DNA from: Rhodospirillales bacterium
GTDB taxonomy: Bacteria; Pseudomonadota; Alphaproteobacteria; Rhodospirillales; Magnetospirillaceae
Assembly: GCA_019455065.1 (NCBI GenBank)
Contig: JACFNC010000004.1
Coordinates: 248,001-312,000, forward strand
Length of the DNA: 64,000 nt
Direction of reading: 5' to 3'
This document shows, piece after piece, positions 1 through 64,000 of this stretch. Made by a program: the position numbers and the translations under genes. Position 1 is the first letter of the stretch. Each line of letters starts with the position of its first letter. The notes under the pieces were generated by a model, which searched no databases, was not told where the DNA came from, and worked only from the letters and a program-made list of their open reading frames with translations.

Positions 1-2
1 CG

Positions 3-1427
3 CATGACCGCTTCGGCCGGCGGCGCGACGAGGTCGAGTTCCATCCGGCTTGGCACCAAATGCTGTCGATGCTCTTTCACGAAGGCATCCATTCGGCGCC
101 GTGGGCGGAACCCCGGCAGGGCGCCCATGTCCTGCGCGCTGCCAAGTACATGATGCTGGCGCAGGTCGAATGCGGCGCCCTGTGCCCGGTGACCATGACC
201 TTCGGTTCCGTGCCCACCTTGCGTACCGTGCCGGATATCGCCGCCGAGTGGCTGCCCAAGGTGTTCTCGCGCCGGTACGATCCAGCCTTCCGGCCGGTGG
301 CCGAGAAGTCCGGCGCCATGATCGGCATGGGCCTGACCGAGAAACAGGGCGGCTCCGACGTACGGGCCAACTCCACCCGCGCCATTCCCATAGCCGGCAG
401 CGACCGCGAATACACCCTGGTCGGCCACAAGTGGTTCCTGTCGGCGCCGATGTGCGACGCCTTTCTGGTGACCGCGCAGGCACCGGGCGGCATGACCTGT
501 TTCTTCATGCCCCGTTTCACGCCGGACGGGCAGCCGAACGGACTGCGTTTGCAGCGGCTGAAGGACAAGGTGGGCAACCGCTCCAACGCCACCAGCGAGG
601 CCGAGTTCGCCGGCGCCTGGGCGGTGCGGGTGGGCGAGGAGGGGCGCGGCATTCCGACCATCCTCGACATGGCCACATACACGCGCCTCGATTGCGCCCT
701 CGGCACCACCGGGATCATGCGCCAGGCGGTGTCCCAGGCGGTGTTCCACGCGGCCAACCGCTCGGCCTTCCAGAAGCGGCTGATCGACCAGCCGCTGATG
801 CGCAACGTGCTGGCCGACCTCGCCCTCGAGACCGAGGCGGCGATGGCCCTGTGCTTGCGCATGGCCCGCGCCTTCGACGCCCAGGACGATGCGGGCGAGA
901 CGGCGTTGCGCCGTCTGCTCACGCCGGCCGCCAAGTACTGGATATGCAAGCGCGGCCCCACGCTCGCCGCCGAGGCGATGGAGGTGATCGGCGGCAGCGG
1001 CTATGTCGAAGAGAGCAACCTGCCCCGCATCTACCGCGAGATGCCGGTCAACTCCATCTGGGAGGGATCGGGAAACGTCATGTGCCTGGACGTGCTGCGG
1101 GCGCTCATGCGCTCGCCCGCCGCGCTCGAGGCCTATTTCGCGGAACTGAGGCCGGCGCGCGGGACCGATCCCCGGTTCGACGCCTTCGTGCGCGATCTCG
1201 AGGCCCAATTCGCTGACCGGGCCGACATCGAGGGTAGGGCGCGGCGGGTGACCGAGATGCTGATGCTGGCCTTGCAGGGGGCGCTGCTCATCCGCCACGC
1301 CCAGGCCGCGGTCGCCGACGCCTTCTGCGCTTCGCGCCTGGGCGGCGATTGGGGCCGCAATTTCGGTTCGCTGCCCTCGGGACTTGCGCTCGGGGACATC
1401 GTCGAGCGCGCGATGCCGAAGACGTGA
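3..1427 (+). CDS. AidB-type acyl-CoA dehydrogenase (5' partial)
   Basis: FAD-dependent acyl-CoA dehydrogenase of the AidB/isovaleryl-CoA-like branch. The frame is open to the window edge and reads HDRFGRRRDEVEFHPAWHQM before the first internal Met at position 60. That stretch is typical AidB N-terminal sequence, so the true start lies upstream of the window and the Met at 60 is not the start. Supporting motifs are the FAD/substrate-loop GLTEKQGGSDVRANST, the C-terminal helical stretch EVIGGSGYVEESNLPRIYRE, and IWEGSGNVMCLDVLR, which is characteristic of AidB relatives. The next gene, 67 bp downstream on the same strand, is an acyl-CoA ligase, so a role in acyl-CoA catabolism is more likely than the alkylation-response role named for E. 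coli AidB. The substrate cannot be read from the sequence. Confidence 0.88.
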   Translation, partial: HDRFGRRRDEVEFHPAWHQMLSMLFHEGIHSAPWAEPRQGAHVLRAAKYMMLAQVECGALCPVTMTFGSVPTLRTVPDIAAEWLPKVFSRRYDPAFRPVAEKSGAMIGMGLTEKQGGSDVRANSTRAIPIAGSDREYTLVGHKWFLSAPMCDAFLVTAQAPGGMTCFFMPRFTPDGQPNGLRLQRLKDKVGNRSNATSEAEFAGAWAVRVGEEGRGIPTILDMATYTRLDCALGTTGIMRQAVSQAVFHAANRSAFQKRLIDQPLMRNVLADLALETEAAMALCLRMARAFDAQDDAGETALRRLLTPAAKYWICKRGPTLAAEAMEVIGGSGYVEESNLPRIYREMPVNSIWEGSGNVMCLDVLRALMRSPAALEAYFAELRPARGTDPRFDAFVRDLEAQFADRADIEGRARRVTEMLMLALQGALLIRHAQAAVADAFCASRLGGDWGRNFGSLPSGLALGDIVERAMPKT

Positions 1428-1494
1428 CTGCGCGTGCCATGACCACCAGATGAACCAAGGGCGCCACAAGGCGCCGCCAGAGGGAGGATAAACA

Positions 1495-3000
1495 ATGATC
1501 ACCATTGGGGAATTGCTGGAGAGCAACGCACGCAAGTTCGGCGGTCGCGAGGCTTTGCTGTACCAGGATCGCCGTTACAGCTTCGTGGACGTGGACGTGG
1601 AGGCCACCAGGGCCGCCGCCGCCCTGCAGTCGCTAGGGGTGGAGAAGGGGGACAAGGTGGCGGTCATGGGCCAGAACACCACCGCCTTCGTGTTCGCCTG
1701 TTTCGGTGCGCTGCGCATCGGTGCGGTGATCGTGCCCATCAACCACAAGCTGATGCCCCCGGAGACCGCCTACATCCTGGAGCACAGCGAAAGCAAGGTG
1801 TGGCTGTTCGACGGCAGCCTGGCGGACGTGGCCCGCAAGGTGAGCACGAAGGCCCGCGTGCTGTGCATGGACAGCGACGCGGACGGCTTCGAGCGCTTCG
1901 AGGCGGTGATGGCGGCCGGGCACCCCTACCGGCCCCAGGCGGTGAACAGCGACGATCTCGGCGAGATACTGTACACCTCCGGAACGACCGGCAAGCCGAA
2001 GGGCTGCATGCATTCGCAGGCCAACGTCCTGCTCGCCGCGATCGCGTCCAACCTGGTGTTCGGCCTGGGCCAGTTCGACCGCACGCTGATCGGCATGCCG
2101 ATCTGGCACTGCTTCCCCCTCAACAACATGCTGATCGGCAGCTACTACGTCGGCGCCTCGGTGGTGCTGATGCGCGAATACCACCCGGTCGAGTTCCTCA
2201 AGCTCATCCAGGCGGAGCGCTGCACGGCCTTCTTTGGCGCCCCCATCGCCTTCATCATGCCGGTGCAGAAGGTGCCGGTGTTCGACAGCTTCGATCTGTC
2301 CAGCGTACGCATATGGATGTATGGCGGCGGCCCCATCGACGCCGACACCGCGCGCATGCTGATGGACCGCTACAAGACCACGAACTTCTACCAGGTTTTC
2401 GGCATGACCGAGACCGGCCCCACCGGCATGGCGCTCTATCCCAGCGAACAGGTGGCCAAGGCGGGCTCGATCGGCCGCTACGCCATCAGCGGCTGCGACA
2501 TGCGGGTGGTGAAGGCCGACGGCGGCGAGGCCGGGCCGGGCGAGATCGGCGAAATCTGGTTCAGGTGCCAGTCGATCATGCGCGGCTACTACCGCGACCC
2601 GGTCGCCACCGCGGAAGTGTTCTCGGACGGCTGGTACAAGACCGGCGATCTCGCCCGCCTCGACGAGGACGGCTACCTGTTCATCGTCGACCGCGCCAAG
2701 GACATGATCATCGTCGGGGGCGAGAACGTGTACTGCAAGGAGGTCGAGGACGTGCTGGCGGCCTATCCGGGGGTGCTGGAATGCGCCGTCGTCGGCCAGA
2801 AGGACAAGGACTGGGGCGAGACGGTGGTGGCCGTGGTCGTCGCCCAGGAGCCGCTCGACGAAGCTTCGCTCAAGGCGCATCTCGGCGAACGTCTGGCCCG
2901 CTACAAGGTGCCGCGCGTTTTCCGCTTCGTCGACCAGTTGCCGCGCACGCCGACCGGCAAGGTGATGAAGTACGTGATCCGGGACACGCTGGCCGGGTGA
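1495..3000 (+). CDS. Acyl-CoA ligase (class I adenylate-forming enzyme)
   Basis: ATP-dependent CoA ligase of 501 residues that should activate a carboxylic acid through an acyl-adenylate. The P-loop-like motif YTSGTTGKPKG lies near residue 160. The TGD/hinge region GWYKTGDLARLDEDGY lies near residues 380-395, and the C-terminal PTGKVMKY carries the catalytic lysine. The length is usual for medium/long-chain or aryl-CoA ligases. The start has a strong Shine-Dalgarno sequence (gggagga) 6 bases upstream. Pairing with the upstream acyl-CoA dehydrogenase suggests a beta-oxidation-type pathway. The acyl substrate is not identifiable by eye. Confidence 0.88.
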   Translation: MITIGELLESNARKFGGREALLYQDRRYSFVDVDVEATRAAAALQSLGVEKGDKVAVMGQNTTAFVFACFGALRIGAVIVPINHKLMPPETAYILEHSESKVWLFDGSLADVARKVSTKARVLCMDSDADGFERFEAVMAAGHPYRPQAVNSDDLGEILYTSGTTGKPKGCMHSQANVLLAAIASNLVFGLGQFDRTLIGMPIWHCFPLNNMLIGSYYVGASVVLMREYHPVEFLKLIQAERCTAFFGAPIAFIMPVQKVPVFDSFDLSSVRIWMYGGGPIDADTARMLMDRYKTTNFYQVFGMTETGPTGMALYPSEQVAKAGSIGRYAISGCDMRVVKADGGEAGPGEIGEIWFRCQSIMRGYYRDPVATAEVFSDGWYKTGDLARLDEDGYLFIVDRAKDMIIVGGENVYCKEVEDVLAAYPGVLECAVVGQKDKDWGETVVAVVVAQEPLDEASLKAHLGERLARYKVPRVFRFVDQLPRTPTGKVMKYVIRDTLAG

Positions 3001-3004
3001 CCGC

Positions 3005-3949
3005 TCAGGCCGCCTCGGCGCCGTAGTACAGCGTCACCGCGTGCCGGGCCTCGGCGAAGAACAGCCAGCGCTCGACCACCACGCCGAGGCTGACCGACGC
3101 CGCCGCCAGCAGCGCCGCGCCCGCAGCAAGCACCGGCGGCAGCGCGGCGGTCGCGGCGGTCAGGACGAGGGGCAGGGCGAAGGCCGTGCCGTGGGCGACG
3201 AGTCGCAGCTTGGCCGCGTGCTTGCGGGCGACCCGGTAGCCCATTTCCTTGAGCAGGTAGTTGTCCTCGGTGTGCGGGGCGTCGATCAGGCGCACCCGTC
3301 CGGTGCGCAGGCCGGTCGCGGTGTTGGGGGTGCTGATGGCGGCGTTGGTGTCGATGAACCACCAGTAGGCGGCCTTGATCGCCCAGCCAGCCGCCGTCGC
3401 CGCCAGGGCGGTTGCCGTCACCGCCCAGTGGCCGAGGCCGAACAGGTGAAGCAGTGCATTCAGCCACAGCGCCCCGGTCACCAGCGCCAGCGCCAGATAG
3501 GCCGGCAGAACGAAGCCGTTGTGCCACTGGTGGATGGGCTTCAGGCTGCGATAGATCATCGCCGTGCAGCCCACGGTGACGGCCGACATCATGGCGGTGC
3601 CGACGCCGAAGAATCCCCACAGGCCGTCATTGCGTTCGAGAAATACCCAGCCGATGGCGAACAGGCCGGCGGGTGCGTAAGTGACGATGGCCGCCACTCC
3701 CTCGCGCGATAGCCAGGACGATCGCCACTGGGTCAGCGCCCGCCAGGCGCGCTCCGGATGGCCGAGATGGAAGGTCGATGACAGCAGCCCCAGCGACACC
3801 GCCCCCAGCGCCAGGGCGAGGGCGGCCAGCCCGAACCAGCGTTCCGCCGGAATCACCCCCGCCGGCCCCAGCACGCCCAGCAACGCCAGCAGCCCATAGC
3901 CGGCGCCCGAGGCGGTGGTGAAGAAGATGACCGAAAATGCCGGGTGCAT
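3005..3949 (-). CDS. soeC: SoeC, membrane anchor of sulfite dehydrogenase
   Basis: Membrane protein of 314 residues of the DmsC type, with about eight hydrophobic helices starting at HPAFSVIFFTTASGAGYGLL. Conserved DmsC-like landmarks include SSTFHLGHPERAWRALTQWRSSWLSREG. It follows the Fe-S subunit and molybdopterin subunit genes on the same strand, giving the A-B-C order of the SoeABC sulfite-oxidising enzyme of purple sulfur bacteria. There it anchors the cytoplasmic catalytic pair and passes electrons to quinone. A DMSO- or polysulfide-reductase anchor is possible by family, but the dsr, sox and sqr context favours sulfite oxidation. The gap to soeB (213 bp) carries two repeat elements. 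Confidence 0.8.
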   Translation of the reverse strand: MHPAFSVIFFTTASGAGYGLLALLGVLGPAGVIPAERWFGLAALALALGAVSLGLLSSTFHLGHPERAWRALTQWRSSWLSREGVAAIVTYAPAGLFAIGWVFLERNDGLWGFFGVGTAMMSAVTVGCTAMIYRSLKPIHQWHNGFVLPAYLALALVTGALWLNALLHLFGLGHWAVTATALAATAAGWAIKAAYWWFIDTNAAISTPNTATGLRTGRVRLIDAPHTEDNYLLKEMGYRVARKHAAKLRLVAHGTAFALPLVLTAATAALPPVLAAGAALLAAASVSLGVVVERWLFFAEARHAVTLYYGAEAA

Positions 3950-3976
3950 GGGTTAGGGCCTCACCGCCACGGAGTT

Positions 3977-4055
3977 CGTCATTCCCGCGCAAGCGGGAAA
4001 CCATTCCCCCAGGCTCCTGGCAAATGGATGCCCGCCTTCGCGGGCATGAGAGACT
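3977..4055. repeat. Palindromic intergenic repeat, family 2, copy 1
   Basis: An inverted-repeat unit begins cgtcattcccgcgcaagcgg and ends near cccgccttcgcgggcatgag, so both halves fold as short GC hairpins. A second copy of the same type lies at 38184-38251 next to dsrJ. It sits in the soeB-soeC gap and directly abuts a family 1 repeat. Confidence 0.75.
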
Positions 4056-4057
4056 GT

Positions 4058-4142
4058 CGTCATTCCGAGGAGGCGCAGCCGACGAAGCAATCCAGCGCCC
4101 GCGACAGATCTGGATTGCTTCGCCTGTAGCTCGCAATGACGG
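4058..4142. repeat. Palindromic intergenic repeat, family 1, copy 1
   Basis: The unit opens cgtcattccgaggaggcgca, contains gacgaagcaatccag, then ctggattgcttcg style sequence in inverted orientation, and closes cgcaatgacgg. The whole unit is therefore an imperfect palindrome of about 85 bp. Similar copies are at 4921-5002, 10332-10412, 16895-16976 and 53053-53131. It lies in the soeB-soeC intergenic gap. Confidence 0.8.
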
Positions 4143-4163
4143 CTCTTGATCACCAGTTCCCCC

Positions 4164-4901
4164 CTAGCGCGACAGCAACTTGTCGACCCATTGCAGCAGC
4201 CGGTCGCCGTTGCCCGCCGGTTCCAGGACCTCGGGCGCCCCGATCTGCTGCGAGCGCGTCCTGCGCGGCCTGGGCGGCAGGTACTTGTTGGTCGGCTTGT
4301 AGCCGATCTCGGGCATCAGGTCGTAGCCGCCGCGCTCCTGCACCAGCCGCGACACCGGCGAGGTGGGATCGCCCAGATCGCCGAAGTGGCGCGCCCCGGC
4401 CGGACAGGTGGCGACGCAGGCCGGCACGCGGTCGACCTCGTCGAGATTTTCATTGTAGATGCGGTCGATGCACAGCGTGCATTTCTTCATGACGCCGGCA
4501 TCGGTGTCGAATTCGCGGGCCCCGTAGGGGCAGGCCCAGGAGCACAGCTTGCAGCCGATGCACTTGCTCTCGTCGACCAGCACGATGCCGTCCTCGGAGC
4601 GCTTGTACGAGGCGCCGGTGGGACAGACGGTGACGCAGGCCGGCGTCTCGCAGTGCAGGCAGGACTTCGGGAAATGCACGGTGCGGCAGTCGTCGCCGAC
4701 GCTGACCTCGAAAGTGTGGACGCGGTTGAACCACACGCCATCGACCCCGGCTCCGTAGGGTTTGAGATCGGTCAGCGGCGCCATGTGTCCGCCGGTGTTC
4801 CATTCCTTGCAGTTCGTCACGCAGGCGTGGCAGCCGACACAGATGTCGAGGTCGATGACCAGGCCGAGCTTTTTTTGGGTGGCGGCGGGCAGGGTGGTCA
4901 T
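4164..4901 (-). CDS. soeB: SoeB, four-cluster Fe-S subunit of sulfite dehydrogenase
   Basis: DMSO-reductase-type ferredoxin subunit of 245 residues. Four cysteine groups for four [4Fe-4S] clusters are visible in order: CVGCHACVTNC, CLHCETPACVTVC, CIGCKLCSWAC, and the split CTLC...CVATC. No signal peptide is seen, so it should be cytoplasmic, as in SoeABC. It would relay electrons from the molybdenum subunit to the membrane anchor. It lies between soeA and soeC on the same strand. By family alone it could also serve a DMSO- or polysulfide-type reductase. Confidence 0.85.
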   Translation of the reverse strand: MTTLPAATQKKLGLVIDLDICVGCHACVTNCKEWNTGGHMAPLTDLKPYGAGVDGVWFNRVHTFEVSVGDDCRTVHFPKSCLHCETPACVTVCPTGASYKRSEDGIVLVDESKCIGCKLCSWACPYGAREFDTDAGVMKKCTLCIDRIYNENLDEVDRVPACVATCPAGARHFGDLGDPTSPVSRLVQERGGYDLMPEIGYKPTNKYLPPRPRRTRSQQIGAPEVLEPAGNGDRLLQWVDKLLSR

Positions 4902-4920
4902 GGGCCAACCCAGCCGGCCT

Positions 4921-5002
4921 CGTCATTGCGAGGAGCAAAGCGACGAAGCAATCCAGGGCGGCGGCGGTTGCTGGATTGCTTCGCCATCGGCTCGCAATGA
5001 CG
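4921..5002. repeat. Palindromic intergenic repeat, family 1, copy 2
   Basis: A good copy of the 80-85 bp family 1 unit, from cgtcattgcgaggagcaaag to ctcgcaatgacggg, placed between the end of soeA and the start of soeB. The two halves (gacgaagcaatccag and ctggattgcttcgcc) are inverted repeats, so the transcript would form a long hairpin between soeA and soeB. Confidence 0.85.
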
Positions 5003-5016
5003 GGCAAAGGCGTTCC

Positions 5017-7908
5017 TCATCCCGCCGTCCTCGCCTTGCGGAATTCGGCGCCGAAGCGCGACACCTTGGGGGTGTCGGGCAGGCCGGGCGGCTTGCGCAG
5101 GGTGGGGAATTGCGGGGCGGTCTCGCCGAACTCGGCGTCCGCGCACCGTTCCACGCGCACCTTGAGGTCGAACCAGGCGGCTTGGCCGGTCACCGGGTCG
5201 GAATTGGAATAGCGGAAACCATCCTCGCGCGGCGGCAATAGTTCGCTGATGACGTGGTTGAGCAGGAAGCCCTGCTTGGCCTCGGGTGCGTCGGGATCGA
5301 GGGCCCAGGCGCCGGAGCGCTTGCCGATGGCGTTCCAGGTCCACACGGTATCCACATTGACGCCCTCCACCAGCTTGACCTGGCACTTGACGCGCGAGTG
5401 ATGGCTCGTCACCCACACCCAGTCGCCGTCGGCGATGCCCAGGCTCGCCGCCTTGGCGCGGTGCATGTACAGCCGGTTGCGGTTCATGATCTGGCGCAGC
5501 CAGGCGTTCTGCGAGCCCCACGAGTGGTACATGAACATCGGCCGCTGGGTCAGCGCGTGCAGGGGGAAGCTGCGGGCATCCACCGCCGCCTCCTCGAAGG
5601 GCACGTACCAGATCGGGAGCGGGTCGAAATAGGCCTCGATGCGAGCCCGCTCGCTGTCGGGCGGCTGGATGGTGCCGTGGCCGCGGGCGGCGTTGCGGAA
5701 TTTCTGCAAGACCTCGGAATAGACGTGCATGACGATCTGATCGGGCTTGCCGATGAAGCCCATGGTCGTCGCGTACTCCAAATAGTCCTTGTTTGCCATC
5801 TTGTAGTATTTTTGCCCGTCCGGAAGCTCGTAGTGCCAGAACGACTGGTGCTCGACATAGCGCTGGAGCTGGTCGGGATTGGGCTCGCCCCGGCCGTGCT
5901 TGCGGCCGTCGACCCCTCGCCAGCCGGCCAGCGGGCCGAGGCCGGGGGCGCGTTCGTGATTGGCCAGGTAGTCGGGGTAGCCGCCGGGGTATTTGGGACC
6001 GCCGTCGGCGTCCACCATGCCGGGCAGGCCGAGGCGGGCGCCGAGGTCGAGCAGCACCTCCTGGAACGACCGCACGTCGCGGTCGGGCGCGACCACCGGA
6101 TGGCGGATGGCGTCGGCCGGTCCGTCGGCATGGCAGATGGGGCGGTCCAGCAGCGAGATGCAGTCCCAGCGCTCGAGATAGGTGGTGTCCGGCAGAACCA
6201 GGTCGGCATAGGCCACCATCTCCGAGAAATAGGCGTCGGAATAGATGATGTGCGGGATCTTGGACTTGCCGCTGTTCGGGCACTTGTCGGTGAGCATGGA
6301 CATCACGCCCGCCGTGTTCATCGACGAGTTCCAGCTCATGTTCGCCATGTACAGGAACAGGGTGTCGATGCGGTAGGGGTCGCCCTTCCATGCGTTGGTG
6401 ATGACCATGTGCATCAGCCCGTGCGAGGCGAGCGGCGCCTCCCAGGAATAGGCCTTGTCGATGCGCCGCGCCCGCCCGTCCGCCTCGATCAGCAAGTCTT
6501 CGGGTCCCATCGGGAAACCCAGCGGCGGGCCGGGCAGGGGAGTGTCCGGCCTCACCTCGCCCACCTTGCCGGCCGGCTTCTGCGCGGGCGGCACCGGCTT
6601 GGGGAAGGGCGGCTTGTAGCGAAATCCCCCCGGCACCTCGATCGAACCCAGCAGAACCTGCAGGGTGTGGATGGCGCGGCAGGTGTGGAAACCGTTGCTG
6701 TGCGCCGAGATGCCGCGCATGGCGTGCATCGCCACCGGCCGGCCGATCATCTTGGAATGCCGGCGGCCGGCCCAGTCGGTCCACGGCACGTTCAGCACGA
6801 TCTCTTCCTCGAACGCGACATGCGCCAGTTCGGCGGCGATGCGCCGAATGGTGTCGGCGGGGACGCCGGTCGTCGAGGCCACGCGCTCGGGCGCGTATCG
6901 GGGGTCGAGATAGCGCTCGGCCATCAGGCGGAAGGCCGGGGTGGCGGCGCGGCCGTCGGGCAGGGTGAAATCGCCGACCAGGGCCGGCTTGACCTCGGGC
7001 AGCAGGGCGCTGACGGGGGCCTGCTTCTCGCCATCCCAGCACAGCGGATTGCCCGCCTCGTCGCGCGCGAACAGCCCGTCGTCCTCGGTGCCGGGGGCCT
7101 GGATCACCAGCCAGGGCAGGTTGGTGTAGCGCACGAGGTAGTCGAGGTCGACCTTGCCCGCCTTCAACAGTTCGTGGATCAGGGCCATGACGAACAGGCC
7201 GTCGGTGCCCGGGCGGATGCCGACCCACTCGTCGGCGATCGCCGAGTAGCCGGTTTTGACGGGGTTTACCGAGACGAACTTGGCGCCGCGGGTCTTTAGG
7301 TGGCCGAGGCCGATCTTGATGGGGTTCGAATCATGGTCCTCGGTCACCCCGAACATCATGAAGTACTTGGTGCGCTTCCAGTCTGGCTCGCCGAACTCCC
7401 AGAACGAGCCGCCGACCGAATACAGCCCGCCGGCCGCCATGTTGACCGAGCAGAAGCCGCCATGGGCGGCGTAGTTGGGGGTGCCGAACTGGGTCGCCCA
7501 CCAGCCGGTCAGCGACTGGCTCTGGTCGCGGCCGGTGAAGAAGGCGAGCCGACGCGGATCGGTGCGCCGGATTTCGCCCAGCCATTCGGCGGCCAGGGAT
7601 AGCGCCTCCTCCCACTCGATCTCGACGAACTCGCCCTTGCCGCGCTCGCCGACGCGCTTCAAGGGCTTGCGCAGCCGCGCCGGGGAGTAGTGCTGCATGA
7701 TGCCGGAGGAACCTTTGGCGCACAGCACGCCGCGATTGACCGGATGTTCGCGGTTTCCCTGGATGTAGCGGACCTTGCCGTCGCGCAGATAGACTTTGAT
7801 GCCGCAGCGGCAGGCGCACATGTAGCAGGTCGTGTATTTGACCTCGTCGCCGACGACGGGCGAGGTGTCGATCACCTCCTCTTCGCCGGCCGGGCCGCCG
7901 TGCGCCAT
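5017..7908 (-). CDS. soeA: SoeA, molybdopterin catalytic subunit of sulfite dehydrogenase
   Basis: DMSO-reductase superfamily enzyme of 963 residues. The N-terminal [4Fe-4S] motif is Cys28-x2-Cys31-x3-Cys35 with Cys63, read in CYMCACRCGIKV and GVLCAKG. The likely Mo ligand is Cys153 in HGGFCSVN. There is no twin-arginine signal, so the protein should stay in the cytoplasm, as described for SoeABC and unlike periplasmic polysulfide reductases. Start is supported by ggagg 7 bases upstream of the ATG. With soeB and soeC it would oxidise sulfite made by the reverse Dsr system to sulfate. Polysulfide or thiosulfate reductase is the alternative family reading. Confidence 0.82.
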   Translation of the reverse strand: MAHGGPAGEEEVIDTSPVVGDEVKYTTCYMCACRCGIKVYLRDGKVRYIQGNREHPVNRGVLCAKGSSGIMQHYSPARLRKPLKRVGERGKGEFVEIEWEEALSLAAEWLGEIRRTDPRRLAFFTGRDQSQSLTGWWATQFGTPNYAAHGGFCSVNMAAGGLYSVGGSFWEFGEPDWKRTKYFMMFGVTEDHDSNPIKIGLGHLKTRGAKFVSVNPVKTGYSAIADEWVGIRPGTDGLFVMALIHELLKAGKVDLDYLVRYTNLPWLVIQAPGTEDDGLFARDEAGNPLCWDGEKQAPVSALLPEVKPALVGDFTLPDGRAATPAFRLMAERYLDPRYAPERVASTTGVPADTIRRIAAELAHVAFEEEIVLNVPWTDWAGRRHSKMIGRPVAMHAMRGISAHSNGFHTCRAIHTLQVLLGSIEVPGGFRYKPPFPKPVPPAQKPAGKVGEVRPDTPLPGPPLGFPMGPEDLLIEADGRARRIDKAYSWEAPLASHGLMHMVITNAWKGDPYRIDTLFLYMANMSWNSSMNTAGVMSMLTDKCPNSGKSKIPHIIYSDAYFSEMVAYADLVLPDTTYLERWDCISLLDRPICHADGPADAIRHPVVAPDRDVRSFQEVLLDLGARLGLPGMVDADGGPKYPGGYPDYLANHERAPGLGPLAGWRGVDGRKHGRGEPNPDQLQRYVEHQSFWHYELPDGQKYYKMANKDYLEYATTMGFIGKPDQIVMHVYSEVLQKFRNAARGHGTIQPPDSERARIEAYFDPLPIWYVPFEEAAVDARSFPLHALTQRPMFMYHSWGSQNAWLRQIMNRNRLYMHRAKAASLGIADGDWVWVTSHHSRVKCQVKLVEGVNVDTVWTWNAIGKRSGAWALDPDAPEAKQGFLLNHVISELLPPREDGFRYSNSDPVTGQAAWFDLKVRVERCADAEFGETAPQFPTLRKPPGLPDTPKVSRFGAEFRKARTAG

Positions 7909-8014
7909 CTTGGTTCCTCCCCATGCCCTCTGCGGGGCCGGAATATGAGCAACCTCTTATCTAAGACATATTATGGATTGCGGCAAGCCATCTTCGTGGC
8001 GGGACATGTCCCGA

Positions 8015-8389
8015 TCAGCGGGGCATGCCGCTGACCGTCGTGCCGCCGACCGCCTTCCAACCCAGAATGCCGCCCCGCATGCGGTGAATCTCGCCCGTGT
8101 AGCCATCCGCCACCAGGCGCATGGCGGCCATGCCGCAACGACTGCCGCTGCGGCAATGAATCACCAGTTTCCGGCCGTCGCTGGGGGGCAGGCGCGCCGG
8201 GTCGAAGACGGACAGGGGATTGAGTACGGCGCCGGGAATGTGTTCGGCCGCGAATTCGTTGACTTCGCGAACGTCAACAAGAACGGCTTCGCCTGCCGCC
8301 AGCCATTGCTTGACCTCGGCGGCGTCGACGACGTGGACGTTGTCGGCCGCCTGGCCGGAGTTGCCGAAACCGAACAGAAAATTGAGCAT
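8015..8389 (-). CDS. Single-domain rhodanese-like protein
   Basis: Rhodanese domain of 124 residues with the active-site loop CRSGSRCG and the upstream motifs VDVREVNEF and GAVLNPLSV. The first Cys of the loop would carry persulfide sulfur. The N-terminus (MLNFLFGFGN) is short and hydrophobic but not a convincing signal peptide. The gene is transcribed toward soeABC, with 106 bp between its stop and the soeA start. It has its own good promoter and may deliver or handle sulfane sulfur. Substrate is not known. Confidence 0.85.
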   Translation of the reverse strand: MLNFLFGFGNSGQAADNVHVVDAAEVKQWLAAGEAVLVDVREVNEFAAEHIPGAVLNPLSVFDPARLPPSDGRKLVIHCRSGSRCGMAAMRLVADGYTGEIHRMRGGILGWKAVGGTTVSGMPR

Positions 8390-8423
8390 GGTTCCTTCCG
8401 CAGCTCGTACTTTAGGTGTTGCT

Positions 8424-8451
8424 GATATAACGGCCGGCGGCCGCTTGTCAA
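8424..8451 (-). promoter_or_regulatory. Sigma70-type promoter of the rhodanese gene
   Basis: Read on the minus strand, a perfect -35 TTGACA (complement of 8446-8451) is followed after 16 bases by TATATC (complement of 8424-8429). Predicted transcription would start about 27 bases before the rhodanese ATG at 8389. The -35 overlaps that of a plus-strand promoter. Confidence 0.55.
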
Positions 8452-8471
8452 CGAGGAACGCGTTATATACT
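8445..8471 (+). promoter_or_regulatory. Divergent promoter for the small secreted protein
   Basis: TTGTCA at 8445-8450 and TATACT at 8466-8471, 15 bases apart. The -35 overlaps the minus-strand TTGACA. The 8-bp inverted repeat ATATAACG/CGTTATAT (8425-8432 and 8461-8468) brackets both promoters, so the two -10 boxes are mirror images. Spacing is short, so strength is uncertain. Confidence 0.35.
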
Positions 8472-8611
8472 CATTCCATGATGCGTTGATATGGCGGTTC
8501 AACCAGGTCATATCCACCCCGCGACCAGCGGATCAACTCCCCGATATCGTGTATGGGCTGATTGCGGTTCCGATGCCATCTAGCCATCGATTGCACGTTA
8601 ACGGCCGGCAG

Positions 8612-8980
8612 ATGCTGCGCGTATTCCTCCTTGTCGTTCTCTTGGCGGTCACGGCTGCCGATCAAGCCCGCGCCGGAGGTGGCGGCAGATGCGGCGGCGT
8701 GGTGATCGTCGAGCGCTCCGGTCCGGTGACGATAATCCGCAACTATCCGCGGCCCTGCGGCAGCGAGGTCGTCGTGATCCCGCCGCCGGCACGGTTCGCC
8801 GTTCCGCCTCGGCACCTCAAGCCCGAGTTTGGCCGCGTGACCAGGGACTTCCACCGGCATCTGCGGCTTCCGCCCCCGCATCGTCGTCTCGAACGGCACC
8901 TGACCATTCCGCCGCTGTCCGTCCGCCCTCTCTTTCCGTTACCCCGCCATCATTTGAGGCTTCGCCGCGATTGGCGCTAG
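8612..8980 (+). CDS. Small secreted His/Arg/Pro-rich protein of unknown function
   Basis: A protein of 122 residues with a clear signal peptide (MLRVFLLVVLLAVTAADQARA, cleaved near residue 21). The mature part has two cysteines (near residues 27 and 49) and a C-terminal half very rich in His, Arg and Pro (for example PPPHRRLERH). The frame is open back to a TTG at 8486, but the Met at 8612 is chosen because it begins the signal peptide. No family is recognised. His-rich periplasmic proteins can bind metal, but this is only a guess. Its stop abuts the convergent ligase gene. Confidence 0.55.
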   Translation: MLRVFLLVVLLAVTAADQARAGGGGRCGGVVIVERSGPVTIIRNYPRPCGSEVVVIPPPARFAVPPRHLKPEFGRVTRDFHRHLRLPPPHRRLERHLTIPPLSVRPLFPLPRHHLRLRRDWR

Positions 8981-10297
8981 TTACGCCTTCTTACGCACGT
9001 CGCGCACGCGCACAGCTTTGCCCTGCGAGCGCGGAATCTCGCCCGGGGCCTTGACGGCGACGGTGCAGCTGAGGCCGATCATCGACTTGAGGTGGTGGCC
9101 GACGTCGGCGCCCACGCGCCGGTACTCCGCTTGCGGCAGGGCGGCCACGGCCTCGACCTCGACGGTCAGATGGTCGTACACGCCCTCGCGGCTGACTACC
9201 AACTGGTAGTGGGGCTCGACGCCCGGGAAACCGACGAGTACCGCCTCGACCTGGCTGGGGAACACGTTGACGCCCCGGATGATCAGCATGTCGTCGGTGC
9301 GCCCGGTGATGCGCATCAGCCGTAGATGCGTTCGCCCGCAGCCGCAGGGCTCGTCGGTCAGGCGCGTGATGTCGCGGGTGCGGTAGCGGATCATCGGCAA
9401 CGCCTGCTTGGTCAGGGTTGTGATGACCAGTTCCCCCGTCTCGCCGGCCGGCAGTGGCTTCAGGGTCTCGGGATCGACGATTTCGAACAGGAAATGGTCC
9501 TCCCAGCCGTGCAGGCCGGCCCGTTCCTCGCATTCGGCGGCGACGCCGGGGCCGAGGATTTCCGACAGGCCGAAGGTGTCCTGGCAGCGAATTCCCAGGC
9601 GTTCCTCGATCTCCTTGCGCATCGCCTCGCTCCAAGGCTCGGCGCCGAACACGGCGAGGCGCAGCGGCGCCTTGCGCAAATCGACCCCCTCGCGGTCGGC
9701 CACCTCGGCGATGTTGAGCGCGTAGGATGGCGTGCAGCACAGGACGTCGGCCCCGAAATCCTGGATCAGGACGATCTGCCGCTCGGTATTGCCGCCCGAC
9801 ATCGGTGTCACCGTGCAGCCCAGGCGCTCCGCCCCGTAGTGGTAGCCGAGGCCGCCGGTGAACAGCCCGTAGCCGTAGGCGTTGTGGACGATGTCGCCCG
9901 GCCGGGCGCCGCCGGCGACCATGGTACGCGCGCAAAGGTCGCCCCACATGCCGAGGTCGTCGCGCGTATAGCCCACCACCGTCGGCTTGCCGGTGGTGCC
10001 CGACGAGGCATGCAGGCGGATCACCTGCTGGCGCGGCACGGCGAATAGGCCGAAGGGATAGTTGCGGCGCAGGTCGTCCTTCACCGTGAAGGGCAGTGCC
10101 GCAACATCGTCCAACGAGCGCACCTCCTCGGGCTTTACCCCAGCGGAGTCGAAGGCGGCTCGGTAGTGCGCGACGTTGTCGTAGGCGGTGCGCACCGTGC
10201 GCCGCAGGCGCTCGAGTTGCAGGGCCGCCAGCCGCTCGCGCGGCAGGGTTTCCATTTCGGGTTGGAACATGAAGGTGACGGGGGCTTGGACCGCCAT
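8981..10297 (-). CDS. paaK: Phenylacetate-CoA ligase
   Basis: Adenylate-forming ligase of 438 residues, the usual PaaK length. Motifs include HASSGTTGKPTVVGYT (ATP-binding), the Fe-S/zinc-like EPCGCGRTHLRL region, and RTDDMLIIRGVNVFPSQVE, which is typical of PaaK rather than of general acyl-CoA synthetases. The Met at 10297 is preferred over upstream codons because gagggag precedes it. It lies 130 bp downstream of a PadB-like molybdoenzyme, which fits anaerobic phenylacetate or arylacetate metabolism. The exact aryl acid cannot be read from the sequence. Confidence 0.87.
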   Translation of the reverse strand: MAVQAPVTFMFQPEMETLPRERLAALQLERLRRTVRTAYDNVAHYRAAFDSAGVKPEEVRSLDDVAALPFTVKDDLRRNYPFGLFAVPRQQVIRLHASSGTTGKPTVVGYTRDDLGMWGDLCARTMVAGGARPGDIVHNAYGYGLFTGGLGYHYGAERLGCTVTPMSGGNTERQIVLIQDFGADVLCCTPSYALNIAEVADREGVDLRKAPLRLAVFGAEPWSEAMRKEIEERLGIRCQDTFGLSEILGPGVAAECEERAGLHGWEDHFLFEIVDPETLKPLPAGETGELVITTLTKQALPMIRYRTRDITRLTDEPCGCGRTHLRLMRITGRTDDMLIIRGVNVFPSQVEAVLVGFPGVEPHYQLVVSREGVYDHLTVEVEAVAALPQAEYRRVGADVGHHLKSMIGLSCTVAVKAPGEIPRSQGKAVRVRDVRKKA

Positions 10298-10331
10298 GAC
10301 GTTTCTCCCTCTCACATTCTTTGTTGTCCCC

Positions 10332-10412
10332 ATCTTTCGCGAGGAGACTTGTCGACGAAGCGATCTTGGTTTGGCTCCGGCATCCTGGATTGCTTCGCTC
10401 CGGCCCGCAATG
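10332..10412. repeat. Degenerate family 1 palindromic repeat, copy 3
   Basis: Contains gcgaggag, gtcgacgaagcgatc, ctggattgcttcgc and gcccgcaatgc in family 1 order, but with several changes. It fills the gap between the PadB-like gene and paaK. Confidence 0.6.
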
Positions 10413-10427
10413 CTCGACCGGTCAGGT

Positions 10428-13139
10428 TCACCCGGACTTTCTGAGGGATACCCGCACGATGTCGGCGCCCGATCCGGTGGCATCGGTCAGATCGAGGTCC
10501 ATGGGCGTCAGCGCGTTCATGCTGGGGGTGTCGAAATCCCTGGCGAAGGGTGTCTTCCAGTGGCTGAACTGGCCAATCATCAGCAGCGTGTCCGGGCGGA
10601 TGCCCTGGCGCAGCACCGCGCGGCCGCTGACCGAGCGCAGGTGCGAAGCCACTTCGACCGTGTCGCCATCCTCGATGCCCAGCCGTTCGGCGGTGCCCGC
10701 GTTGATGATGACGCCCCGGTGGCCGGGTATGTTTTCGGCCACCTCGCGGATCATCTGCACGCCGACGTTGCCGCCCCAGGCGTACTGCATGCTGCGTGAG
10801 GTCAGCAGCCAGAATGGGAATTCCCCGGGCTGCTTGTCGTTCTTGATCAGCACCTTCTCCCACAGGCCGGGAAAGTCCTTCCATGCGGGCAGCGCCTGGT
10901 ATTCGGAAAGCTGGTTGTTCCACCAGGTGATGCCCTTCTCGTGCAGGCGGCGGCCGAGCTGGCGGCCGACTCGCAGCAGGCGTTCCTGATAGGGCAGTTC
11001 GAAGCGCAGCCCAAGTTCGGCGAGGCGCGGAAACAGATACCAGTCGAGACGCGGGAACGGTCCCACCATGAAGCCGTTCTCGCGGAACCAGTCGAGATCG
11101 CGCACCTCGTTTCCGCCCGACAGTTCGGCCGAGCCAGCCTTGCAGGAGGCGTCCCAGATGGCGTCGGGAGTGTGGACTCGGTCGACCGGCAGAGCGAAGT
11201 CGAAGCCCTTCCCGGAAAGCGCGACGCCGGCGGCGCCCCGGTTGATGGCGGCGTTGTACCTCTCCAGGAGGCCGGTGCGCGCCGCCAGTTCGGTGGCGAT
11301 CCAGGTGAAGTCGCGGGCCTCGCCGCGCACTCCGGCCACCGGCTGGCGCAGGGCGAACCCCTGCGTATCCCAATATTGCTCGACGAACTTGGTGCCGCCG
11401 ATGCGAATGAGCTGCAGCCCCTCCAGGTCGGTGGCGTCGGGAAGCAGGACGTCGGCCATGTGGTTGGTCTCGTCCATCGTGTACGCGAACGCGACGACGA
11501 AGGGGAAGCGGGCCATCGCCTCCGAGACCCGCGGAGTGTCCCAGAACGAGATGGCGGGGTTGGTGCGGTAGACGAACCACACGTCCGGCGGGGTGATCTC
11601 CGGCCAGTGCTCGGGACTTTCGCGCATGAAGGCCCAGGCCAGGTGGGTGGGGCCCAGCGCCTGGCTCCACGGCGAGTTGGCGCTGAGGGGTACCAGGGTG
11701 CGGTGGCCGTTGCGGTTGGTCGGCCGTTCCTTCCAGTTCTCCCGGTCAGTCTCGTTCCACGGGAAATCCATGAAGCCGTCCGGTCCCGGCCTCACGCTCG
11801 CCAAGCGGTTGACGGCCGGCCGGTTGAGGCGGACGGTGGTGCCCAGCATTCCGCCCGGCACCTCCAGGGCGCCCACAAGCACCGCCATCAGGGTGCGCGC
11901 CCAGCAGCATTCGTAGCCGCCCCAGCCGTTGTTGACGCTCTTGCCCAGGCTAACCGAGACGGGGCGGAAGGGCAGGGTGCGCCCCTCGATCTCGACGGTC
12001 TCGCCGACCCGCGCGTGGTCGACGAACTCGTGGGCCAGCCGCCGTATCGTGGCCGCCGGCACGTCGCAAATCCCGGCCGCCCATTCCGGCGTGTAGGGGC
12101 GCAGATGCTCGACGAGCAAGGTGAAGGCTGTGCGCCCCTCTACCGACTCGTGGGTCCAGCGGTCGTCGTCGGCGCCGATCTCCAGCGCGGGGGTCGCGTA
12201 GACCCCCTCCAGCGCCGGCGCCGCGTCGGCCGTGTCGAACGGCACCGCCCGGCCCAGCCGCTCGCTCCACATCAGCGGCTTGCCGGTTGCGGGGTCGCGC
12301 AGGTAGAAGCCGTTGGGTCCCACGAGATAGGGCGACGAAGTGTGGTCGCGCAGAAAGGCGAGATCGAGGTCCGCCCGCCGTTCATGCACCATGACGTTGA
12401 GCAGCGCGAACAGCATGGCGGCGTCGGTCTTGGGCTTGATCGGTATCCACTCGCTCGAGCAGCCGCCGGTGACCGACAGATGCGGCTCGATCTGTACGCG
12501 CTTCATGCCGCGCGCGCGGGCCTCGGCGTGGCGATAGACGCCGCACACCCCGGCCGCCGCCTCGGTGTTGGCGCCGAAGGAGAGCAGAAATTCGGTGTGC
12601 GGCGTGTCGGGGCAGACGGTGAAGGCGCGGTGCCAAAGCTCCCCGTACAGGTGCTCGGAATGGGTGCACTTGACGCCCTGGCCGCTTCCGTAGCTGAAAT
12701 CGACCGGCCCCCAGGCGGCGAGAAAGGCGGGCAGGGTGCCCATGTACGAGGCCGGCGTGCCGCCGCCGCCGAACGATGCCGCCATCCGGGGAAATCCGTT
12801 GCCGTCGAGCAAGCCCCCTTCGCGCACGGCGCGCAGCTTGTCGGCGATCAGGTCGAGGGCTTCCTCCCAAGTGATTTCGACGAAACCGGGGTCCTCATTC
12901 CGGCCCTTGCGCGGATTGGTGCGCTTCATGGGCTTGAGAATGCGGTGCGGGTTGTAGGTCTTCTGGATCAGGCCGTAGGCCTTCACGCACACTTTGCCGG
13001 CCGCAGGATGAATGTCGGCGGCGCGGAAATTGGGTTCCACCTCGGTCGCAACGCCGTCTTCGACCTTGACCGTCAGCAGGTCCGGGCCAGCCACGCACTG
13101 ATAGCAATAAGTGGCGACGCGCGCGGTCCATCGGCTCAT
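10428..13139 (-). CDS. PadB-like molybdopterin oxidoreductase with incomplete Fe-S motif
   Basis: DMSO-reductase superfamily protein of 903 residues, starting MSRWTARVATYCYQC after a ggagaggg ribosome-binding site. The N-terminal cluster motif has Cys12, Cys15 and Cys51, but the third Cys of the usual C-x2-C-x3-C is proline (CYQCVAGP). The probable Mo ligand is the Cys in GVKCTHSEHL. No signal peptide is present, so it is cytoplasmic. The adjacent phenylacetate-CoA ligase suggests phenylacetyl-CoA:acceptor oxidoreductase (PadB of Thauera/Aromatoleum), which oxidises phenylacetyl-CoA to phenylglyoxylate. No Fe-S or anchor subunit gene accompanies it here. The soeB/soeC-like genes nearby belong to soeA by position. 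Confidence 0.65.
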   Translation of the reverse strand: MSRWTARVATYCYQCVAGPDLLTVKVEDGVATEVEPNFRAADIHPAAGKVCVKAYGLIQKTYNPHRILKPMKRTNPRKGRNEDPGFVEITWEEALDLIADKLRAVREGGLLDGNGFPRMAASFGGGGTPASYMGTLPAFLAAWGPVDFSYGSGQGVKCTHSEHLYGELWHRAFTVCPDTPHTEFLLSFGANTEAAAGVCGVYRHAEARARGMKRVQIEPHLSVTGGCSSEWIPIKPKTDAAMLFALLNVMVHERRADLDLAFLRDHTSSPYLVGPNGFYLRDPATGKPLMWSERLGRAVPFDTADAAPALEGVYATPALEIGADDDRWTHESVEGRTAFTLLVEHLRPYTPEWAAGICDVPAATIRRLAHEFVDHARVGETVEIEGRTLPFRPVSVSLGKSVNNGWGGYECCWARTLMAVLVGALEVPGGMLGTTVRLNRPAVNRLASVRPGPDGFMDFPWNETDRENWKERPTNRNGHRTLVPLSANSPWSQALGPTHLAWAFMRESPEHWPEITPPDVWFVYRTNPAISFWDTPRVSEAMARFPFVVAFAYTMDETNHMADVLLPDATDLEGLQLIRIGGTKFVEQYWDTQGFALRQPVAGVRGEARDFTWIATELAARTGLLERYNAAINRGAAGVALSGKGFDFALPVDRVHTPDAIWDASCKAGSAELSGGNEVRDLDWFRENGFMVGPFPRLDWYLFPRLAELGLRFELPYQERLLRVGRQLGRRLHEKGITWWNNQLSEYQALPAWKDFPGLWEKVLIKNDKQPGEFPFWLLTSRSMQYAWGGNVGVQMIREVAENIPGHRGVIINAGTAERLGIEDGDTVEVASHLRSVSGRAVLRQGIRPDTLLMIGQFSHWKTPFARDFDTPSMNALTPMDLDLTDATGSGADIVRVSLRKSG

Positions 13140-13162
13140 CCGCATCCCTCTCCAGTCGATTT

Positions 13163-13182
13163 TTGAATGAATGATCATTCAA
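13163..13182. promoter_or_regulatory. FadR/TetR-like operator before the PadB-like gene
   Basis: A perfect inverted repeat TTGAATGA-atga-TCATTCAA, which also contains the 14-bp palindrome TGAATGATCATTCA. It sits 23 to 43 bases upstream of the molybdoenzyme ATG. It closely resembles the TGAATGA...TCATTCA operators known for TetR-family FadR regulators that sense long-chain acyl-CoA. The cognate regulator is not in the window. Confidence 0.5.
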
Positions 13183-13221
13183 CGAACGAGCCACGTCAAG
13201 GCGTGAGGTTGGAGGGGGCCC

Positions 13222-14517
13222 CTATTCGCAATCGTCTTCGGCGCGCGGGTCCAGGGCGAAGACCGCCGGGCTGGTACGGGGCAGGGCGACGAACTCGCTC
13301 CGTTCGGCGGCCGGAACCGGCGCCCGAATACGCATGCGGTGCCAGGTGAAGAGGGCGAGCCCGGCGTGGGCGGCGGCGGTGAACAGGAACAGGCTGCCAT
13401 CGCCGTAGGCTCCCATAAGGATCGACGACGCCACAGGGCCGATGACGGCGCCCAACCCGAATACCAAGAGCAGGCCGCCACTGGCCGCGACGAAGCCCCG
13501 CCCGCCCAAGTGATCGTTCGCGTGGGCGATGCACAGCGCGTAGATGGGAAAGGCCGCCGCTCCAAACAGGCCGGCCGCGGCGACGACCAGCGGCGTCGGG
13601 TAGGATGCGCCGACGGCCAGGCCCGCGGCCACCGCCCCCGCCACCAACGCCGCGCCGAAGATGACGCGGCGGCGATCCACCCGGTCGGACAGGCGCCCCA
13701 GCGGCCACTGGGCGAGGGCGCCGCCCGCAACCGCCGCGCTCGTCATCATGGCGACCTCGGCGATCGACAGGCCGCGCGCCTGGGCGAAAACCGGCGCCAG
13801 CGCCCAGAACGAGGCGTTTGCCAATCCCAGCGCGAAGCAGCCGACGACCCCGACCGGCGACAGGCGGTAGAGGCTGCCCAGATCGAGGGGGGTGTCGGGT
13901 GCCGGTGCCGGCGCCCCGTTGGCGGCGGCCGATACCGGCACCAGCGACAAGGTCATCATCATCGACGCCAGGGCGAACGGGACCATCGCCACCACGTCCG
14001 TCAGAGGCAGGAGCATCTGGCCGGCCGCCGCGGCCACGGCGTTGACCGTCATGTAGAACGACAAGACACGGCCGCGGGTGGCGTTCTCGGACCGCTCGTT
14101 CAACCAGCTTTCGACCACGAGGCAAAGCCCGGCGATGGCCGCCCCGGTGACCGCGCGCAGTAGGACCCAGGCCTCTGGCACGATCAGCAGGCCGTGCGCC
14201 ATGGCCACGGTGGCGGCCACGGCGGCCAGGGCGGCGAAGGCGCGGATGTGGCCGACACGGCCGATCAGGCGCGGCAGCAGCAAGCAGCCTGTGATGAAGC
14301 CGAGATAATAGGCGCCGCCCATGAGGCCGATCACCGTCGTCGGAAAGGCCTCGAGCCCGGCGCGTAGCGGCAGCAGAATGACTTGCAGGTTGTTGCCGGC
14401 ATTGAGAATGGCCCAGCCCACCAGCAGGGGGACCACGGAGGCGATGATCTGGGGCATTGCATGAATGGCGGAAGGCCAACCCATCGGCGGGCGACGGGCT
14501 GCGATAATAGCGAGCAT
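13222..14517 (-). CDS. MFS transporter, YcaD-like
   Basis: Major facilitator superfamily protein of 431 residues with about 12 hydrophobic helices. The cytoplasmic loop ESWLNERSENATRGRVLSFY is typical of YcaD-type members, and LSDRVDRRRV is the second-half motif A relative. The start is uncertain: no strong ribosome-binding site is seen at 14517, and MPQIIASVVPLLVGW (14457) begins closer to the first helix. It lies upstream of the PadB-like gene on the same strand, separated by the candidate operator, so co-transcription is doubtful. Substrate unknown. Confidence 0.8.
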   Translation of the reverse strand: MLAIIAARRPPMGWPSAIHAMPQIIASVVPLLVGWAILNAGNNLQVILLPLRAGLEAFPTTVIGLMGGAYYLGFITGCLLLPRLIGRVGHIRAFAALAAVAATVAMAHGLLIVPEAWVLLRAVTGAAIAGLCLVVESWLNERSENATRGRVLSFYMTVNAVAAAAGQMLLPLTDVVAMVPFALASMMMTLSLVPVSAAANGAPAPAPDTPLDLGSLYRLSPVGVVGCFALGLANASFWALAPVFAQARGLSIAEVAMMTSAAVAGGALAQWPLGRLSDRVDRRRVIFGAALVAGAVAAGLAVGASYPTPLVVAAAGLFGAAAFPIYALCIAHANDHLGGRGFVAASGGLLLVFGLGAVIGPVASSILMGAYGDGSLFLFTAAAHAGLALFTWHRMRIRAPVPAAERSEFVALPRTSPAVFALDPRAEDDCE

Positions 14518-14606
14518 GGGTTAAGGCGGCGTGAACGGGGGCGATTCCTCGGGCGCGCGACTTGGAGTGCCGCTAATATCGGATGTGCTACAAGGGAGGG
14601 CGAAGG

Positions 14607-15056
14607 ATGTTGCGGACGGCGGTGCTGGGGGCGGCGTTGGCATTGGTCGCGATGGGCGGAGCGATGGCCGCCGATACCGAGTTGGCCGATCCGGCGCCGG
14701 GTTGGGACAATCCGCGACGGATCATGCTTCAACTCACCTCGGATGATCCGGGCCGCGTCAATGGCATTCTCCATAATGCGGTGAACCTCCAGAAGTTCTA
14801 TGGGCAGGACAACGTCCAGGTCGCGATCATCGCTTACGGAGCCGGCGTCCGCGCGGTGCTGGCCGCATCCTCGCCCGTAAAGGAGCGCGTCGCGAGCCTG
14901 CTGCAGTACGATGTCGAATTCGTCGCTTGCGGCAACACCATGACCGCCATCGGCAAGTCCGAGAGCGACCTGCTGCCCGGCGTGAGGGTGGCGACGGCGG
15001 GGATTGCGGAAATCGTCGAGCGCAAGCTGAAGGGCTGGCACTATATCGTTCCCTGA
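14607..15056 (+). CDS. Periplasmic DsrE-family protein
   Basis: A DsrE/F-like fold protein of 149 residues with a signal peptide (MLRTAVLGAALALVAMGGAMA, cleavage near 21) and a single cysteine, Cys108, in EFVACGNTM, the position where DsrE-family persulfide cysteines lie. Ribosome-binding site gggagg precedes the Met at 14607. It leads a plus-strand set with a SoxW-type thioredoxin, facing soxYZBV. Unlike cytoplasmic DsrE, it should act in the periplasm, possibly as a sulfur carrier for Sox intermediates. That role is inference. Confidence 0.75.
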   Translation: MLRTAVLGAALALVAMGGAMAADTELADPAPGWDNPRRIMLQLTSDDPGRVNGILHNAVNLQKFYGQDNVQVAIIAYGAGVRAVLAASSPVKERVASLLQYDVEFVACGNTMTAIGKSESDLLPGVRVATAGIAEIVERKLKGWHYIVP

Positions 15057-15074
15057 CCTGAGCGGAGGATGACC

Positions 15075-15680
15075 ATGCGGACGTTGTTGATGGCGCTGCT
15101 GGCCTTGGCCTTCACCACCGTGGCGTCGGCCGCCGAGCAACGGGCCGAGCCGAAGCTCGGCGACGACGGGCTCTATCACCAGGCGTGGTTCCTGAACAGC
15201 TTGCTGGAACTGAAGGACGATCTGGCCGAGGCGACGGCGGCGAAGAAACGCCTGGCCATCGTCTGGGAGCAGAAGGGCTGCCCATACTGCCGCGACATGC
15301 ACGTGGTCAACCTCGCCGACCCCAAGATCGCCGACTGGATCGAGAATCGCTTCGTCGTCGTCCAGCTGAACCTCTGGGGCGATCGGGAAGTCGTCGATTT
15401 CGACGGCCAGGCGCTGCCGGAAAAGGAGTTGGCGCGGAAATACCGCATCAACTTCACGCCGACCATCCAGTTCTTTCCCGAATCGGTCGAGGAAATGAAC
15501 GGCGGCAAGGGGATGGAGGTCGAGGTCGCGCGCATGCCCGGCTATTTCCGGCCCTTCCACTTCATCAGCATGTTCGAGTACGTCTACGACAAGCGCTACG
15601 CCAAGGGGCAGGATTTCCAGCGCTACATCGTCGAAAAGGCGCAGGCCGCGCGGGCCGAGGGTCGGCCGCCGCTGGAATAG
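15075..15680 (+). CDS. soxW: SoxW-type periplasmic thioredoxin
   Basis: Thioredoxin-fold protein of 201 residues with an N-terminal signal peptide ([19 protein letters not shown]), a redox motif CPYC near residues 69-72 and a cis-proline region [10 protein letters not shown]. The Met at 15075 is preferred over one at 15069 because GGAGG directly abuts the earlier ATG. SoxW-type thioredoxins keep periplasmic Sox components reduced, with electrons delivered across the membrane by SoxV/CcdA, and soxV is the convergent neighbour system here. Assignment to SoxW rather than another periplasmic thioredoxin rests on context. Confidence 0.75.
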
Positions 15681-15709
15681 CGTCACGGGAAGAGGGAAAA
15701 GGGGCCGCT

Positions 15710-16120
15710 ATGGGTACGATCTATGTGGCGCGCAGCGCGTCGCTGAGCAAATGGGGCGCCGATGTCGGGTTGGGGAAGAACCTGTTCAAGATCGGGGTCG
15801 TCGCCGACGACGAAGATCCGATTCGGGCCCTGAAGGAAAATGCCCATTGCGGAATGACCGACTGGCTGCTGGTCAAGAAGCAGTCGGCGGAGGACGCGGA
15901 CGAAGAGGCGGTCATCGTCCGCCTGCAGAAAAAGGAAAAGATGATCGACCCCAACCTCTATCCGCGCCTTCGCGGGGCGGCCGGCGTCTTCAAGGTGAAG
16001 CTCGAGAACGTCGAGAACAGCATCATGGTCCAAAAGGCCCTGCAAGGCCTGGAGCCGCGCGAGATCAAGGTGAAACCGGCCGACGTGGGCGCCTATCTTA
16101 TCGGCAACGCCCTGCGATAG
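15710..16120 (+). CDS. Small conserved-looking protein, possibly GIY-YIG-like
   Basis: Cytoplasmic protein of 136 residues without signal peptide. The N-terminus [20 protein letters not shown] followed by KNLFKIGVV vaguely resembles the first two motifs of T5orf172/GIY-YIG domains, but no catalytic Arg or Glu set can be confirmed by eye. The rest is charged, with [15 protein letters not shown] and a C-terminal [15 protein letters not shown]. The Met at 15710 is chosen because agaggg precedes it. It ends six bases before the soxV stop and shares orientation with soxW, so it may belong to the sulfur cluster. Function unknown. Confidence 0.6.
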
Positions 16121-16126
16121 GGGGGT

Positions 16127-16870
16127 TCAGCCGATTTCACCGAGGGCCGGGAAGGCCAGCAGCAGCCAGTTGCTGATTTCCGACAGCTTCCCGGTAAGGA
16201 TCAGGATACCGGTGACCACCAGCAGGGCGCCGATGCCAAGTTCCACCGCCCGCATGTGGCGCCGGAAGCGGGCGAGGAAGGCCATGAACGGCTTCGCGGC
16301 CAGCGCCGCGACCAGGAACGGCACCCCCAGTCCCGCCGCATAGGCCGACAACAGGCTGGTCCCGTACAGCACCGACTCATGCCCGGCGGCGACCATCAGG
16401 ATGGTGGCGAGGATGGGGCCGACGCAGGGCGTCCAGCCAAAGGCGAAGGCGAGGCCGACGACATAGGCGCCGGCCAACCCCGCGGGACGGCCGCCGACGT
16501 GGACGCGCTTCTCGAAATTCAGAAAGGGAATCCTCAGCGCGCCCATGTAGTGAAGGCCGAAGACGATGATCACCAGCCCGGCGACCACCGAAAGCCACCG
16601 CATGTTGTCGAGCAGCAGCGCGTTCAGCGCCGACGCCGTGGCGCCCATGATGACGAAGACGGTGCTGAAGCCCAGCACGAAGGCCAGGGCCGCGGCGAAA
16701 ACGCGCCCCGACAGCGCGCGTTCCGCCGCGGCCTTGTCGGTAAGCTGGTCAAGCGACACGCCGCCCAGGAAGCACAGATAGGCCGGCACCAATGGCAGGA
16801 CGCAGGGGCTGGCGAAGCTCAACAGCCCGGCTCCCGCCGCGCCGGCGAAGGTAACCTCGAACAGGTCCAT
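16127..16870 (-). CDS. soxV: SoxV/CcdA-type thiol-electron transporter
   Basis: CcdA-family membrane protein of 247 residues with six predicted helices. The two redox cysteines lie in SFASPCVLPLVP and GWTPCVGPIL, the standard pair that shuttles electrons from cytoplasmic thioredoxin to the periplasm. It is last in soxY-soxZ-soxB-soxV on the minus strand, after a family 1 repeat. In Sox systems SoxV reduces SoxW, whose candidate gene converges on it here. A role in cytochrome c maturation cannot be excluded. Confidence 0.85.
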   Translation of the reverse strand: MDLFEVTFAGAAGAGLLSFASPCVLPLVPAYLCFLGGVSLDQLTDKAAAERALSGRVFAAALAFVLGFSTVFVIMGATASALNALLLDNMRWLSVVAGLVIIVFGLHYMGALRIPFLNFEKRVHVGGRPAGLAGAYVVGLAFAFGWTPCVGPILATILMVAAGHESVLYGTSLLSAYAAGLGVPFLVAALAAKPFMAFLARFRRHMRAVELGIGALLVVTGILILTGKLSEISNWLLLAFPALGEIG

Positions 16871-16894
16871 TGACCGACCCTACCGCGACGACCC

Positions 16895-16976
16895 CGTCAT
16901 TGCGAGGAGGCGCCGCCGACGAAGCAATCCAGCGGGCATGTGGATTGCCTCGTCGCACAGTTCCATGCAATGACGG
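16895..16976. repeat. Palindromic intergenic repeat, family 1, copy 4
   Basis: Opens cgtcattgcgaggaggcgcc, contains gacgaagcaatccag and its inverted partner tggattgcctcgtcg, and closes tgcaatgacgg. It lies between soxB and soxV and could affect the transcript level of soxV. Confidence 0.8.
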
Positions 16977-16996
16977 GTAAAGGAAATGCCGCCACC

Positions 16997-18685
16997 CTAT
17001 CCCCCGGCCACCCTGATCGACCGGTTCTCCGGCATGGCGATGATCTTGTTGCGCTCGATGTGCCGGCTGACGAGATCGTAGACGGGCGGGCCCTCGGTAT
17101 GCGCGTTGACCGAGGCCCAGCCGGCGACCGTGTAGGTCTTTGCCGCATCGATCGGTTCTCCGGTCCGCATCAGCCGCATGTCGGAAATCCGTGCCCCGAT
17201 CGGCTTTCCGATGTCGATCGCGTAGGACAAGCCGCCGACGCGCACCATGTCTCCGCCTTGCTGGTAATAGGGATCGGGATGGAACAGGTTGTCGGCCACG
17301 TCTTCCAGGATTTCCTTGAGAGCCGCCCCGCTCATCTGGTTGCGATAGACGGCCGGGTAGGTGATGGCGGTCAAATTGTAGACGTCCTCGACGGTGATGT
17401 CCTGCCCGGGCAGCAGCGACGAACCCCAGCGGAATCCGGGCGACAGGGCGATCTCGGCGTCGCGTTCGGCGAGCAGGGCCTGGCAGATCAGATCGTCGAA
17501 GGTACCGTTGAAGTTGCCGCGCCGATAGAGCAGGGTTTCCGTGCGCCCGAGAACGCGGGCCAGTTCCTTTTCGTGCGGGGCGCGCAAGCGGTCGATCAGT
17601 GCGGCCATCGCCGGGTCCGGCGCGATCGCGTCGGTGAATACGGGAATCAGGCGGAAGGCGTGGTCGACGACGCGCCCGCCTCGCACCTCGACATCCAGGC
17701 GGGCCAGGAATTTGCCGTGCGAACCGGCGGCCACGAGCAGGGTGTCGCCCGCCCTGATGACCGCCGGGATGGCATCGTGGGTGTGGCCGGTAAGGATGAC
17801 GTCCAGGCCCTTTACCCGGCTCGCCAGCTTGCGGTCGACGTCGAACCCGTTGTGGCTGGCTAGCACCACCAGGGCGGCGCCGGCGGCCCTCGCCGCATCG
17901 ATCCGCTTCTGGACGTCGTCTTCGCGAATGCCGAACGACCATTTCGGAATGAGGTGGCGAGGGTTGGCGACCGGCGTATAGGGGAACGCTTGACCGATCA
18001 CCGCCACCTTGATGCCGCCGCGGTCGAAGAAAGCGGTGTGCTCGAAAACGTCCTCGTCCCACTCGGTGTCGCGCACGTTGCCGCAGAGGAATGAGAAGTC
18101 GAGCTGCTCGACCAGCTCCTTCACCCGGGCTTCGCCATAGGTGAATTCCCAGTGACCGGTCATTACGTCGACGCCGAGCAGGTTCATCGTCTCGACCATG
18201 TCGGCGCCGGCGGATTTGAGCGACGTGTACGATCCCTGCCAAGTGTCGCCGGAGTCGATCAGCAGCGTGTTTTGCGGCCGCTCGGCGCGGATCGCCTTGA
18301 CCAGCGTGGCCATGCGGTCGAGTCCGCCGACCCGCCCATAACTTCGAGCCAGCGCCGCAAAATCCTCGGAACTCAGGGCGTAAGCCTCGGGCGAACCAGC
18401 CTTCAGGTCAAAGGCGGCAAGCAGTTCTCTGCCGGTCAAATGCGGCGGCAGGCCGCGCACCTCGCCAACCCCCAGATTGACCGACGGTTCGCGGAAATAG
18501 AGCGGCCGCAGCTGCGCGTGGATGTCGGTGAAGCTGAGAAGGGTGACTTGGCCGACGGGTTTGAAGGCAAGCAAGTCGGTTTGGCTGATCGCCTGCCGCG
18601 CCGCCGCGGACGCCAGCCCGCCGGCCGCCCCCGAAAGGACGGCCGCGGCGGCCGCCACCTGGAAGAAGTCGCGACGCGTGAGCAT
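16997..18685 (-). CDS. soxB: SoxB thiosulfohydrolase
   Basis: 5'-nucleotidase-related dimanganese hydrolase of 562 residues that cleaves sulfate from SoxYZ-bound thiosulfonate in the periplasm. The N-terminus LTRRDFF followed by a hydrophobic segment is a twin-arginine signal. Metal-site motifs are SFTDIHAQL, IDSGDTWQGS, GHWEFTYG and LTGHTHD. The length matches SoxB. It is third in soxYZBV. No soxXA or soxCD lies in this window, so the loading and sulfane-oxidising parts must be elsewhere or absent. Confidence 0.95.
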   Translation of the reverse strand: MLTRRDFFQVAAAAAVLSGAAGGLASAAARQAISQTDLLAFKPVGQVTLLSFTDIHAQLRPLYFREPSVNLGVGEVRGLPPHLTGRELLAAFDLKAGSPEAYALSSEDFAALARSYGRVGGLDRMATLVKAIRAERPQNTLLIDSGDTWQGSYTSLKSAGADMVETMNLLGVDVMTGHWEFTYGEARVKELVEQLDFSFLCGNVRDTEWDEDVFEHTAFFDRGGIKVAVIGQAFPYTPVANPRHLIPKWSFGIREDDVQKRIDAARAAGAALVVLASHNGFDVDRKLASRVKGLDVILTGHTHDAIPAVIRAGDTLLVAAGSHGKFLARLDVEVRGGRVVDHAFRLIPVFTDAIAPDPAMAALIDRLRAPHEKELARVLGRTETLLYRRGNFNGTFDDLICQALLAERDAEIALSPGFRWGSSLLPGQDITVEDVYNLTAITYPAVYRNQMSGAALKEILEDVADNLFHPDPYYQQGGDMVRVGGLSYAIDIGKPIGARISDMRLMRTGEPIDAAKTYTVAGWASVNAHTEGPPVYDLVSRHIERNKIIAMPENRSIRVAGG

Positions 18686-18750
18686 GCCCTGCCCCTATTG
18701 CCGATGGGCCGCGGTGCGGCGCCCCGCAGCGCGACGCTCAGCAGGATCGA

Positions 18751-19077
18751 TCAACCCACCGTGATGTTGGCGGTCTTGGTATAAACCTCGCCGTTGTCGT
18801 CGTGCCAGGCCAGCTCGATGGTGCCGCTCTCGGTCGCCTTGACATGGAACGACAGGTAGGGATTTGCCGAGATCGACGGATACCAATCCGAGGAGAAGAC
18901 CTCCTTGCCGTTATACTTGCAGACGAACTTGTTGACGATGCGCCGGGGAATGGGCTTGCCTTCCTTGTCCTTGCGCTGGCCCGACTCCATATCGTGGCCG
19001 ATGGTCGTCTTGATCTCGAAGACCTCGCCCTTCGCGGCCTTCTCGGGAACCTTGATGCGAATGCTTGGGGATGCCAT
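18751..19077 (-). CDS. soxZ: SoxZ, sulfur-carrier partner of SoxY
   Basis: Immunoglobulin-like Sox carrier subunit of 108 residues starting MASPSIRIKVPEKAAKGEVF, with HDMESGQRKD and WHDDNGEVYTKTANI typical of SoxZ. It lacks a signal peptide and is expected to travel with SoxY through Tat. The ATG has ggaagg upstream. It lies 27 bases after soxY and 65 bases before soxB. Confidence 0.95.
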   Translation of the reverse strand: MASPSIRIKVPEKAAKGEVFEIKTTIGHDMESGQRKDKEGKPIPRRIVNKFVCKYNGKEVFSSDWYPSISANPYLSFHVKATESGTIELAWHDDNGEVYTKTANITVG

Positions 19078-19104
19078 TGGCTTTTCTCCTTCCGTGCTCG
19101 CCGA

Positions 19105-19581
19105 TCAGCCGCCGCAGCCGCCGATGGTGACCTTGACCTCCTGCTTGGCTTGGTAGACCGATCCGTCGCTCATGGTGGCGACGGCGCGGACGTATTGGGT
19201 CTTGGCCATGCGCATCCGCATCGACACCTCGGCCTTGCCCGAGGCCGGCGTGAAATTGAAGGTGGCGACGTGGGGGAAGGGGTTGCCCTCGGAGATGATA
19301 TAGACCGACTTGACGTAGTCGCTCTCGGTCATCGGGCTGTCCACGGAAACGGTGAACGGCACCGTGTTGCCGTTCTCGGCGATCTGGGGCAGCTTGAGGT
19401 TCACGCGGCCCTCCTTGATGGAGGCCCCTCCGATGAGTTTCTTTACCGCCTCGTCCGCCTCCGCCGGTCCGGCATGGGCGGCGCGCGGAGCGGCGGCGAC
19501 TCCCGCCGCCATCAGCATTCCGCTTCCGGCCGCGACGAGAAGTTGGCGACGGCTCAAGGCCGGTCTGTCGTTCTTGGACAT
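19105..19581 (-). CDS. soxY: SoxY, covalent sulfur carrier
   Basis: Sulfur-carrier protein of 158 residues whose C-terminus ends GGCGG, with Cys156 as the swinging-arm attachment site. The N-terminus MSKNDRPALSRRQLLVAAGS is a twin-arginine signal. The Met at 19581 is chosen because ggagg lies 8 bases upstream. Intermediates of thiosulfate oxidation are bound to this Cys. In organisms with a reverse Dsr system and no SoxCD, sulfane sulfur left on SoxY is passed to storage or to Dsr, which fits this window. Confidence 0.95.
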   Translation of the reverse strand: MSKNDRPALSRRQLLVAAGSGMLMAAGVAAAPRAAHAGPAEADEAVKKLIGGASIKEGRVNLKLPQIAENGNTVPFTVSVDSPMTESDYVKSVYIISEGNPFPHVATFNFTPASGKAEVSMRMRMAKTQYVRAVATMSDGSVYQAKQEVKVTIGGCGG

Positions 19582-19899
19582 CAAGATTGCCTCCGTTCGT
19601 CCTTGTGCAGTACCCGACTCGCAACAACTTGCGGGAAAAAGTTCCTTTGAAGGGATGACCGGGTTCCGGGAACGGGTTCCTTGTGCCGCAACCATCCGCG
19701 ACGCAGGACTCAAGGTTACTCGGACCGCCCTTGGGGCGCAACTCAATATTATCATTCGGTCATATTAACCCCCCTGCGCCGGTCAATCGGCTGATGGGGC
19801 GGGGTCGGCAAAAGCGCGCTGGGGCACGGTAGCCTGTTGGGGGAGGGGGCGCCTTTCCGCTTGCCCGCTTGGCGGCGCCGGCCCACATCAAGCGCCGGG

Positions 19900-19952
19900 A
19901 ATTCGGGGGCAGCCGTGCCCCGGAATTGCCGCTCCCGGCCCGCGCCGGGAGC
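19900..19952 (+). promoter_or_regulatory. Tandem hairpins in the cold-shock gene leader
   Basis: Two adjacent stem-loops lie just before the csp ATG. The first (19900-19927) pairs AATTCGGGGGCA with TGCCCCGGAATT around gccg, with one mismatch. The second (19931-19952) pairs GCTCCCGGC with GCCGGGAGC around ccgc. The gap from the second stem to the start codon is 28 bases. Structured leaders act as temperature sensors in cspA of E. coli; a similar role here is inferred. Confidence 0.45.
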
Positions 19953-19980
19953 GCCTGGACTGACTTACGGAGACGCACGA

Positions 19981-20190
19981 ATGACAAGTGGTACGGTCAA
20001 ATGGTTCAACGCGACCAAGGGCTACGGCTTCATCATGCCCGATGACGGCTCGAAGGACGTGTTCGTTCACGTCTCGGCCGTCGAACGCGCGGGCATGCGC
20101 TCGCTCAACGAAGGCCAAAAGGTCGGTTATGAATTGGCGCGCGGCGATCGTGGCCGTGTTTCCGCCGTGAACCTCACGCTCATGGATTGA
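19981..20190 (+). CDS. Cold-shock domain protein
   Basis: A single CSD protein of 69 residues, [18 protein letters not shown], with RNP1 (KGYGFI) and RNP2 (DVFVHVSA) for single-stranded nucleic-acid binding. It is preceded by ttacggag as ribosome-binding site and a leader with two hairpins, and followed by a hairpin with a short T run. It is likely monocistronic and unrelated to the sulfur genes around it. Confidence 0.93.
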
Positions 20191-20211
20191 CCGCAGCCAG
20201 GACTGCGCCGG

Positions 20212-20242
20212 CGGGACGGCGGTGGCACCGTCGTCCCGTTTT
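20212..20242 (+). terminator. Rho-independent terminator after the cold-shock gene
   Basis: CGGGACGGCGGT pairs with ACCGTCGTCCCG (one G-T pair) around a ggc loop, followed by TTTT at 20239-20242. Confidence 0.65.
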
Positions 20243-20253
20243 CCCCGCCCCGG

Positions 20254-21357
20254 TCAGGCGCGAACGAACACCGCCCGCAGGGCTCCGCCCAGGCTTCCTT
20301 CCTCCAGGTACTTCAGGCCGATGTAGGCGCCCGCCAGAATCGACAGGAAGGCGATGACCGACCCCATCGCCATGGTCGACAGCCCGGTCAGCCCCTGGCC
20401 GATGGTGCAGCCCATGGCGGTGACGCCGCCGATCCCCATGATTGCGCCGCCCACCATGTGGCGGCCCATGTCGCCCGTGTCGCTGAACGCCTCGACGTGG
20501 AAGGAGTTGGTCGCGACGGCCATCAGGAACGAGCCGACAATCACCCCCCCCACCGTCGCCACGCCGAAACTGATGGTGGCCCCCGTAAAGGTCATCAGAT
20601 ACTGCAAGCTTTCCGCCGTCGGCCCGACGAAGGTAAAGGAGGCGAGGGGCGTGGGCTCGAACTCGTCGGCGCCCAGCACGCCGGTGATCCACCAGCCGGC
20701 CGGCACCATCAGGCCGATGATCAGACCGCCCAGAACGTCCCGGGGCGAGCCGCGAAACGCCGCGTCCTTGAAGCAGTAGACGAACAATCCCCCGACCAGC
20801 ACGGCCGCCACCACCATGCGCATGGTGCCGCCGTCTAACCCGGCGACGGCGCCCAGCATGTCCGACAGACCCTGGGTCGCAAGACCGCTGTCGGCCAGGT
20901 TGACATTGGCCACGCTCTCCATCTCGAACCGCGCGATGGCGATGAGTCCGCGCATGGTCATGTAGCCGAACAGGCCAAGCACCAGGGCGACGACCACGGA
21001 CTTGAGATTGCCGCCGCCGATGCGCACCAGGGTCTTGTTGCCGCAGCCGCCCGCCATGGTCATGCCGAAGCCGAACATCAGGCCGCCGAGGATGGCGCCG
21101 AGCCACCCGAAATTGGCGGTAAGGTACACCGACTTGTTGATGTCCACCAGGCCGGCGACATGCATTCCCTGGGTCGCCGCCAGGCCCACGGCGATCGCCA
21201 GCAGCCAAGCGCGGAAGCGGCGATAATCTCCCATGAAGACGATGTCGGAGACGGCGCCCATCGTGCAGAAGTTGGAGCGATGGGCCGTCGCCCCGAACAC
21301 TATACCGGCCGCGAAGCCGCCAGCGGCGACGACCGTCGTTACTGGAAATTCGTCCAC
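20254..21357 (-). CDS. YeeE/YedE-family sulfur-compound transporter
   Basis: Two-repeat YeeE/YedE membrane protein of 367 residues with about ten helices, carrying the conserved HRSNFCTMGAV, MAGGCGNKTLVRIG and AMGCTIGQGLTG motifs, whose cysteines line the thiosulfate path in TsuA. A GTG start at 21357 (VDEFPVTTV) is chosen because a ggggggtggg ribosome-binding site precedes it and the upstream extension is not membrane-like. It is divergent from dsrE2. It probably imports thiosulfate or another sulfane-sulfur species; the substrate is inferred from family. Confidence 0.85.
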   Translation of the reverse strand: MDEFPVTTVVAAGGFAAGIVFGATAHRSNFCTMGAVSDIVFMGDYRRFRAWLLAIAVGLAATQGMHVAGLVDINKSVYLTANFGWLGAILGGLMFGFGMTMAGGCGNKTLVRIGGGNLKSVVVALVLGLFGYMTMRGLIAIARFEMESVANVNLADSGLATQGLSDMLGAVAGLDGGTMRMVVAAVLVGGLFVYCFKDAAFRGSPRDVLGGLIIGLMVPAGWWITGVLGADEFEPTPLASFTFVGPTAESLQYLMTFTGATISFGVATVGGVIVGSFLMAVATNSFHVEAFSDTGDMGRHMVGGAIMGIGGVTAMGCTIGQGLTGLSTMAMGSVIAFLSILAGAYIGLKYLEEGSLGGALRAVFVRA

Positions 21358-21491
21358 GTCCCACCCCCCAAGCCAAACCGCGCTCTTGGCGCCGCCGCGT
21401 TCTTCGACTATATTTCTTGGCTCTAATTTAGCTCTCTGGCGCCACCAACACAAGCGATAGGGCGCGTGGAGGGGCTTCCGGAACCGATTTT

Positions 21492-21511
21492 ATATTATCT
21501 GTGGGTAATAT
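21492..21511. promoter_or_regulatory. Inverted repeat ATATTA-N8-TAATAT between yeeE and dsrE2
   Basis: Perfect 6-bp arms separated by tctgtggg, located in the 239-bp divergent gap. The AT-rich arms and 8-base spacer resemble operators of sulfide- or persulfide-sensing ArsR-type repressors (BigR/SqrR/SoxR), which use ATTC-N8-GAAT-like sites. A comparable N8 palindrome precedes the dsrE-tusA-sqr operon. Confidence 0.4.
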
Positions 21512-21596
21512 GTACTACCATCGCCTCCGTCTGGAACCTTAGGATGGCCGCTAATTAGGAAAATCTGATACACGCGGAACATCACGGGAGGGCATC

Positions 21597-22082
21597 ATGG
21601 AAAACGCCAAGTCGATGTCGATGATCGTGACGAAGGGCACCCTGGATTGGGCCTATCCTCCGTTCATCCTGGCAACCACCGCCGCAAGCATGGGGTTGAA
21701 CGTCACCTTGTTCTTCACCTTCTACGGGCTGACGCTGCTCAAGAAGAAGCTGGATCTCAAGGTCACCACCCTCGGCAACGCCGCGATGGAAATGCCCATG
21801 ATGGGCATGCACATCGCCATGCCAAATCTGGTCGGTGCGATGCCGGGGATGGACGCGATGGCGACCGGGATGATGAAGAACCTGATCAAGAAGAAAGGTG
21901 TGGCCTCGATCGAGGAATTGCGCGAGATGGCCCAGGAGGCCGAGGTCCGCATGATCGCGTGCCAGATGACGATGGACCTGTTCGAGTACAAGCCCGAGGA
22001 GATGCTCGACGGGCTCGAGTATGCCGGCGCGGCGACCTACATCGAAAACGCCACGAAGTCGGACATCAACCTGTTCATTTGA
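21597..22082 (+). CDS. dsrE2: DsrE2-family sulfur-relay protein
   Basis: DsrE/DsrF/DrsH-like protein of 161 residues of the DsrE2 type. It has the hydrophobic segment FILATTAASMGLNVTLFFTFYG, a Met/Gly-rich middle part and Cys122 in MIACQMTMDLF, the position expected for the persulfide cysteine. Ribosome-binding site gggagg precedes the ATG. DsrE2 proteins commonly pair with TusA and rhodanese in sulfur oxidisers, and tusA is two genes downstream here. Membrane association through the N-terminal hydrophobic part is likely. Confidence 0.88.
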   Translation: MENAKSMSMIVTKGTLDWAYPPFILATTAASMGLNVTLFFTFYGLTLLKKKLDLKVTTLGNAAMEMPMMGMHIAMPNLVGAMPGMDAMATGMMKNLIKKKGVASIEELREMAQEAEVRMIACQMTMDLFEYKPEEMLDGLEYAGAATYIENATKSDINLFI

Positions 22083-22175
22083 ACGCCACGGTTGAGCGTC
22101 TGCGTGACAGGATTGCGGAACGGTCCTATCATGAACGTATTGAGGGCAGTGCCGAGGGGGCGCGAAGGCGAGGGG

Positions 22176-22484
22176 ATGGTGAACACCAGGACCGCCGACG
22201 ATCAGCGCGCCACGCCGCTCGCCCGCATGTTCGCGCTATGCAGTCCCGAGCAAAGCCGCGAATACCTGCCCGAGAAGCGGTCATTTCGGATTCATGGCCA
22301 TAGCACCACCATCCGTCTGGAGCGGGCGTTCTGGACGGTGCTGGAGGAGATGGCCTTGGAGGAGGGAGTGACGCCCGGTGGCCTGATCACCCGCATTTAC
22401 GATCACTGCCTGGTCACCAACGAGAAGAATCTGGCGTCTTGCCTGCGGGTGGTCTGTCTGAAATACATCAACCTCAGCGCCTGA
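22176..22484 (+). CDS. Ribbon-helix-helix domain protein (RHH_4 type)
   Basis: Protein of 102 residues with a ribbon-helix-helix core: strand RSFRIHGHSTTIRLE followed by helices FWTVLEEMALEEG and GGLITRIYDHCL. It matches the RHH_4 arrangement common in Alphaproteobacteria. The start is uncertain; Met codons at 22131 and 22092 are in frame, and the Met at 22176 has gagggg directly upstream. It lies between dsrE2 and tusA on the same strand, so it could be a local DNA-binding regulator. That role is inferred. Confidence 0.7.
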   Translation: MVNTRTADDQRATPLARMFALCSPEQSREYLPEKRSFRIHGHSTTIRLERAFWTVLEEMALEEGVTPGGLITRIYDHCLVTNEKNLASCLRVVCLKYINLSA

Positions 22485-22523
22485 TGAGGCGCATCGTTAG
22501 CATAGCTTTGGGAGAATATAGCG

Positions 22524-22751
22524 ATGTCCGTGACCGTTCTCGACGTTAAGGGTCTCAATTGCCCGCTGCCCATCCTGCGCGCCAAGAAGGCGATCAAGGA
22601 CGTCGCCAGCGGTGCCACCCTGCAGGTGATGGCCACCGATCCGGGATCGGTGAAGGATTTCGAGGCGTTCTGCCGGCAGACCGGAAACGACCTGGTGAGT
22701 TGGAACGAGAACGCGGGCGTCTACACCTTCAACATCAAGAAGAACGGCTGA
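22524..22751 (+). CDS. tusA: TusA-family sulfurtransferase
   Basis: Small sulfur carrier of 75 residues, MSVTVLDVKGLNCPLPILRA, with the persulfide-bearing Cys13 in the CPxP motif and the usual two-helix/four-strand length. It is part of dsrE2-RHH-tusA-thioredoxin. In sulfur oxidisers TusA relays sulfane sulfur between rhodanese or DsrE2 and DsrEFH/DsrC. A second, more divergent TusA is at 24971-25201. Confidence 0.93.
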   Translation: MSVTVLDVKGLNCPLPILRAKKAIKDVASGATLQVMATDPGSVKDFEAFCRQTGNDLVSWNENAGVYTFNIKKNG

Positions 22752-22796
22752 CCCGGCGGCGCGGCGAACCCGCCGCGGTTCCCAAGGGATGAGCGG

Positions 22797-23174
22797 ATGA
22801 AACAGGCGGTGAGCATCGCCGGCGTGTTCCTCGGCGTCATTTCGGCGGCGGGAGCCGACGCCGGCGAGGCCGCCCTGGTCGTCTTCGAAAAACCGGGTTG
22901 CGGCTGGTGCGAGGCCTGGGAACGGGACGTCGGCCGGGTCTACGACAGGACCGACGAGGGGCGCCTCCTGCCGCTGCGGCGCGTCGACCTCGGTCAACCG
23001 TTGCCCGAGGAATACCGTTCGCTCAAGGCCATTGCCTTCACGCCGACCTTTGTGGTGACGCGCTGCGGAGCCGAGGCCGGGCGCATCACCGGCTATCCCG
23101 GCGAGGCGCATTTCTACGCGCTGCTCAACGAGATCATCGTCGAATTGAAGCTTGGCGATGCCAAGGCCTGCTGA
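22797..23174 (+). CDS. Periplasmic thioredoxin-like protein, SoxS-like
   Basis: Thioredoxin-fold protein of 125 residues with a signal-like N-terminus (MKQAVSIAGVFLGVISAAGA), a redox motif Cys35-Gly-Trp-Cys38 in KPGCGWCEAW and a cis-Pro in FTPTF. Extra cysteines are Cys90 and the C-terminal Cys125. Size and motif resemble SoxS of Paracoccus, which reactivates SoxY, but that identity is inferred from the sulfur context. It ends the plus-strand dsrE2 set and is followed by a strong hairpin. Confidence 0.75.
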   Translation: MKQAVSIAGVFLGVISAAGADAGEAALVVFEKPGCGWCEAWERDVGRVYDRTDEGRLLPLRRVDLGQPLPEEYRSLKAIAFTPTFVVTRCGAEAGRITGYPGEAHFYALLNEIIVELKLGDAKAC

Positions 23175-23179
23175 GAACC

Positions 23180-23216
23180 CCGGCCCGCAACACCTAGGAT
23201 CGCCGTTGCGGGCCGG
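23180..23216. terminator. Hairpin between convergent operons
   Basis: CCGGCCCGCAAC (23180-23191) pairs perfectly with GTTGCGGGCCGG (23205-23216) around a 13-base loop. It lies between the stop codons of the thioredoxin and DUF1641 genes. No T run follows on either strand, so intrinsic termination would be weak. Confidence 0.5.
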
Positions 23217-23229
23217 AGCCTAGCCGTGC

Positions 23230-23763
23230 TCAGCCGGGCGGCTTGGTGAGGGCCGCGGTGCGCTTCTTCAGCTTGCAGCTGAACGCCAACAGGAAACGCA
23301 ACGCCTGCTGCGTTTCCGGCTGGCGAAGCATGCGCACGGTGCCCATCAGTCCCGTACCGGTATCGGGGGCGCATTCCTCGAGTGCGTCCTCCAGGGCCCC
23401 CTTGGTCTCATGGGCCAGGGTGGCGATGTCCTCGGTGGCCACCGTGTTGGCCATGTGCTCGACGAAGGCGAAAGCGCGTTCGACCATGCTGTCGGTGGCC
23501 GCCATGCGGGTGGCGTGCAGCAGCATCGCGGTGTCGATCAGGGTGGACAGGGCGCCCACCTTGTGAAGCTGCGTCAGCCCGTCCAGCAAAGCCAGCACGG
23601 CATCGCGCGTATCCTCGTCGTTCAGGCGGTCAACGACCTCGAGGGCATTGGCCCCGGTCACCGTCAGGCGTTCGACCATGCTGTCGGTCATCGCCTCGGC
23701 GGCGGCCTGGGCGAGGCGGCCCAGATCGTCCGCCGGACGGTTCAATCGGCTGATCTCGGTCAT
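23230..23763 (-). CDS. DUF1641 protein
   Basis: All-helical protein of 177 residues, MTEISRLNRPADDLGRLAQA, with the DUF1641-like segment DTRDAVLALLDGLTQLHKVGA and a second helical region MVERAFAFVEHMANTVA. No cysteine motif or membrane helix stands out. DUF1641 genes often follow FAD/NAD oxidoreductases or formate dehydrogenases. Here it starts 9 bases after the SQR stop, so it may be an SQR partner. Function unknown. Confidence 0.75.
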   Translation of the reverse strand: MTEISRLNRPADDLGRLAQAAAEAMTDSMVERLTVTGANALEVVDRLNDEDTRDAVLALLDGLTQLHKVGALSTLIDTAMLLHATRMAATDSMVERAFAFVEHMANTVATEDIATLAHETKGALEDALEECAPDTGTGLMGTVRMLRQPETQQALRFLLAFSCKLKKRTAALTKPPG

Positions 23764-23772
23764 CGGCGTCTC

Positions 23773-24912
23773 CTATAGCAAGCCGCGCGCGGACAGCCAG
23801 TACAAGCGGTTGTAGGCCAGCTTGAACCAGTGGATCATTTGTGACGGAGGGCCGGGATTGGGCGGCGTGGTGTAGTTGAACCACACATAGGTGCCGCTGT
23901 TCATGCCCGTTTCGACGAAGCAGAACACCTTGCCGTCGTAATCTCGCGCCCAGCGGTCTTCCTGAACCAGCGACACCAGGTTGTCGATCACCGTATCCGC
24001 TTCGAAGTGGGCCGTCGAACCCGCCTTCGAAATCGGGATGTTCGTCGTGTCGCCGACCACGAACACGTTGGTCGAGCCCTCACGATGCAGGGTCTTTGGA
24101 TTGGTCGGCACCCAACCCCCTTTGCCGAGGTTGGAATCCCCGATCACCTCGGCGCCCTGATGGGGCGGGATGGTTATGAGCATGTCGAAGGGCAGGCTGA
24201 CACCCTCCTCGGAGGAGATCGTCCTGGCGGCCGGGTCGACTTCCTTGCAGTTGAAAAACGTTTCGTATTTCACGCCGATCTTGTCGAACTCGGGCTTTGC
24301 CCACAACGCCACGGGCTCCAGAGCGTGCAGGCGCCCGATCGGGTAGGTGTAGGTGATCTCCGACTTTTCCCAAAGACCGCGGCCCTTGAGGTAATCGTAA
24401 AGCATGAAGGTGATCTCGAGCGGCGCCACGGGGCATTTGTGCGGGGCGTTGACGTTTACGACGATCTTGCCTCCCTCGAAGGCGGACAGGGCGTCGCGCA
24501 TCTTGCGCGCCCCATCGAGGTCGTAGAACCAGTGCGCCGCCTCGGCCATGCCGGGGATGGTCTGCGGCATGATGCGCGAGCCGGTGGCGATGACCAGATA
24601 GTCGTAGCGATGCATCTTGCCCGACTGGGTCGTCACCTGGCCGGCATCGACGTCGATGTTCCGCGCCGGGTCGATGAAGAAGTTGACGCGGCGGTCGAGA
24701 ACCTTTCGCTGGTCGCGGAACAGCTCCGCCTCGCGAATGCGCCCGAAGGGCACGTAGAGGAGCCCCGGCTGGTACAGATGCTGGTCGGACGTTCCAAGCA
24801 GGGTGATGCCGACCTTGCCATCCCGCAGTTCCTTCGAGAGCTGACGGCACAGGCCGTTGGCGACGATGGTGCCGGAAAGCCCTCCGCCGACGATCAATAT
24901 GTTCTTGGCCAT
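23773..24912 (-). CDS. sqr: Sulfide:quinone oxidoreductase family flavoprotein
   Basis: FAD/NAD(P)-binding protein of 379 residues with the N-terminal dinucleotide motif IVGGGLSGTIVANGL, the ATGSRIMP segment and VFVVGDTTNIP near the flavin. Cysteines are 22, 160, 222 and 331. Cys160 (HKCPVAPLE) matches a conserved SQR cysteine, but the one usually near residue 128 is absent, so it may belong to a divergent SQR type. The C-terminal amphipathic stretch (HWFKLAYNRLYWL) suits peripheral membrane binding. It follows dsrE and tusA in one operon, implying direct transfer of sulfur product to carriers. Confidence 0.82.
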   Translation of the reverse strand: MAKNILIVGGGLSGTIVANGLCRQLSKELRDGKVGITLLGTSDQHLYQPGLLYVPFGRIREAELFRDQRKVLDRRVNFFIDPARNIDVDAGQVTTQSGKMHRYDYLVIATGSRIMPQTIPGMAEAAHWFYDLDGARKMRDALSAFEGGKIVVNVNAPHKCPVAPLEITFMLYDYLKGRGLWEKSEITYTYPIGRLHALEPVALWAKPEFDKIGVKYETFFNCKEVDPAARTISSEEGVSLPFDMLITIPPHQGAEVIGDSNLGKGGWVPTNPKTLHREGSTNVFVVGDTTNIPISKAGSTAHFEADTVIDNLVSLVQEDRWARDYDGKVFCFVETGMNSGTYVWFNYTTPPNPGPPSQMIHWFKLAYNRLYWLSARGLL

Positions 24913-24970
24913 TGATATTCCTCCCGTTGTGTTGGCCGGCTCCGGGGCCGGCGAAGGGACCTTGGCGCCC

Positions 24971-25201
24971 CTATTTCGCTTTGCGGACGACCACGCTCCA
25001 GTAGCCCTCCTTCTCGGTCGTGGTGACGAGGGTATGCCCGACCTTCTTCACCCACTCGGGGATGTCTGTGACCGACCCCTTGTCCGAGGACAGAACCTCC
25101 ACCTCTTCACCGACCGCCGACAGCTTCAAGGCGGCGATCAGTTCCATCAGCGGACCCGGACAGAATGCGCCGCGCGCATCGATGATTTGCCTTTCGGACA
25201 T
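24971..25201 (-). CDS. Second TusA-family sulfur carrier
   Basis: TusA-like protein of 76 residues, MSERQIIDARGAFCPGPLME, with Cys14 in a CPGP motif rather than the CPLP of the first copy. A ggagagg site precedes the start. It lies between dsrE (13-base gap) and sqr (58-base gap) on the same strand and probably carries the sulfane sulfur produced by SQR. Confidence 0.88.
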   Translation of the reverse strand: MSERQIIDARGAFCPGPLMELIAALKLSAVGEEVEVLSSDKGSVTDIPEWVKKVGHTLVTTTEKEGYWSVVVRKAK

Positions 25202-25213
25202 ACCGCCTCTCCA

Positions 25214-25612
25214 TCAGATCGCGATGAGTTCGCCGTCTTCGGCGTCGGCCAGGAACTTCGTCAATCCCAATGGCCCATCGAACAAGCCGTCCACCAGATT
25301 GTCGACCGTCCACTCCTTCAAGTCGAGAATCATCGAGCACGCCCACATCTTAAGGTCGCCGAGCGCTTTGCCCTGGCCGAATAAACCGAGCGCGTCGGGA
25401 ACGTTCTTCTCCTTGAAAATTTTGGAAATCTCGCCGCCTTGATAGCGCTCGGCGGCGCTCTTCCCTTTTTCGAAGGCCAGCACGGCGTTCATGCTGACGA
25501 AAACCTGCACCGGACGGTCGGAAACGGCGGCAACCGAAGCGGTCATGGCGGCGATCTGCAGTTTCTCGTGTTCGCCGGAACTGAGGACGATGAACAAGGT
25601 CTTCGACGGCAT
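25214..25612 (-). CDS. DsrE-family protein
   Basis: DsrE/F-like protein of 132 residues without signal peptide, starting MPSKTLFIVLSSGEHEKLQI. Cys92 in KMWACSMILDL is the likely persulfide cysteine. The start is supported by gagagaggg. It is the first gene of dsrE-tusA-sqr-DUF1641 and would hand sulfur to the adjacent TusA. It is distinct from the dsrE of the dsr cluster. Confidence 0.87.
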   Translation of the reverse strand: MPSKTLFIVLSSGEHEKLQIAAMTASVAAVSDRPVQVFVSMNAVLAFEKGKSAAERYQGGEISKIFKEKNVPDALGLFGQGKALGDLKMWACSMILDLKEWTVDNLVDGLFDGPLGLTKFLADAEDGELIAI

Positions 25613-25910
25613 TTGGCTCCCTCTCTCGCTTGGCCGGCCGCCAGCTTATAAAACAGGTTCGGCCGTGTACAATGGTAAATCACATTGTGGAGAGTGGATT
25701 TTTGCCTCTCGCCATTCCCAGGTCAAATAACCAACTGAGTTACAATGAAAAGTCGGCCCACTACCCATTTCGGCAGGGGTGCCCGAAGGTCAGGCCTCGG
25801 TAGGGCAACCGGCATGCCAGGGCGCATGGCCGGGGAGTGGGGGCCCACCAGTCCCGTTCGGCTGGGTGCTGCGGGGGCTCCGTGTGGTGCCGGTCCCCCC
25901 ACGGCCGTGA
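25613..25910. promoter_or_regulatory. Upstream region of the dsrE-tusA-sqr operon with an N8 palindrome
   Basis: A 298-base gap without a credible gene. It contains the perfect inverted repeat ACAATG-gtaaatca-CATTGT at 25669-25688, about 57 to 76 bases upstream of the DsrE start. The 8-base spacer matches the layout of persulfide-sensing ArsR-type operators. No clear terminator for the upstream DUF2189 gene was found. Confidence 0.4.
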
Positions 25911-26699
25911 TTAGTCCACCATGGCCCGGTAGGCGTGCCATGAGGCGTGGGCGACCAGCGGGAAAGCGACCACCAGCCCCAGGAAGAACGTGGCCAGGCC
26001 GACGCCGGTGATCACGGCAATCATCGCCGCCCATCCCACCATTACCTGCCAATTCGCTCGCACTGCCTCCAGGCTGGTGAGGGCCGCCGTGCCGGCGGAC
26101 ACCTCGCGGTCGAGCAGCATGGGCAAGGCCACGACGCTCAGCGCGAACACCGCAGCCGCGATGGCGCCGCCCATGGCTGTGCCGATGACGAGGAACGGAA
26201 TGGCCGCCGGCGCCGTCAGCACGTCGAGAACGAAGGTGTCGAAGGACAGCGGCGTGCCTTGGAAGAACAGGGCGAACAGCAGCAGCGAAAGCTCGAACCA
26301 TGCGAAGAAGGCGATCATCAATCCGACGCCGAAGAACGCGATCTGGCTCGGATTTCGCCGCCAGGCGGCCAGGGCGTCGGCCAGTGTCACCGGTTCGCCC
26401 CGCTCCAATCGGCGGCTCACTTCGTACAATCCCACCGCAACCAGCGGTCCGAGCAGGACGAAGCCGGCACCGAGGGGAAGGATCAGGCTTCCCAGCCCGA
26501 GCCACATCAGCCCCAGCGCGAGCACGTAGCCGGCCGCGACCACGGCCGCGCCATAGGCGAAGGAAACGCCGGGGGCCCGCAGGATGTCGGCCCATCCCGC
26601 GGCCAGCCATGCTGCGGACTGGTCGACGGTCACCTTGCGGATGACCGCGGCATCGTCGCCGTGGCGGTTGAGAGCCTCGCCTGGTGCCGATGCGCGCAT
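25911..26699 (-). CDS. DUF2189 integral membrane protein
   Basis: Membrane protein of 262 residues with about six hydrophobic helices and the opening VIRKVTVDQSAAWLAAGWAD typical of DUF2189. The middle segment YEVSRRLERGEPVTLADALA and the later WQVMVGWAAMIAVITGVG are also family-like. The Met at 26699 is chosen because agggagg lies 5 bases upstream. DUF2189 genes often lie near cytochrome oxidase genes, as here, where the oxidase-like operon begins divergently at 26917. Function unknown. Confidence 0.8.
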   Translation of the reverse strand: MRASAPGEALNRHGDDAAVIRKVTVDQSAAWLAAGWADILRAPGVSFAYGAAVVAAGYVLALGLMWLGLGSLILPLGAGFVLLGPLVAVGLYEVSRRLERGEPVTLADALAAWRRNPSQIAFFGVGLMIAFFAWFELSLLLFALFFQGTPLSFDTFVLDVLTAPAAIPFLVIGTAMGGAIAAAVFALSVVALPMLLDREVSAGTAALTSLEAVRANWQVMVGWAAMIAVITGVGLATFFLGLVVAFPLVAHASWHAYRAMVD

Positions 26700-26916
26700 T
26701 GGAACCTCCCTGGCCGGTTTCAAAAGAGTGTGGCGACTGGCGGCCGGGAAAGGAAGGGTGCTTCAAACGCGATTAAGAGTTATATGCGTGCACGGATCGG
26801 CCTCGCCGCCCGGCGCGCCGCGCGCCCCGCCGATTTTGCTTGGTTGTGGCCGGCCGAGTCGGTTAATACGCTGCCTGCGAGATCGTCTCCTCGCCGGTTG
26901 AGAGGTGAGCGCGACC

Positions 26917-27030
26917 ATGAACCGGGGGCCCGGCTTCCGCCTGAACAAGTGGGTTATGCTCGCCGTTATGGTGGCCATCGCCATCGCCCTCTACGTCGCA
27001 AGTTTTCTGCGCGTCGCCAATCCGGCCTGA
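26917..27030 (+). CDS. 37-residue single-helix membrane protein
   Basis: A short frame, MNRGPGFRLNKWVMLAVMVA, with one hydrophobic helix (about residues 12-30) and a basic N-terminus. gaggtgag lies 8 bases upstream of the ATG. It ends 22 bases before the DUF420 gene and shares its strand, so it probably belongs to the heme-copper operon as a small subunit or assembly peptide, like the short peptides of other oxidases. No family is recognised. Confidence 0.5.
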   Translation: MNRGPGFRLNKWVMLAVMVAIAIALYVASFLRVANPA

Positions 27031-27052
27031 CGATGGTTGCTGGAACGGGGTA

Positions 27053-27484
27053 ATGACTTTCGCCGACGTCCTGCCGCATGTGACCGCGACGCTCAACGCC
27101 GTCACCATCCTGTTCCTGCTCGCCGGGTTGTATTTCATCCGGCGACGAAACCGGGATGCCCATCGGGCCGCCATGATCGGGGCGGTTTCGCTGTCGGTGG
27201 CCTTTCTTGCCGCCTATCTGCTGTACCACTTCACGTCGCCGATCTTCCGCTTTGCGGGCGAGGGCGCGGTCCGGCCGATCTATTACGCCCTGTTGATTTC
27301 GCATGTGGTGCTTGCCGCCGCCGTGGCGCCGATGGTCGCGCTGACCTTTCTGCGAGGGTTGGGCGGGCGCTTTACGGTGCATCGGGCGGTGGCGCGCTGG
27401 ACGCTGCCGGTGTGGCTGTACGTCTCGGCCAGCGGCCTGATCGTCTATGTGATGCTCTACCACGTCTATCGACCGGTGGCCTGA
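27053..27484 (+). CDS. DUF420 membrane protein
   Basis: A protein of 143 residues with four hydrophobic helices. Conserved DUF420 features are LPHVTATLNAVTILFLLAGLY, HRAAMIGAVSLS, YLLYHFTSP and WTLPVWLYVSASGLIVYVM, with several histidines in or near helices. DUF420 proteins accompany heme-copper oxidases and some act in heme or oxidase maturation. The stop is one base before the subunit I ATG, so translation is probably coupled. Confidence 0.85.
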   Translation: MTFADVLPHVTATLNAVTILFLLAGLYFIRRRNRDAHRAAMIGAVSLSVAFLAAYLLYHFTSPIFRFAGEGAVRPIYYALLISHVVLAAAVAPMVALTFLRGLGGRFTVHRAVARWTLPVWLYVSASGLIVYVMLYHVYRPVA

Positions 27485-27485
27485 G

Positions 27486-28901
27486 ATGCTGCACAGCCGC
27501 GATCCCCTGGCCGGCGCGCCGGCTTCGGCTTGGTTGACCGCCTACGATGCGTCGCTGACGGCGCCGCTGCGCCGCGAGTTGCGCGGATGGTCCCTGCTCG
27601 CCGTCGGCTCGCTGGCGGTGGCCGGGGTGCTGGCGCTGCTGCTGGTCATGTCCCGCACGCCCAAGCTTCAGGATCTGCTGCCCTGGCCGTGGGAATCCTT
27701 TTTCTACACGGCCCTCGTGACCCACGTGGTGTTCTCGTTCGTGGTCTGGTACGTGGCGTTCCTGGGCGCCGCGGCGGTGCTGGCGACGGCGCGCTCGGCG
27801 GCGGGCAGGCCGCGGCTGGCGGCGCTGGGACCGGCCGGGTTGTGGCTGGGGGTGGCCGGCGCGGCGCTGCTCATCGGCGTCACCCTGGCCGACCAGGGCG
27901 AGGCGTCGCTGAACAATTACGTCCCGGTGCTCAGCCATCCGCTCTACTACGCCGGGCTCGCGATCCTGGGCGTCGGCGTCGCCTTGCCGGTGGTCAGGCT
28001 GCTGGCCAATCCGGGTCGAATCGGAGATACGGTCGAGTTCGGGGTGGCGGCCTGCGGCGTGGCGTATCTGGTGGCGCTTCTCTGCTTCGTCATCGCCTGG
28101 ATGTTGCTGCCGCCCGGCACCGACATCGCCGCCTTCAACGAGCGGCTGTTCTGGGGCGGCGGCCATGTTCTTCAGTTCGTCAACACCGGCCTGATGATGA
28201 TGGCCTGGCAGTCGCTGGCGGTGATGGCCTTCGGCGAGGCGCCGGTGGATCGCCGCCTGTACTGGCTGCTGATGGCCGGGCTGGTCGTCTTCGTGCTGCC
28301 GGGTCCGATCTTCTATTTCACCTTCGACATTCTCGGCCTGGCGCATCGCTACGCCTTCACCGACCTGCTGTGGTACGGGCTGTCACTGCCGCCGGCGGTG
28401 ATGATCCTGGGCGTCTTCGTGCTGCTCTGGCGGTGGCGGGGCACATGGCCGTGGCGGTCGCCGGCCTTCCTTGGCCTGATCCTGTCGGTCCTGGTGTTCG
28501 CGGTGGGCGGGGTGTTCGGCTTTTTCCTTGGCGTCAGCGACACCCGCACGCCGTCGCACTACCACGCCGTCATCGGCGGGGTGAACCTGGCCTTCATGGG
28601 GCTGATGGTGGCGTTGATGCTGCCGGTCCTGGGGCGCGCCGTGAAGACCGGACGTTGGGTGTGGGCCCAGTTTTGTCTGTATGGGTTCGGCCAGCTCCTG
28701 TGGTCGGTGGGAATGTTCCTGGCGGGGGCGGCCGGCGTGCCGCGCAAGACCGCGGGCGTCGAGCAGGGGCTGGACAGCGTCGGCAAGCTGGTGTCGATGG
28801 CGATGACCGGCACCGGCGGACTGATCGCCGTCCTGGGCGGCATTCTGTTCATCTGGTTCGCGTTGCGCCGCCTGCTGGCGCGGGAGGCGATCGATGGCTG
28901 A
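27486..28901 (+). CDS. Divergent heme-copper oxidase/NO-reductase-like subunit I
   Basis: Membrane protein of 471 residues with about 12 helices and the heme-copper framework. His80 (THVVFSFVVW) is the likely low-spin heme ligand, His227 (WGGGHVLQF) one metal ligand, and His358/His360 (PSHYHAVIG) the heme ligands of helix X. The usual His-His pair of helix VII is His287-Arg288 (GLAHRYAF). The residue four after His227 is Phe231, not the cross-linked Tyr of oxygen reductases. Loss of these residues is a mark of NO-reductase-type members. The next gene encodes a CuA subunit. Function as a NO reductase is inference. Confidence 0.8.
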   Translation: MLHSRDPLAGAPASAWLTAYDASLTAPLRRELRGWSLLAVGSLAVAGVLALLLVMSRTPKLQDLLPWPWESFFYTALVTHVVFSFVVWYVAFLGAAAVLATARSAAGRPRLAALGPAGLWLGVAGAALLIGVTLADQGEASLNNYVPVLSHPLYYAGLAILGVGVALPVVRLLANPGRIGDTVEFGVAACGVAYLVALLCFVIAWMLLPPGTDIAAFNERLFWGGGHVLQFVNTGLMMMAWQSLAVMAFGEAPVDRRLYWLLMAGLVVFVLPGPIFYFTFDILGLAHRYAFTDLLWYGLSLPPAVMILGVFVLLWRWRGTWPWRSPAFLGLILSVLVFAVGGVFGFFLGVSDTRTPSHYHAVIGGVNLAFMGLMVALMLPVLGRAVKTGRWVWAQFCLYGFGQLLWSVGMFLAGAAGVPRKTAGVEQGLDSVGKLVSMAMTGTGGLIAVLGGILFIWFALRRLLAREAIDG

Positions 28902-29433
28902 CGCGATGGCCGCCATCCGCGGCCGCCTCCCCCTGCTGCTGACGGCGCTTGCGCTGGTCGCATTGATGGTCGGCATGCCGACCTGGCGCTACGACGACCG
29001 GCCGGAGTTTCCGCGTTACGCCATCTCCACCGACGCCTTCGAGGCCAAGGTCGACGCCATGGTCCGCGACCATTCCACCGGGGCGGAGGAGGACGGGATG
29101 CCGGTCGTCCACCCGCCGCCCGGAGACGTCTACTTGCTGGCCCGCCGCTGGCAGTTCTACCCGGTCCTGGAACTAGAGGCGGGGCGCAGCTATCGCCTGC
29201 ATGTGGCGAGCGTGGACGTGCTGCACGGGTTCCACGTCGGCGATGTCGACGTGTTGCTGGTTCCCGGCGCCGCGACCGTCGTCCCGTTCAATCCCGGCGC
29301 CTCGGACCGGCCGGTCATACAGTGCAGCGAATTCTGCGGGCTGCGGCATAATCGGATGACCGCGTGGGTGCGTGTGGTGCCGGCCACTGCGGCGCCTGAC
29401 CAACATCAAGGCGCCGCGGCGGGGGCTCGCTGA
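28894..29433 (+). CDS. CuA-containing subunit II of the heme-copper enzyme
   Basis: Subunit II-like protein of 179 residues with one N-terminal membrane helix (LPLLLTALALVALMVGMP) and a cupredoxin domain. The CuA ligands are visible: His in DVLHGFHVG, then CSEFCGLRHNRM, giving C-x3-C-x3-H-x2-M. It overlaps the end of subunit I by 8 bases. A CuA site implies electrons come from cytochrome c or a cupredoxin rather than directly from quinol. Length is short compared with most aa3 oxidase subunits II, similar to ba3-type. Confidence 0.85.
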   Translation: MADAMAAIRGRLPLLLTALALVALMVGMPTWRYDDRPEFPRYAISTDAFEAKVDAMVRDHSTGAEEDGMPVVHPPPGDVYLLARRWQFYPVLELEAGRSYRLHVASVDVLHGFHVGDVDVLLVPGAATVVPFNPGASDRPVIQCSEFCGLRHNRMTAWVRVVPATAAPDQHQGAAAGAR

Positions 29434-29500
29434 TTATTTGGTTTTCCCGCGCACTGCAATCGGTCAAAGTGGTGGCGGCCGCGCTGGGCAGGAGGGGGTG

Positions 29501-30355
29501 ATGACTTTTCGCGACTACGTGCAGCTCATGAAGCTGCGCATCGGCGCGATGATCGCGCTGACGGCCGTCATGGGCTATGCCGCGGTCGCCGACGAGATTC
29601 GCCTGCCGCAGATCGGGTTGCTGGTCGTCGCCATGCTGCTCGGCTCGGCCAGCTCGGCCGTGTTCAATCACTTCTACGACCGCGACATCGACCGCCTGAT
29701 GGCGCGCACGGCGAGCCGGCCGCTGGCCAGCGGCGCCATGTCGCATCCCTCGGCGGTGCTGTCCTTCGCCGCCGTCCTGCTGGTGCTCGGGCTGGGCATC
29801 GCCGTGGTGTCGTTCAACATGGTGGTGGCGCTGCACCTGTTCCTGGGTGCCTTCATCTACGGCGTCGTCTACACGGTTTGGCTGAAGCGCCGGACGTCGC
29901 TCAACATCGTCATCGGCGGCGCCGCCGGCAGCTTCGCGGTGCTCGCCGGAGCCGCCGCCGTCGACCCTGGCATCTGGCTGCTGCCGATGCTGCTCGCCGT
30001 CACCCTGTTCCTGTGGACGCCCAGCCATTTCTGGGCGCTGGCCATCCTGCTGCGCGAGGACTACCGGCAGGCCGGGGTGCCCATGCTGCCGGTGTTGGTG
30101 GGGGATGAGAAGACCGCCAAGGCGATCTTCGTGAACAGCGTTCTGCTGGTGGGCTCGTCCCTGCTGCCGTGGGCGCTGGGCGAACTCGGCGCCATCTACG
30201 GCGTCGGGGCGGCGCTGCTGGGCGCGGGCCTGCTGTGGGCAAACTGGAAGCTGTTGCAGGATCCCAGCCGCCTGTGGGCGCGCCGCAACTTCCTGGCCTC
30301 CATGCCCTATCTGATGGGTCTATTCATCGCCATCCTGGCCGACGTGCATCTCTGA
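29501..30355 (+). CDS. ctaB: Protoheme IX farnesyltransferase
   Basis: UbiA-family membrane prenyltransferase of 284 residues that makes heme O from heme B. Diagnostic motifs are NHFYDRDIDRLMARTASRPL (first Asp-rich loop) and WTPSHFWALAILLREDYRQAGVPM. The ATG has aggaggggg upstream. It is the last gene of the heme-copper operon, which suggests that the enzyme uses heme O or heme A. No ctaA is seen in the window. Confidence 0.93.
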   Translation: MTFRDYVQLMKLRIGAMIALTAVMGYAAVADEIRLPQIGLLVVAMLLGSASSAVFNHFYDRDIDRLMARTASRPLASGAMSHPSAVLSFAAVLLVLGLGIAVVSFNMVVALHLFLGAFIYGVVYTVWLKRRTSLNIVIGGAAGSFAVLAGAAAVDPGIWLLPMLLAVTLFLWTPSHFWALAILLREDYRQAGVPMLPVLVGDEKTAKAIFVNSVLLVGSSLLPWALGELGAIYGVGAALLGAGLLWANWKLLQDPSRLWARRNFLASMPYLMGLFIAILADVHL

Positions 30356-30378
30356 GCGTCGGGGTTTTTCCGGCGCTC
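30354..30378. terminator. Hairpin between convergent ctaB and rsgA
   Basis: GAGCGTCGG (30354-30362) pairs with CCGGCGCTC (30370-30378) with one G-T pair, around a ggttttt loop. It overlaps the ctaB stop codon. No T run follows, so termination strength is unclear. Confidence 0.4.
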
Positions 30379-30386
30379 AAGCTTGG

Positions 30387-31475
30387 TCAGGGCTGTTGGC
30401 GCGACTTCGCCTCCTTCATCACGCGGCGAACCATTTTTCCGAAAGCCACGTCCTTGGCGCGACGTTCGGCGAGGCTGGCCGAGTTGAAGGCGTCCTCCGC
30501 CAACAGCTTGCGCCAGCGGAGAAGGCGCGCCGCATTGACGCGGCCATCGTCGATCGCCGCGCGAATGGCGCAGCCAGGTTCGGTTTCGTGCTGGCAATCG
30601 CTGAAGCGGCACTTGGCTGAAAGCGCCTGAAGATCCTCGAAGACGTCGGCGATGCCCGAGGCGGTATCGGCCAGTTGCAGTTCCCGCATGCCGGGCGTGT
30701 CCAAAACGAGGCAGCCTCCCGGTATCAGATGCAGTTCGCGGCGGGTCGTCGTGTGCCGCCCTTTGGCGTCGTCTTCCCGGATGGGCTGTGTCGCGATGGC
30801 TGGCGTTCCGGCGAGCGCGTTGGTCAACGTGGATTTTCCCACACCCGAGGACCCGAGGAACGCGACTGTCCGCCCCGGCTTGCACCACTCCGCCAAAGCC
30901 TGGGTCGGTTCATCGCCCCTCGCATCGAGGGGGACCACCGGAACCCGGTCCGAGAGGGCTCGGGCCGCATCGATATAGGCTTGAGGGTCTGCCACCAGGT
31001 CGGTTTTCGTCAGGAGGATGACCGGCGGAATTTCCGCCTCGAACGCGAGCGCAATGTAGCGTTCCAGCCGGGCGACGTTGAAATCCTGGTTGCAGGAAGC
31101 GACGATGAAGAGCGTGTCGATGTTCGCGGCGATCAGTTGCACCTGCCGGTCCGTGCCGGGTGCGCGCCGCTTGACGACGCTTTTTCGGGACAGAACGCGG
31201 CTTGACCCGGGCTGGGTGCAATCCAGTAGCAGCCAGTCGCCTACGGTGGCGTCCGGGCGAGGCGGGATGATTCGGTCGATGGCATCGCCGACGACATGCA
31301 GGCCGCCGCGATGCACCGCGACGACACGCACCGGGGGTGTTTTGGTCAGCGCCTCGAGGTCGATCTGCTGCGCGAAAAAGGGATCCCATCCGAGCGTCTC
31401 GAGCGTCGTCGGGCCGCGCCTGGCTTCGCCGGTTTTTGCGCCGCCGGGAAAGAATGCTGAGTAGTCGCGAACCAT
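30387..31475 (-). CDS. rsgA: Ribosome small-subunit-dependent GTPase RsgA
   Basis: Circularly permuted GTPase of 362 residues that acts in late 30S ribosome maturation. In order it has an OB-fold N-domain, the G4 motif LLTKTDL, the P-loop GSSGVGKSTL, the switch region GRHTTTRRELHL, G3 LDTPGMRE, and the C-terminal zinc-binding CRFSDCQHETEPGCAI. It is a housekeeping gene placed between the sulfur regions and probably transcribed alone. Confidence 0.94.
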   Translation of the reverse strand: MVRDYSAFFPGGAKTGEARRGPTTLETLGWDPFFAQQIDLEALTKTPPVRVVAVHRGGLHVVGDAIDRIIPPRPDATVGDWLLLDCTQPGSSRVLSRKSVVKRRAPGTDRQVQLIAANIDTLFIVASCNQDFNVARLERYIALAFEAEIPPVILLTKTDLVADPQAYIDAARALSDRVPVVPLDARGDEPTQALAEWCKPGRTVAFLGSSGVGKSTLTNALAGTPAIATQPIREDDAKGRHTTTRRELHLIPGGCLVLDTPGMRELQLADTASGIADVFEDLQALSAKCRFSDCQHETEPGCAIRAAIDDGRVNAARLLRWRKLLAEDAFNSASLAERRAKDVAFGKMVRRVMKEAKSRQQP

Positions 31476-31525
31476 GGCGGAGATTCCCTACCAGAACGCG
31501 TGATTGCACAGTGGTCGCGACGCAG

Positions 31526-32308
31526 CTACGCCGGCGCCACGCCTCGCTCGCGCTTCTCGACCCTGAGCATCGACAGGAACAGGCAGGCCGCCGCCCAAAG
31601 CAGGGCGACGGACAGGGCGATCAAATAGTCGCTACGCGTGAACAACTCGGCCGGGCCGGCATAGAACGGGGCGCGGATGAGCGTCAGCGCGTGGGTGACC
31701 GGATTGGCCTGCATCGGCACGTAAAGCCAGGTCGGCACGTTCTGGATCGGAAACAGGGCGCCGGATAGCATCCAAAGCGGCATCAGGAACACCATCATCA
31801 CGGCATGGAAGCCGGACGTGCTGCGCATTCCCCAGGCAAGCAGGAAGCCCAGCGCGGTGAAGCCCACCGACGTCACCACGAAGGCCATGAGCAGCAGCAG
31901 GAAGCTGCCCATGCCAAGGCCGAGGCCCAGGAACGGCGCCGCCAGCGTGAACAGCAGCACCTGCGCGAGCGCGATGCTGGAACCACCCAGCACCTTGCCG
32001 AGAACGATGGCCAGCCGGGACACCGGCGCCACCAGCACGCTTTGCAGAAAGCCCTGGTCGCGATCCTCAATGATCGTGATCGACGAGAAGATGCTGGCGA
32101 ACAGAACCATCATCAGCATCACGCCGGGATAGAAGTATTCGAGATAGCTGGCTTCCTCCATCCCGGGTGCCCGGAACGATCCGGTGAACCCGGCCCCGAG
32201 AAATATCCAGAACAGCACCGGCTGCGCCACGGTGCCGGCGACGCGCTGCGGCTGGCGGATGAAGCGGACGAACTCCCGCTGGGCGAGGGAAAGGATGACC
32301 CTGATCAC
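31526..32308 (-). CDS. ABC-2 type transporter permease
   Basis: Membrane protein of 260 residues with six helices, opening MIRVILSLAQREFVRFIRQP and containing the ABC-2 stretch LQSVLVAPVSRLAIVLGKVL. It overlaps the ATPase gene by four bases (ATGA), so the two form a translationally coupled exporter of the NodJ/DrrB class. The cargo is unknown. It lies downstream of dsrN on the same strand. Confidence 0.88.
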   Translation of the reverse strand: MIRVILSLAQREFVRFIRQPQRVAGTVAQPVLFWIFLGAGFTGSFRAPGMEEASYLEYFYPGVMLMMVLFASIFSSITIIEDRDQGFLQSVLVAPVSRLAIVLGKVLGGSSIALAQVLLFTLAAPFLGLGLGMGSFLLLLMAFVVTSVGFTALGFLLAWGMRSTSGFHAVMMVFLMPLWMLSGALFPIQNVPTWLYVPMQANPVTHALTLIRAPFYAGPAELFTRSDYLIALSVALLWAAACLFLSMLRVEKRERGVAPA

Positions 32309-33276
32309 GTGCCGGTCCTCTCCAACTCGATCGGCCGCGCCGGCTGGCGCGCACCGGTGGTCAGATGCACGAAAACGTCCTCGAGCGCCGGCTGTTTGAT
32401 GGCGATCGCCACGATGTCCGGCCGATAGCGGGCAAGCACGCCTTCGAGCAGGGGCAGGCTCTCGCCGTTTTCGGTCTCCTCCAGGCGCAGCTCGTCGCCG
32501 TGGCGGCGCACGGCCAGCCCCATCTCGCGACCCATGCGCTCCTCCAGCGCGACCGGGTCGCGCGCCTGAATCACCACCATCTCGCGGCCCAGCATGGCGC
32601 GCAACGCCTGCGGCGTATCGAGCGCGAGCAGGTGCCCCTTCATCATGATGGCGACCCGGTCGACGTCCTCGGCTTCCGAGAAAACGTGACTGGTCATCAG
32701 CACCGTCATCCCGCGCTCGCGCTGGATGGCCGACAGCGCCTTGAGGAAATTGCGACGGCTATTGGGGTCGAGGCCGGTCGTCGGTTCGTCGAGCAGCAGC
32801 AGGCGCGGGCGCGTCAGCAGCACCTTGGCCAGTTCCACCTGACGCGCCAGGCCTCCCGACAGCGTATCGACCCGGTGGTCGAGGCGCCCGCCGAGATCGG
32901 TCCACGCCATGGCCTCGTCCATCCGCTCCTTGAACACCGCGCCGCGCAGCCCGTAGAGGTCGCCGTGGATGCGCAGGTTCTCGATCACGCTCAGATGCTT
33001 GTCCACCGCGGGACTCTGGAACACCACGCCCATGATCTCGCGCACGCGCCCGGGCTGCCGGAACAGATCGAAGCCGCCGACGGCGACCTCGCCGGCGCTC
33101 GGCATGGCCATGCCGCACAGGATACGGAACAGGGTGGACTTGCCGCTGCCGTTCGGCCCCGAGAGGATGCAGAACTCGCCGTCCTCGATTTCGAGGCTGA
33201 GATCCGAAAGAGCCTGATGCGGGGGCTGCTTGCGAGTGCCTGGATAGACGTGGGTGAGGTTACGGATGGCGATCAT
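32305..33276 (-). CDS. ABC transporter ATP-binding protein
   Basis: ATPase of 323 residues with Walker A GPNGSGKST, signature LSGGLARQVELAK, Walker B LLLLDEPTTGLDP and the H-loop MTSHVF. A C-terminal extension of about 90 residues after residue 230 is typical of DrrA/CcmA-type exporters. It pairs with the overlapping permease. The start is 84 bases downstream of the dsrN stop, so it could be read from the dsr transcript; this is not proven. Confidence 0.9.
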   Translation of the reverse strand: MIAIRNLTHVYPGTRKQPPHQALSDLSLEIEDGEFCILSGPNGSGKSTLFRILCGMAMPSAGEVAVGGFDLFRQPGRVREIMGVVFQSPAVDKHLSVIENLRIHGDLYGLRGAVFKERMDEAMAWTDLGGRLDHRVDTLSGGLARQVELAKVLLTRPRLLLLDEPTTGLDPNSRRNFLKALSAIQRERGMTVLMTSHVFSEAEDVDRVAIMMKGHLLALDTPQALRAMLGREMVVIQARDPVALEERMGREMGLAVRRHGDELRLEETENGESLPLLEGVLARYRPDIVAIAIKQPALEDVFVHLTTGARQPARPIELERTGT

Positions 33277-33360
33277 TGTCTGAACATATTGGGCGCGGCG
33301 GACAAAGGTGCATCTATTTCATACCGCAATGCTCGTGTCCATGCGCAGGCTTCGATTTCG

Positions 33361-34755
33361 TCACACCGCCCGTCGCAGGCCGCGCCGCACCTGGCGCGCG
33401 AAGGCGGCAAAGCGGGCGGCCCACGGGTCGGCCCCGACGCTGCGCAGGTGTGCGTAGCTGGCGACGGTGTTGCGGTAAACGATGCCGTCGTGATGCCCGT
33501 CGACCCCCATGCCGCGCAACACTTCGTAACCAAAGCTAAGGCCGCCCGGCAGCTTTTCGAGCGAGGAGTGGTGGAACTCATGGCCGGTCATCACGCCCGG
33601 GCCGCGCTCGACATGCGGCCACGGGAAGGCGTCCGTTTCCCGCAGCCGGACGTAGCCGCGCCCCTTCGGGCGGCGGTGCATCACCGTCTCGCCGGGCAGG
33701 GCGGCCACCATCTCGCGGCGCTCGCCGTTCCAGACGATGGCCTGCGACAGATACATCAGTCCGCCGCACTCGGCATAGACCGGAAGCCCCCCTTCGACGG
33801 CGGCGCGCACGCTGGCGCGCATCGTGCGGTTGGCCTCCAGGGCCTGCATGTGCGCCTCGGGAAAGCCGCCGCCGATGAACAGGCCGTCGAGGTCGGGGGG
33901 CAGGCGTTCGTCGCGCAGCATGTCGACGTCCACCAGGGCGGCGCCCGCCTGGGCCAGCGCCTCCAGGTCGTCCGGATAGTAGAAGCCGAAGGCGGCGTCG
34001 CGGGCGATGCCGATGCGCAGGTCGGGCGCCGGCAGGGGCGCGGCGCGGGGCGGGGCCGCGACGCCGAAGGGCGGTGCCGCCGAGGCGATGCCCAGCACGG
34101 CGTCGAGATCGACGTGACCGGCGATGGCTTGGGCGATCGCGTCGATCACGGTGGCCGCCTGCGCCGCCTCGTTGGTCGGCACCAGGCCGATGTGGCGTTC
34201 GACGATTTCGAGGGCCGGCGAGCGGGGGATGGCTCCCAGGATCGGGATGTCGGTGTAATGCTCGACCACCTGTCGCAGCTTCCGCTCGTGGCGGGGGCCG
34301 CTGACCTTGTTGAGGATCACGCCGGCGATGCGCACCGCGGGATCGAAGGTTTGGTAGCCGCGCAACAACGGGGCGATGCCGCGCGTCATGCCACCGGTGT
34401 CGATCACCAAGACGGCCGGGGCGTCGAGCAGCTTGGCCAGGGCCGCCGTGCAGTCCGCCCCTTCCAGATCGACGCCATCATAGAAACCCTTGTTGCCCTC
34501 GACGATGTTGACGTCGGCATCTGCCGCGTGGCGGGCGAAGGTCTCCCGCATGTCGGCCGGGGGCTGGGTGTAGAAGTCCAGGTTGCGACAGGTGCGGCCC
34601 GCCGCCTGGCTCAGCCACATGGGGTCGATATAGTCGGGCCCCTTCTTGAAGGGCTGCACCTTCAAGCCGCGCGCCGCCAGCGCCGCGCACAGCCCGATCG
34701 TCACCGTCGTCTTGCCGGAGGACTTGTGGGCGGCGCTGACGACGAAGCGCGCCAT
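33361..34755 (-). CDS. dsrN: DsrN, cobyrinate a,c-diamide synthase-like amidase
   Basis: CbiA-family glutamine-dependent amidase of 464 residues with an N-terminal P-loop (AAHKSSGKTTVTIG), the PFKKGPDYIDPMWLS segment and a C-terminal amidotransferase domain with the nucleophile Cys in ECGGLMYLS. In dsr clusters DsrN is thought to amidate siroheme for DsrAB. The Met at 34755 is used; the frame is open further upstream but runs into the preceding gene. It follows the TrpD-like gene by two bases. A corrinoid role cannot be excluded by sequence. Confidence 0.87.
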   Translation of the reverse strand: MARFVVSAAHKSSGKTTVTIGLCAALAARGLKVQPFKKGPDYIDPMWLSQAAGRTCRNLDFYTQPPADMRETFARHAADADVNIVEGNKGFYDGVDLEGADCTAALAKLLDAPAVLVIDTGGMTRGIAPLLRGYQTFDPAVRIAGVILNKVSGPRHERKLRQVVEHYTDIPILGAIPRSPALEIVERHIGLVPTNEAAQAATVIDAIAQAIAGHVDLDAVLGIASAAPPFGVAAPPRAAPLPAPDLRIGIARDAAFGFYYPDDLEALAQAGAALVDVDMLRDERLPPDLDGLFIGGGFPEAHMQALEANRTMRASVRAAVEGGLPVYAECGGLMYLSQAIVWNGERREMVAALPGETVMHRRPKGRGYVRLRETDAFPWPHVERGPGVMTGHEFHHSSLEKLPGGLSFGYEVLRGMGVDGHHDGIVYRNTVASYAHLRSVGADPWAARFAAFARQVRRGLRRAV

Positions 34756-34757
34756 CG

Positions 34758-35756
34758 TCAGGCGGCCCCCGCCAGCCGGTCGCGCCGGCGGCCTTCCCAC
34801 ATGGCCCTGGCCATGCCGTCGGCCTCTTCGATGCTGGCGGCGCGGCCGGTCAGCCGCAGCGCGATGGCGGCGGTGCCGGCCACGGTGGCTGCCGCGTAGG
34901 GATCGTCCGCGTCGCCGCGCCACACGGCGGCCAGCCGCGCAAGGTCGAGTTCCTCCTCGTATCTCGGCGCCTCGGTGACCAGCGGCGGCCAGTCCTCGTG
35001 GCGCATCGAGTCGCCGTGCAGGCTTTGTACGAGGCAGGGCTTCTCGGGGCGCCGCTCGGCCTCGCCCCCTTCGCCCTTGAACACGGCGAGGTTCGGCTGG
35101 CCCAGCAGCAGGGCCGCCTCCTGGTGGACGTTGCGATAGTTGGGATGAGCGACGCTCACCACCTCCGCAGGCGCGCGGAAGGGGTTGATCATGCGGGCGA
35201 CGGTATGGATCGGCGAGCGCAGGCCGAGCAGGGCACGCAACCCCATGACCTCGTGCAGTCGGGGGCAAAGATGCTCGAGCCTCATATAGCCGAGACTATG
35301 CGCGCCGATATGGCGGGCCGCCTCGTCCAGCGAGGTGGCGACCGGAAGGCCGAGGGCGGCGAACGCCTGGCTGGTGTAGACGCGGTTTGCGGTGTGCCCC
35401 TCGGCGCCGTGCATGAAGACGCGCAGGCCGTTCTCGGCCAGCAGCAGCGCGGACAGGACGTACCAGGGCAGGCGGCGCGCCTTGCCCGCATAGGAGGGCC
35501 AGTCGAGATCGACCGAGGCCGCGGGCGCGGCGCCCATGAAATCGCGGATGGCCTCGACGAAACCGGCCACTTCTTCCGGCGTCTCGGTCTTCACCCGCAG
35601 CAGGCAGAGAAAGGCCCCGAGCTGCACCGGCTCGACCTCGCCACGCAGCACCATGCCCACGGCCGCCCGGGTCTCCTCCCGGGTGAGGGGGCGGGACAGA
35701 TTCGGCCCTTTGCCGAGAATACGGACGTATTGGGCGAAGGGATGCTCTGCGGTCAT
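34758..35756 (-). CDS. TrpD-like (anthranilate phosphoribosyltransferase-fold) protein
   Basis: Protein of 332 residues of the YbiB/TrpD-like glycosyltransferase family, with an N-terminal helical bundle (PLTREETRAAVGMVLRGEVE) and the later NPFRAPAEVVSVAHPNYRNV. The canonical TrpD phosphoribosyl-diphosphate loop with KHGNR is replaced by FMHGAEGHTANR, so catalysis of the TrpD reaction is doubtful. The Met at 35756 is preferred. It sits between dsrP and dsrN, where the Allochromatium dsr cluster has none. YbiB-type proteins bind nucleic acid, so a regulatory role is one option. Confidence 0.78.
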   Translation of the reverse strand: MTAEHPFAQYVRILGKGPNLSRPLTREETRAAVGMVLRGEVEPVQLGAFLCLLRVKTETPEEVAGFVEAIRDFMGAAPAASVDLDWPSYAGKARRLPWYVLSALLLAENGLRVFMHGAEGHTANRVYTSQAFAALGLPVATSLDEAARHIGAHSLGYMRLEHLCPRLHEVMGLRALLGLRSPIHTVARMINPFRAPAEVVSVAHPNYRNVHQEAALLLGQPNLAVFKGEGGEAERRPEKPCLVQSLHGDSMRHEDWPPLVTEAPRYEEELDLARLAAVWRGDADDPYAAATVAGTAAIALRLTGRAASIEEADGMARAMWEGRRRDRLAGAA

Positions 35757-35808
35757 CGGATGCCTCATGCTACGCACTGTTCGGCGCTTCGCGCGGCCCT
35801 ACCCCCGA

Positions 35809-35832
35809 CCCTCTCCCGCCGGCGGGAGAGGG
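35809..35832. repeat. 24-bp perfect palindrome between dsrP and the TrpD-like gene
   Basis: CCCTCTCCCGCC is followed directly by its complement GGCGGGAGAGGG, two bases outside the dsrP stop. Sequences of this kind recur between genes of many Alphaproteobacteria as a third REP-like type. The transcript hairpin could stabilise dsrABEFHCMKLJOP mRNA or lower readthrough. Confidence 0.7.
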
Positions 35833-35834
35833 CG

Positions 35835-37025
35835 TCAGCCCTCGTCGGCCAGGCTGACGGGAAGGAAGCGTAGCACCGTGGCGCCGACCGCCACAATCGC
35901 CATGGCGAGGGCGAATCCGCTGATTCCCAACATCGTTTCGGCGGCCGTCGGCGAATACGCCGCCACCTGGCCATCGAAGAAGCCGCTCGCCACCACCTCC
36001 ATGCCGGGGAAGATTTCAAGCGGGTAGGCCTGCCCGCCGATGATGATGACGTAGACCTGCGCCAGGCCGCCGACGATCACCAGCAGCGAGGCCAGGGCGA
36101 CGTTGGCGCGGCTGGCCGACAGCCCGGGATGGAACAGCAGGGCCATGGGGAGGAGGCTGCCCAGCACGATCTGCACGCCCCAGAACAGGAAGGTGTAGAT
36201 GCCACCGTCCCGCAGGATGAACGCCTCGATGCCGTGGCGCTCGGTGATGTACAGGTTGGTCAGGTGCTGAACGGCGACGAAATACAGCACGGCGGCGATG
36301 AACACCCCCAGCAGGTTCTTCAGGATGCGCACGATCCCGTCGCCCAGCGGGCGGTCGGTCCAGCGATAGGCGGCCATCAGCACCAGGATGAAGATGGCAA
36401 GGCCGAACGAGAACGACATGGCGATGAACAGCGGCGCCATGACAGCCGAGTTGTAGGCGTCCCGCGCCACCAGGAAGCCGAAGATCGAACCCGTGCCGGT
36501 GGTCAGGATCAGGCGCCACAGGAAGGCGGCGAAGCCGGCCGGCTTCACCCATCCGCCCATCCGCCGGTCCATCAGCATCCACAGATAGACGGCCACCACC
36601 GCGAAGAAGCCCGTGTAGAGGATGACGTTCCAGGCGAAGATGGATTTGAAGTTGAAGTGCGTCATCGCCACGGTCAGGCGGTCCGGCCGGCCCAGGTCGA
36701 GAACCAGGACCATGAGGCCGCCGACCAGCAGCGCCAAAGCCAGCAGGCCGGACAGCGGCGCCAGCGGCTTGTAGGCCGTCTTGCCGAACACCGAGCCGAT
36801 GGAGGCGACGTTCAGGGCGCCCGAGGCGGCGACGATGAGGAACACGGCGAACACGTGCGGCATGCCCCAGACCACCTGGTTGCTCATGCCCGTCACGTAG
36901 TGGCCGTTGTGCTCCATGTACCATGCCGAGCCCAGGCCGATCGCGATCAGCGCGCCAAGCCCGCCGAGCAACGTCATCCAGCCGGGCGTCAGCCCCTGCA
37001 CTTCGCTGTAGGCGACGGTCTTCAT
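35835..37025 (-). CDS. dsrP: DsrP, NrfD-like quinone-interacting membrane subunit
   Basis: NrfD/PsrC-type membrane protein of 396 residues with about ten helices, starting MKTVAYSEVQGLTPGWMTLL. Typical segments are DLGRPDRLTVAMTHFNFKSI and LFWGVQIVLGSLLPMALLFH. In DsrMKJOP it links the periplasmic DsrO/DsrJ side to the quinone pool. It starts two bases after the dsrO stop, indicating tight coupling. Confidence 0.93.
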   Translation of the reverse strand: MKTVAYSEVQGLTPGWMTLLGGLGALIAIGLGSAWYMEHNGHYVTGMSNQVVWGMPHVFAVFLIVAASGALNVASIGSVFGKTAYKPLAPLSGLLALALLVGGLMVLVLDLGRPDRLTVAMTHFNFKSIFAWNVILYTGFFAVVAVYLWMLMDRRMGGWVKPAGFAAFLWRLILTTGTGSIFGFLVARDAYNSAVMAPLFIAMSFSFGLAIFILVLMAAYRWTDRPLGDGIVRILKNLLGVFIAAVLYFVAVQHLTNLYITERHGIEAFILRDGGIYTFLFWGVQIVLGSLLPMALLFHPGLSASRANVALASLLVIVGGLAQVYVIIIGGQAYPLEIFPGMEVVASGFFDGQVAAYSPTAAETMLGISGFALAMAIVAVGATVLRFLPVSLADEG

Positions 37026-37027
37026 CG

Positions 37028-37771
37028 TCAAATCCCCTGATAGCGCACGCCGGTGTCGAGCCCGAGATCGGCGCGCAACTGGGTGGTGGCGTAGGTTTTC
37101 ACCCGCTGGGCGATCTCGCTCTTGGGATCGTTGAGGTCGCCGAACAGCATGGCGCCGTTGCCGTTGCTGCGGCATGACTCGACGCAGGCGGGCAGTCCGC
37201 CGGCGTCGACCCGGGCGACGCAAAGATTGCAGCCTTCGACGGTGCCGACGCCGCGTGGTACGTCGGGCCGCTGATCTTCGACGTCCTCGTGGACGAACGA
37301 GCGCGCCTTGTACGGGCAGGCCATCATGCAGTAGCGGCAGCCGATGCAGGTGTGCCGGTCGACCAGCACGATGCCGTCGGCCCGCTTGAAGGATGCTCCG
37401 GTCGGGCACACGTCGACGCAGGGCGGATTGGCGCAGTGCTGGCACATCATCGGCAGCGAATGGGTGGCGCCGGTGGTCTCGTTGCGCAGTTCGATCTTGC
37501 GGATCCACTGCGGATCGGTGGCCGGCCGGCCGTGACCCGAGATTCCGTTCTCGGTGCGGCAGGCGCTGACGCAGGCCGTGCAGTCGGTGGTGCAGCGGGT
37601 GGTGTCGACGAGCAGGCCCCAGCGCTGCGTCGCCGAGGCCGGCTGGTCGGCGGGCCGTGGCGCGGCGGCCGCCGGAATGCTCATAAGGGTGACGCCGGGG
37701 GCCAGGGTCACCACGGCGGCGGCCGCCTTCAGGAAGTCCCGGCGGCCGGCGTCGCAAGCCTTGTTGCTCAT
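37028..37771 (-). CDS. dsrO: DsrO, periplasmic Fe-S subunit
   Basis: Ferredoxin-like protein of 247 residues with a twin-arginine signal (AGRRDFLKAAAAVVTLAPG). Cysteine groups follow: CTTDCTACVSAC, CQHCANPPCVDVC, CIGCRYCMMAC and CNLC...CVESC. The Met at 37771 is preferred because ggagg lies upstream and it places the RR motif correctly. It is exported by Tat and works with DsrJ and DsrP in the DsrMKJOP complex. Confidence 0.93.
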   Translation of the reverse strand: MSNKACDAGRRDFLKAAAAVVTLAPGVTLMSIPAAAAPRPADQPASATQRWGLLVDTTRCTTDCTACVSACRTENGISGHGRPATDPQWIRKIELRNETTGATHSLPMMCQHCANPPCVDVCPTGASFKRADGIVLVDRHTCIGCRYCMMACPYKARSFVHEDVEDQRPDVPRGVGTVEGCNLCVARVDAGGLPACVESCRSNGNGAMLFGDLNDPKSEIAQRVKTYATTQLRADLGLDTGVRYQGI

Positions 37772-37790
37772 GGCGTCCAATCCTCCGGTC

Positions 37791-38264
37791 TCAACGGGCC
37801 GCCTGGCGGCCGGGAACCTCCGGCGTGCTGGCGTGGCACTGGAAGCAGTCGATGCGTACCGCGGCATAGCTGTGACAGGCGTTGCAGAAGTGCTGCTCGC
37901 TCTTGATGGTCACCGGTTTGCCGTCCGTTCCATCGACCGCGTGGCAGGAGATGCATTCCTTGAGGCTGTGCCGGGTGGTCCGGATGCCCTGCCGCATCGT
38001 CGCATCGCGCTGATGGCCGAGGAACTCCATGTGGTAGCGGCGCATCAGCTGCGGCTCCTCGACGCATTTCTCGCCCTTGGCCTTCGGAATCGCGGGCAGG
38101 GGCACGCCCTCGGCGACGGCGGGGGCGGTCGTGAGAACCGCGAAGAGGACTCCCAACAAGCCGAGGGCGATACGCACCTTCCTCGTCATTCCCGCGCAAG
38201 CGGGAATCCATTCGCCACCTGTTATGGGCTCCCGCTTGCGCGGGAGCGACGAAAAAGGAGCCAT
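37791..38264 (-). CDS. dsrJ: DsrJ, triheme cytochrome c with a repeat-extended N-terminus
   Basis: Cytochrome c subunit of DsrMKJOP with three CxxCH sites (CISCH, CNACH, CFQCH). The best ribosome-binding site (ggggag) precedes an ATG at 38264, five bases after the dsrL stop, which gives 157 residues. A family 2 repeat lies in frame within the first codons and encodes SLPRKREPITGGEWIPACAG. After it comes the normal signal peptide MTRKVRIALGLLGVLFAV, which could itself start at 38189 inside the repeat edge but has no good ribosome-binding site. The product is then either an extended signal peptide or a reinitiated normal one. Confidence 0.85.
   Translation of the reverse strand: MAPFSSLPRKREPITGGEWIPACAGMTRKVRIALGLLGVLFAVLTTAPAVAEGVPLPAIPKAKGEKCVEEPQLMRRYHMEFLGHQRDATMRQGIRTTRHSLKECISCHAVDGTDGKPVTIKSEQHFCNACHSYAAVRIDCFQCHASTPEVPGRQAAR
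38184..38251. repeat. Palindromic repeat, family 2, copy 2, inside the dsrJ 5' end
   Basis: Begins cgtcattcccgcgcaagcgg and ends gcttgcgcgggagcgacg-like, so the two ends are inverted. It is the same type as 3977-4055. It contains no stop codon in the dsrJ frame and supplies the internal ATG at 38189 through its terminal catt. Confidence 0.75.
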
Positions 38265-38269
38265 CGCGC

Positions 38270-40225
38270 CTACTCCCCAAGCCCCATCTGGATGTAGCCG
38301 GTCGGACAGACTTCGCTGCAGATGTGGCAGCCGATGCACTTCGAGTATTCGGTGTAGACGTAGCGGCCCACCGACCGTTCCGCCTTCGGCACCCGCTGCA
38401 CCGCGGTCTGCGGGCAGAAAACGACGCAGTTGTCGCACTCGAAGCACATGCCGCAGCTCATGCACCGCTTCGATTCGGCGAGGATTTCCTTTTCGTCGAG
38501 GGTGGCGAGGCGTTCCTCGAAATCACCCAGAACCTTGTCGGGGTCGACGTGCCGCTCCTGGCGTTTGTGGCGCGGCGTGTGTTGGAAATGCCCCAGGAAC
38601 ATCTCGTCTGCGGGGATGACCTCCTGCTCGGCCCGGTTCTCGAAGTTATGCACCGCGAACTTGGCATTAGCGGTCCCGCGCGTCGGCTGGTGGTCGTACT
38701 CGAAGGGCGACAGGCCGACCTCCTTGAGCTTCTCCAGCAGGTTGAAGTGACGCTTGTCGACCTTGGGACGGCGCGGCAGTTCCTCGCCCTTGAGGTGAGT
38801 GTCGATGCCTTCGGCGGCGATGGCGCCGTGGCCGATGGCCGTGGTCAGCAGGTGCGGGCGCACGATGTCGCCGCCGACGAACTGGTTCTTCTTGCCGGAA
38901 ACGCGGAAGTTCTTGTCGGCGTCGATGAACGTCTTGCCGTTGTCCAGCGCCTCGATGCCTTCCAGCTTGCCGTACTGGCCGATGGCGATGACCAGCAGGT
39001 CGAAATCGAGCGTGAATTCCGTTCCGGCCACCGGTTCGGGAGTCATGCCCTTCATCGTGCACTGGCACATCTTCAAAGCTACGGCGCGGCCCGAGGCGTC
39101 CTTGACGATTTCGAGGGGCATGACGCCGGCCTTCAGGACCACGCCTTCATGTTTGGCGTCGGCCACCTCGCGCGGTGTCGCGAACATCTTGTCCTCGGTG
39201 AACAGCGACGTCAGTGTGACTTGCGGCAGCGTCTTTTTCGCGGTGGCGGGGATGGTCTGCGACAAACCGTCGCTGGCGGCCACCACTTCCGGCAGGTCGT
39301 CACCCGACAGGCCGGCGACGGCGCCCAGCCGGCGCGCCACGCAGGAGACGTCGATCGAGGTGTCGCCACCGCCGATCACCACGACGCGCGGCGACACAGC
39401 CTTCAGGCGGCCTTCGTTGAAGGCGCGAAGATAGCCGACGGCGGAAACGACGTTGGGCGCGTCGGTGCCGGCAACGCCGGGCAACTGGCGGCCGTTCTGG
39501 GCGCCGATCGCCCAGAAGATGGCGTCGAACTGGCTTTCCAGGTCGGCGAGGCTGATGTCGCGGCCGATGCGGGTGTTGGTGCGGGCTTCGACGCCGGTCT
39601 CCAGAATTCTGTTTATTTCCGCGTCGAGCACGTCGCGCGGCGTGCGGTAGCCGGGGATGCCGTAGCGCATCATGCCGCCCAGCTTCTCGTTGCCCTCGAA
39701 CACCGTCACCGAATGGCCGCGCCGGCGCAGTTGCCAGGCCGCCGACAGGCCGCCCGGCCCGCCGCCGATGACGGCGACCTTCTTGCCGGTTTCCACTTCG
39801 GGCTTGTCGAGCTTGAGGCCGTTCTTGATCGCCCAGTCGCCGATGTAGTGTTCGGTCGCGTTGATGCCGAGATGGTCTTCGACCTCGTTCCGGTTGCAGC
39901 CGGTCTCGCAGGGGGCGGGGCAGACGCGGCCCATCACGGCGGGGAAGGGATTGGCCTCGACCATGCGGCGGAACAGGTATTCCTGCCACGCCATGCCGGC
40001 CGGCGGCTTCTCGATGCCACGAACGATGTCGAACCAGCCGCGGATGTCGTGGCCCGAGGGGCAGCTTCCCTGGCAAGGCGGCGTGCGCTGGACGTAGGTC
40101 GGGCATTTGTGCGACCAGCTGGCCTGGAAGATCTCTTCCTGCCAGGGGCGATGCTTGTGGTCGCCATCCTTGAACCGCCGCCAGCTAAGGGCGGTGGAGG
40201 TGGTCGCAGCCGTTTGTTCTGCCAT
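38270..40225 (-). CDS. dsrL: DsrL, iron-sulfur flavoprotein NAD(P)H oxidoreductase
   Basis: Glutamate-synthase small-subunit-like protein of 651 residues. N-terminal cysteine groups PCQGSCPSGHDI and VCPAPCETGC bind Fe-S clusters. FAD and NAD(P)-binding motifs are VIGGGPGGLSAAW and VIGGGDTSIDVSC. The C-terminus adds two ferredoxin clusters, CMSCGMCFECDNC and CIGCHICSEVC. DsrL is the electron acceptor of DsrAB in sulfur oxidisers. Its presence, with dsrEFH and without dsrD, marks the cluster as oxidative. The Met at 40225 is chosen over 40255. Confidence 0.93.
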   Translation of the reverse strand: MAEQTAATTSTALSWRRFKDGDHKHRPWQEEIFQASWSHKCPTYVQRTPPCQGSCPSGHDIRGWFDIVRGIEKPPAGMAWQEYLFRRMVEANPFPAVMGRVCPAPCETGCNRNEVEDHLGINATEHYIGDWAIKNGLKLDKPEVETGKKVAVIGGGPGGLSAAWQLRRRGHSVTVFEGNEKLGGMMRYGIPGYRTPRDVLDAEINRILETGVEARTNTRIGRDISLADLESQFDAIFWAIGAQNGRQLPGVAGTDAPNVVSAVGYLRAFNEGRLKAVSPRVVVIGGGDTSIDVSCVARRLGAVAGLSGDDLPEVVAASDGLSQTIPATAKKTLPQVTLTSLFTEDKMFATPREVADAKHEGVVLKAGVMPLEIVKDASGRAVALKMCQCTMKGMTPEPVAGTEFTLDFDLLVIAIGQYGKLEGIEALDNGKTFIDADKNFRVSGKKNQFVGGDIVRPHLLTTAIGHGAIAAEGIDTHLKGEELPRRPKVDKRHFNLLEKLKEVGLSPFEYDHQPTRGTANAKFAVHNFENRAEQEVIPADEMFLGHFQHTPRHKRQERHVDPDKVLGDFEERLATLDEKEILAESKRCMSCGMCFECDNCVVFCPQTAVQRVPKAERSVGRYVYTEYSKCIGCHICSEVCPTGYIQMGLGE

Positions 40226-40268
40226 CGTCGTCTCCCTTGAACCGTGCGGGTGCATCCGCTCCCGCCCT

Positions 40269-41759
40269 CTAATCGTTGTTTCCCAAGAGGATCGCCTTGC
40301 TGACGAGCTGATGGACGCTGACGATCATGTCCATCTCGAAGCCGTACTTGGGCAGCACCTTGGTGAACTGGCTTTTGCAGATGGCGCAGATCGCGGCCAT
40401 GTGCGTCACCCCTTCCTGCTCGACCACCGCCTTCAGCGCCTCGGCGCGCGGCTGCGCGCCCTTGACGCGAATCTCCATCAGGTCGTCGGTCAGCAACCCG
40501 CCGCCGCCGCCGCAACAGAACGTCTTTTCCCCGATGGTGTCCGGGTGCATGTCGACGAATTTCGGCACACAGGCCGCGATCACCTCGCGCGGGATGCCGA
40601 ACTGGCCGCCCGGCATGTCGCCCATGCGGCTGGCGCGGGCGACGTTGCAGGAATCATGGAAGGTCAGCACCATCCCCTGATTGCCCGACTTGTCGAGCTT
40701 GATGCCGCCGCGCTTGATGAGGTCGTGGGTGAACTCGAGGATATGCTGCGGCCGCGGATAGCGCGGATCGAGGAAGTCCCAGGGCCCGGCCAGGGTGTTC
40801 AGGAAGCTGTAGGCGACGCGCCAGGCGTGGCCGCATTCGCCGAAGATGATGCGCTTCACCTTCAGCTCGATGGCCGCCTCGCGAATACGCCGCGCCACCC
40901 GAACCATGTTTTCGTAGGAGCCGATGAACATGGCGAAGTTGGCCGCCTCGGAGGCCTTCGACGAAAGGGTCCAACTCACGCCCGCCTGATGGAAAACCTT
41001 GGCGTAGCCGATCAGTCCGTCGACATGCGGCTCGGCGAAGAAGTCGGCGGACGGGGTGACCAACAATACGTCGGCACCCTCGACGTCCAAGGGAAACAGA
41101 ACGTCGTGCCCGGTCTCGTCCTTCACGTCTTCGGCCAGCCCTTCCAACGTGTCGGCGAGGGCCGGCTCGGGCAGGCCCAGGTTGTTGCCGATCTTGTGGA
41201 CCTTGCCGATGATCTCGTTGCAATACTTTTGGCCGAGGCCGATGTGGTCCATCACCTCGCGCGCCGCCATCGACACCTCGGCGGTGTCGATGCCGTAGGG
41301 GCAAAACACCGAGCAGCGGCGGCACTGCGAGCATTGGTGGAAATAGCTGTACCAGTCGTCCAGCATCTCCCTGGTCAGGTCCTTGGCTCCGACCAGTTGC
41401 GGGAACAGCTTGCCGCCGAGGGTGAAATGCTTGCGGTAGACCGAACGGAACAGATCCTGCCGCGCCACCGGCATGTTCTTGGGATCGCCGGTGCCCAGGA
41501 AGTAATGGCACTTGTCGGTGCAGGCGCCGCACTTCACGCAGGCGTCCATATAGACCTGCAGCGAGCGATACTTGCCGAGCAGGTCGCCCATCTTGGCGAT
41601 GGCCTTGTCGTGCCAGTCCTCGACCAGTTCGCCGGGGAAGCCCAGGGCCTCCTGATGGGCCGGGGCGGCGACGAACGGCTTGAGATGCGCGCTCGCGCCG
41701 GGCGCCAGCTCGGGCGTTTTCGGAATGTCGTTCAGGACCGGAACTTCAAAGTCAGCCAC
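40269..41759 (-). CDS. dsrK: DsrK, HdrD-like Fe-S subunit
   Basis: Cytoplasmic Fe-S protein of 496 residues related to heterodisulfide reductase subunit D. Two [4Fe-4S] motifs, CVKCGACTDKC and CSQCRRCSVFC, are followed by the catalytic CCG-type cysteines in HDSCNVAR and TFCCGGGGGLL. It is thought to act on the DsrC trisulfide or disulfide and to pass electrons to DsrM. Confidence 0.94.
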   Translation of the reverse strand: MADFEVPVLNDIPKTPELAPGASAHLKPFVAAPAHQEALGFPGELVEDWHDKAIAKMGDLLGKYRSLQVYMDACVKCGACTDKCHYFLGTGDPKNMPVARQDLFRSVYRKHFTLGGKLFPQLVGAKDLTREMLDDWYSYFHQCSQCRRCSVFCPYGIDTAEVSMAAREVMDHIGLGQKYCNEIIGKVHKIGNNLGLPEPALADTLEGLAEDVKDETGHDVLFPLDVEGADVLLVTPSADFFAEPHVDGLIGYAKVFHQAGVSWTLSSKASEAANFAMFIGSYENMVRVARRIREAAIELKVKRIIFGECGHAWRVAYSFLNTLAGPWDFLDPRYPRPQHILEFTHDLIKRGGIKLDKSGNQGMVLTFHDSCNVARASRMGDMPGGQFGIPREVIAACVPKFVDMHPDTIGEKTFCCGGGGGLLTDDLMEIRVKGAQPRAEALKAVVEQEGVTHMAAICAICKSQFTKVLPKYGFEMDMIVSVHQLVSKAILLGNND

Positions 41760-41780
41760 GCTTGATCCTCCCGGTCGCTA

Positions 41781-42506
41781 TTACTTGCCGGCTTCGAACT
41801 GCGCCGCCCACGGCGCGAGATGCCGTCGGTCGCGGGCGTCGTCGACCTGGTTGCGAGTGGGGCTGAAGAACACGCCCGGGGCGTGCAGCAGCTTGCTGAA
41901 CGGGAACACGATCATCAGCAGGGCCACCAGCCCGAGATGGACGAACAGAACCGGGTCGTTGGGCAGGGGCTGGATGTCGAACCGCATCAGCCCGAGAAAG
42001 AACGCCTTGACCGCGATGACGTCGGTATGGACCGCGCCCTTCATGGCCATGCCGCTGACGCCGATGCCGATCAGCAACAGCAGCATGAGGATGTCGGACG
42101 GCGCGGTGATGTAGCGCACGCGGGCCACGATCAGGCGGCGCAGCAGGAGCGCCACCAGGCCGCCCAGCATCGCCAGGCCGCCATAAATGCCGAATGGCTG
42201 GATCAGCGCCACCACGGTCCACACCGGCTCGATGAAATAGCGCAGGTGACGCAGCACCACGAGCAGCAGGCCCAGGTGGAAGGCCACCGCAAAGATCCAA
42301 AGCCACTTGTTGGACTTGAAAAGGCTTTCGAAGAGGCCCACTTCACGGGCCAGCCGGAAGGCGACGCCGGTCTTGGTCAGGGGCGCCGGCATGGTCGGAA
42401 TCTTCAGCGGTGCCGGCGTGCGGGTGTACTGCGTCACCTTGTAGGCGAGGCCGAACACCAGCACGGCGGTGGCCGCGTAGAAAAGGACCGCGAAAAGCGT
42501 CGTCAC
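41781..42506 (-). CDS. dsrM: DsrM, NarI-like heme b membrane subunit
   Basis: Membrane protein of 241 residues with five or six helices. Candidate heme b histidines are in FAVAFHLGLLLVVLRHLRYF and in VLFVHLGLVALLM. It partners DsrK in DsrMKJOP and exchanges electrons with quinone. The start is 70 bases downstream of the DsrC stop, the largest internal gap of this part of the cluster. Confidence 0.93.
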   Translation of the reverse strand: MTTLFAVLFYAATAVLVFGLAYKVTQYTRTPAPLKIPTMPAPLTKTGVAFRLAREVGLFESLFKSNKWLWIFAVAFHLGLLLVVLRHLRYFIEPVWTVVALIQPFGIYGGLAMLGGLVALLLRRLIVARVRYITAPSDILMLLLLIGIGVSGMAMKGAVHTDVIAVKAFFLGLMRFDIQPLPNDPVLFVHLGLVALLMIVFPFSKLLHAPGVFFSPTRNQVDDARDRRHLAPWAAQFEAGK

Positions 42507-42576
42507 GGCAAACCTCTTCGCCGAGTTCAGAAGATCCGGTCGGCGGGCGAGCAGGATGCCCGCCCGGCCGCTGGTA

Positions 42577-42909
42577 TCAGATGCAGCCCGTGGGCTTCGG
42601 CAGGCCGCCGATCTTGCAGGCCTGCTTCGCCGGCCCGTAGGGGAACAGCTCGTACAGATACTTGTTGTTGCCCTTGTCGGGACCGAGGCGCTTCGCCAGC
42701 GCCTTGGTCAGCACGCGGATCGCCGGGGCGATCTGGTACTCGGCGTAGTATTCGCGCAGGAAGTTGATCACTTCCCAGTGTTCCGGGGTCAGATCGACGT
42801 TCTCGTCCTTGGCGATCTGCAGGGCGAGTTCCTCGTTCCACTCGCCGATGTTGACGAGGTAGCCCTCCTCGTCGGCCTCGACGGTTCTCCCATTCGACGT
42901 GTAAGCCAT
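42577..42909 (-). CDS. dsrC: DsrC sulfur-carrier protein
   Basis: TusE/DsrC protein of 110 residues. Both functional cysteines are present in the C-terminal arm: Cys98 (QACKIGG) and the penultimate Cys109 (PTGCI). The two-cysteine arm marks true DsrC, which forms a trisulfide with DsrAB. The Met at 42909 (MAYTSNGRTVEADEEG) is used. It lies between dsrEFH and dsrMKLJOP, as in Allochromatium. Confidence 0.96.
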   Translation of the reverse strand: MAYTSNGRTVEADEEGYLVNIGEWNEELALQIAKDENVDLTPEHWEVINFLREYYAEYQIAPAIRVLTKALAKRLGPDKGNNKYLYELFPYGPAKQACKIGGLPKPTGCI

Positions 42910-42940
42910 CTTCAAACTCCTCTTACGTTCGCTTTCGATT

Positions 42941-43243
42941 TTACAGCCAAGCCTGGACGGTGCCGTGCTCGACAACCAGATCGACGAAGTCGCCGTAATC
43001 GACGACCCGGACGCCGTCGACCACGTTCGCTGGGTCCATGCCCCGGGCCTTGAGGTCGGGCCCCAAGACGAAGACGGGATGGTCGGCCACCGCGTCGGCA
43101 AGCCGCGCCGCCGCCGTGCATCCCTTGACGGCCGCATAGACGCCGTCTTCATACAACAGGATCGCCGAACCCTTCACCGCATGCTTCAGGCAGCTGTCGA
43201 AGGCGTTGCGCTCGTAAGGGGATTTGTTGACCGTGTGAATCAT
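42941..43243 (-). CDS. dsrH: DsrH, sulfur-transfer subunit
   Basis: DsrH/TusB-like protein of 100 residues, MIHTVNKSPYERNAFDSCLK. The early Cys15 is in the position conserved in DsrH. It forms the DsrEFH hexamer, which receives sulfur from TusA and donates to DsrC. It starts 11 bases after dsrF. Confidence 0.93.
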   Translation of the reverse strand: MIHTVNKSPYERNAFDSCLKHAVKGSAILLYEDGVYAAVKGCTAAARLADAVADHPVFVLGPDLKARGMDPANVVDGVRVVDYGDFVDLVVEHGTVQAWL

Positions 43244-43254
43244 CGTCTTCTCCC

Positions 43255-43638
43255 TTACGCGCTCAACACGACATCCATGCCGTCCATCAGCTCGGCCATC
43301 CCGGCGCGGCTGACGACCTCGACCGGAACCACCAGGTCGGCCTCGGTGAGACCGCGTTCCTCGAGCGACTCCTTCTCCACGTACAGCTTCTCGATGTCGT
43401 AGCCTTCGAGAGCCCTATAGGTGTTCGAGAAGTTCTTCATCCCGATGCCCGCGGTGTCCTGGCCCTTCTTCAGCTCGTAGACGCCGTCGTCCACGAACGC
43501 CAAGTGGACGTCCTGGTCGAAGGCGGCCGAAATGAGGACCATTTCCAGGACTTCGAGCGCGTAGATGGTGCCGTAGGGCGCCTTGCGGTTCACGAACATG
43601 AACTTCTTGACGACGCCGCTTTCCATTTCCTCGTCCAT
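43255..43638 (-). CDS. dsrF: DsrF, sulfur-transfer subunit
   Basis: DsrF/TusC-like protein of 127 residues containing VKKFMFVNRKAPYGTIYALE. No cysteine is seen at the DsrE active-site position, as expected for a mainly structural DsrF. It is flanked by dsrE (10-base gap) and dsrH. Confidence 0.92.
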   Translation of the reverse strand: MDEEMESGVVKKFMFVNRKAPYGTIYALEVLEMVLISAAFDQDVHLAFVDDGVYELKKGQDTAGIGMKNFSNTYRALEGYDIEKLYVEKESLEERGLTEADLVVPVEVVSRAGMAELMDGMDVVLSA

Positions 43639-43648
43639 TGCTGCCCCC

Positions 43649-44008
43649 TCAGTCCCCGAACGCGACCATGCGGTCGGACTGGATACCGGCCTCGATCAAC
43701 TGGCCCAGTCCGGAGATCCGGAAACCGGGAGCCAGGTTTTCGTCCTTGATGCCGCGGCGCAGGCCGGCGGCGACGCACACCACCAGGTCGACGCCATGAT
43801 CCTCGGCCAGCTTCGACCACATCTTCACGAGATTGCGGTCGTCGCTCTGCGGCTCCTGCAGGCGGTTCGCGTTGTTGACGCCGTCGTAGTAGAAGAACAC
43901 CCGAAAAATCTGGTGTCCCTTTTCGAGGGCGGCCATGGCGAACTGGTAGGCCGAATCCGAGGCCTGGTGGTTGTACGGGCCCTCGTTGACCAGTATGCCG
44001 AACTTCAT
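43649..44008 (-). CDS. dsrE: DsrE, sulfur-transfer subunit of DsrEFH
   Basis: DsrE/TusD-like protein of 119 residues, MKFGILVNEGPYNHQASDSA, with Cys78 in VVCVAAGLRRGI. This matches the catalytic Cys78 of Allochromatium DsrE. It is the persulfide-carrying subunit of DsrEFH, and its presence indicates sulfur oxidation rather than sulfate reduction. Confidence 0.94.
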   Translation of the reverse strand: MKFGILVNEGPYNHQASDSAYQFAMAALEKGHQIFRVFFYYDGVNNANRLQEPQSDDRNLVKMWSKLAEDHGVDLVVCVAAGLRRGIKDENLAPGFRISGLGQLIEAGIQSDRMVAFGD

Positions 44009-44033
44009 TGTTTCCCTCTCTCCGCCTGCACGC

Positions 44034-45104
44034 CTAGAAATGGATATGGGCCGAGGCGTTCAGGCTGTTCCGACCGCCGCGCCAGTTGTCCAGGTGGTAC
44101 TTGGTGAAGGGCAGTCCGGTGATTTCGAAGAAACGCGGCCAGCCGATGCGCTCGATCCACTCGTTCATGCGCTCCCAGGGGCGCGCGTCTTCCTTGTAGG
44201 CGTAGAGGATCTTCTTGACGATTTCGGCCGCCTCCGGCCACCGCGGCGGATTGTTGGGGATGCCCGCGGCGACCAATTTGTGGAAGGCCGGCTTGGAGCG
44301 CGTCGAGGAATGCTTGCCGCCGACCCAGATGGCGATCTTGCTGTTCACCGGGTCGTTGATCTGCATGGGCGGGCAGGGCGGGAAACAGGCGCCGCAGCAC
44401 ACGCACTTCTTCTCGTCGACTTCCAGCGACGGCTTGCCGTTGACCAGGGCGGGACGGATCGCCGCCACCGGGCAGCGGGCCACCACGGCCGGGCGCTCGC
44501 AGATGCCGGCCACCAGGTCGTGATTGATGATCGGCGGCTTGGTGTGCTGGATGTTGATGGCGATGTCGCCCTGGCCGCCGCAATTGATCTGGCAGCACGA
44601 GGTGGTGATCTTCACCCGGTTGGGCATCTCCTCGTGCTTGAACTCCTCGTAGAGCTCGTCCATCAGCGACTTGACCACGCCGGAGGCGTCGGTGGCCGGG
44701 ATGTCGCAGTGCAGGAAGCCCTGGGTGTGCGAGATCATCGACACCGAATTGCCGGTGCCGCCGACGGGGAAGCCCTCGGCCTCCAGCGTCTTGATCAGGG
44801 GCTCGACCATCTCCCACTTGGAGACCATGAACTCGATATTCGAGCGCACGGTGAAGCGGACGTGCCCCTCGGCGTACTGGTCGGCGATGTCGCACAGGCG
44901 GCGGATGGTGTAGACGTCCATCTGGCGCTGGGTGCCGGCCTTGACCGTCCACACCTCGTCGCCGCTCTCGGCAACGTGGTGGAGCACGCCGGGGCGCGGG
45001 CGGTCATGCCACGCCCAATGCCCGTAGTTCTTCTTGAGCAGCGGGTGCATGAACGGGAATGATTCCGGCACGCCGCTTTCGATGGGACGACGAAGTTCGG
45101 TCAT
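44034..45104 (-). CDS. dsrB: DsrB, beta subunit of reverse dissimilatory sulfite reductase
   Basis: Siroheme protein of 356 residues starting MTELRRPIESGVPESFPFMH. Siroheme-cluster cysteines lie in KITTSCCQINCGGQGD, and the inserted ferredoxin domain carries CPVAAIRPA and CVCCGACFPPC. With DsrA it oxidises DsrC-bound sulfur to sulfite in the cytoplasm. The Met at 45104 is used; the frame is open upstream but overlaps dsrA. Confidence 0.96.
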   Translation of the reverse strand: MTELRRPIESGVPESFPFMHPLLKKNYGHWAWHDRPRPGVLHHVAESGDEVWTVKAGTQRQMDVYTIRRLCDIADQYAEGHVRFTVRSNIEFMVSKWEMVEPLIKTLEAEGFPVGGTGNSVSMISHTQGFLHCDIPATDASGVVKSLMDELYEEFKHEEMPNRVKITTSCCQINCGGQGDIAINIQHTKPPIINHDLVAGICERPAVVARCPVAAIRPALVNGKPSLEVDEKKCVCCGACFPPCPPMQINDPVNSKIAIWVGGKHSSTRSKPAFHKLVAAGIPNNPPRWPEAAEIVKKILYAYKEDARPWERMNEWIERIGWPRFFEITGLPFTKYHLDNWRGGRNSLNASAHIHF

Positions 45105-45129
45105 CTCTCTTGCCTCCAGTCTCTTATCG

Positions 45130-46383
45130 TCACTCGGCCGCGGCGGGGCCCTTGCGGGCATTCCATTTGGCGACCTCGTCGTCCCAGCCGTCGGTGCGGA
45201 CGTAGGGGTTGGTGCGCGGCTGCGATACCATGTTGGGATCGACGTCGAGCCCGATTCCCTCGAGGAAATTGGCAAGGCCGATGCGTTCGATCATCTCGCC
45301 GGTACGCTCGTGCTCAAGCGCGTTCTCGGCGAAGAACTCGATGATCTTCTGGCCGAGTTCGACCAGATTCTCGTAGTCCTCGTCGGATTGCATCGGCATG
45401 AAGGGCACGATCACGGTGCCGAAAAGATCGCCGATCTTCAGGGTGCGCTTGCCGCCCAGCAGGATCGTGACGCCGCGGTCCTTGCCCGGCTTCAGCGCCT
45501 TGGTGCAGACGTTGATGCAGTGCATGCAGCGCACGCAGCTCTTGTTGTCGACGTCCAGCGTGTCGTCGTCGTTGAGGCCCAGCGCCTGCGTCGGGCACAT
45601 GCGGATGACCTGGTTGATGAATTCCTTGCGGCCGAGCTGGGCGACCTTCTTCTTGATCTCTTCCTGATTGACCTGCATGTCGTCGCGCCACGTGCCGATC
45701 ACGGCCATGTCGGCGCGCTGGGTGGCGTTGGAACAGTCGTTGGCGCAGCCCGAAAACTTGAACTTGAACTTGTAGGGCAGGCTGGGACGGTGCATGTCGT
45801 CGAGATTGGCGTTGACGTTCATGCGCAGCGCCTTGGCTTCATCGAAGCAGGATTGCTCGCAACGCGCCGCGCCGACACAGGAGATCGAGGTGCGGACGGC
45901 CGGGCCGGCGCCGCCAAGATCGAAGCCGAGTTCGTTCAGCTTGTCGAAGGCCGGCTGGACCTGATCGGTCGAGCAGCCCTGGAACATGATGTCGCCCGAC
46001 TGGCCGTGGAAGGCGATCAGGCCCGAGCCGTGCTCTTCCCAGATGTCGCACATCTTGCGCAGGATGTCGGTGTTGTAGTGCATGCCGGCCGGCGGCATGA
46101 CGCGCAGGGTGTGGAACTCCGCCGACTCAGGAAACTGGTCGGCGACCTCGGAGAAGCGCGGGATGATGCCCCCGCCATAGCCGAAGACCCCAACGGTGCC
46201 GCCTTTCCAGTAGCCCTTCTTGGTCTGGTAGGAATGCTCGAGCTGGCCGAGCAGGTCCTTCATGCGGTCCGCGTACTGCTTGTCCTCGGACTCGGCGAGC
46301 CGCTTCAAGCCGGTCACGAAGCTCGGCCAAGGGCCGCCCTCGAGCTGATCCAGCATCGGCGTCTCGGGCATCTTCTTACTCAT
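45130..46383 (-). CDS. dsrA: DsrA, alpha subunit of reverse dissimilatory sulfite reductase
   Basis: Siroheme protein of 417 residues. The C-x5-C and C-x3-C ligands of the siroheme-linked cluster are in CVGAARCEQSCFDEAKAL and FSGCANDCSNA, and the ferredoxin domain has CPTQALG and CVRCMHCINVC. The Met at 46383 (MSKKMPETPM) is chosen. It is the first gene of dsrABEFHCMKLJOP and is read from the 474-base region shared with the divergent dioxygenase. Confidence 0.96.
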   Translation of the reverse strand: MSKKMPETPMLDQLEGGPWPSFVTGLKRLAESEDKQYADRMKDLLGQLEHSYQTKKGYWKGGTVGVFGYGGGIIPRFSEVADQFPESAEFHTLRVMPPAGMHYNTDILRKMCDIWEEHGSGLIAFHGQSGDIMFQGCSTDQVQPAFDKLNELGFDLGGAGPAVRTSISCVGAARCEQSCFDEAKALRMNVNANLDDMHRPSLPYKFKFKFSGCANDCSNATQRADMAVIGTWRDDMQVNQEEIKKKVAQLGRKEFINQVIRMCPTQALGLNDDDTLDVDNKSCVRCMHCINVCTKALKPGKDRGVTILLGGKRTLKIGDLFGTVIVPFMPMQSDEDYENLVELGQKIIEFFAENALEHERTGEMIERIGLANFLEGIGLDVDPNMVSQPRTNPYVRTDGWDDEVAKWNARKGPAAAE

Positions 46384-46857
46384 CCTAACCTCCCTAAACG
46401 TCAACTGTATCCGTCGCCGGACCGGTCACCACCGAGTACCCGCGAGGGTGGGCAGAAACGGGTGGAACGGGGAAATGTCGCGCGGGCATCGTCCACTTCA
46501 ATTCCACAAACAAACTACTCAACCAATCGCCAGGCGACCGCGTGAACGGGACCTGGCTGCCAAAGGAAGCTGTGGAGCGGCTGACGCCGGCTGGACAGTT
46601 CCCTCCTCACGTTCGTGGCCATTTTGCCGGACTTTTCAACAACTTGAGCGCGTCGATTGAGTCCGTGGCGTGTTACATTAAGGGATGATAATATAAGAAG
46701 TGAAAAAGAATCCAGGGGATTCTTGCAACGTCATTAAATTAGTGACCGAAATAGTACGAATGACAATGACTCGCATATACTGCCGGAGGCCAGGTGCCGC
46801 ACACGGTATTCGGGAGGGCGCCGAAAGCATGGGGCGAGGCCACCATTGGGGAACTCA
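46384..46857. promoter_or_regulatory. Divergent dsrA/dioxygenase control region with a palindrome
   Basis: A 474-base gap without a convincing gene (a 70-codon plus-strand frame at 46448-46660 has no family signal). The perfect palindrome AAGAATCC-agg-GGATTCTT is at 46706-46724, in an AT-rich stretch that includes gataatataag and, further on, cgcatatactg. It is a candidate operator for dsr and/or the dioxygenase. The exact -35/-10 boxes could not be set with confidence. Confidence 0.45.
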
Positions 46858-47754
46858 ATGAGCATCGGCGGTGCGCCAAAAAGCGATCCTTTCGACCTCG
46901 ACAGTGAGGTCGGCTTTCGGCGCTGGCGGGAACAAAAGCTGGCCGTGGCGCCCACCCAGGCCGAGGATCTGATCGTCGAAATCGCAAACCTTGGCGCGCC
47001 CACCGCGGCGGAGAGGGCCAAGGCGGTGCAGCTCTGCCGGCAGGCCAACATGGCCGTCTACGCCTCGGCATCCACGAGGCCGGCGGACAAGCAGGCCATC
47101 CGACGCTTCGCCGCGGCCTTCGGGCTGCGCCGGCTGGATGCCAACGTTCTGGCCGACGACGACGGCGTGACGCCGATTCATGCGGCCGAGGGCGGCACGC
47201 GCGCCCGGTACGTTCCCTATACCGAGCGGGCGATCTCCTGGCACACCGATGGCTACTACAACGCGCCTGACCGACAGGTCCGGGGAATGGTGCTGCATTG
47301 CACGCGGCCGGCAGCGGTCGGGGGGGAGAGCGCGCTGATGGACCCCGAGATCGCCTATATCCTGCTGCGTGATCGCGACCCGCGGCTGGTGGCGGCCCTG
47401 ATGCGGCCCGACGCCATGACCATTCCCGCCAACGACGAGGAGGGGCTGACCCGGCCGGAGCGGAGCGGGCCGGTTTTCTCGCTCGACGCGCGCGGCGCGC
47501 TGCACATGCGCTACACCGCCCGTGCGCGCAACGTCGTCTGGCTCGACGATCCGGAGGTGAGGCGCGCGGTGGCGGCGCTGGAGGCGTTGCTCGCCGGCGA
47601 TTCGCCCTACATAATCCGCCATCGCCTGACGGCCGGTCAGGGGCTGCTGTGCAACAACGTCCTGCATAACCGGTCGGCCTTTTCCGACGCCGCCGGCGGC
47701 GCGAAGCGACTTTTGTACCGAGCCCGTTTCTTCGAACGCGTAGCGGGGACCTGA
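46858..47754 (+). CDS. TauD/TfdA-like Fe(II)/2-oxoglutarate dioxygenase
   Basis: Protein of 298 residues with the HxD iron motif His129-Thr-Asp131 (ISWHTDGYY), the distal His270 (LCNNVLHNRSAF) and Arg near 288-290 for 2-oxoglutarate. This is the complete catalytic set. The family includes taurine and alkylsulfonate dioxygenases that release sulfite, which would fit the dsr/soe context, but the substrate is not evident. The Met at 46858 is chosen because ggggaac precedes it. It is divergent from dsrA and followed closely by a DUF6967 gene. Confidence 0.8.
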   Translation: MSIGGAPKSDPFDLDSEVGFRRWREQKLAVAPTQAEDLIVEIANLGAPTAAERAKAVQLCRQANMAVYASASTRPADKQAIRRFAAAFGLRRLDANVLADDDGVTPIHAAEGGTRARYVPYTERAISWHTDGYYNAPDRQVRGMVLHCTRPAAVGGESALMDPEIAYILLRDRDPRLVAALMRPDAMTIPANDEEGLTRPERSGPVFSLDARGALHMRYTARARNVVWLDDPEVRRAVAALEALLAGDSPYIIRHRLTAGQGLLCNNVLHNRSAFSDAAGGAKRLLYRARFFERVAGT

Positions 47755-47763
47755 GGAGAGGGA

Positions 47764-47964
47764 ATGTCCGAGGACAAAGTGACCGTACTGGAGAAGATCG
47801 ACGCCCCTTGGGGCAAGGAGATCGAGCTTCACAGGGTCGAATACGAAAGCGGGCTCGCCATGCTGCGGCTGCGCATCCGCGAGGGGCGCCGCTTCACCAT
47901 CATTGACCTCGACGCGGACACGGCGCGCCGGATGGCGGAGATCCTCGGCGACTTCGCGCGATGA
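47764..47964 (+). CDS. DUF6967-like small protein
   Basis: A protein of 66 residues, MSEDKVTVLEKIDAPWGKEI, with two strands of the type LHRVEYESGLAMLRLRIREG and a helix at the C-terminus (DADTARRMAEILGDF). gagagg precedes the ATG, nine bases after the dioxygenase stop, so the two are almost surely co-translated. It may assist or regulate the dioxygenase. No catalytic residues are evident. Confidence 0.75.
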   Translation: MSEDKVTVLEKIDAPWGKEIELHRVEYESGLAMLRLRIREGRRFTIIDLDADTARRMAEILGDFAR

Positions 47965-47968
47965 CGCT

Positions 47969-48757
47969 TCACGGCACCTCGGCGGCGTCGCAGGCTCGCA
48001 CCAAATCCAAAACGATGTCGACGATGTCCTCGCCGCTGCCGATGCCGCCGCAAAACCAGATGAGGCGGCCCGCCGCTTCGCCGGCGCCGGTGCGGCCCGG
48101 TTCCATGCCGAAAAGGGGCGGCAGGTCCTCGCTGCCGTGCAGGCCCTCGGCCACCAGCAGCGGCGCAACGACCACGTAGCGGGAGCGCACCGTCCGCGAC
48201 CAGTCGGCCACGCGGGGTTCCTGCTCGAGATAGGCGGTGCGCACCTCGCCGAAATCTCCTGCCGACCGCAGCGCGGCGGCGATCGCTTCCGGCGTCTCGG
48301 CGGAGCCGCCGGGTCGTCCGGAACCGTGGCCGATCAGCAGGATGCAGGCCTCGCGCGGGCGCACGCCGAGGTCTTGCAGAATGGTCAATGCCCTGGTGCG
48401 CAGGATTTGGGGAATGCGCGGATGGGTTCCGACCGGCGCCGCATAGTGGACGAGACGCGGGTTGCGCCCCGTGCGGTGAGTGACGGGACCCGTCAAGCCC
48501 ATCTCGCGCGGAACCACTTCGCGCGTCAGATAGCCCTGGCCGGCGAAGTTCGGCACCACATAGGCGGTCGCCGCGGAAAGGTCGTCGAGGGCGCCGTCCA
48601 GGAACGGCTTCTCCTTGAGAAAGCAAGCTCTGACCTCGGCGAACAGCGCTCGCGTCCGCAACTTGTCCGCCAGATGCTCGGTGGGCAGCCGGCTCGCGCG
48701 GTTGCGGGTCGAACCGTGCCCCACGAGAACCAAAGCGGAGGCCCGCCAATCCGGCAC
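47969..48757 (-). CDS. cbiX: CbiX/SirB-type chelatase
   Basis: Two-domain CbiX protein of 262 residues with a metal-site histidine in each half, LVLVGHGSTRN and LLIGHGSGRP. The long form belongs to sirohydrochlorin cobalt- or ferrochelatases. With cobA next to it and dsr close by, iron insertion for siroheme is likely. Vitamin B12 synthesis is the other known use. It is convergent with the DUF6967 gene. Confidence 0.88.
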   Translation of the reverse strand: MPDWRASALVLVGHGSTRNRASRLPTEHLADKLRTRALFAEVRACFLKEKPFLDGALDDLSAATAYVVPNFAGQGYLTREVVPREMGLTGPVTHRTGRNPRLVHYAAPVGTHPRIPQILRTRALTILQDLGVRPREACILLIGHGSGRPGGSAETPEAIAAALRSAGDFGEVRTAYLEQEPRVADWSRTVRSRYVVVAPLLVAEGLHGSEDLPPLFGMEPGRTGAGEAAGRLIWFCGGIGSGEDIVDIVLDLVRACDAAEVP

Positions 48758-48767
48758 GACACGCCTT

Positions 48768-49550
48768 CTAGCCGGACGCAGACTGGTCTTCGACCGAGCC
48801 CGGGCCGGCCTGGTACCAGTCGAGCACGCCGGCCAGGCTCACCACCTTGCCGATGATCACGATGGTCGGCGGCGCGAGGCCGGCGTCGGCCACGAGCGTG
48901 GGGAGGCTGCCGACGGTGCCGATCACGCGGCGCTGACGCGGGGTCGTCGCGTTTTCCACCGCCGCGGCGGGCGTGTCGGCGGGCATCCCCGCGGCCATCA
49001 GTTGGCGGGTGATTTGATCGAGATTGGTCAGCCCCATGTAGACCACCAGCGTGGTGTCGGGGTCGGCCAGCGAGCGCCAGTCGTGGGCTAGGTCCTCGTT
49101 TTCCTTGCAGTGGCCGGTGACGTAGCGCACGCCCGTCGCATGGCCGCGGTGGGTGAGCGGGATGCCCGCATAGGTACTGCCGCCGGACGCCGAGGTGATG
49201 CCGGGGACGACCTCGAAGGGAACGCCGTGGCGGGCCAGATATTCCGCTTCCTCCGACCCGCGGCCGAACACGAACGGGTCGCCGCCCTTCAGGCGGACGA
49301 CGAGGCGGCCGGTGCGCGCCAGGCTGACGAGAAGGGAATTGATCTCGTCCTGCGCCAGATGGTGGCGGCTGAGGGCCTTGCCGGCGTAGATGCGGGTGGT
49401 GCCGGCCGGAATGAGATTCAGGATTTCGGGCGAGACCAGCCGGTCAAAGACGACCACCTCGGCCTCCTTGAGCAGTCGCTGCGCCTTGACGGTCAACAAC
49501 TCGGGATCGCCGGGGCCGGCGCCAACCAAAGCCACTCTGCCTAAAGCCAT
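48768..49550 (-). CDS. cobA: Uroporphyrinogen-III C-methyltransferase
   Basis: SUMT-type tetrapyrrole methylase of 260 residues. Typical motifs are VALVGAGPGDPELLTVKA, VRLKGGDPFVFGRGSEEAE and VYMGLTNLDQI. It makes precorrin-2 for siroheme or cobalamin. It is 10 bases upstream of cbiX on the same strand, giving a small siroheme operon beside the dsr cluster. No dehydrogenase domain (CysG type) is fused. Confidence 0.93.
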   Translation of the reverse strand: MALGRVALVGAGPGDPELLTVKAQRLLKEAEVVVFDRLVSPEILNLIPAGTTRIYAGKALSRHHLAQDEINSLLVSLARTGRLVVRLKGGDPFVFGRGSEEAEYLARHGVPFEVVPGITSASGGSTYAGIPLTHRGHATGVRYVTGHCKENEDLAHDWRSLADPDTTLVVYMGLTNLDQITRQLMAAGMPADTPAAAVENATTPRQRRVIGTVGSLPTLVADAGLAPPTIVIIGKVVSLAGVLDWYQAGPGSVEDQSASG

Positions 49551-49943
49551 CGACGTTCCTCGTACCGAACCTTTTATTCGAACTTCCTAATAGACAACCA
49601 TAGACGCCACCGGCTGCCAAGCAAAATTGGCCCGCTTCGGAACATCACCCTACCATGATCGTGGCTCGACCCGAACACCGCCGGCACCCACAGCCTAAAG
49701 GTATTAGGTCGAATGGCCTCCGAATCGCCGCCAACGAGCCGAAGGACCTATTTCTCGCCCGCCAGGGAAAAGCTATGCTCGCAAGAGTAGCGCTACGCAT
49801 CGCAGTTCATTAGCTGCTAACTGGGTCATCAACTCAGCCCCCGGTCATGCCGGGGGCTTTTTATGTCGCCGACCGCCCTGCGAGGGAGGCCGCGGGGCTT
49901 CTTGTTCATGGACGGTTCAGGCGTCCCTCCGGATAATGGCCGC
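49551..49943 (+). ncRNA. Gene-free region with possible small RNA
   Basis: A gap of 393 bases between cobA and the PepSY gene. No protein frame with family signal is seen. The plus-strand stretch from about 49690 contains cctaaaggtattagg and several short inverted pieces, and ends in a strong intrinsic terminator. This is the usual layout of a stand-alone small RNA. It does not match tmRNA, 6S or 4.5S consensus features that I can recall. RNA identity and 5' end are unknown. Confidence 0.3.
49836..49862 (+). terminator. Strong rho-independent terminator
   Basis: AGCCCCCGG pairs perfectly with CCGGGGGCT around tcatg, followed by TTTTT (49858-49862, the first T shared with the stem). It ends a plus-strand transcript that contains no recognisable gene. 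Confidence 0.8.
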
Positions 49944-50264
49944 ATGTGGAAAACACTGCTCTCAACCGTTCTCGTCATCGCTCTGACGGGCGCCGCCGCG
50001 GTCCGGGCCGGAGAGGATCATGACCGTGCCCGCGCCGCCTTGCGCGCCGGCGAGGTGGTGCCGTTGCGGGATATCCTCGCCGTCGTCGAACAGGAATTCC
50101 GGGGGGAAATGCTCGAAATCGAACTCGACGAGAAACGCCGTAGGTTCGTCTACGAAGTCAAGCTGCTTACCCCCGATGGTTCGATCATCGAATTGTACTA
50201 TGATGCCCGCACCAAGGCCTTGCTCAAAACGGAGGGGCGGGGTGTCGAGGATGCCCGGAGATGA
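49944..50264 (+). CDS. Periplasmic PepSY-domain protein
   Basis: A protein of 106 residues with a signal peptide (MWKTLLSTVLVIALTGAAAV) and one PepSY unit: ARAALRAGEVVPLRDILAVV then RRFVYEVKLLTPDG. Start is uncertain; an upstream Met at 49908 is in frame. It precedes an OmpR/PhoQ-type pair by three bases. Such trios are widespread, and the PepSY protein may modulate the sensor kinase. The signal is unknown. Confidence 0.8.
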   Translation: MWKTLLSTVLVIALTGAAAVRAGEDHDRARAALRAGEVVPLRDILAVVEQEFRGEMLEIELDEKRRRFVYEVKLLTPDGSIIELYYDARTKALLKTEGRGVEDARR

Positions 50265-50267
50265 GCC

Positions 50268-50930
50268 ATGCGGGTGCTGCTGGTAGAGGACGAAGCGCGG
50301 CTGGCCGACCAGCTGGCCGACACGTTGCGCGGGGCCGGCTATGCGGTCGATGCGACGCGCGATGGCGAGGAAGGTTGGTTCCTGGGCGACACCGAACCCT
50401 ACGACGCGGTGGTCCTTGACCTGGGGTTGCCGAGCCTGGACGGCATCAGCATCCTGCGGAAATGGCGGAGCGCGGGGCGCGCGATGCCGGTCATCATCCT
50501 CACCGCCCGCGGCGCGTGGAGCGACAAGGTCACCGGCCTCGATGCCGGCGCCGACGACTATCTCGCCAAACCGTTCCAGCCCGAAGAGCTGCTGGCCAGG
50601 CTACGCGCCCTGATCCGGCGATCGAGCGGCGTCGCCACGCCGGAGATTGCCTGCGACGGCGTGGTTCTGGACACCAAGACCGCCAAGGTCACGGTCGACG
50701 GCCGCCCGGTCATGCTCACCTCGCACGAGTTCAAGGTGCTGTCCTACCTCATGCACCACAAGGGGCGGGTGGTGCCGCGCACGGAACTGACGGAACACGT
50801 CTACGCCCAGGATTTCGACCGCGACTCCAACACCATCGAGGTGTTCATCGGCCGCCTGCGCCGCAAGCTGGGCGTCGACATCATTAAGACGGTCCGCGGG
50901 CTCGGCTATATCGTCGAAGAGCCCGGATGA
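50268..50930 (+). CDS. OmpR-family response regulator
   Basis: Response regulator of 220 residues. The receiver domain has the acidic pocket VEDEA, phospho-acceptor Asp51 in VVLDLGLPSLDG and the conserved Lys in DDYLAKPF. The C-terminal winged helix is of OmpR type (VEVFIGRLRRKLG-like recognition region). It overlaps the kinase gene by four bases. Confidence 0.93.
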   Translation: MRVLLVEDEARLADQLADTLRGAGYAVDATRDGEEGWFLGDTEPYDAVVLDLGLPSLDGISILRKWRSAGRAMPVIILTARGAWSDKVTGLDAGADDYLAKPFQPEELLARLRALIRRSSGVATPEIACDGVVLDTKTAKVTVDGRPVMLTSHEFKVLSYLMHHKGRVVPRTELTEHVYAQDFDRDSNTIEVFIGRLRRKLGVDIIKTVRGLGYIVEEPG

Positions 50931-52336
50931 CCCGCGCCCGTTCACTGCGGCACCGCCTCGTCCTCGGGGCCGCCGCATGGATCGTGGTGGCGCTGGTGGC
51001 AGGGGCGCTGGTCATCACCGAGTTGTTCCGCGGCCATCTCGAACGCCAGGTCTACGCCGACCTCGGCCATCATCTCGACCAGCTCATCGCCGGCCTCGAG
51101 GTCGGCCCGGACGGAACGCTCGGCCTCGCACGCCAGCTGAGCGACCCACGCTTCCGCAAACCCTATTCCGGCCTCTACTGGCAGGTCGACGGAATGCAGC
51201 AGGGCGGAATTCTGCGCTCGCGCTCGCTCTGGGACGACATGCTCGGCCTGCCCCCCGACGAGATAGAGCGCGATCAGGCGCACCACCACACCCTGTCCGG
51301 TCCCGCCGACCAATCGCTCTTGGTGCTGGAACGCACCGTCACCCTTCCGAGCGCGCAAGCCGTGCGTGTCGCCGTGGCCGCCGACGCGGCGCAGGTCGAG
51401 GGGGTGCTGACCGCCTTCGGGCGCATTCTCGCCGTCTCCTTCGCCGCCCTCGGGCTCGGCCTGCTGGCGGCGGCGGGGGTTCAGGTGGTTCTGGCGCTGC
51501 GGCCATTGAACGCGCTCCGCCGGCGCCTCGCCGAGGTGCGCGACGGGCGTTCGGCCCGCCTTGCCGGCGACTTTCCCGGCGAGGTCCAGCCCCTGGTCGA
51601 CGACCTCAACGCGTTGATGGAACACGATGCCGCCCTCGTCGAACGTGCCCGCGTGCAGGCGGGCAATCTGGCGCACGGCCTGAAGACGCCGCTCGCCATC
51701 CTCGCCAACGAGGCCGACGCGCTCGATCGCAAGGGCGCCCATGAACAGGCGGCGGTGCTGCGCGAACAGGTGATGCGCATGCAGCGCATGATCGACTACC
51801 AGCTCGCCCAGGCGCGCGCCGCCGCGGCGCGCGAGGTTCCCGGCATCCGCTGCCGGCTGGGCGAGTGCGTCGACGGCCTGCGGCGGGCACTCGAGCGCCT
51901 TCACGCGGGTCGCGGCCTGCTAATCGAGACGGACGTTCCGGACGCGCTTCTGTTTCGCGGAGAGCGCGAGGATTGTGAGGAGATCCTCGGCAACCTGCTC
52001 GACAATGCCTGCAAATGGGCGCGCTCGCGCGTTCGCCTGACCGCGGACTCGGAGGGGGACGAGGTGCGGGTGCTCATCGACGACGACGGCCCCGGCATCG
52101 ACGCGGCGGCCCGGGCGGCGGCCTTCGAGCGCGGGCGCCGCATGGACGAGGCGGTGCCCGGCAGCGGTTTGGGGCTGGCGATCGTGCGCGACCTCGTCGA
52201 ACTCTATCGGGGCCGGATCGCCCTGGCCGATTCGCCGCTGGGCGGGCTCCGCGTCGACCTCCGGCTGCCTGCCGCTCGCGCGACGGAGCCGGCTGTGGTA
52301 AAGCCGCAGCCGGCGAGGCAGGGAGGCGGACCATGA
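50927..52336 (+). CDS. Sensor histidine kinase
   Basis: Two-transmembrane histidine kinase of 469 residues. The helices are near residues 12-32 and 163-187, with a periplasmic sensor between them. The H-box is NLAHGLKTPLAILANEAD, the N-box EEILGNLLDNACKW, and the G-boxes are DDDGPGID and PGSGLGLAIVRD. The arrangement is PhoQ-like. It pairs with the preceding regulator; the stop overlaps the amidotransferase ATG. Confidence 0.92.
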   Translation: MTRARSLRHRLVLGAAAWIVVALVAGALVITELFRGHLERQVYADLGHHLDQLIAGLEVGPDGTLGLARQLSDPRFRKPYSGLYWQVDGMQQGGILRSRSLWDDMLGLPPDEIERDQAHHHTLSGPADQSLLVLERTVTLPSAQAVRVAVAADAAQVEGVLTAFGRILAVSFAALGLGLLAAAGVQVVLALRPLNALRRRLAEVRDGRSARLAGDFPGEVQPLVDDLNALMEHDAALVERARVQAGNLAHGLKTPLAILANEADALDRKGAHEQAAVLREQVMRMQRMIDYQLAQARAAAAREVPGIRCRLGECVDGLRRALERLHAGRGLLIETDVPDALLFRGEREDCEEILGNLLDNACKWARSRVRLTADSEGDEVRVLIDDDGPGIDAAARAAAFERGRRMDEAVPGSGLGLAIVRDLVELYRGRIALADSPLGGLRVDLRLPAARATEPAVVKPQPARQGGGP

Positions 52337-53040
52337 AATCGGCGTTCGTGATCAGGCATGTGGCGTTCGAGGACCTGGGCAGTCTCGAGCCGGCGCTGCA
52401 CGCCCGTGGCTACGGTGCCGTCTATCACGAGGCCGGCGTCTTCGACCTGTCGGCCCTCGACCCCGCGGCTCCCGACCTGCTGGTCGTGCTGGGCGGCCCG
52501 ATCGGCGCCTATGAGGACGACGCCTATCCCTTTCTCGGCGACGAGATCCGCCTGCTGCAACGGCGCCTTGCCGCCGGCCGGCCGACCCTGGGCATCTGCC
52601 TGGGGGCGCAGCTCATGGCCCGCGCCCTCGGCGCCCCGGTCTATCCCGGACCGCGCAAGGAGATCGGCTGGGCGCCGCTGACCCTGACCGAGGCCGGGCG
52701 CGCCTCCTGCCTGCGCCATCTCGACCCCGGCCTCACCCCGGTCCTGCACTGGCATGGCGACACCTTCGACCTGCCCGCGGGTGCGGTGCGTCTGGCCTCC
52801 ACCGAGGTCTGCCCCAATCAGGCGTTCGCCGTGGACGCCCATGCCCTGGCCCTGCAGTTCCACCCCGAGGCCACGGCGGCGGGGTTGGAGCGCTGGTTCA
52901 TCGGCCACACGGTGGAGATCGGCGCCACGCCCGACGTCTCGGTGGCGCGGCTGCGCGCCGACACCGCCCGCTGGGCCGCCGGCCTCGAGCATCAGGCGCG
53001 GCTCTGCTTCGCCGAATGGCTGGACGGGTTGGCCCGATAG
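52333..53040 (+). CDS. GMP-synthase-like class I glutamine amidotransferase
   Basis: Stand-alone GATase1 protein of 235 residues with Cys89 in GICLGAQLMARAL and the histidine in ALQFHPEA. There is no synthase domain, so the acceptor is unknown. Similar proteins include gamma-glutamyl hydrolase-type enzymes. It overlaps the kinase stop by four bases (ATGA) and is thus probably the last gene of the PepSY operon. Confidence 0.85.
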   Translation: MKSAFVIRHVAFEDLGSLEPALHARGYGAVYHEAGVFDLSALDPAAPDLLVVLGGPIGAYEDDAYPFLGDEIRLLQRRLAAGRPTLGICLGAQLMARALGAPVYPGPRKEIGWAPLTLTEAGRASCLRHLDPGLTPVLHWHGDTFDLPAGAVRLASTEVCPNQAFAVDAHALALQFHPEATAAGLERWFIGHTVEIGATPDVSVARLRADTARWAAGLEHQARLCFAEWLDGLAR

Positions 53041-53052
53041 GCTGAAAGTCGA

Positions 53053-53131
53053 CGTCATTGCGAGGAGCGCAGCGACGAAGCAATCCAGTCAGCCGCCATT
53101 CTGGATTGCTTCGCTTGCGGCGCGCAATGAC
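53053..53131. repeat. Palindromic intergenic repeat, family 1, copy 5
   Basis: The cleanest copy: cgtcattgcgaggagcgcag, gcgacgaagcaatccag, then ctggattgcttcgcttgc and gcgcaatgac. It lies between two convergent genes and could act as a bidirectional mRNA end. Confidence 0.85.
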
Positions 53132-53189
53132 AACGACACTACGTGCCTTCCTGGTGTCCTTGGTGTCTTGGTGGTGGTCGAAGGGCGCC

Positions 53190-53984
53190 CTAGCCGAACG
53201 ACGCCGGGCGTTTCTCGCAAAAGGCGGCCACGCCCTCCAGCCAGTCGGGGGTGGCGGCGCAGTCGCCGAAGGCCGCCGCCTCCATCTCCAGCTGCTTCTC
53301 CAGCGGGTTGTCGGCCGAGGCGTACAGCAGCGCCTTGGCGTTGGCCAGGGCGTGCCGCGGCCCGGCCGCCAGCCGCCCCGCCAGCGCCGCCGTCTCGGCG
53401 TCGAGGTCGGCATCGGCCACCGCGCGGTTGATCACGCCCCAGCCGGCCGCCGTCCGGGCATCGAACTGGTCGCCGAGAAGGGCGATCTCCATGGCCCGCT
53501 TGAGCCCCACCAGGCGCGGCAGGAAGAAGGTGCTGGAGCCGTCCGGGCAGGCGCCGATGCGCACATAGGCCAGGGTGAAATAGGCGCTCTCCGCCGCCAG
53601 GGTGAGGTCGCAGGCCATCGCCAGGCTGACGCCGAAGCCGGCGCAGGCGCCGCGCACGCTGGCCACGATCGGTTTCGGCATGCGCCGCATCGCCAGCAGC
53701 CCGGGATGCAGCTTGGGGAAAAAGGCGTCGCGGAAGGCGGAGCGGCGCGCCTCGGCGTCCAGCTTCGTCATGCCCGCGAACATCTTGATGTCGCCGCCGG
53801 CCATGAAATGGTCGCCGGCCCCCTTGAGCACGACGCAACGCACGGCGTCGTCCCGCTCCAGGCGCAGCATCGCCCCGACCAGGCCCTCGACCATGTCGCC
53901 GTCGAGCGAGTTCAGCGCCTTCGGCCGGTTCAGCGTGACGGTGGCGACGTGGTCGGCGATTTCGACCAGGACGGTGTCGTTCAT
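53190..53984 (-). CDS. Enoyl-CoA hydratase/isomerase family protein
   Basis: Crotonase-fold protein of 264 residues starting MNDTVLVEIADHVATVTLNR. Oxyanion-hole segments are HFMAGGDIKMFAG and RGACAGFGVSLAMACDL. At the catalytic loop it has RIGACPDGSSTF, where the acid is Asp as in isomerase or PaaG-like members. Substrate is unknown. The Met at 53984 is chosen; the frame is open further upstream without family similarity. Confidence 0.88.
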   Translation of the reverse strand: MNDTVLVEIADHVATVTLNRPKALNSLDGDMVEGLVGAMLRLERDDAVRCVVLKGAGDHFMAGGDIKMFAGMTKLDAEARRSAFRDAFFPKLHPGLLAMRRMPKPIVASVRGACAGFGVSLAMACDLTLAAESAYFTLAYVRIGACPDGSSTFFLPRLVGLKRAMEIALLGDQFDARTAAGWGVINRAVADADLDAETAALAGRLAAGPRHALANAKALLYASADNPLEKQLEMEAAAFGDCAATPDWLEGVAAFCEKRPASFG

Positions 53985-54069
53985 GCGGGTTCCCCTGCGA
54001 ATGGTGGTTCGGGCGCTGCGATTGGAAGGCGGGAAGCGCCGTTCGTCAAGGGGGCGGGTGGGGCGGCCA

Positions 54070-55314
54070 TCAGCGGTTGCCGCCCGCGAGACGGACGGCG
54101 TCGGGGTGAGCGCGCAGCCGCGCCATCGCCCACACTCCCAGGAACGGCCCGATCGCCAGGAAGGCGAAGGCGTAGCGCCAGCCAATGGCCTCGACCAGCA
54201 CAGGGATCAGGTGGATGGTCGTCAGGGTCAGCAGGAAGCCGACGCAGGTCTGCACCGTCAGCATCGTGCCCACCAGCGAGCGTTCGGACAACTCGGCCAC
54301 GCTGGCCGAGAACTGCGGGCTGTCGGCGACCACGCTGGCGCCCCACACCAGGCACACCGTCACCACCAGCCAGGGAGGGCCGCCGAAGAGAAGGCCGATG
54401 AAGAGGGCGCAGGTCCCGCTGACCGCCATCGCGCCCATGGTCACCGTCGTGCGCCCCCATCGGTCGGCGATCGGGCCGCCGGCGAAGCAGCCCAGCGCCC
54501 CGGCGGCCAGCGTGGCGAAGGCCGTGAGCCGGGCCGCCAGTACGGCGTCGTCCGAGGGCATTGTGGTGGCGAAGGTGGCCTGCAGGAACACGACGATCCA
54601 CGCCCACATCGCGTACAACTCCCACATGTGCCCGAAGTAGCCAAGATTTGCCAGCCGCAGCGCTGGCGTCGTCCACGCCTTCAGCGCGTGGCGCGGATCG
54701 AAACGCGGGGCGGGCGCCACATTGGGGCCGATGCGGGCCAGGTTGATCACCAACGCCGCCGCCACCGCCGCGGCCGACGTGGCGGCGATGGTGAAGCGCC
54801 AATCGACCCCGCCGAGGGCGTTGAAAAGGTGAGGCCCCGCCGACCCGAGAGTCAGGGCGCCGACCAGCAATCCCACCAGCAGCCCCATGTCGCCCTTGGC
54901 CCAGGTGGCCGCCAGACGCATGCCCACGGGATAGATGCCGGCCATGCACATGCCGGTCGCGAAGCGGCAGGCGGCGACCCACGGCGAGGCTGGCGGCAGC
55001 ACGAGGATCAGCGCGTTGGCCGTCGCCGCGACCAGGGTCGCGCCCATGAACAGGCGTCGCGGGTCGTAGCGGTCGGCGAGGCTGAGGACCGCGCTGATGA
55101 GAGTGCCGCCGACGAAGCCGGCCTGCACCGAACTGGTGAACAGCGAAGCATGGAAGGCGCCAAGGGCGAACTCGGCTTGCAGGGCCGGTACCACCGCCGT
55201 CGCCGAGAACCACAATGTCAGCGCCAGCACCTCGGCCAGCGCCAGCGCCGCCAGCGACGGCCATTTGCCCCGCAAGGCCGATCCCTCCCGCAATGCGTGC
55301 CGCAAGGTTAGCAT
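54070..55314 (-). CDS. MFS transporter
   Basis: Major facilitator superfamily protein of 414 residues with 12 predicted helices. The motif A relatives are SLADRYDPRRL (helices 2-3) and GPIADRWGRTTV (second half). It starts MLTLRHALREGSALRGKWPS. It resembles nitrate/cyanate-type or sugar-acid MFS proteins only weakly, so the substrate is left open. It is upstream of the enoyl-CoA hydratase on the same strand with an 85-base gap. Confidence 0.85.
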   Translation of the reverse strand: MLTLRHALREGSALRGKWPSLAALALAEVLALTLWFSATAVVPALQAEFALGAFHASLFTSSVQAGFVGGTLISAVLSLADRYDPRRLFMGATLVAATANALILVLPPASPWVAACRFATGMCMAGIYPVGMRLAATWAKGDMGLLVGLLVGALTLGSAGPHLFNALGGVDWRFTIAATSAAAVAAALVINLARIGPNVAPAPRFDPRHALKAWTTPALRLANLGYFGHMWELYAMWAWIVVFLQATFATTMPSDDAVLAARLTAFATLAAGALGCFAGGPIADRWGRTTVTMGAMAVSGTCALFIGLLFGGPPWLVVTVCLVWGASVVADSPQFSASVAELSERSLVGTMLTVQTCVGFLLTLTTIHLIPVLVEAIGWRYAFAFLAIGPFLGVWAMARLRAHPDAVRLAGGNR

Positions 55315-55435
55315 GCGCCGCGTGGCGGCGGGAACCGCCGCTCCCCAGATGAAGCCACGGCCTGACCGTCCGGCGCGTTCCGGTCCGGCGGCTATCCCAA
55401 GTTGGTTACATCGGAGACAGCCGAGCCGAGCTGAT

Positions 55436-55511
55436 TGGTGCCGGTTGCAGGGCTCGAACCCGCGACCCCCTGATTACAAATCAGGTGCTCTACCAGCTGA
55501 GCTAAACCGGC
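55436..55511 (-). tRNA. tRNA-Thr (anticodon TGT)
   Basis: Read on the minus strand it starts GCCGGTTTAGCTCAGC and ends with AACCGGC, A, CCA, so the acceptor stem of seven pairs is complete and CCA is encoded. The anticodon stem CCTGA/TCAGG encloses TTTGTAA, giving anticodon TGT. The T-arm has GGTTCGAGC. Length is 76 bases. Confidence 0.96.
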
Positions 55512-55584
55512 GCCGGAAGGGAGGTGCAGGTTAAGAGCAGGGACGGCGCCGTGCAAGGGGGCGAAAAGGGGGTGGGGCGGTCTT

Positions 55585-56286
55585 TCACGCCTCCTCGTCG
55601 TCGCGGCAGAACTCCGCCAGGCGGGCGATGTCGTCGACCGCGACGTCCTGGGCGCGCACCGTCACCCCCACCTCGTGCAGCGCCGAGAAGATGCGCGACA
55701 GGCTTTCCGGGCGGATGCCCACGCGGGCGGCGATCAGCGTCTTGTTGTGAGGCAGGCGGAGGATGGCCGGGCCGGCGTGTTCGCGCGTCAGGCTCAACAG
55801 GTACACGCCCAGGCGCTGCGCCGCCGATTTCAGCTTCAGGTTCTTGACCTCGCGCACAAGCATGCGGAAGTGCATGGACAGCGAGGTCAGCATCGCGATC
55901 GCCAATTCCGGATTACGCCGCAGATCGGCCCGCAACTGCTCGGCAGGCAGCAGCAAGAGGCGCGCCGGCTGCAGCACCTTGGCGGTCATCAGATAGGGCC
56001 GATCGGTAAGCACCGCGGCGGCGATGAAGACCTCGCCCGGCTTCATGATCTCGACCACGGTCTCGGCGCCGTCCGGGCTCACGCCGATCAATCCCACCTG
56101 GCCTTCGAGCAGGACATGCAGGAAATCCGCGCTCTCCCCCTGGTTGAATAAGATTGCGCCCCGCGGCTGCCGTTGCACCAGCCCCGCCGAGGTCACCGCC
56201 GCCAGGGTGGACGGCGGCAGCTCGCACAGCAACGGCACCTTGTTCAGTAACTGAAGATCGCTGTCGGTGATTTTCAATCGCCCCAC
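55585..56286 (-). CDS. Crp/Fnr-family transcription regulator
   Basis: Protein of 233 residues with an N-terminal cyclic-nucleotide-binding-like barrel (GAILFNQGESADFLHVLLEG) and a C-terminal helix-turn-helix (NKTLIAARVGIRPESLSRIF). The four cysteines of an FNR Fe-S cluster are absent; only Cys21 and a late one (EFCRDDEE) are seen. It is therefore more like DNR/NNR or another non-cluster member. It is divergent from narK1 and likely controls the nar genes. The effector is unknown. Confidence 0.87.
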   Translation of the reverse strand: MGRLKITDSDLQLLNKVPLLCELPPSTLAAVTSAGLVQRQPRGAILFNQGESADFLHVLLEGQVGLIGVSPDGAETVVEIMKPGEVFIAAAVLTDRPYLMTAKVLQPARLLLLPAEQLRADLRRNPELAIAMLTSLSMHFRMLVREVKNLKLKSAAQRLGVYLLSLTREHAGPAILRLPHNKTLIAARVGIRPESLSRIFSALHEVGVTVRAQDVAVDDIARLAEFCRDDEEA

Positions 56287-56346
56287 TCCAAACCATTGAA
56301 ACTTTAGGGGTATTCTTCGAAAGCCATCGGCGGTACCCGCCCAGAA

Positions 56347-56410
56347 GCTTGTTTATCAAGCAAATTTCGCGGGGATGCTGGAACGCGACAAAGTGTCGCA
56401 CAGCCAGCAT
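56347..56410. promoter_or_regulatory. Palindromes and hairpin in the nar control region
   Basis: Two elements lie between the Crp-type regulator and narK1. GCTTG-tttat-CAAGC at 56347-56361 is a perfect inverted repeat. Next is a nested hairpin at 56375-56410: ATGCTGG pairs with CCAGCAT outside and GCGACA with TGTCGC inside, around aag. Neither fits the TTGAT-N4-ATCAA spacing of a standard FNR/NNR box. They may be an operator and an mRNA leader structure. Confidence 0.45.
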
Positions 56411-56539
56411 ACATCAAGAATCCACACGTGGCATAGGGGTATAGAAATGCCGCCCGACCGGTGCGAGAGCACGGCCGGACGTCGGTTCCAGGACATGGTG
56501 GACCACCCCGCGCGGGTGGTCGTGACGACGGGGGCACAG

Positions 56540-57964
56540 ATGCAGCATCTCGAGAATGTAGGGAAATTCCAGCAGAACCGCGCGCTCTGGATGAGCACGC
56601 TCGCCTTTACCGTGTGCTTCGCGGTGTGGACGATCTTTGCCATCATCGGCGTGCAGATCAAAAAGGATCTCGGCCTCAACGACACCCAGTTCGGGCTGCT
56701 GGTCGGAACGCCCATCCTGACCGGGTCGCTGTCGCGGCTGCTGCTCGGCGTTTGGACCGACCAGTATGGCGGCCGTCTGGTGTGGACCATCCTCATGCTG
56801 GCGGCGGCGGTGGCGACCTGGCTGCTGACCTCGGTGAGCACCTACGAGATGTTCCTCGTGGCCGCGCTCGGCGTCGGCCTGGCCGGCGGTTCCTTCGCGG
56901 TGGGCATCGCCTACACCTCGAAATGGTTTCCGACCCAGAAGCAGGGCACGGCCCTGGGCATTTTCGGCATGGGCAACGTCGGCGCGGCGGTCACCAAGTT
57001 CGCCGCCCCCTTCGTCATGGTCGCCTATGGCTGGCACGCGGTGGCCCAGGTGTGGGCCATCGGGCTGATGGTGATGGCCGCACTGTTCTGGTTCCTCACC
57101 GAGGACGACCCGGCGTTGAAGAATCGCAAGGCCTCCGGGGCCAAGCCCGAGAGCCTGTTCGACCAGCTGAGGCCCTTGAAGCAAATCCGCGTCTGGCGCT
57201 TCTCGCTCTACTACTTCTTCGTGTTCGGGGCTTTCGTCGCCCTCGCCCTGTGGCTGCCGCGCTACTATGTCGGCGCCTACGGCCTCGACATCAAGACGGC
57301 GGGCATGCTGGGCGCCGCCTATTCGATCCCGGCCAGCATCTTCCGCGCCGTCGGCGGCTGGATGTCCGACAAGTGGGGCGCGCGAAAGGTCATGTACTGG
57401 ACCTTCGGCGTGTCCGTGCTGTGCACCTTCCTGCTGTCCTATCCGTCGACCAGCTACGTCGTCCGGGGCATCAGCGGCCCCATCGAATTCACGCTGGCCA
57501 TGGGCCTCGTTCCGTTCACCATCATCGCCTTCGTCCTCGGCTTCTTCATGTCGCTGGGCAAGGCGGCGGTCTACAAGCACATCCCCGTCTACTACCCGAA
57601 GCATGTGGGTTCGGTGGGCGGCGTGGTCGGCCTGATCGGCGGCCTCGGCGGCTTCATCCTGCCCATCGCCTTCGGGGCGCTCCTCGACCTCACCCAGGTG
57701 TGGACCAGTTCGTTCATGCTGCTGTTCGTGGTCGTCGCCGCGTCGCTGGCATGGATGCACTACGCCGTCCTCAAGATGGAGAAGGCGCAGCTCAGCCAAC
57801 TCGGCGCCCCGCGCGGGCCGGCCCTGCCCGTGGGCGACAACCTGGATGCGAAGATCGCGGCCGCCTCGGCAGCCGGCTGGACCGACGTGGTGGCGTTCCT
57901 CGAACGCGAGAAGTCCAACCGTACGGCGGGCGCCGCCCATCGCACCATGGCCCCCCAACACTGA
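56540..57964 (+). CDS. narK: Nitrate/nitrite transporter NarK1-like
   Basis: MFS transporter of 474 residues of the NarK type, with 12 helices. Family landmarks are WTIFAIIGVQIKKDLGLNDT, RLLLGVWTDQYGGRLVW, GGSFAVGIAYTSKWFP and GNVGAAVTKFAAPF. The second-half motif is GGWMSDKWGARKV. The start is not certain; an ATG at 56447 adds 31 residues. It is the first gene of narK1-narK2-narG-narH and probably the nitrate/proton symporter of the pair. Confidence 0.88.
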   Translation: MQHLENVGKFQQNRALWMSTLAFTVCFAVWTIFAIIGVQIKKDLGLNDTQFGLLVGTPILTGSLSRLLLGVWTDQYGGRLVWTILMLAAAVATWLLTSVSTYEMFLVAALGVGLAGGSFAVGIAYTSKWFPTQKQGTALGIFGMGNVGAAVTKFAAPFVMVAYGWHAVAQVWAIGLMVMAALFWFLTEDDPALKNRKASGAKPESLFDQLRPLKQIRVWRFSLYYFFVFGAFVALALWLPRYYVGAYGLDIKTAGMLGAAYSIPASIFRAVGGWMSDKWGARKVMYWTFGVSVLCTFLLSYPSTSYVVRGISGPIEFTLAMGLVPFTIIAFVLGFFMSLGKAAVYKHIPVYYPKHVGSVGGVVGLIGGLGGFILPIAFGALLDLTQVWTSSFMLLFVVVAASLAWMHYAVLKMEKAQLSQLGAPRGPALPVGDNLDAKIAAASAAGWTDVVAFLEREKSNRTAGAAHRTMAPQH

Positions 57965-57995
57965 CCGAAATTCAAAAGAAGAGAGGGTTCGGACA

Positions 57996-59405
57996 ATGCA
58001 TGTCGACGTAACCTTGAGGGCGCCTTCCCACGTCCTGACGGACTGGGATCCCGAAAATCCCGCTTACTGGCAGGCGCGGGGGCGGCGCATCGCCATCCGC
58101 AACCTGTGGATCTCGATCCCGGCGCTGCTGCTGGCCTTCGCGGTGTGGATGGTGTGGTCGGTGGTGGTGGTGAACCTGCCCAACATCGGCTTCAAGTTCG
58201 ATACCAACCAGTTGTTCTGGCTGGCGGCACTGCCCGGACTGTCGGGGGCTACGCTGCGCATCTTCTACTCGTTCATGGTGCCGATCTTTGGCGGGCGCCT
58301 GTGGACCACGCTCAGCACAGCGTCGCTGCTACTGCCCGCCGTCGGCATCGGCATCGCGGTCAAGGACCCCGCCACCTCCTACACCACCTTCCTGGTGCTG
58401 GCGCTACTGTGCGGCTTCGGCGGCGGCAACTTCGCCTCGAGCATGGCCAACATCAGCTTCTTCTTTCCGAAGAACCAGAAGGGCATGGCGCTCGGCCTGA
58501 ACGCCGGCCTGGGCAATCTGGGGGTGTCGGTGGTGCAGTTCGTGGTGCCGCTGGTCATTACCGCCGGCGTGTTCGGCGGCCTGGGCGGCGAGGCGCAGAT
58601 TTGGGCCAAGGGCGACGTCACCAAGCAGATGTGGTTGCAGAACGCCGGCTTCATCTGGGTGCCCTTCATCCTCGCTTCGACGCTGGCCGCCTGGTTCGGC
58701 ATGAACGACATTTCCAGCGCCAAGGCCTCCTTCGCCGAGCAGGCCATCATCTTCAAGCGCAAGCACAACTGGGTGATGTGCTGGCTGTACGTCGGCACTT
58801 TCGGCTCGTTCATCGGCTATTCCGCCGGCTTCCCGCTGCTGACCAAGACCCAGTTCCCCGAGGTCAACGTGCTCACCTATGCCTTTCTCGGCCCGCTCGT
58901 CGGCGCGCTGGCCAGGGTCGTCGGCGGTTGGATGTCGGACAAGTGGGGCGGCGGCCGGGTCACCTTCTGGACCTTCATCGTCATGATCGCGGCGGTCGTC
59001 GGGGTGCTGTACTTCCTCGGCATCAAGACCCAGCCGGGGGCGTTCTGGGGCTTCTTCGCCATGTTCCTGCTGCTGTTCGCGGGCACCGGCGTCGGCAACG
59101 CCTCCACCTTCCAGATGATCCCCATCATCTTCCTGACCGAGCGGCAGCGCGAGGCGGCGGGCAAGAACGCCGCGGCGCAGGCCGAGGCGGTCAAGGCCGC
59201 CGGCAAGGAGGGCGCCGCGGTGCTCGGCTTCAGTTCGGCGGTGGCGGCCTACGGCGCGTTCTTCATTCCCAAGAGCTACGGCACCTCGATCGCCATGACC
59301 GGCGGTCCGGAAGCCGCGCTGATGGCGTTCATCGGCTTCTACGTCACCTGCGTCCTGGCCACCTGGTGGTGGTACACGCGCGGGAACGCCGAAATCAAAT
59401 GCTGA
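57996..59405 (+). CDS. narK: Nitrate/nitrite transporter NarK2-like
   Basis: MFS transporter of 469 residues starting MHVDVTLRAPSHVLTDWDPE. It keeps NarK motifs such as VVNLPNIGFKFDTNQLFW, GGGNFASSMANISFFFPK and GGWMSDKWGGGRV. gagaggg precedes the ATG, 31 bases after narK1. The two copies differ along their length. In Paracoccus the equivalents are fused, and the second is thought to exchange nitrate for nitrite. Confidence 0.9.
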   Translation: MHVDVTLRAPSHVLTDWDPENPAYWQARGRRIAIRNLWISIPALLLAFAVWMVWSVVVVNLPNIGFKFDTNQLFWLAALPGLSGATLRIFYSFMVPIFGGRLWTTLSTASLLLPAVGIGIAVKDPATSYTTFLVLALLCGFGGGNFASSMANISFFFPKNQKGMALGLNAGLGNLGVSVVQFVVPLVITAGVFGGLGGEAQIWAKGDVTKQMWLQNAGFIWVPFILASTLAAWFGMNDISSAKASFAEQAIIFKRKHNWVMCWLYVGTFGSFIGYSAGFPLLTKTQFPEVNVLTYAFLGPLVGALARVVGGWMSDKWGGGRVTFWTFIVMIAAVVGVLYFLGIKTQPGAFWGFFAMFLLLFAGTGVGNASTFQMIPIIFLTERQREAAGKNAAAQAEAVKAAGKEGAAVLGFSSAVAAYGAFFIPKSYGTSIAMTGGPEAALMAFIGFYVTCVLATWWWYTRGNAEIKC

Positions 59406-59442
59406 AACGCCGGAATAATTCGATTGGCAAGGCAGGTATGTG

Positions 59443-62400
59443 ATGAGTCACTTCGTCGACAGATTGACGTTCTTCAAGAAAAACCTGGAGAACTTCTCCG
59501 GCGACCACGGCGTGGTCACCAACGAGAGCCGCGCCTGGGAGGACGGCTACCGCAAGCGCTGGCAGCACGACAAGATCGTGCGTTCCACGCACGGCACCAA
59601 CTGCACCGGCTCGTGCAGTTGGAAGGTCTACGTCAAGGGCGGAATCGTCACCTGGGAGACCCAGCAGACCGATTATCCGCGCACGCGCCCCGATCTTCCC
59701 AACCACGAGCCGCGGGGCTGCCAGCGCGGCGCCAGCTACTCCTGGTATCTCTATTCCGGCAATCGGTTGAAGTACCCGATGGTTCGCGGCCGCCTGCTGC
59801 GGCTATGGCGTGAGGCCCGCAAGTCGGCCGGTCCGGTCGAGGCGTGGAAGGCCATCGTCGAGAATCCGGAAAAGGCAAGGTCCTACAAATCGGTGCGCGG
59901 CCTGGGCGGCTTCGTGCGCAGCAGTTGGGACGAGGTCAACGAGATCGTGGCGGCGGCCAACATCTACACCGCCAAGACCTACGGCCCGGACCGCGTCATC
60001 GGGTTCTCGCCGATCCCGGCGATGTCGATGGTCTCCTACGCCGCCGGCTCGCGCTACCTGTCGCTGATGGGTGGCGTTTGCATGAGTTTCTACGACTGGT
60101 ACTGCGACCTGCCGCCGGCCAGTCCGATGATCTGGGGCGAGCAGACCGACGTCCCCGAGAGCGCCGACTGGTACAACTCGAATTTCATCATCATGTGGGG
60201 CTCGAACGTCCCGCAGACGCGGACTCCCGACGCCCACTTCATGACCGAGGTGCGCTACAAGGGCGCCAAGACCGTCGTGGTCTGCCCGGACTACAGCGAA
60301 GCCTCGAAGTTCGCCGACATCTGGCTGCATCCCCAGCAGGGGACAGACGCGGCGCTGGCCATGGCCATGGGCCACGTCATCTTCAAGGAGTTCCATCTCG
60401 GCGAGCGCAAGAGCCAGTATTTCGAGGATTACTGCCGTCAGTACAGCGACATGCCGATGCTGGTGCGGCTGGTCAAGGAGGGTGACCGGCTGGTGCCCGA
60501 GCGCTTCTTGCGCGCCGCCGACTTCGCCGACGGACTGGGCCAGGCCAACAACCCCGACTGGAAGACCCTCGCCTATGACGAGGTCACCGGCGAACTGACG
60601 CTGCCCAACGGCTCGGTCGGGTTCCGCTGGGGCGAGAAGGGCAAGTGGAACATCGAGGAACGCGACGCGCGCGACGGCCGCGAGATCAAGATGCGCCTAA
60701 GCCTGCTCGACAGCAAGGATGACGTCGCCGAGGTCGCCTTCCCCTATTTCGGGCACATTCCCCACGAGCATTTCAAGAATACCGGTCACGACGAGATCCT
60801 GCGCCGCAACGTGCCGGTGAAGAAGCTGGCCCTCAAGGACGGCGAGGTCCTGGTCGCCACCGTCTTCGACCTGATGGCGGCGAACTACGGCATCGACCGC
60901 GGCCTTGGCGGCGACGTCGCCAAGTCGTTCGAGGACGACGTTCCCTACACGCCGGCCTGGCAGGAGCGCATCACCGGCGTCAAGGCGGCCGACGTCATCA
61001 CCGTCGCCCGCCAGTTCGCCGAGAACGCCGACCGCACCCGGGGGCGCTCGATGGTCATCATCGGCGCGGCGATGAACCACTGGTACCACATGGACATGAA
61101 CTACCGCGGCATCATCAACATGCTGGTGATGTGCGGTTGCGTGGGCCAGTCGGGCGGCGGCTGGGCGCACTACGTCGGCCAGGAGAAGCTGCGCCCGCAG
61201 ACCGGGTGGACGGCGCTGGCCTTCGCGCTCGACTGGAACCGCCCGCCGCGGCACATGAACTCCACGTCCTTCTTCTATGCGCATACCAGCCAGTGGCGGC
61301 ACGAGAAGCTGTCGGTGAAGGAGATCCTGTCGCCGACCGTCGACCCCGCGAAGTGGTCGGGCAGCCTGATCGACTACAACGTCCGCTCCGAGCGCATGGG
61401 CTGGCTGCCCTCAGCGCCGCAGTTGCAGACCAATCCCCTTCAGGTGGTGCGCGACGCCGCCGCGGCCGGCAAGGATCCGGTGGCCTACGCCGTCGAGAAT
61501 CTGAAGAACGGCAACCTGCGCATGTCGTGCGAAGACCCCGACAATCCCCTGAACTTTCCGCGCAACATGTTCGTGTGGCGTTCAAATCTGCTCGGCTCGA
61601 GCGGCAAGGGCCACGAATACTTCCTGAAGTACCTGCTAGGCACCCAGCACGGCGTGCAGGGCAAGGACCTGGGCGAGACCGGCGGCGAGAAGCCGGAAGA
61701 GGTGGTGTGGCATGACAAGGGGGCGGAGGGGAAACTCGACCTCCTCGTCACACTCGATTTCCGCATGTCGACGACCTGCCTGTACTCCGACATCGTCCTG
61801 CCCACGGCCACCTGGTACGAGAAGAACGACCTCAACACCTCGGACATGCATCCCTTCATCCATCCGCTCAGCCAGGCGGTCGACCCGGCCTGGGAGGCGC
61901 GGAGCGACTGGGAGATCTACAAGGGCATCGCGCGAAGCTTTTCCGCGCTGGCGGTGGGCCATCTGGGGGTGGAGAAGGAACTGGTTCTCACGCCCACCCT
62001 GCACGACACCCCGACCGAGCTTGCCCAGCCGCTCGACGTGCGCGACTGGAAGAAGGGCGAGTGCGAGCCGGTGCCCGGCAAGACCATGCCCAGCATGGCG
62101 GTGGTCGAGCGCGACTATCCGAACCTCTACAAGCGCTTCACTTCGCTCGGGCCGCTCATGACCAAGGTCGGCAACGGCGGCAAGGGAATCGCCTGGAACA
62201 CCGACGAGGAGGTCAAGAACCTGGGAGACCTCAACCGGGTCGTCACCGAAGACGGGCCGACCAAGGGGCTGCCCCGCATCGAGACCGACATCGAAGCGGC
62301 CGAGGTGGTGCTGATGCTGGCTCCCGAGACCAACGGCCATGTCGCGGTCAAGGCCTGGAAGGCGCTGTCCGAGGCCACTGGCCGCGACCACACGCACCTC

Positions 62401-63189
62401 GCCTTGCACCGCGAGGACGAAAAGATTCGTTACCGCGATGTGCAGGCCCAGCCGCGCAAGATCATCTCCTCGCCGACATGGTCCGGCCTCGAGTCGGAAA
62501 AGGTCAGCTACAACGCCGGCTACACCAACGTCCATGAGCTGATCCCCTGGCGCACCCTGACCGGCCGCCAGCAGTTCTACCAGGACCACAAGTGGATGCG
62601 CGGCTTCGGCGAGGGCTTCTGCGTTTACCGGCCGCCGATCAACACCAAGACCATATCGCCGATCATCGGCAAGAAGGGCAACGGCAACCCCGAGGTGGTG
62701 CTGAACTTCATCACGCCGCACCAGAAATGGGGCATCCACTCGACCTATTCGGACAACCTGTTGATGCTCACGCTGTCGCGCGGCGGGCCGATCATCTGGA
62801 TGTCCGAGAAGGACGCCGCCAAGGCGGGGATCGAGGATAACGACTGGATCGAGTGCTACAACCTGAACGGCGCCATCGCGGCGCGGGCGGTGGTCAGTCA
62901 GCGCGTCAACGAAGGCATGTGCCTGATGTACCACGCGCAGGAGAAGCTGGTGAACACGCCCGGCAGCGAGGTCACCGGCTTCCGAGGCGGCATCCATAAC
63001 TCGGTCACCCGGGCCTGTCCCAAGCCGACCCACATGATCGGCGGCTACGCGCAGCAGAGCTACGGTTTCAACTACTACGGGACCGTCGGCTCCAACCGCG
63101 ACGAGTTCGTCATCATCCGCAAGATGAAGAAAGTCGACTGGCTCGAGGGCCGGTTGAAGGAAACCTTCGGCACGGAGGCCGCAGAATGA
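59443..63189 (+). CDS. narG: NarG, respiratory nitrate reductase alpha subunit
   Basis: Molybdopterin enzyme of 1248 residues, the usual NarG size. The N-terminal cluster ligands are His50, Cys54, Cys58 and Cys93 (STHGTNCTGSCSWK and EPRGCQRG), one residue offset from E. coli. The Mo-coordinating Asp is in RTPDAHFMTEVRY. No cleavable signal is present, so it is the cytoplasmic membrane-bound form. ATG at 59443 follows an in-frame GTG at 59440. It overlaps narH by four bases. Confidence 0.97.
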   Translation: MSHFVDRLTFFKKNLENFSGDHGVVTNESRAWEDGYRKRWQHDKIVRSTHGTNCTGSCSWKVYVKGGIVTWETQQTDYPRTRPDLPNHEPRGCQRGASYSWYLYSGNRLKYPMVRGRLLRLWREARKSAGPVEAWKAIVENPEKARSYKSVRGLGGFVRSSWDEVNEIVAAANIYTAKTYGPDRVIGFSPIPAMSMVSYAAGSRYLSLMGGVCMSFYDWYCDLPPASPMIWGEQTDVPESADWYNSNFIIMWGSNVPQTRTPDAHFMTEVRYKGAKTVVVCPDYSEASKFADIWLHPQQGTDAALAMAMGHVIFKEFHLGERKSQYFEDYCRQYSDMPMLVRLVKEGDRLVPERFLRAADFADGLGQANNPDWKTLAYDEVTGELTLPNGSVGFRWGEKGKWNIEERDARDGREIKMRLSLLDSKDDVAEVAFPYFGHIPHEHFKNTGHDEILRRNVPVKKLALKDGEVLVATVFDLMAANYGIDRGLGGDVAKSFEDDVPYTPAWQERITGVKAADVITVARQFAENADRTRGRSMVIIGAAMNHWYHMDMNYRGIINMLVMCGCVGQSGGGWAHYVGQEKLRPQTGWTALAFALDWNRPPRHMNSTSFFYAHTSQWRHEKLSVKEILSPTVDPAKWSGSLIDYNVRSERMGWLPSAPQLQTNPLQVVRDAAAAGKDPVAYAVENLKNGNLRMSCEDPDNPLNFPRNMFVWRSNLLGSSGKGHEYFLKYLLGTQHGVQGKDLGETGGEKPEEVVWHDKGAEGKLDLLVTLDFRMSTTCLYSDIVLPTATWYEKNDLNTSDMHPFIHPLSQAVDPAWEARSDWEIYKGIARSFSALAVGHLGVEKELVLTPTLHDTPTELAQPLDVRDWKKGECEPVPGKTMPSMAVVERDYPNLYKRFTSLGPLMTKVGNGGKGIAWNTDEEVKNLGDLNRVVTEDGPTKGLPRIETDIEAAEVVLMLAPETNGHVAVKAWKALSEATGRDHTHLALHREDEKIRYRDVQAQPRKIISSPTWSGLESEKVSYNAGYTNVHELIPWRTLTGRQQFYQDHKWMRGFGEGFCVYRPPINTKTISPIIGKKGNGNPEVVLNFITPHQKWGIHSTYSDNLLMLTLSRGGPIIWMSEKDAAKAGIEDNDWIECYNLNGAIAARAVVSQRVNEGMCLMYHAQEKLVNTPGSEVTGFRGGIHNSVTRACPKPTHMIGGYAQQSYGFNYYGTVGSNRDEFVIIRKMKKVDWLEGRLKETFGTEAAE

Positions 63190-64000
63190 AGATCCGCGCG
63201 CAAATCGCGATGGTCCTGAACCTGGACAAGTGCATCGGTTGCCACACCTGTTCAGTGACCTGCAAGAACGTCTGGACGTCGCGCGAAGGCGTCGAATACG
63301 CCTGGTTCAACAACGTCGAGACCAAGCCCGGCATCGGCTATCCCCGGGAGTGGGAGAATCAGGACAAGTGGAACGGGGGCTGGAAGCGCCAGTCCGACGG
63401 CACCCTGATCCCGCGCCTGGGCGGCAAGTGGGGCGTGCTGTCGAAGATCTTCGCCAATCCCGACCTGCCCGAGATCGACGACTACTACGAGCCCTTCACC
63501 TTCGACTACCAGCACCTGCACAACGCCCCGCTATCGGAGACGCCGCCCACGGCGCGGCCCCGATCGCTGGTGTCGGGCGAGCGCATGGAGAAGATCGAGT
63601 GGGGCCCGAACTGGGAGGAGATCCTCGGCACCGAGTTCCGCAAGCGGGCCAAGGACAAGAACTTCGACGCCATCCAGAAGGAGATGTACGGCGAGTTCGA
63701 AAACACCTTCATGATGTATCTGCCGCGGCTGTGCGAGCACTGCCTCAACCCGGCCTGCGTCGCCTCCTGCCCGTCGGGCTCGATCTACAAGCGCGAGGAG
63801 GACGGCATCGTCCTCATCGACCAGGACAAGTGCCGTGGCTGGCGGATGTGCGTGTCGGCCTGCCCGTACAAGAAGATCTATTACAACTGGGCCAGCGGCA
63901 AAGCCGAGAAGTGCATCTTCTGCTATCCCCGCATCGAGTCGGGCCAGCCGACGGTGTGCTCGGAAACCTGTGTCGGCCGCATCCGCTATCTCGGCGTGGT
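63186..64000 (+). CDS. narH: NarH, respiratory nitrate reductase beta subunit (3' partial)
   Basis: The first 271 codons of NarH are in the window; the frame is open at the right edge. Fe-S motifs CIGCHTCSVTC, CEHCLNPACVASC and CRGWRMCVSAC are visible. The Trp in CRGWRMC is the usual NarH substitution that gives a [3Fe-4S] cluster. A further group CIFC...CSETC follows. narJ and narI should lie beyond the window. Confidence 0.96.
   Translation, partial: MKIRAQIAMVLNLDKCIGCHTCSVTCKNVWTSREGVEYAWFNNVETKPGIGYPREWENQDKWNGGWKRQSDGTLIPRLGGKWGVLSKIFANPDLPEIDDYYEPFTFDYQHLHNAPLSETPPTARPRSLVSGERMEKIEWGPNWEEILGTEFRKRAKDKNFDAIQKEMYGEFENTFMMYLPRLCEHCLNPACVASCPSGSIYKREEDGIVLIDQDKCRGWRMCVSACPYKKIYYNWASGKAEKCIFCYPRIESGQPTVCSETCVGRIRYLGV

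Follow-up and report, generated by a model that had tools for sequence, protein, structure and literature searches.

A heme-copper oxidase paralogue without a CuB site, encoded beside a CuA subunit and a heme O synthase, as a candidate factor in the biogenesis of heme-copper enzymes or in electron transfer

Subunit I of the heme-copper oxidases (HCO) is defined by its heme-CuB centre. What, then, is the role of an HCO that has CuA and two heme sites and is without CuB? The question is raised by a 64-kb window, i.e. the whole stretch of 64,000 nucleotides analysed here, from the genome of a Rhodospirillales bacterium. An ORF check of this window confirms that, as a preliminary description had it, subunit I is packed with a CuA subunit II, a DUF420 protein, a heme O synthase and a 37-residue membrane peptide, the five same-direction ORFs forming an operon at 26917-30355 (Table 1). 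The sulfide-oxidation and nitrate reductase context proposed for the operon holds for narG, dsrA, dsrB, soxB, soxY and soxZ, all of which score above curated cut-offs; an SQR-like protein in the window scores below its own. The issue matters beyond this locus, for the members of a widespread and conserved CuB-less family could readily be taken for subunit I of cytochrome c oxidase, or be counted among the NO reductases (NORs) without a Tyr, and such misannotation would inflate the oxygen respiration or denitrification inferred from genomes.

Table 1. Genes of the operon and residues of subunit I, in positions of the window
Feature	Position	Strand	Remark
37-aa peptide with one TM segment, first in the operon	26917..27030	+	small hydrophobic ORF
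DUF420 (CtaM-like) membrane protein	27053..27484	+	PF04238, 141.5 bits (gathering score 30.5)
CuB-less HCO subunit I, 471 aa	27486..28901	+	PF00115 (COX1), 67.2 bits; HCO fold
His80, predicted low-spin heme ligand	27723..27725	+	invariant, 79/79 rows covering the position
His227 (sole CuB-type His remaining), Gln230, Phe231 (Tyr position)	28164..28178	+	His227 and Gln230 81/81
Phe276-Tyr277, where the CuB His-His has been lost	28311..28316	+	three alignment methods; 277 is Tyr in 70/81
His287-Arg288, not a ligand pair	28344..28349	+	287 His 28/81, Gln 27/81; 288 Arg 53/81
His358 (high-spin) and His360 (low-spin), predicted heme ligands	28557..28565	+	each 81/81
Arg420-Lys421, place of the heme-propionate Arg pair	28743..28748	+	80/81, one gap; presumably with the role known from HCO structures
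CuA subunit II, 179 aa	28894..29433	+	CuA ligand loop 29323-29358; His111 29224-29226
Heme O synthase (CtaB)	29501..30355	+	TIGR01473, 271.8 bits (cut-off 210.3)

Relatives of subunit I were gathered by whole-genome searches and by an alignment query. The latter returned at least 593 stretches, among them at least 592 relatives, and the best 80 of these were kept as the loci behind the neighbourhood counts given below; a single-sequence scan of genome contigs found zero relatives. No description of a CuB-less HCO family was found in the literature searched, the reach of which excluded most subscription papers and the PNAS paper of Murali et al.

The AF2 model of subunit I (pLDDT 93.0, pTM 0.92) is placed in the HCO fold by fold comparison. 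The hallmarks of a superfamily subunit I, namely the 12-TM fold, the His pair of the low-spin heme and the His of the high-spin heme, are all found, the heme sites being predicted. The four histidines named in the preliminary description (His80, His227, His358 and His360) are indeed there, and they are invariant (Table 1); two of the 81 alphaproteobacterial rows are without the N-terminal part, for which reason His80 was counted in 79. Wherever aligned, the three heme ligands and the lone distal His227 do not vary, and Asp352 and Arg354 are strictly invariant as well across diverged genera.

Judged from the alignments, both CuB histidines of helix VII are lost in subunit I. In a MAFFT alignment with aa3, cbb3, eNOR-like and sNOR-like proteins, all encoded by this genome, the helix-VII His-His pairs with Phe276-Tyr277, and the same placement was obtained by hmmsearch against Thermus ba3 and by hhalign against an eNOR-like profile (probability 99.8, 25% identity). 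His287-Arg288, which had been read as the altered CuB pair, lies elsewhere and, because both positions are variable, is not a ligand pair. An alteration of the active site therefore stands, its location does not: the change is the loss of both helix-VII histidines and not a His-to-Arg replacement. Phe231 was correctly located, for it lies at +4 from the first CuB His, i.e. at the place of the cross-linked Tyr; across the 81 rows this position is Phe in 54, Tyr in 10, Leu in 9, Val in 4 and Ile in 4. Position 277, where it is not Tyr, is Thr, Ser, Ala, Phe, Leu or Glu. Since the His-His pair occurs in no row of three sets (0/81 alphaproteobacterial, 0/18 other-class and 0/17 additional rows), its loss is not due to chance; 10 of the 18 other-class rows retain one His, at 277. 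In the alignment of 81 rows, helix VII shows no further invariant residue of a type that could serve as a ligand. Thus, just His227 is left of the three CuB histidines of the A, B and C O2 reductases, and the cross-linked Tyr is missing from its A/B position, Tyr277 being a candidate relocated Tyr.

The residues also speak against the CuA-linked NO reductase that had been suggested. The FeB site of cNOR and qNOR is made of three His plus a Glu; subunit I has one His and no Glu at the aligned place. Likewise, the CuA-type NORs (eNOR, sNOR, gNOR and bNOR) keep the histidines of the metal site and have a polar or acidic side chain in place of the Tyr; here Phe231 is found and the helix-VII histidines are lost. 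Table A4 of PMC8756737 gives the Glu of cNOR/qNOR and, for the NORs that it covers, shows E, Q, N or D where the Tyr would be. With two metal ligands gone and none of these four residues at 231, a NO reductase is rejected as far as the residue pattern goes, which does not extend to every possible chemistry.

The CuA subunit, on the other hand, is complete: its ligands H111, C144, C148, H152 and M155 are kept in 31/31 homologues and E146 in 29/31, so that two Cys, two His, the Met and the Glu are all in place. It is short, and it scores just below the cut-off for COX2 (19.8 bits, cut-off 22) and below that of TIGR02866 (36.2 bits, cut-off 147.7).

As regards the company kept by the CuB-less gene, genes for heme O/A and for oxidase assembly prevail. 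Among the best 80 of the 592 relatives, DUF420 lies directly upstream in 59 loci, CtaB within 4.5 kb in 58, CtaA at -7 to +4 kb in 21 and an aa3 CoxA within 7 kb in 38; SCO is found among the accompanying genes too. The DUF420 gene and the CtaB gene of the operon are, respectively, the only DUF420 found in the genome and its only heme O synthase above the TIGR01473 cut-off, and CtaB is missing from the aa3 operon of the same genome, in which CoxB-CoxA-Cox11-CoxC were matched. Of 61 related genomes, 48 have both the CuB-less gene and CtaB, 4 have CtaB alone, 2 the CuB-less gene alone (fragments) and 7 neither (Fisher p 2.4e-5, kinship ignored). The 37-aa peptide is less constant. Among the best 80 of 592 loci, 54 contain DUF420 with 900 bp or more of sequence ahead of it, and in 31 of these a small hydrophobic ORF of like composition precedes DUF420, a rough count from a loose pattern; tblastn matches to the peptide were obtained in 4 of 38 further loci. 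Finally, in a sister branch of the family a TPR region is fused to the protein in 12 of 13 rows, or stands as a separate adjacent ORF (L240), and at the loci examined the gene lies behind ResB and CcsA-type genes.

No normal CuB site being possible, the protein is unlikely to act as a terminal reductase of O2 or NO, and, as a whole family of this kind travels with heme-synthesis genes, it probably has a different job. I tentatively propose that it is a CuB-less, heme-bearing HCO paralogue with a part in electron transfer or in the biogenesis of heme-copper enzymes. CuA would accept electrons from cytochrome c and pass them to the hemes, at least one of which is probably heme O or A; the complex would spend no electrons on a gas and would serve heme or redox steps during the assembly of aa3- or eNOR-type enzymes instead. 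CtaB would make the heme, DUF420/CtaM would assist late assembly (I infer that DUF420 acts here as CtaM), and the CuB-less subunit I would hold or present the heme, or keep it reduced. The biogenesis reading is favoured by the loss of the His-His pair while the other four His are invariant, by the DUF420, CtaB, CtaA and aa3 neighbours, by the co-occurrence with CtaB and by the TPR branch with ResB-CcsA. A broader scheme, which I hold with still less confidence, is that HCO paralogues across the phylum shed CuB, kept both heme sites and became a membrane heme-handling machine with a CuA-fed branch, a CtaM-CtaB/aa3 branch and a TPR/ResB-CcsA branch for cytochrome c maturation. An HCO-derived maturation factor that is not a reductase would, to my knowledge, be the first of its kind, and would provide a system from nature in which the insertion of heme O/A and of CuB could be studied.

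Several observations run against the biogenesis reading. The full CuA site implies real electron flow, which is odd for a pure chaperone, and CtaB, CtaA, DUF420 and SCO would equally accompany an ordinary enzyme using heme O/A and CuA. One genome (G044) encodes the CuB-less protein, and none of the four matches to the COX1 family in it is an A-type oxidase; a role as an aa3-only assembly factor is therefore weakened. Four others (G005, G028, G039 and G056) have CtaB without the CuB-less protein, so that cells using heme O can evidently do without the latter. Beyond the order, the majority of genomes encoding an eNOR-like protein are without the CuB-less one: in 16 of 21 genomes with matches, these are eNOR-like only.

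The intact CuA site and the invariance of His227 and Gln230 would suit a heme-only oxidoreductase. In it, electrons would pass from cytochrome c through CuA and the low-spin heme to a high-spin heme that is open and faces His227/Gln230 distally, and would there reduce a small molecule such as NO or nitrite; alternatively, the protein would scavenge a gas. The connection with NO is purely genomic: an eNOR-like subunit I lies within 7 kb, in a shared operon, in 10 of the best 80 of 592 loci, operons are likewise shared with eNOR-like genes in the other-class loci L190, L191, L192 and partly L206, and of the 27 genomes of a phylum sample in which score and length mark an eNOR-like match, 26 contain a CuB-less match too. 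In the window genome itself, the eNOR-like operon is on a different contig and without a CuB-less gene. Such an enzyme would nevertheless work with no second metal, no Tyr and no NOR-type acid or amide at the Tyr position, and I know of no membrane precedent for NO reduction at a single heme. Moreover, 33 of the 38 aa3-linked loci (best 80 of 592) have no CuA gene adjoining the CuB-less gene. The adjoining CuA gene is indeed commoner elsewhere (5/38 aa3-linked loci vs 25/42 others; Fisher p 2.2e-5), yet this apparent exclusion between CuA and aa3 follows the clades and vanishes with kinship accounted for (p = 1, phylogenetic sign test). Overall, a heme-only oxidoreductase seems somewhat unlikely.

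That the hemes are kept with the catalytic ligands gone, and that a TPR-fused branch exists, would also suit a redox or gas sensor through which a partner would learn of O2, of NO or of the state of the cytochrome c pool, e.g. via DUF420 or the TPR region; with heme and copper assembly genes as its constant partners, and with neither the operon nor the neighbour clusters showing a recognisable signalling domain or regulator, this is improbable. More improbable still is a CuA-type NO reductase with a non-heme metal site remade from His227 and other side chains: invariant His227 and Gln230 and the one His at 277 in other-class rows are compatible with it, but position 277 is variable and helix VII offers no other invariant ligand. 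A functionless, decaying relic of an eNOR-like enzyme, to which the two lost ligands might point and of which the one-His rows resemble intermediate stages, is hardly credible in view of the retained operon, the invariant residues (four His, Gln230, Asp352 and Arg354) and the absence of internal stops among the matches listed from the whole-genome searches.

How does the family compare with known systems? In the tree the protein falls into a clade with 100/100 support that is separate from the A, C, sNOR-like and eNOR-like rows, and the alternative suggestion of a new HCO variant is thereby upheld. Two sequences considered as B-family O2 reductases (L220 and L221) proved to be another odd HCO. 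L003 (C) and L005 (sNOR-like) have long branches, and L085 groups with the other-class rows. The closest clade is eNOR ('ba3-a1', a degenerate B-family HCO), a sister relation that refers to the rows present, the trees being without true B-family O2 reductases or nNOR. The two share a CuA subunit and the absence of the Tyr, whereas 14 eNOR-like rows have an invariant His-His and a Gln at the Tyr position, and the CuB-less family has neither. Thermus ba3, a B-family O2 reductase, is the best Foldseek match of subunit I and the only PDB family matched by profile at 1e-3, and both have a CuA subunit II; where one His and Phe are found here, ba3 has all three His of CuB as well as the cross-linked Tyr. 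The gene pair CtaM/DUF420 and CtaB is that of oxidase assembly: according to PMC9145763, Bacillus subtilis requires CtaM at a late stage of oxidase assembly, and Staphylococcus aureus requires it for the activity of aa3. In S. aureus ctaM adjoins ctaB, and the passages on the pair mention no HCO paralogue between them. As for gNOR, sNOR and nNOR, proposed NORs related to B-family enzymes (PMC11388526), gNOR has Asp and sNOR Asn at the Tyr position (PMC8756737), as against Phe231 here; by these tabulated residues the CuB-less family, which may or may not coincide with nNOR, appears set apart from gNOR and sNOR.

The operon at 26917-30355 consists of five ORFs, all on one strand, and its heme-copper oxidase (HCO) subunit I gave no match in an NCBIfam search at 1e-3. 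The subunit II homologues read, 31 in number, all have the five CuA ligands, and the Glu is present in 29. Six COX1-family matches were found in the window genome and assigned by motif to two aa3-type, one cbb3-type, one eNOR-like and one sNOR-like HCO and the protein under study, with no cNOR or qNOR motif read among the six; at the Tyr position the eNOR-like protein has Gln and the sNOR-like protein Asn.

Operon features and other features mentioned in the text
Feature	Location	Evidence
37-aa TM peptide	within 26917-30355	ORF in operon
DUF420	within 26917-30355	PF04238, 141.5 bits
HCO subunit I	27486-28901, within 26917-30355	PF00115, 67.2 bits
Short subunit II	within 26917-30355	COX2 19.8 bits vs cut-off 22; TIGR02866 36.2 bits, below cut-off
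Heme O synthase	within 26917-30355	above curated cut-off
DUF2189 membrane protein	window 25911-26699 (-)	134.3 bits; oriented away from operon
SQR-like flavoprotein	window 23773-24912 (-)	327 vs 525 bits, below cut-off; best NCBIfam model: type III sulfide quinone reductase, selenoprotein subtype
Cytochrome b - 4Fe-4S - FlpD-like fusion	L075:3864-5402; L087:3839-5413 (oriented); L264:9202-10725 (window genome)	Pfam
Second odd HCO-like protein	L220:1087-2751:+ (G076); L221 (G140); L287 (G044)	

The active-site register was taken from MAFFT against the genome's other HCOs, from an hmmsearch of the PDB with a profile of 59 family rows, in which only ba3 chains matched at 1e-3, and from hhalign against a 14-row eNOR-like profile. 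All three place His227 at the helix-VI CuB His and Phe231 at the position of the cross-linked Tyr, the latter as the preliminary description had it; each of them, however, aligns the helix-VII His-His onto Phe276-Tyr277, so that His287-Arg288, formerly put at that place, lies some ten residues beyond it. Conservation was read in 81 rows, namely the window and the best 80 of at least 592 relatives, with the N-terminal part absent in two. The only His columns invariant where covered are 80, 227, 358 and 360, the same four that had been described as kept, while Gln230, Asp352 and Arg354 occur in every row. Position 277 is Tyr in 70 rows, and at position 231 the residues are Phe (54 rows), Tyr (10), Leu (9), Val (4) and Ile (4); His287 and Arg288 are found in 28 and 53, respectively. 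Since helix VII lay outside both of the scan patterns used to collect the 80 loci, the loss of its His could not be selected by them.

These CuB-less proteins form a single clade (100/100) adjoining the eNOR-like rows (100/98) and separate from the sNOR-like rows. Clustering within ordinary O2 reductases, against which the preliminary description had set its reading, was seen with neither the A nor the C rows of this tree, which holds no true B oxidases. The predicted model of subunit I (pLDDT 93.0, pTM 0.92) has the HCO subunit I fold, with Thermus ba3 as the best Foldseek match; a second structure comparison gave Z values of 27.6-29.4 against A-, B- and C-type oxidases and a cNOR among the 50 matches listed, too near one another for the types to be ranked.

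The best 80 of the at least 592 relatives are mostly Rhodospirillales, with top identities of 60-62%, including Telmatospirillum sp. J64-1. Within the order, 51 of 61 genomes were matched, G051 by an eNOR-like protein only, and 50 have the CuB-less protein, the matches in G006 and G048 being fragments. A class-wide sample gave 21 matched genomes of 289, in 16 of which an eNOR-like protein was the sole match (score and length), and a phylum-wide sample 61 of 398, nearly all from classes other than that of the window. His-His is absent from all 18 other-class rows and all 17 further rows; these 35 all have His80, His227, His358 and His360, and 34 have Gln230 (exception L255). A lone His stands at the 277 position in ten of the other-class rows (L172-L176, L181-L183, L186, L187), as if the two helix-VII ligands had perhaps been lost successively. 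L255 (G677) and L256 (G639), with helix VI GHIYV and GHIQQ, are CuB-less-like but highly divergent; their long branches join in the tree, and they may be further subfamilies.

Thirteen other-class rows form a branch inside the CuB-less clade (SH-aLRT 96 in a quick tree, four further rows being unlabelled). Twelve carry a C-terminal TPR region in the open frame, confirmed by Pfam in both rows tested (L242, L247), and L240 has its TPR in a separate adjoining ORF. Four of the 13 loci were examined for the genes ahead of it. In L247 the gene stands immediately behind those for ResB (34.8 bits) and for a protein of cytochrome c assembly (72.2 bits), and at least some nearby frames have several CxxCH motifs; in L240, L242 and L244 frames resembling ResB or the assembly protein precede the gene, by reading. 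This setting is the strongest hint of a shared theme, heme or cytochrome maturation.

Around the best 80 of the at least 592 relatives, neighbour counts are lower bounds because contig ends cut some loci. DUF420 is directly upstream in 59 and CtaB within 4.5 kb in 58 (next gene downstream in 48); CtaA occurs from -7 to +4 kb in 21, a CuA subunit next downstream in 30, and aa3 CoxA and eNOR-like subunit I within 7 kb in 38 and 10. CtaA, CtaB, CoxA and eNOR were all missing from ten of these loci, contig ends limiting some. The DUF2189 gene's cluster lies near the CuB-less gene in 9 of 39 loci, window counted.

The Paramagnetospirillum-type order is eNOR II, eNOR I, (CtaB), SCO, cytochrome b-ferredoxin protein, small protein, CuB-less subunit I and CuA; the other-class loci L191 and L192 have a similar order with no CuA gene detected, L206 has part of such an order, and in L190 an eNOR-like operon lies downstream of the CuB-less gene. 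The window genome's own eNOR-like operon, on another contig (C30), comprises eNOR II, eNOR I, SCO, cytochrome b and the small protein, with no CuB-less gene in it. In the eNOR-like operons the fusion protein sits between SCO and the small protein, in two copies in some loci, and the small protein had no Pfam match. Of the 27 phylum-sample genomes that have an eNOR-like match (called by score and length, motifs being read in a minority only), 26 have a CuB-less match as well, the sole exception, G489, being 69% complete.

A link with heme O/A is seen as well. The operon holds the window genome's only DUF420 and its only heme O synthase above cut-off; the two matches that fall short of it (102.9 and 36.4 bits) probably represent other enzymes of the UbiA family. 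CtaA, searched for in this genome and eight others, is on a contig other than the operon's. CtaB is above cut-off in 51 of the 61 related genomes and split over two contigs in G041; both CtaB and the CuB-less protein occur in 48, CtaB only in 4, the CuB-less protein only in 2 (fragments) and neither in 7 (Fisher p 2.4e-5, n=61, a hand tally ignoring kinship). By coordinates, 33 of these 48 genomes have a CtaB above cut-off no more than 5 kb from the CuB-less gene. As to the wider setting, narG, dsrA, dsrB, soxB, soxY and soxZ are all above cut-off, which bears out the nitrate reductase and sulfide-oxidation genes attributed to the window except for the SQR-like flavoprotein. They fit a sulfur-oxidising, nitrate-respiring Rhodospirillales relative; alone, they do not tell the role of the complex.

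As far as its residues tell, subunit I cannot form an ordinary centre for O2 or NO, because one of three metal His is left and Phe stands for the Tyr, or for the acid or amide of NORs; on the same grounds the CuA-linked NO reductase proposed at first is not upheld. Yet neither the predicted heme ligands nor the His227/Gln230 pocket show any variation, so the protein is not in free decay. Tentatively, and a little short of an even chance, we favour a heme-loaded protein that would serve, CuB-less as it is, as a partner either in the biogenesis of heme-copper enzymes or in electron transfer. A heme-only reductase, though rather unlikely, is the main rival, since the presence of a CuA subunit points to genuine electron flow. 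An aa3-only factor is rejected, for G044 has the CuB-less protein and makes CtaA, and none of its four COX1-family matches carries an A-type motif; these are a cbb3, an eNOR-like and a CuB-less protein and one of the odd L287 type. That odd type, found in three genomes, has helix VI HN[MV]HY with the Tyr kept at +4, YH for HH in helix VII and [YA]FH for HFH in helix X, whereby its high-spin heme His looks lost; in this it mirrors the CuB-less family.

The literature searched gave no account of an HCO family lacking CuB, the paper naming nNOR lying outside its scope. The name nNOR reportedly comes from Murali et al., and the main risk to novelty is that the CuB-less family could be identical with it. 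Among known systems, the B-type (ba3-a1) oxidase of Magnetospirilli is presented in PMC6431628 as a degenerate, Tyr-less B-family oxidase, a subtype since renamed eNOR according to PMC8879329, and the Tyr-position residues of NORs are tabulated in Table A4 of PMC8756737. CtaM/DUF420 is described in PMC9145763, where ctaM adjoins ctaB in S. aureus.
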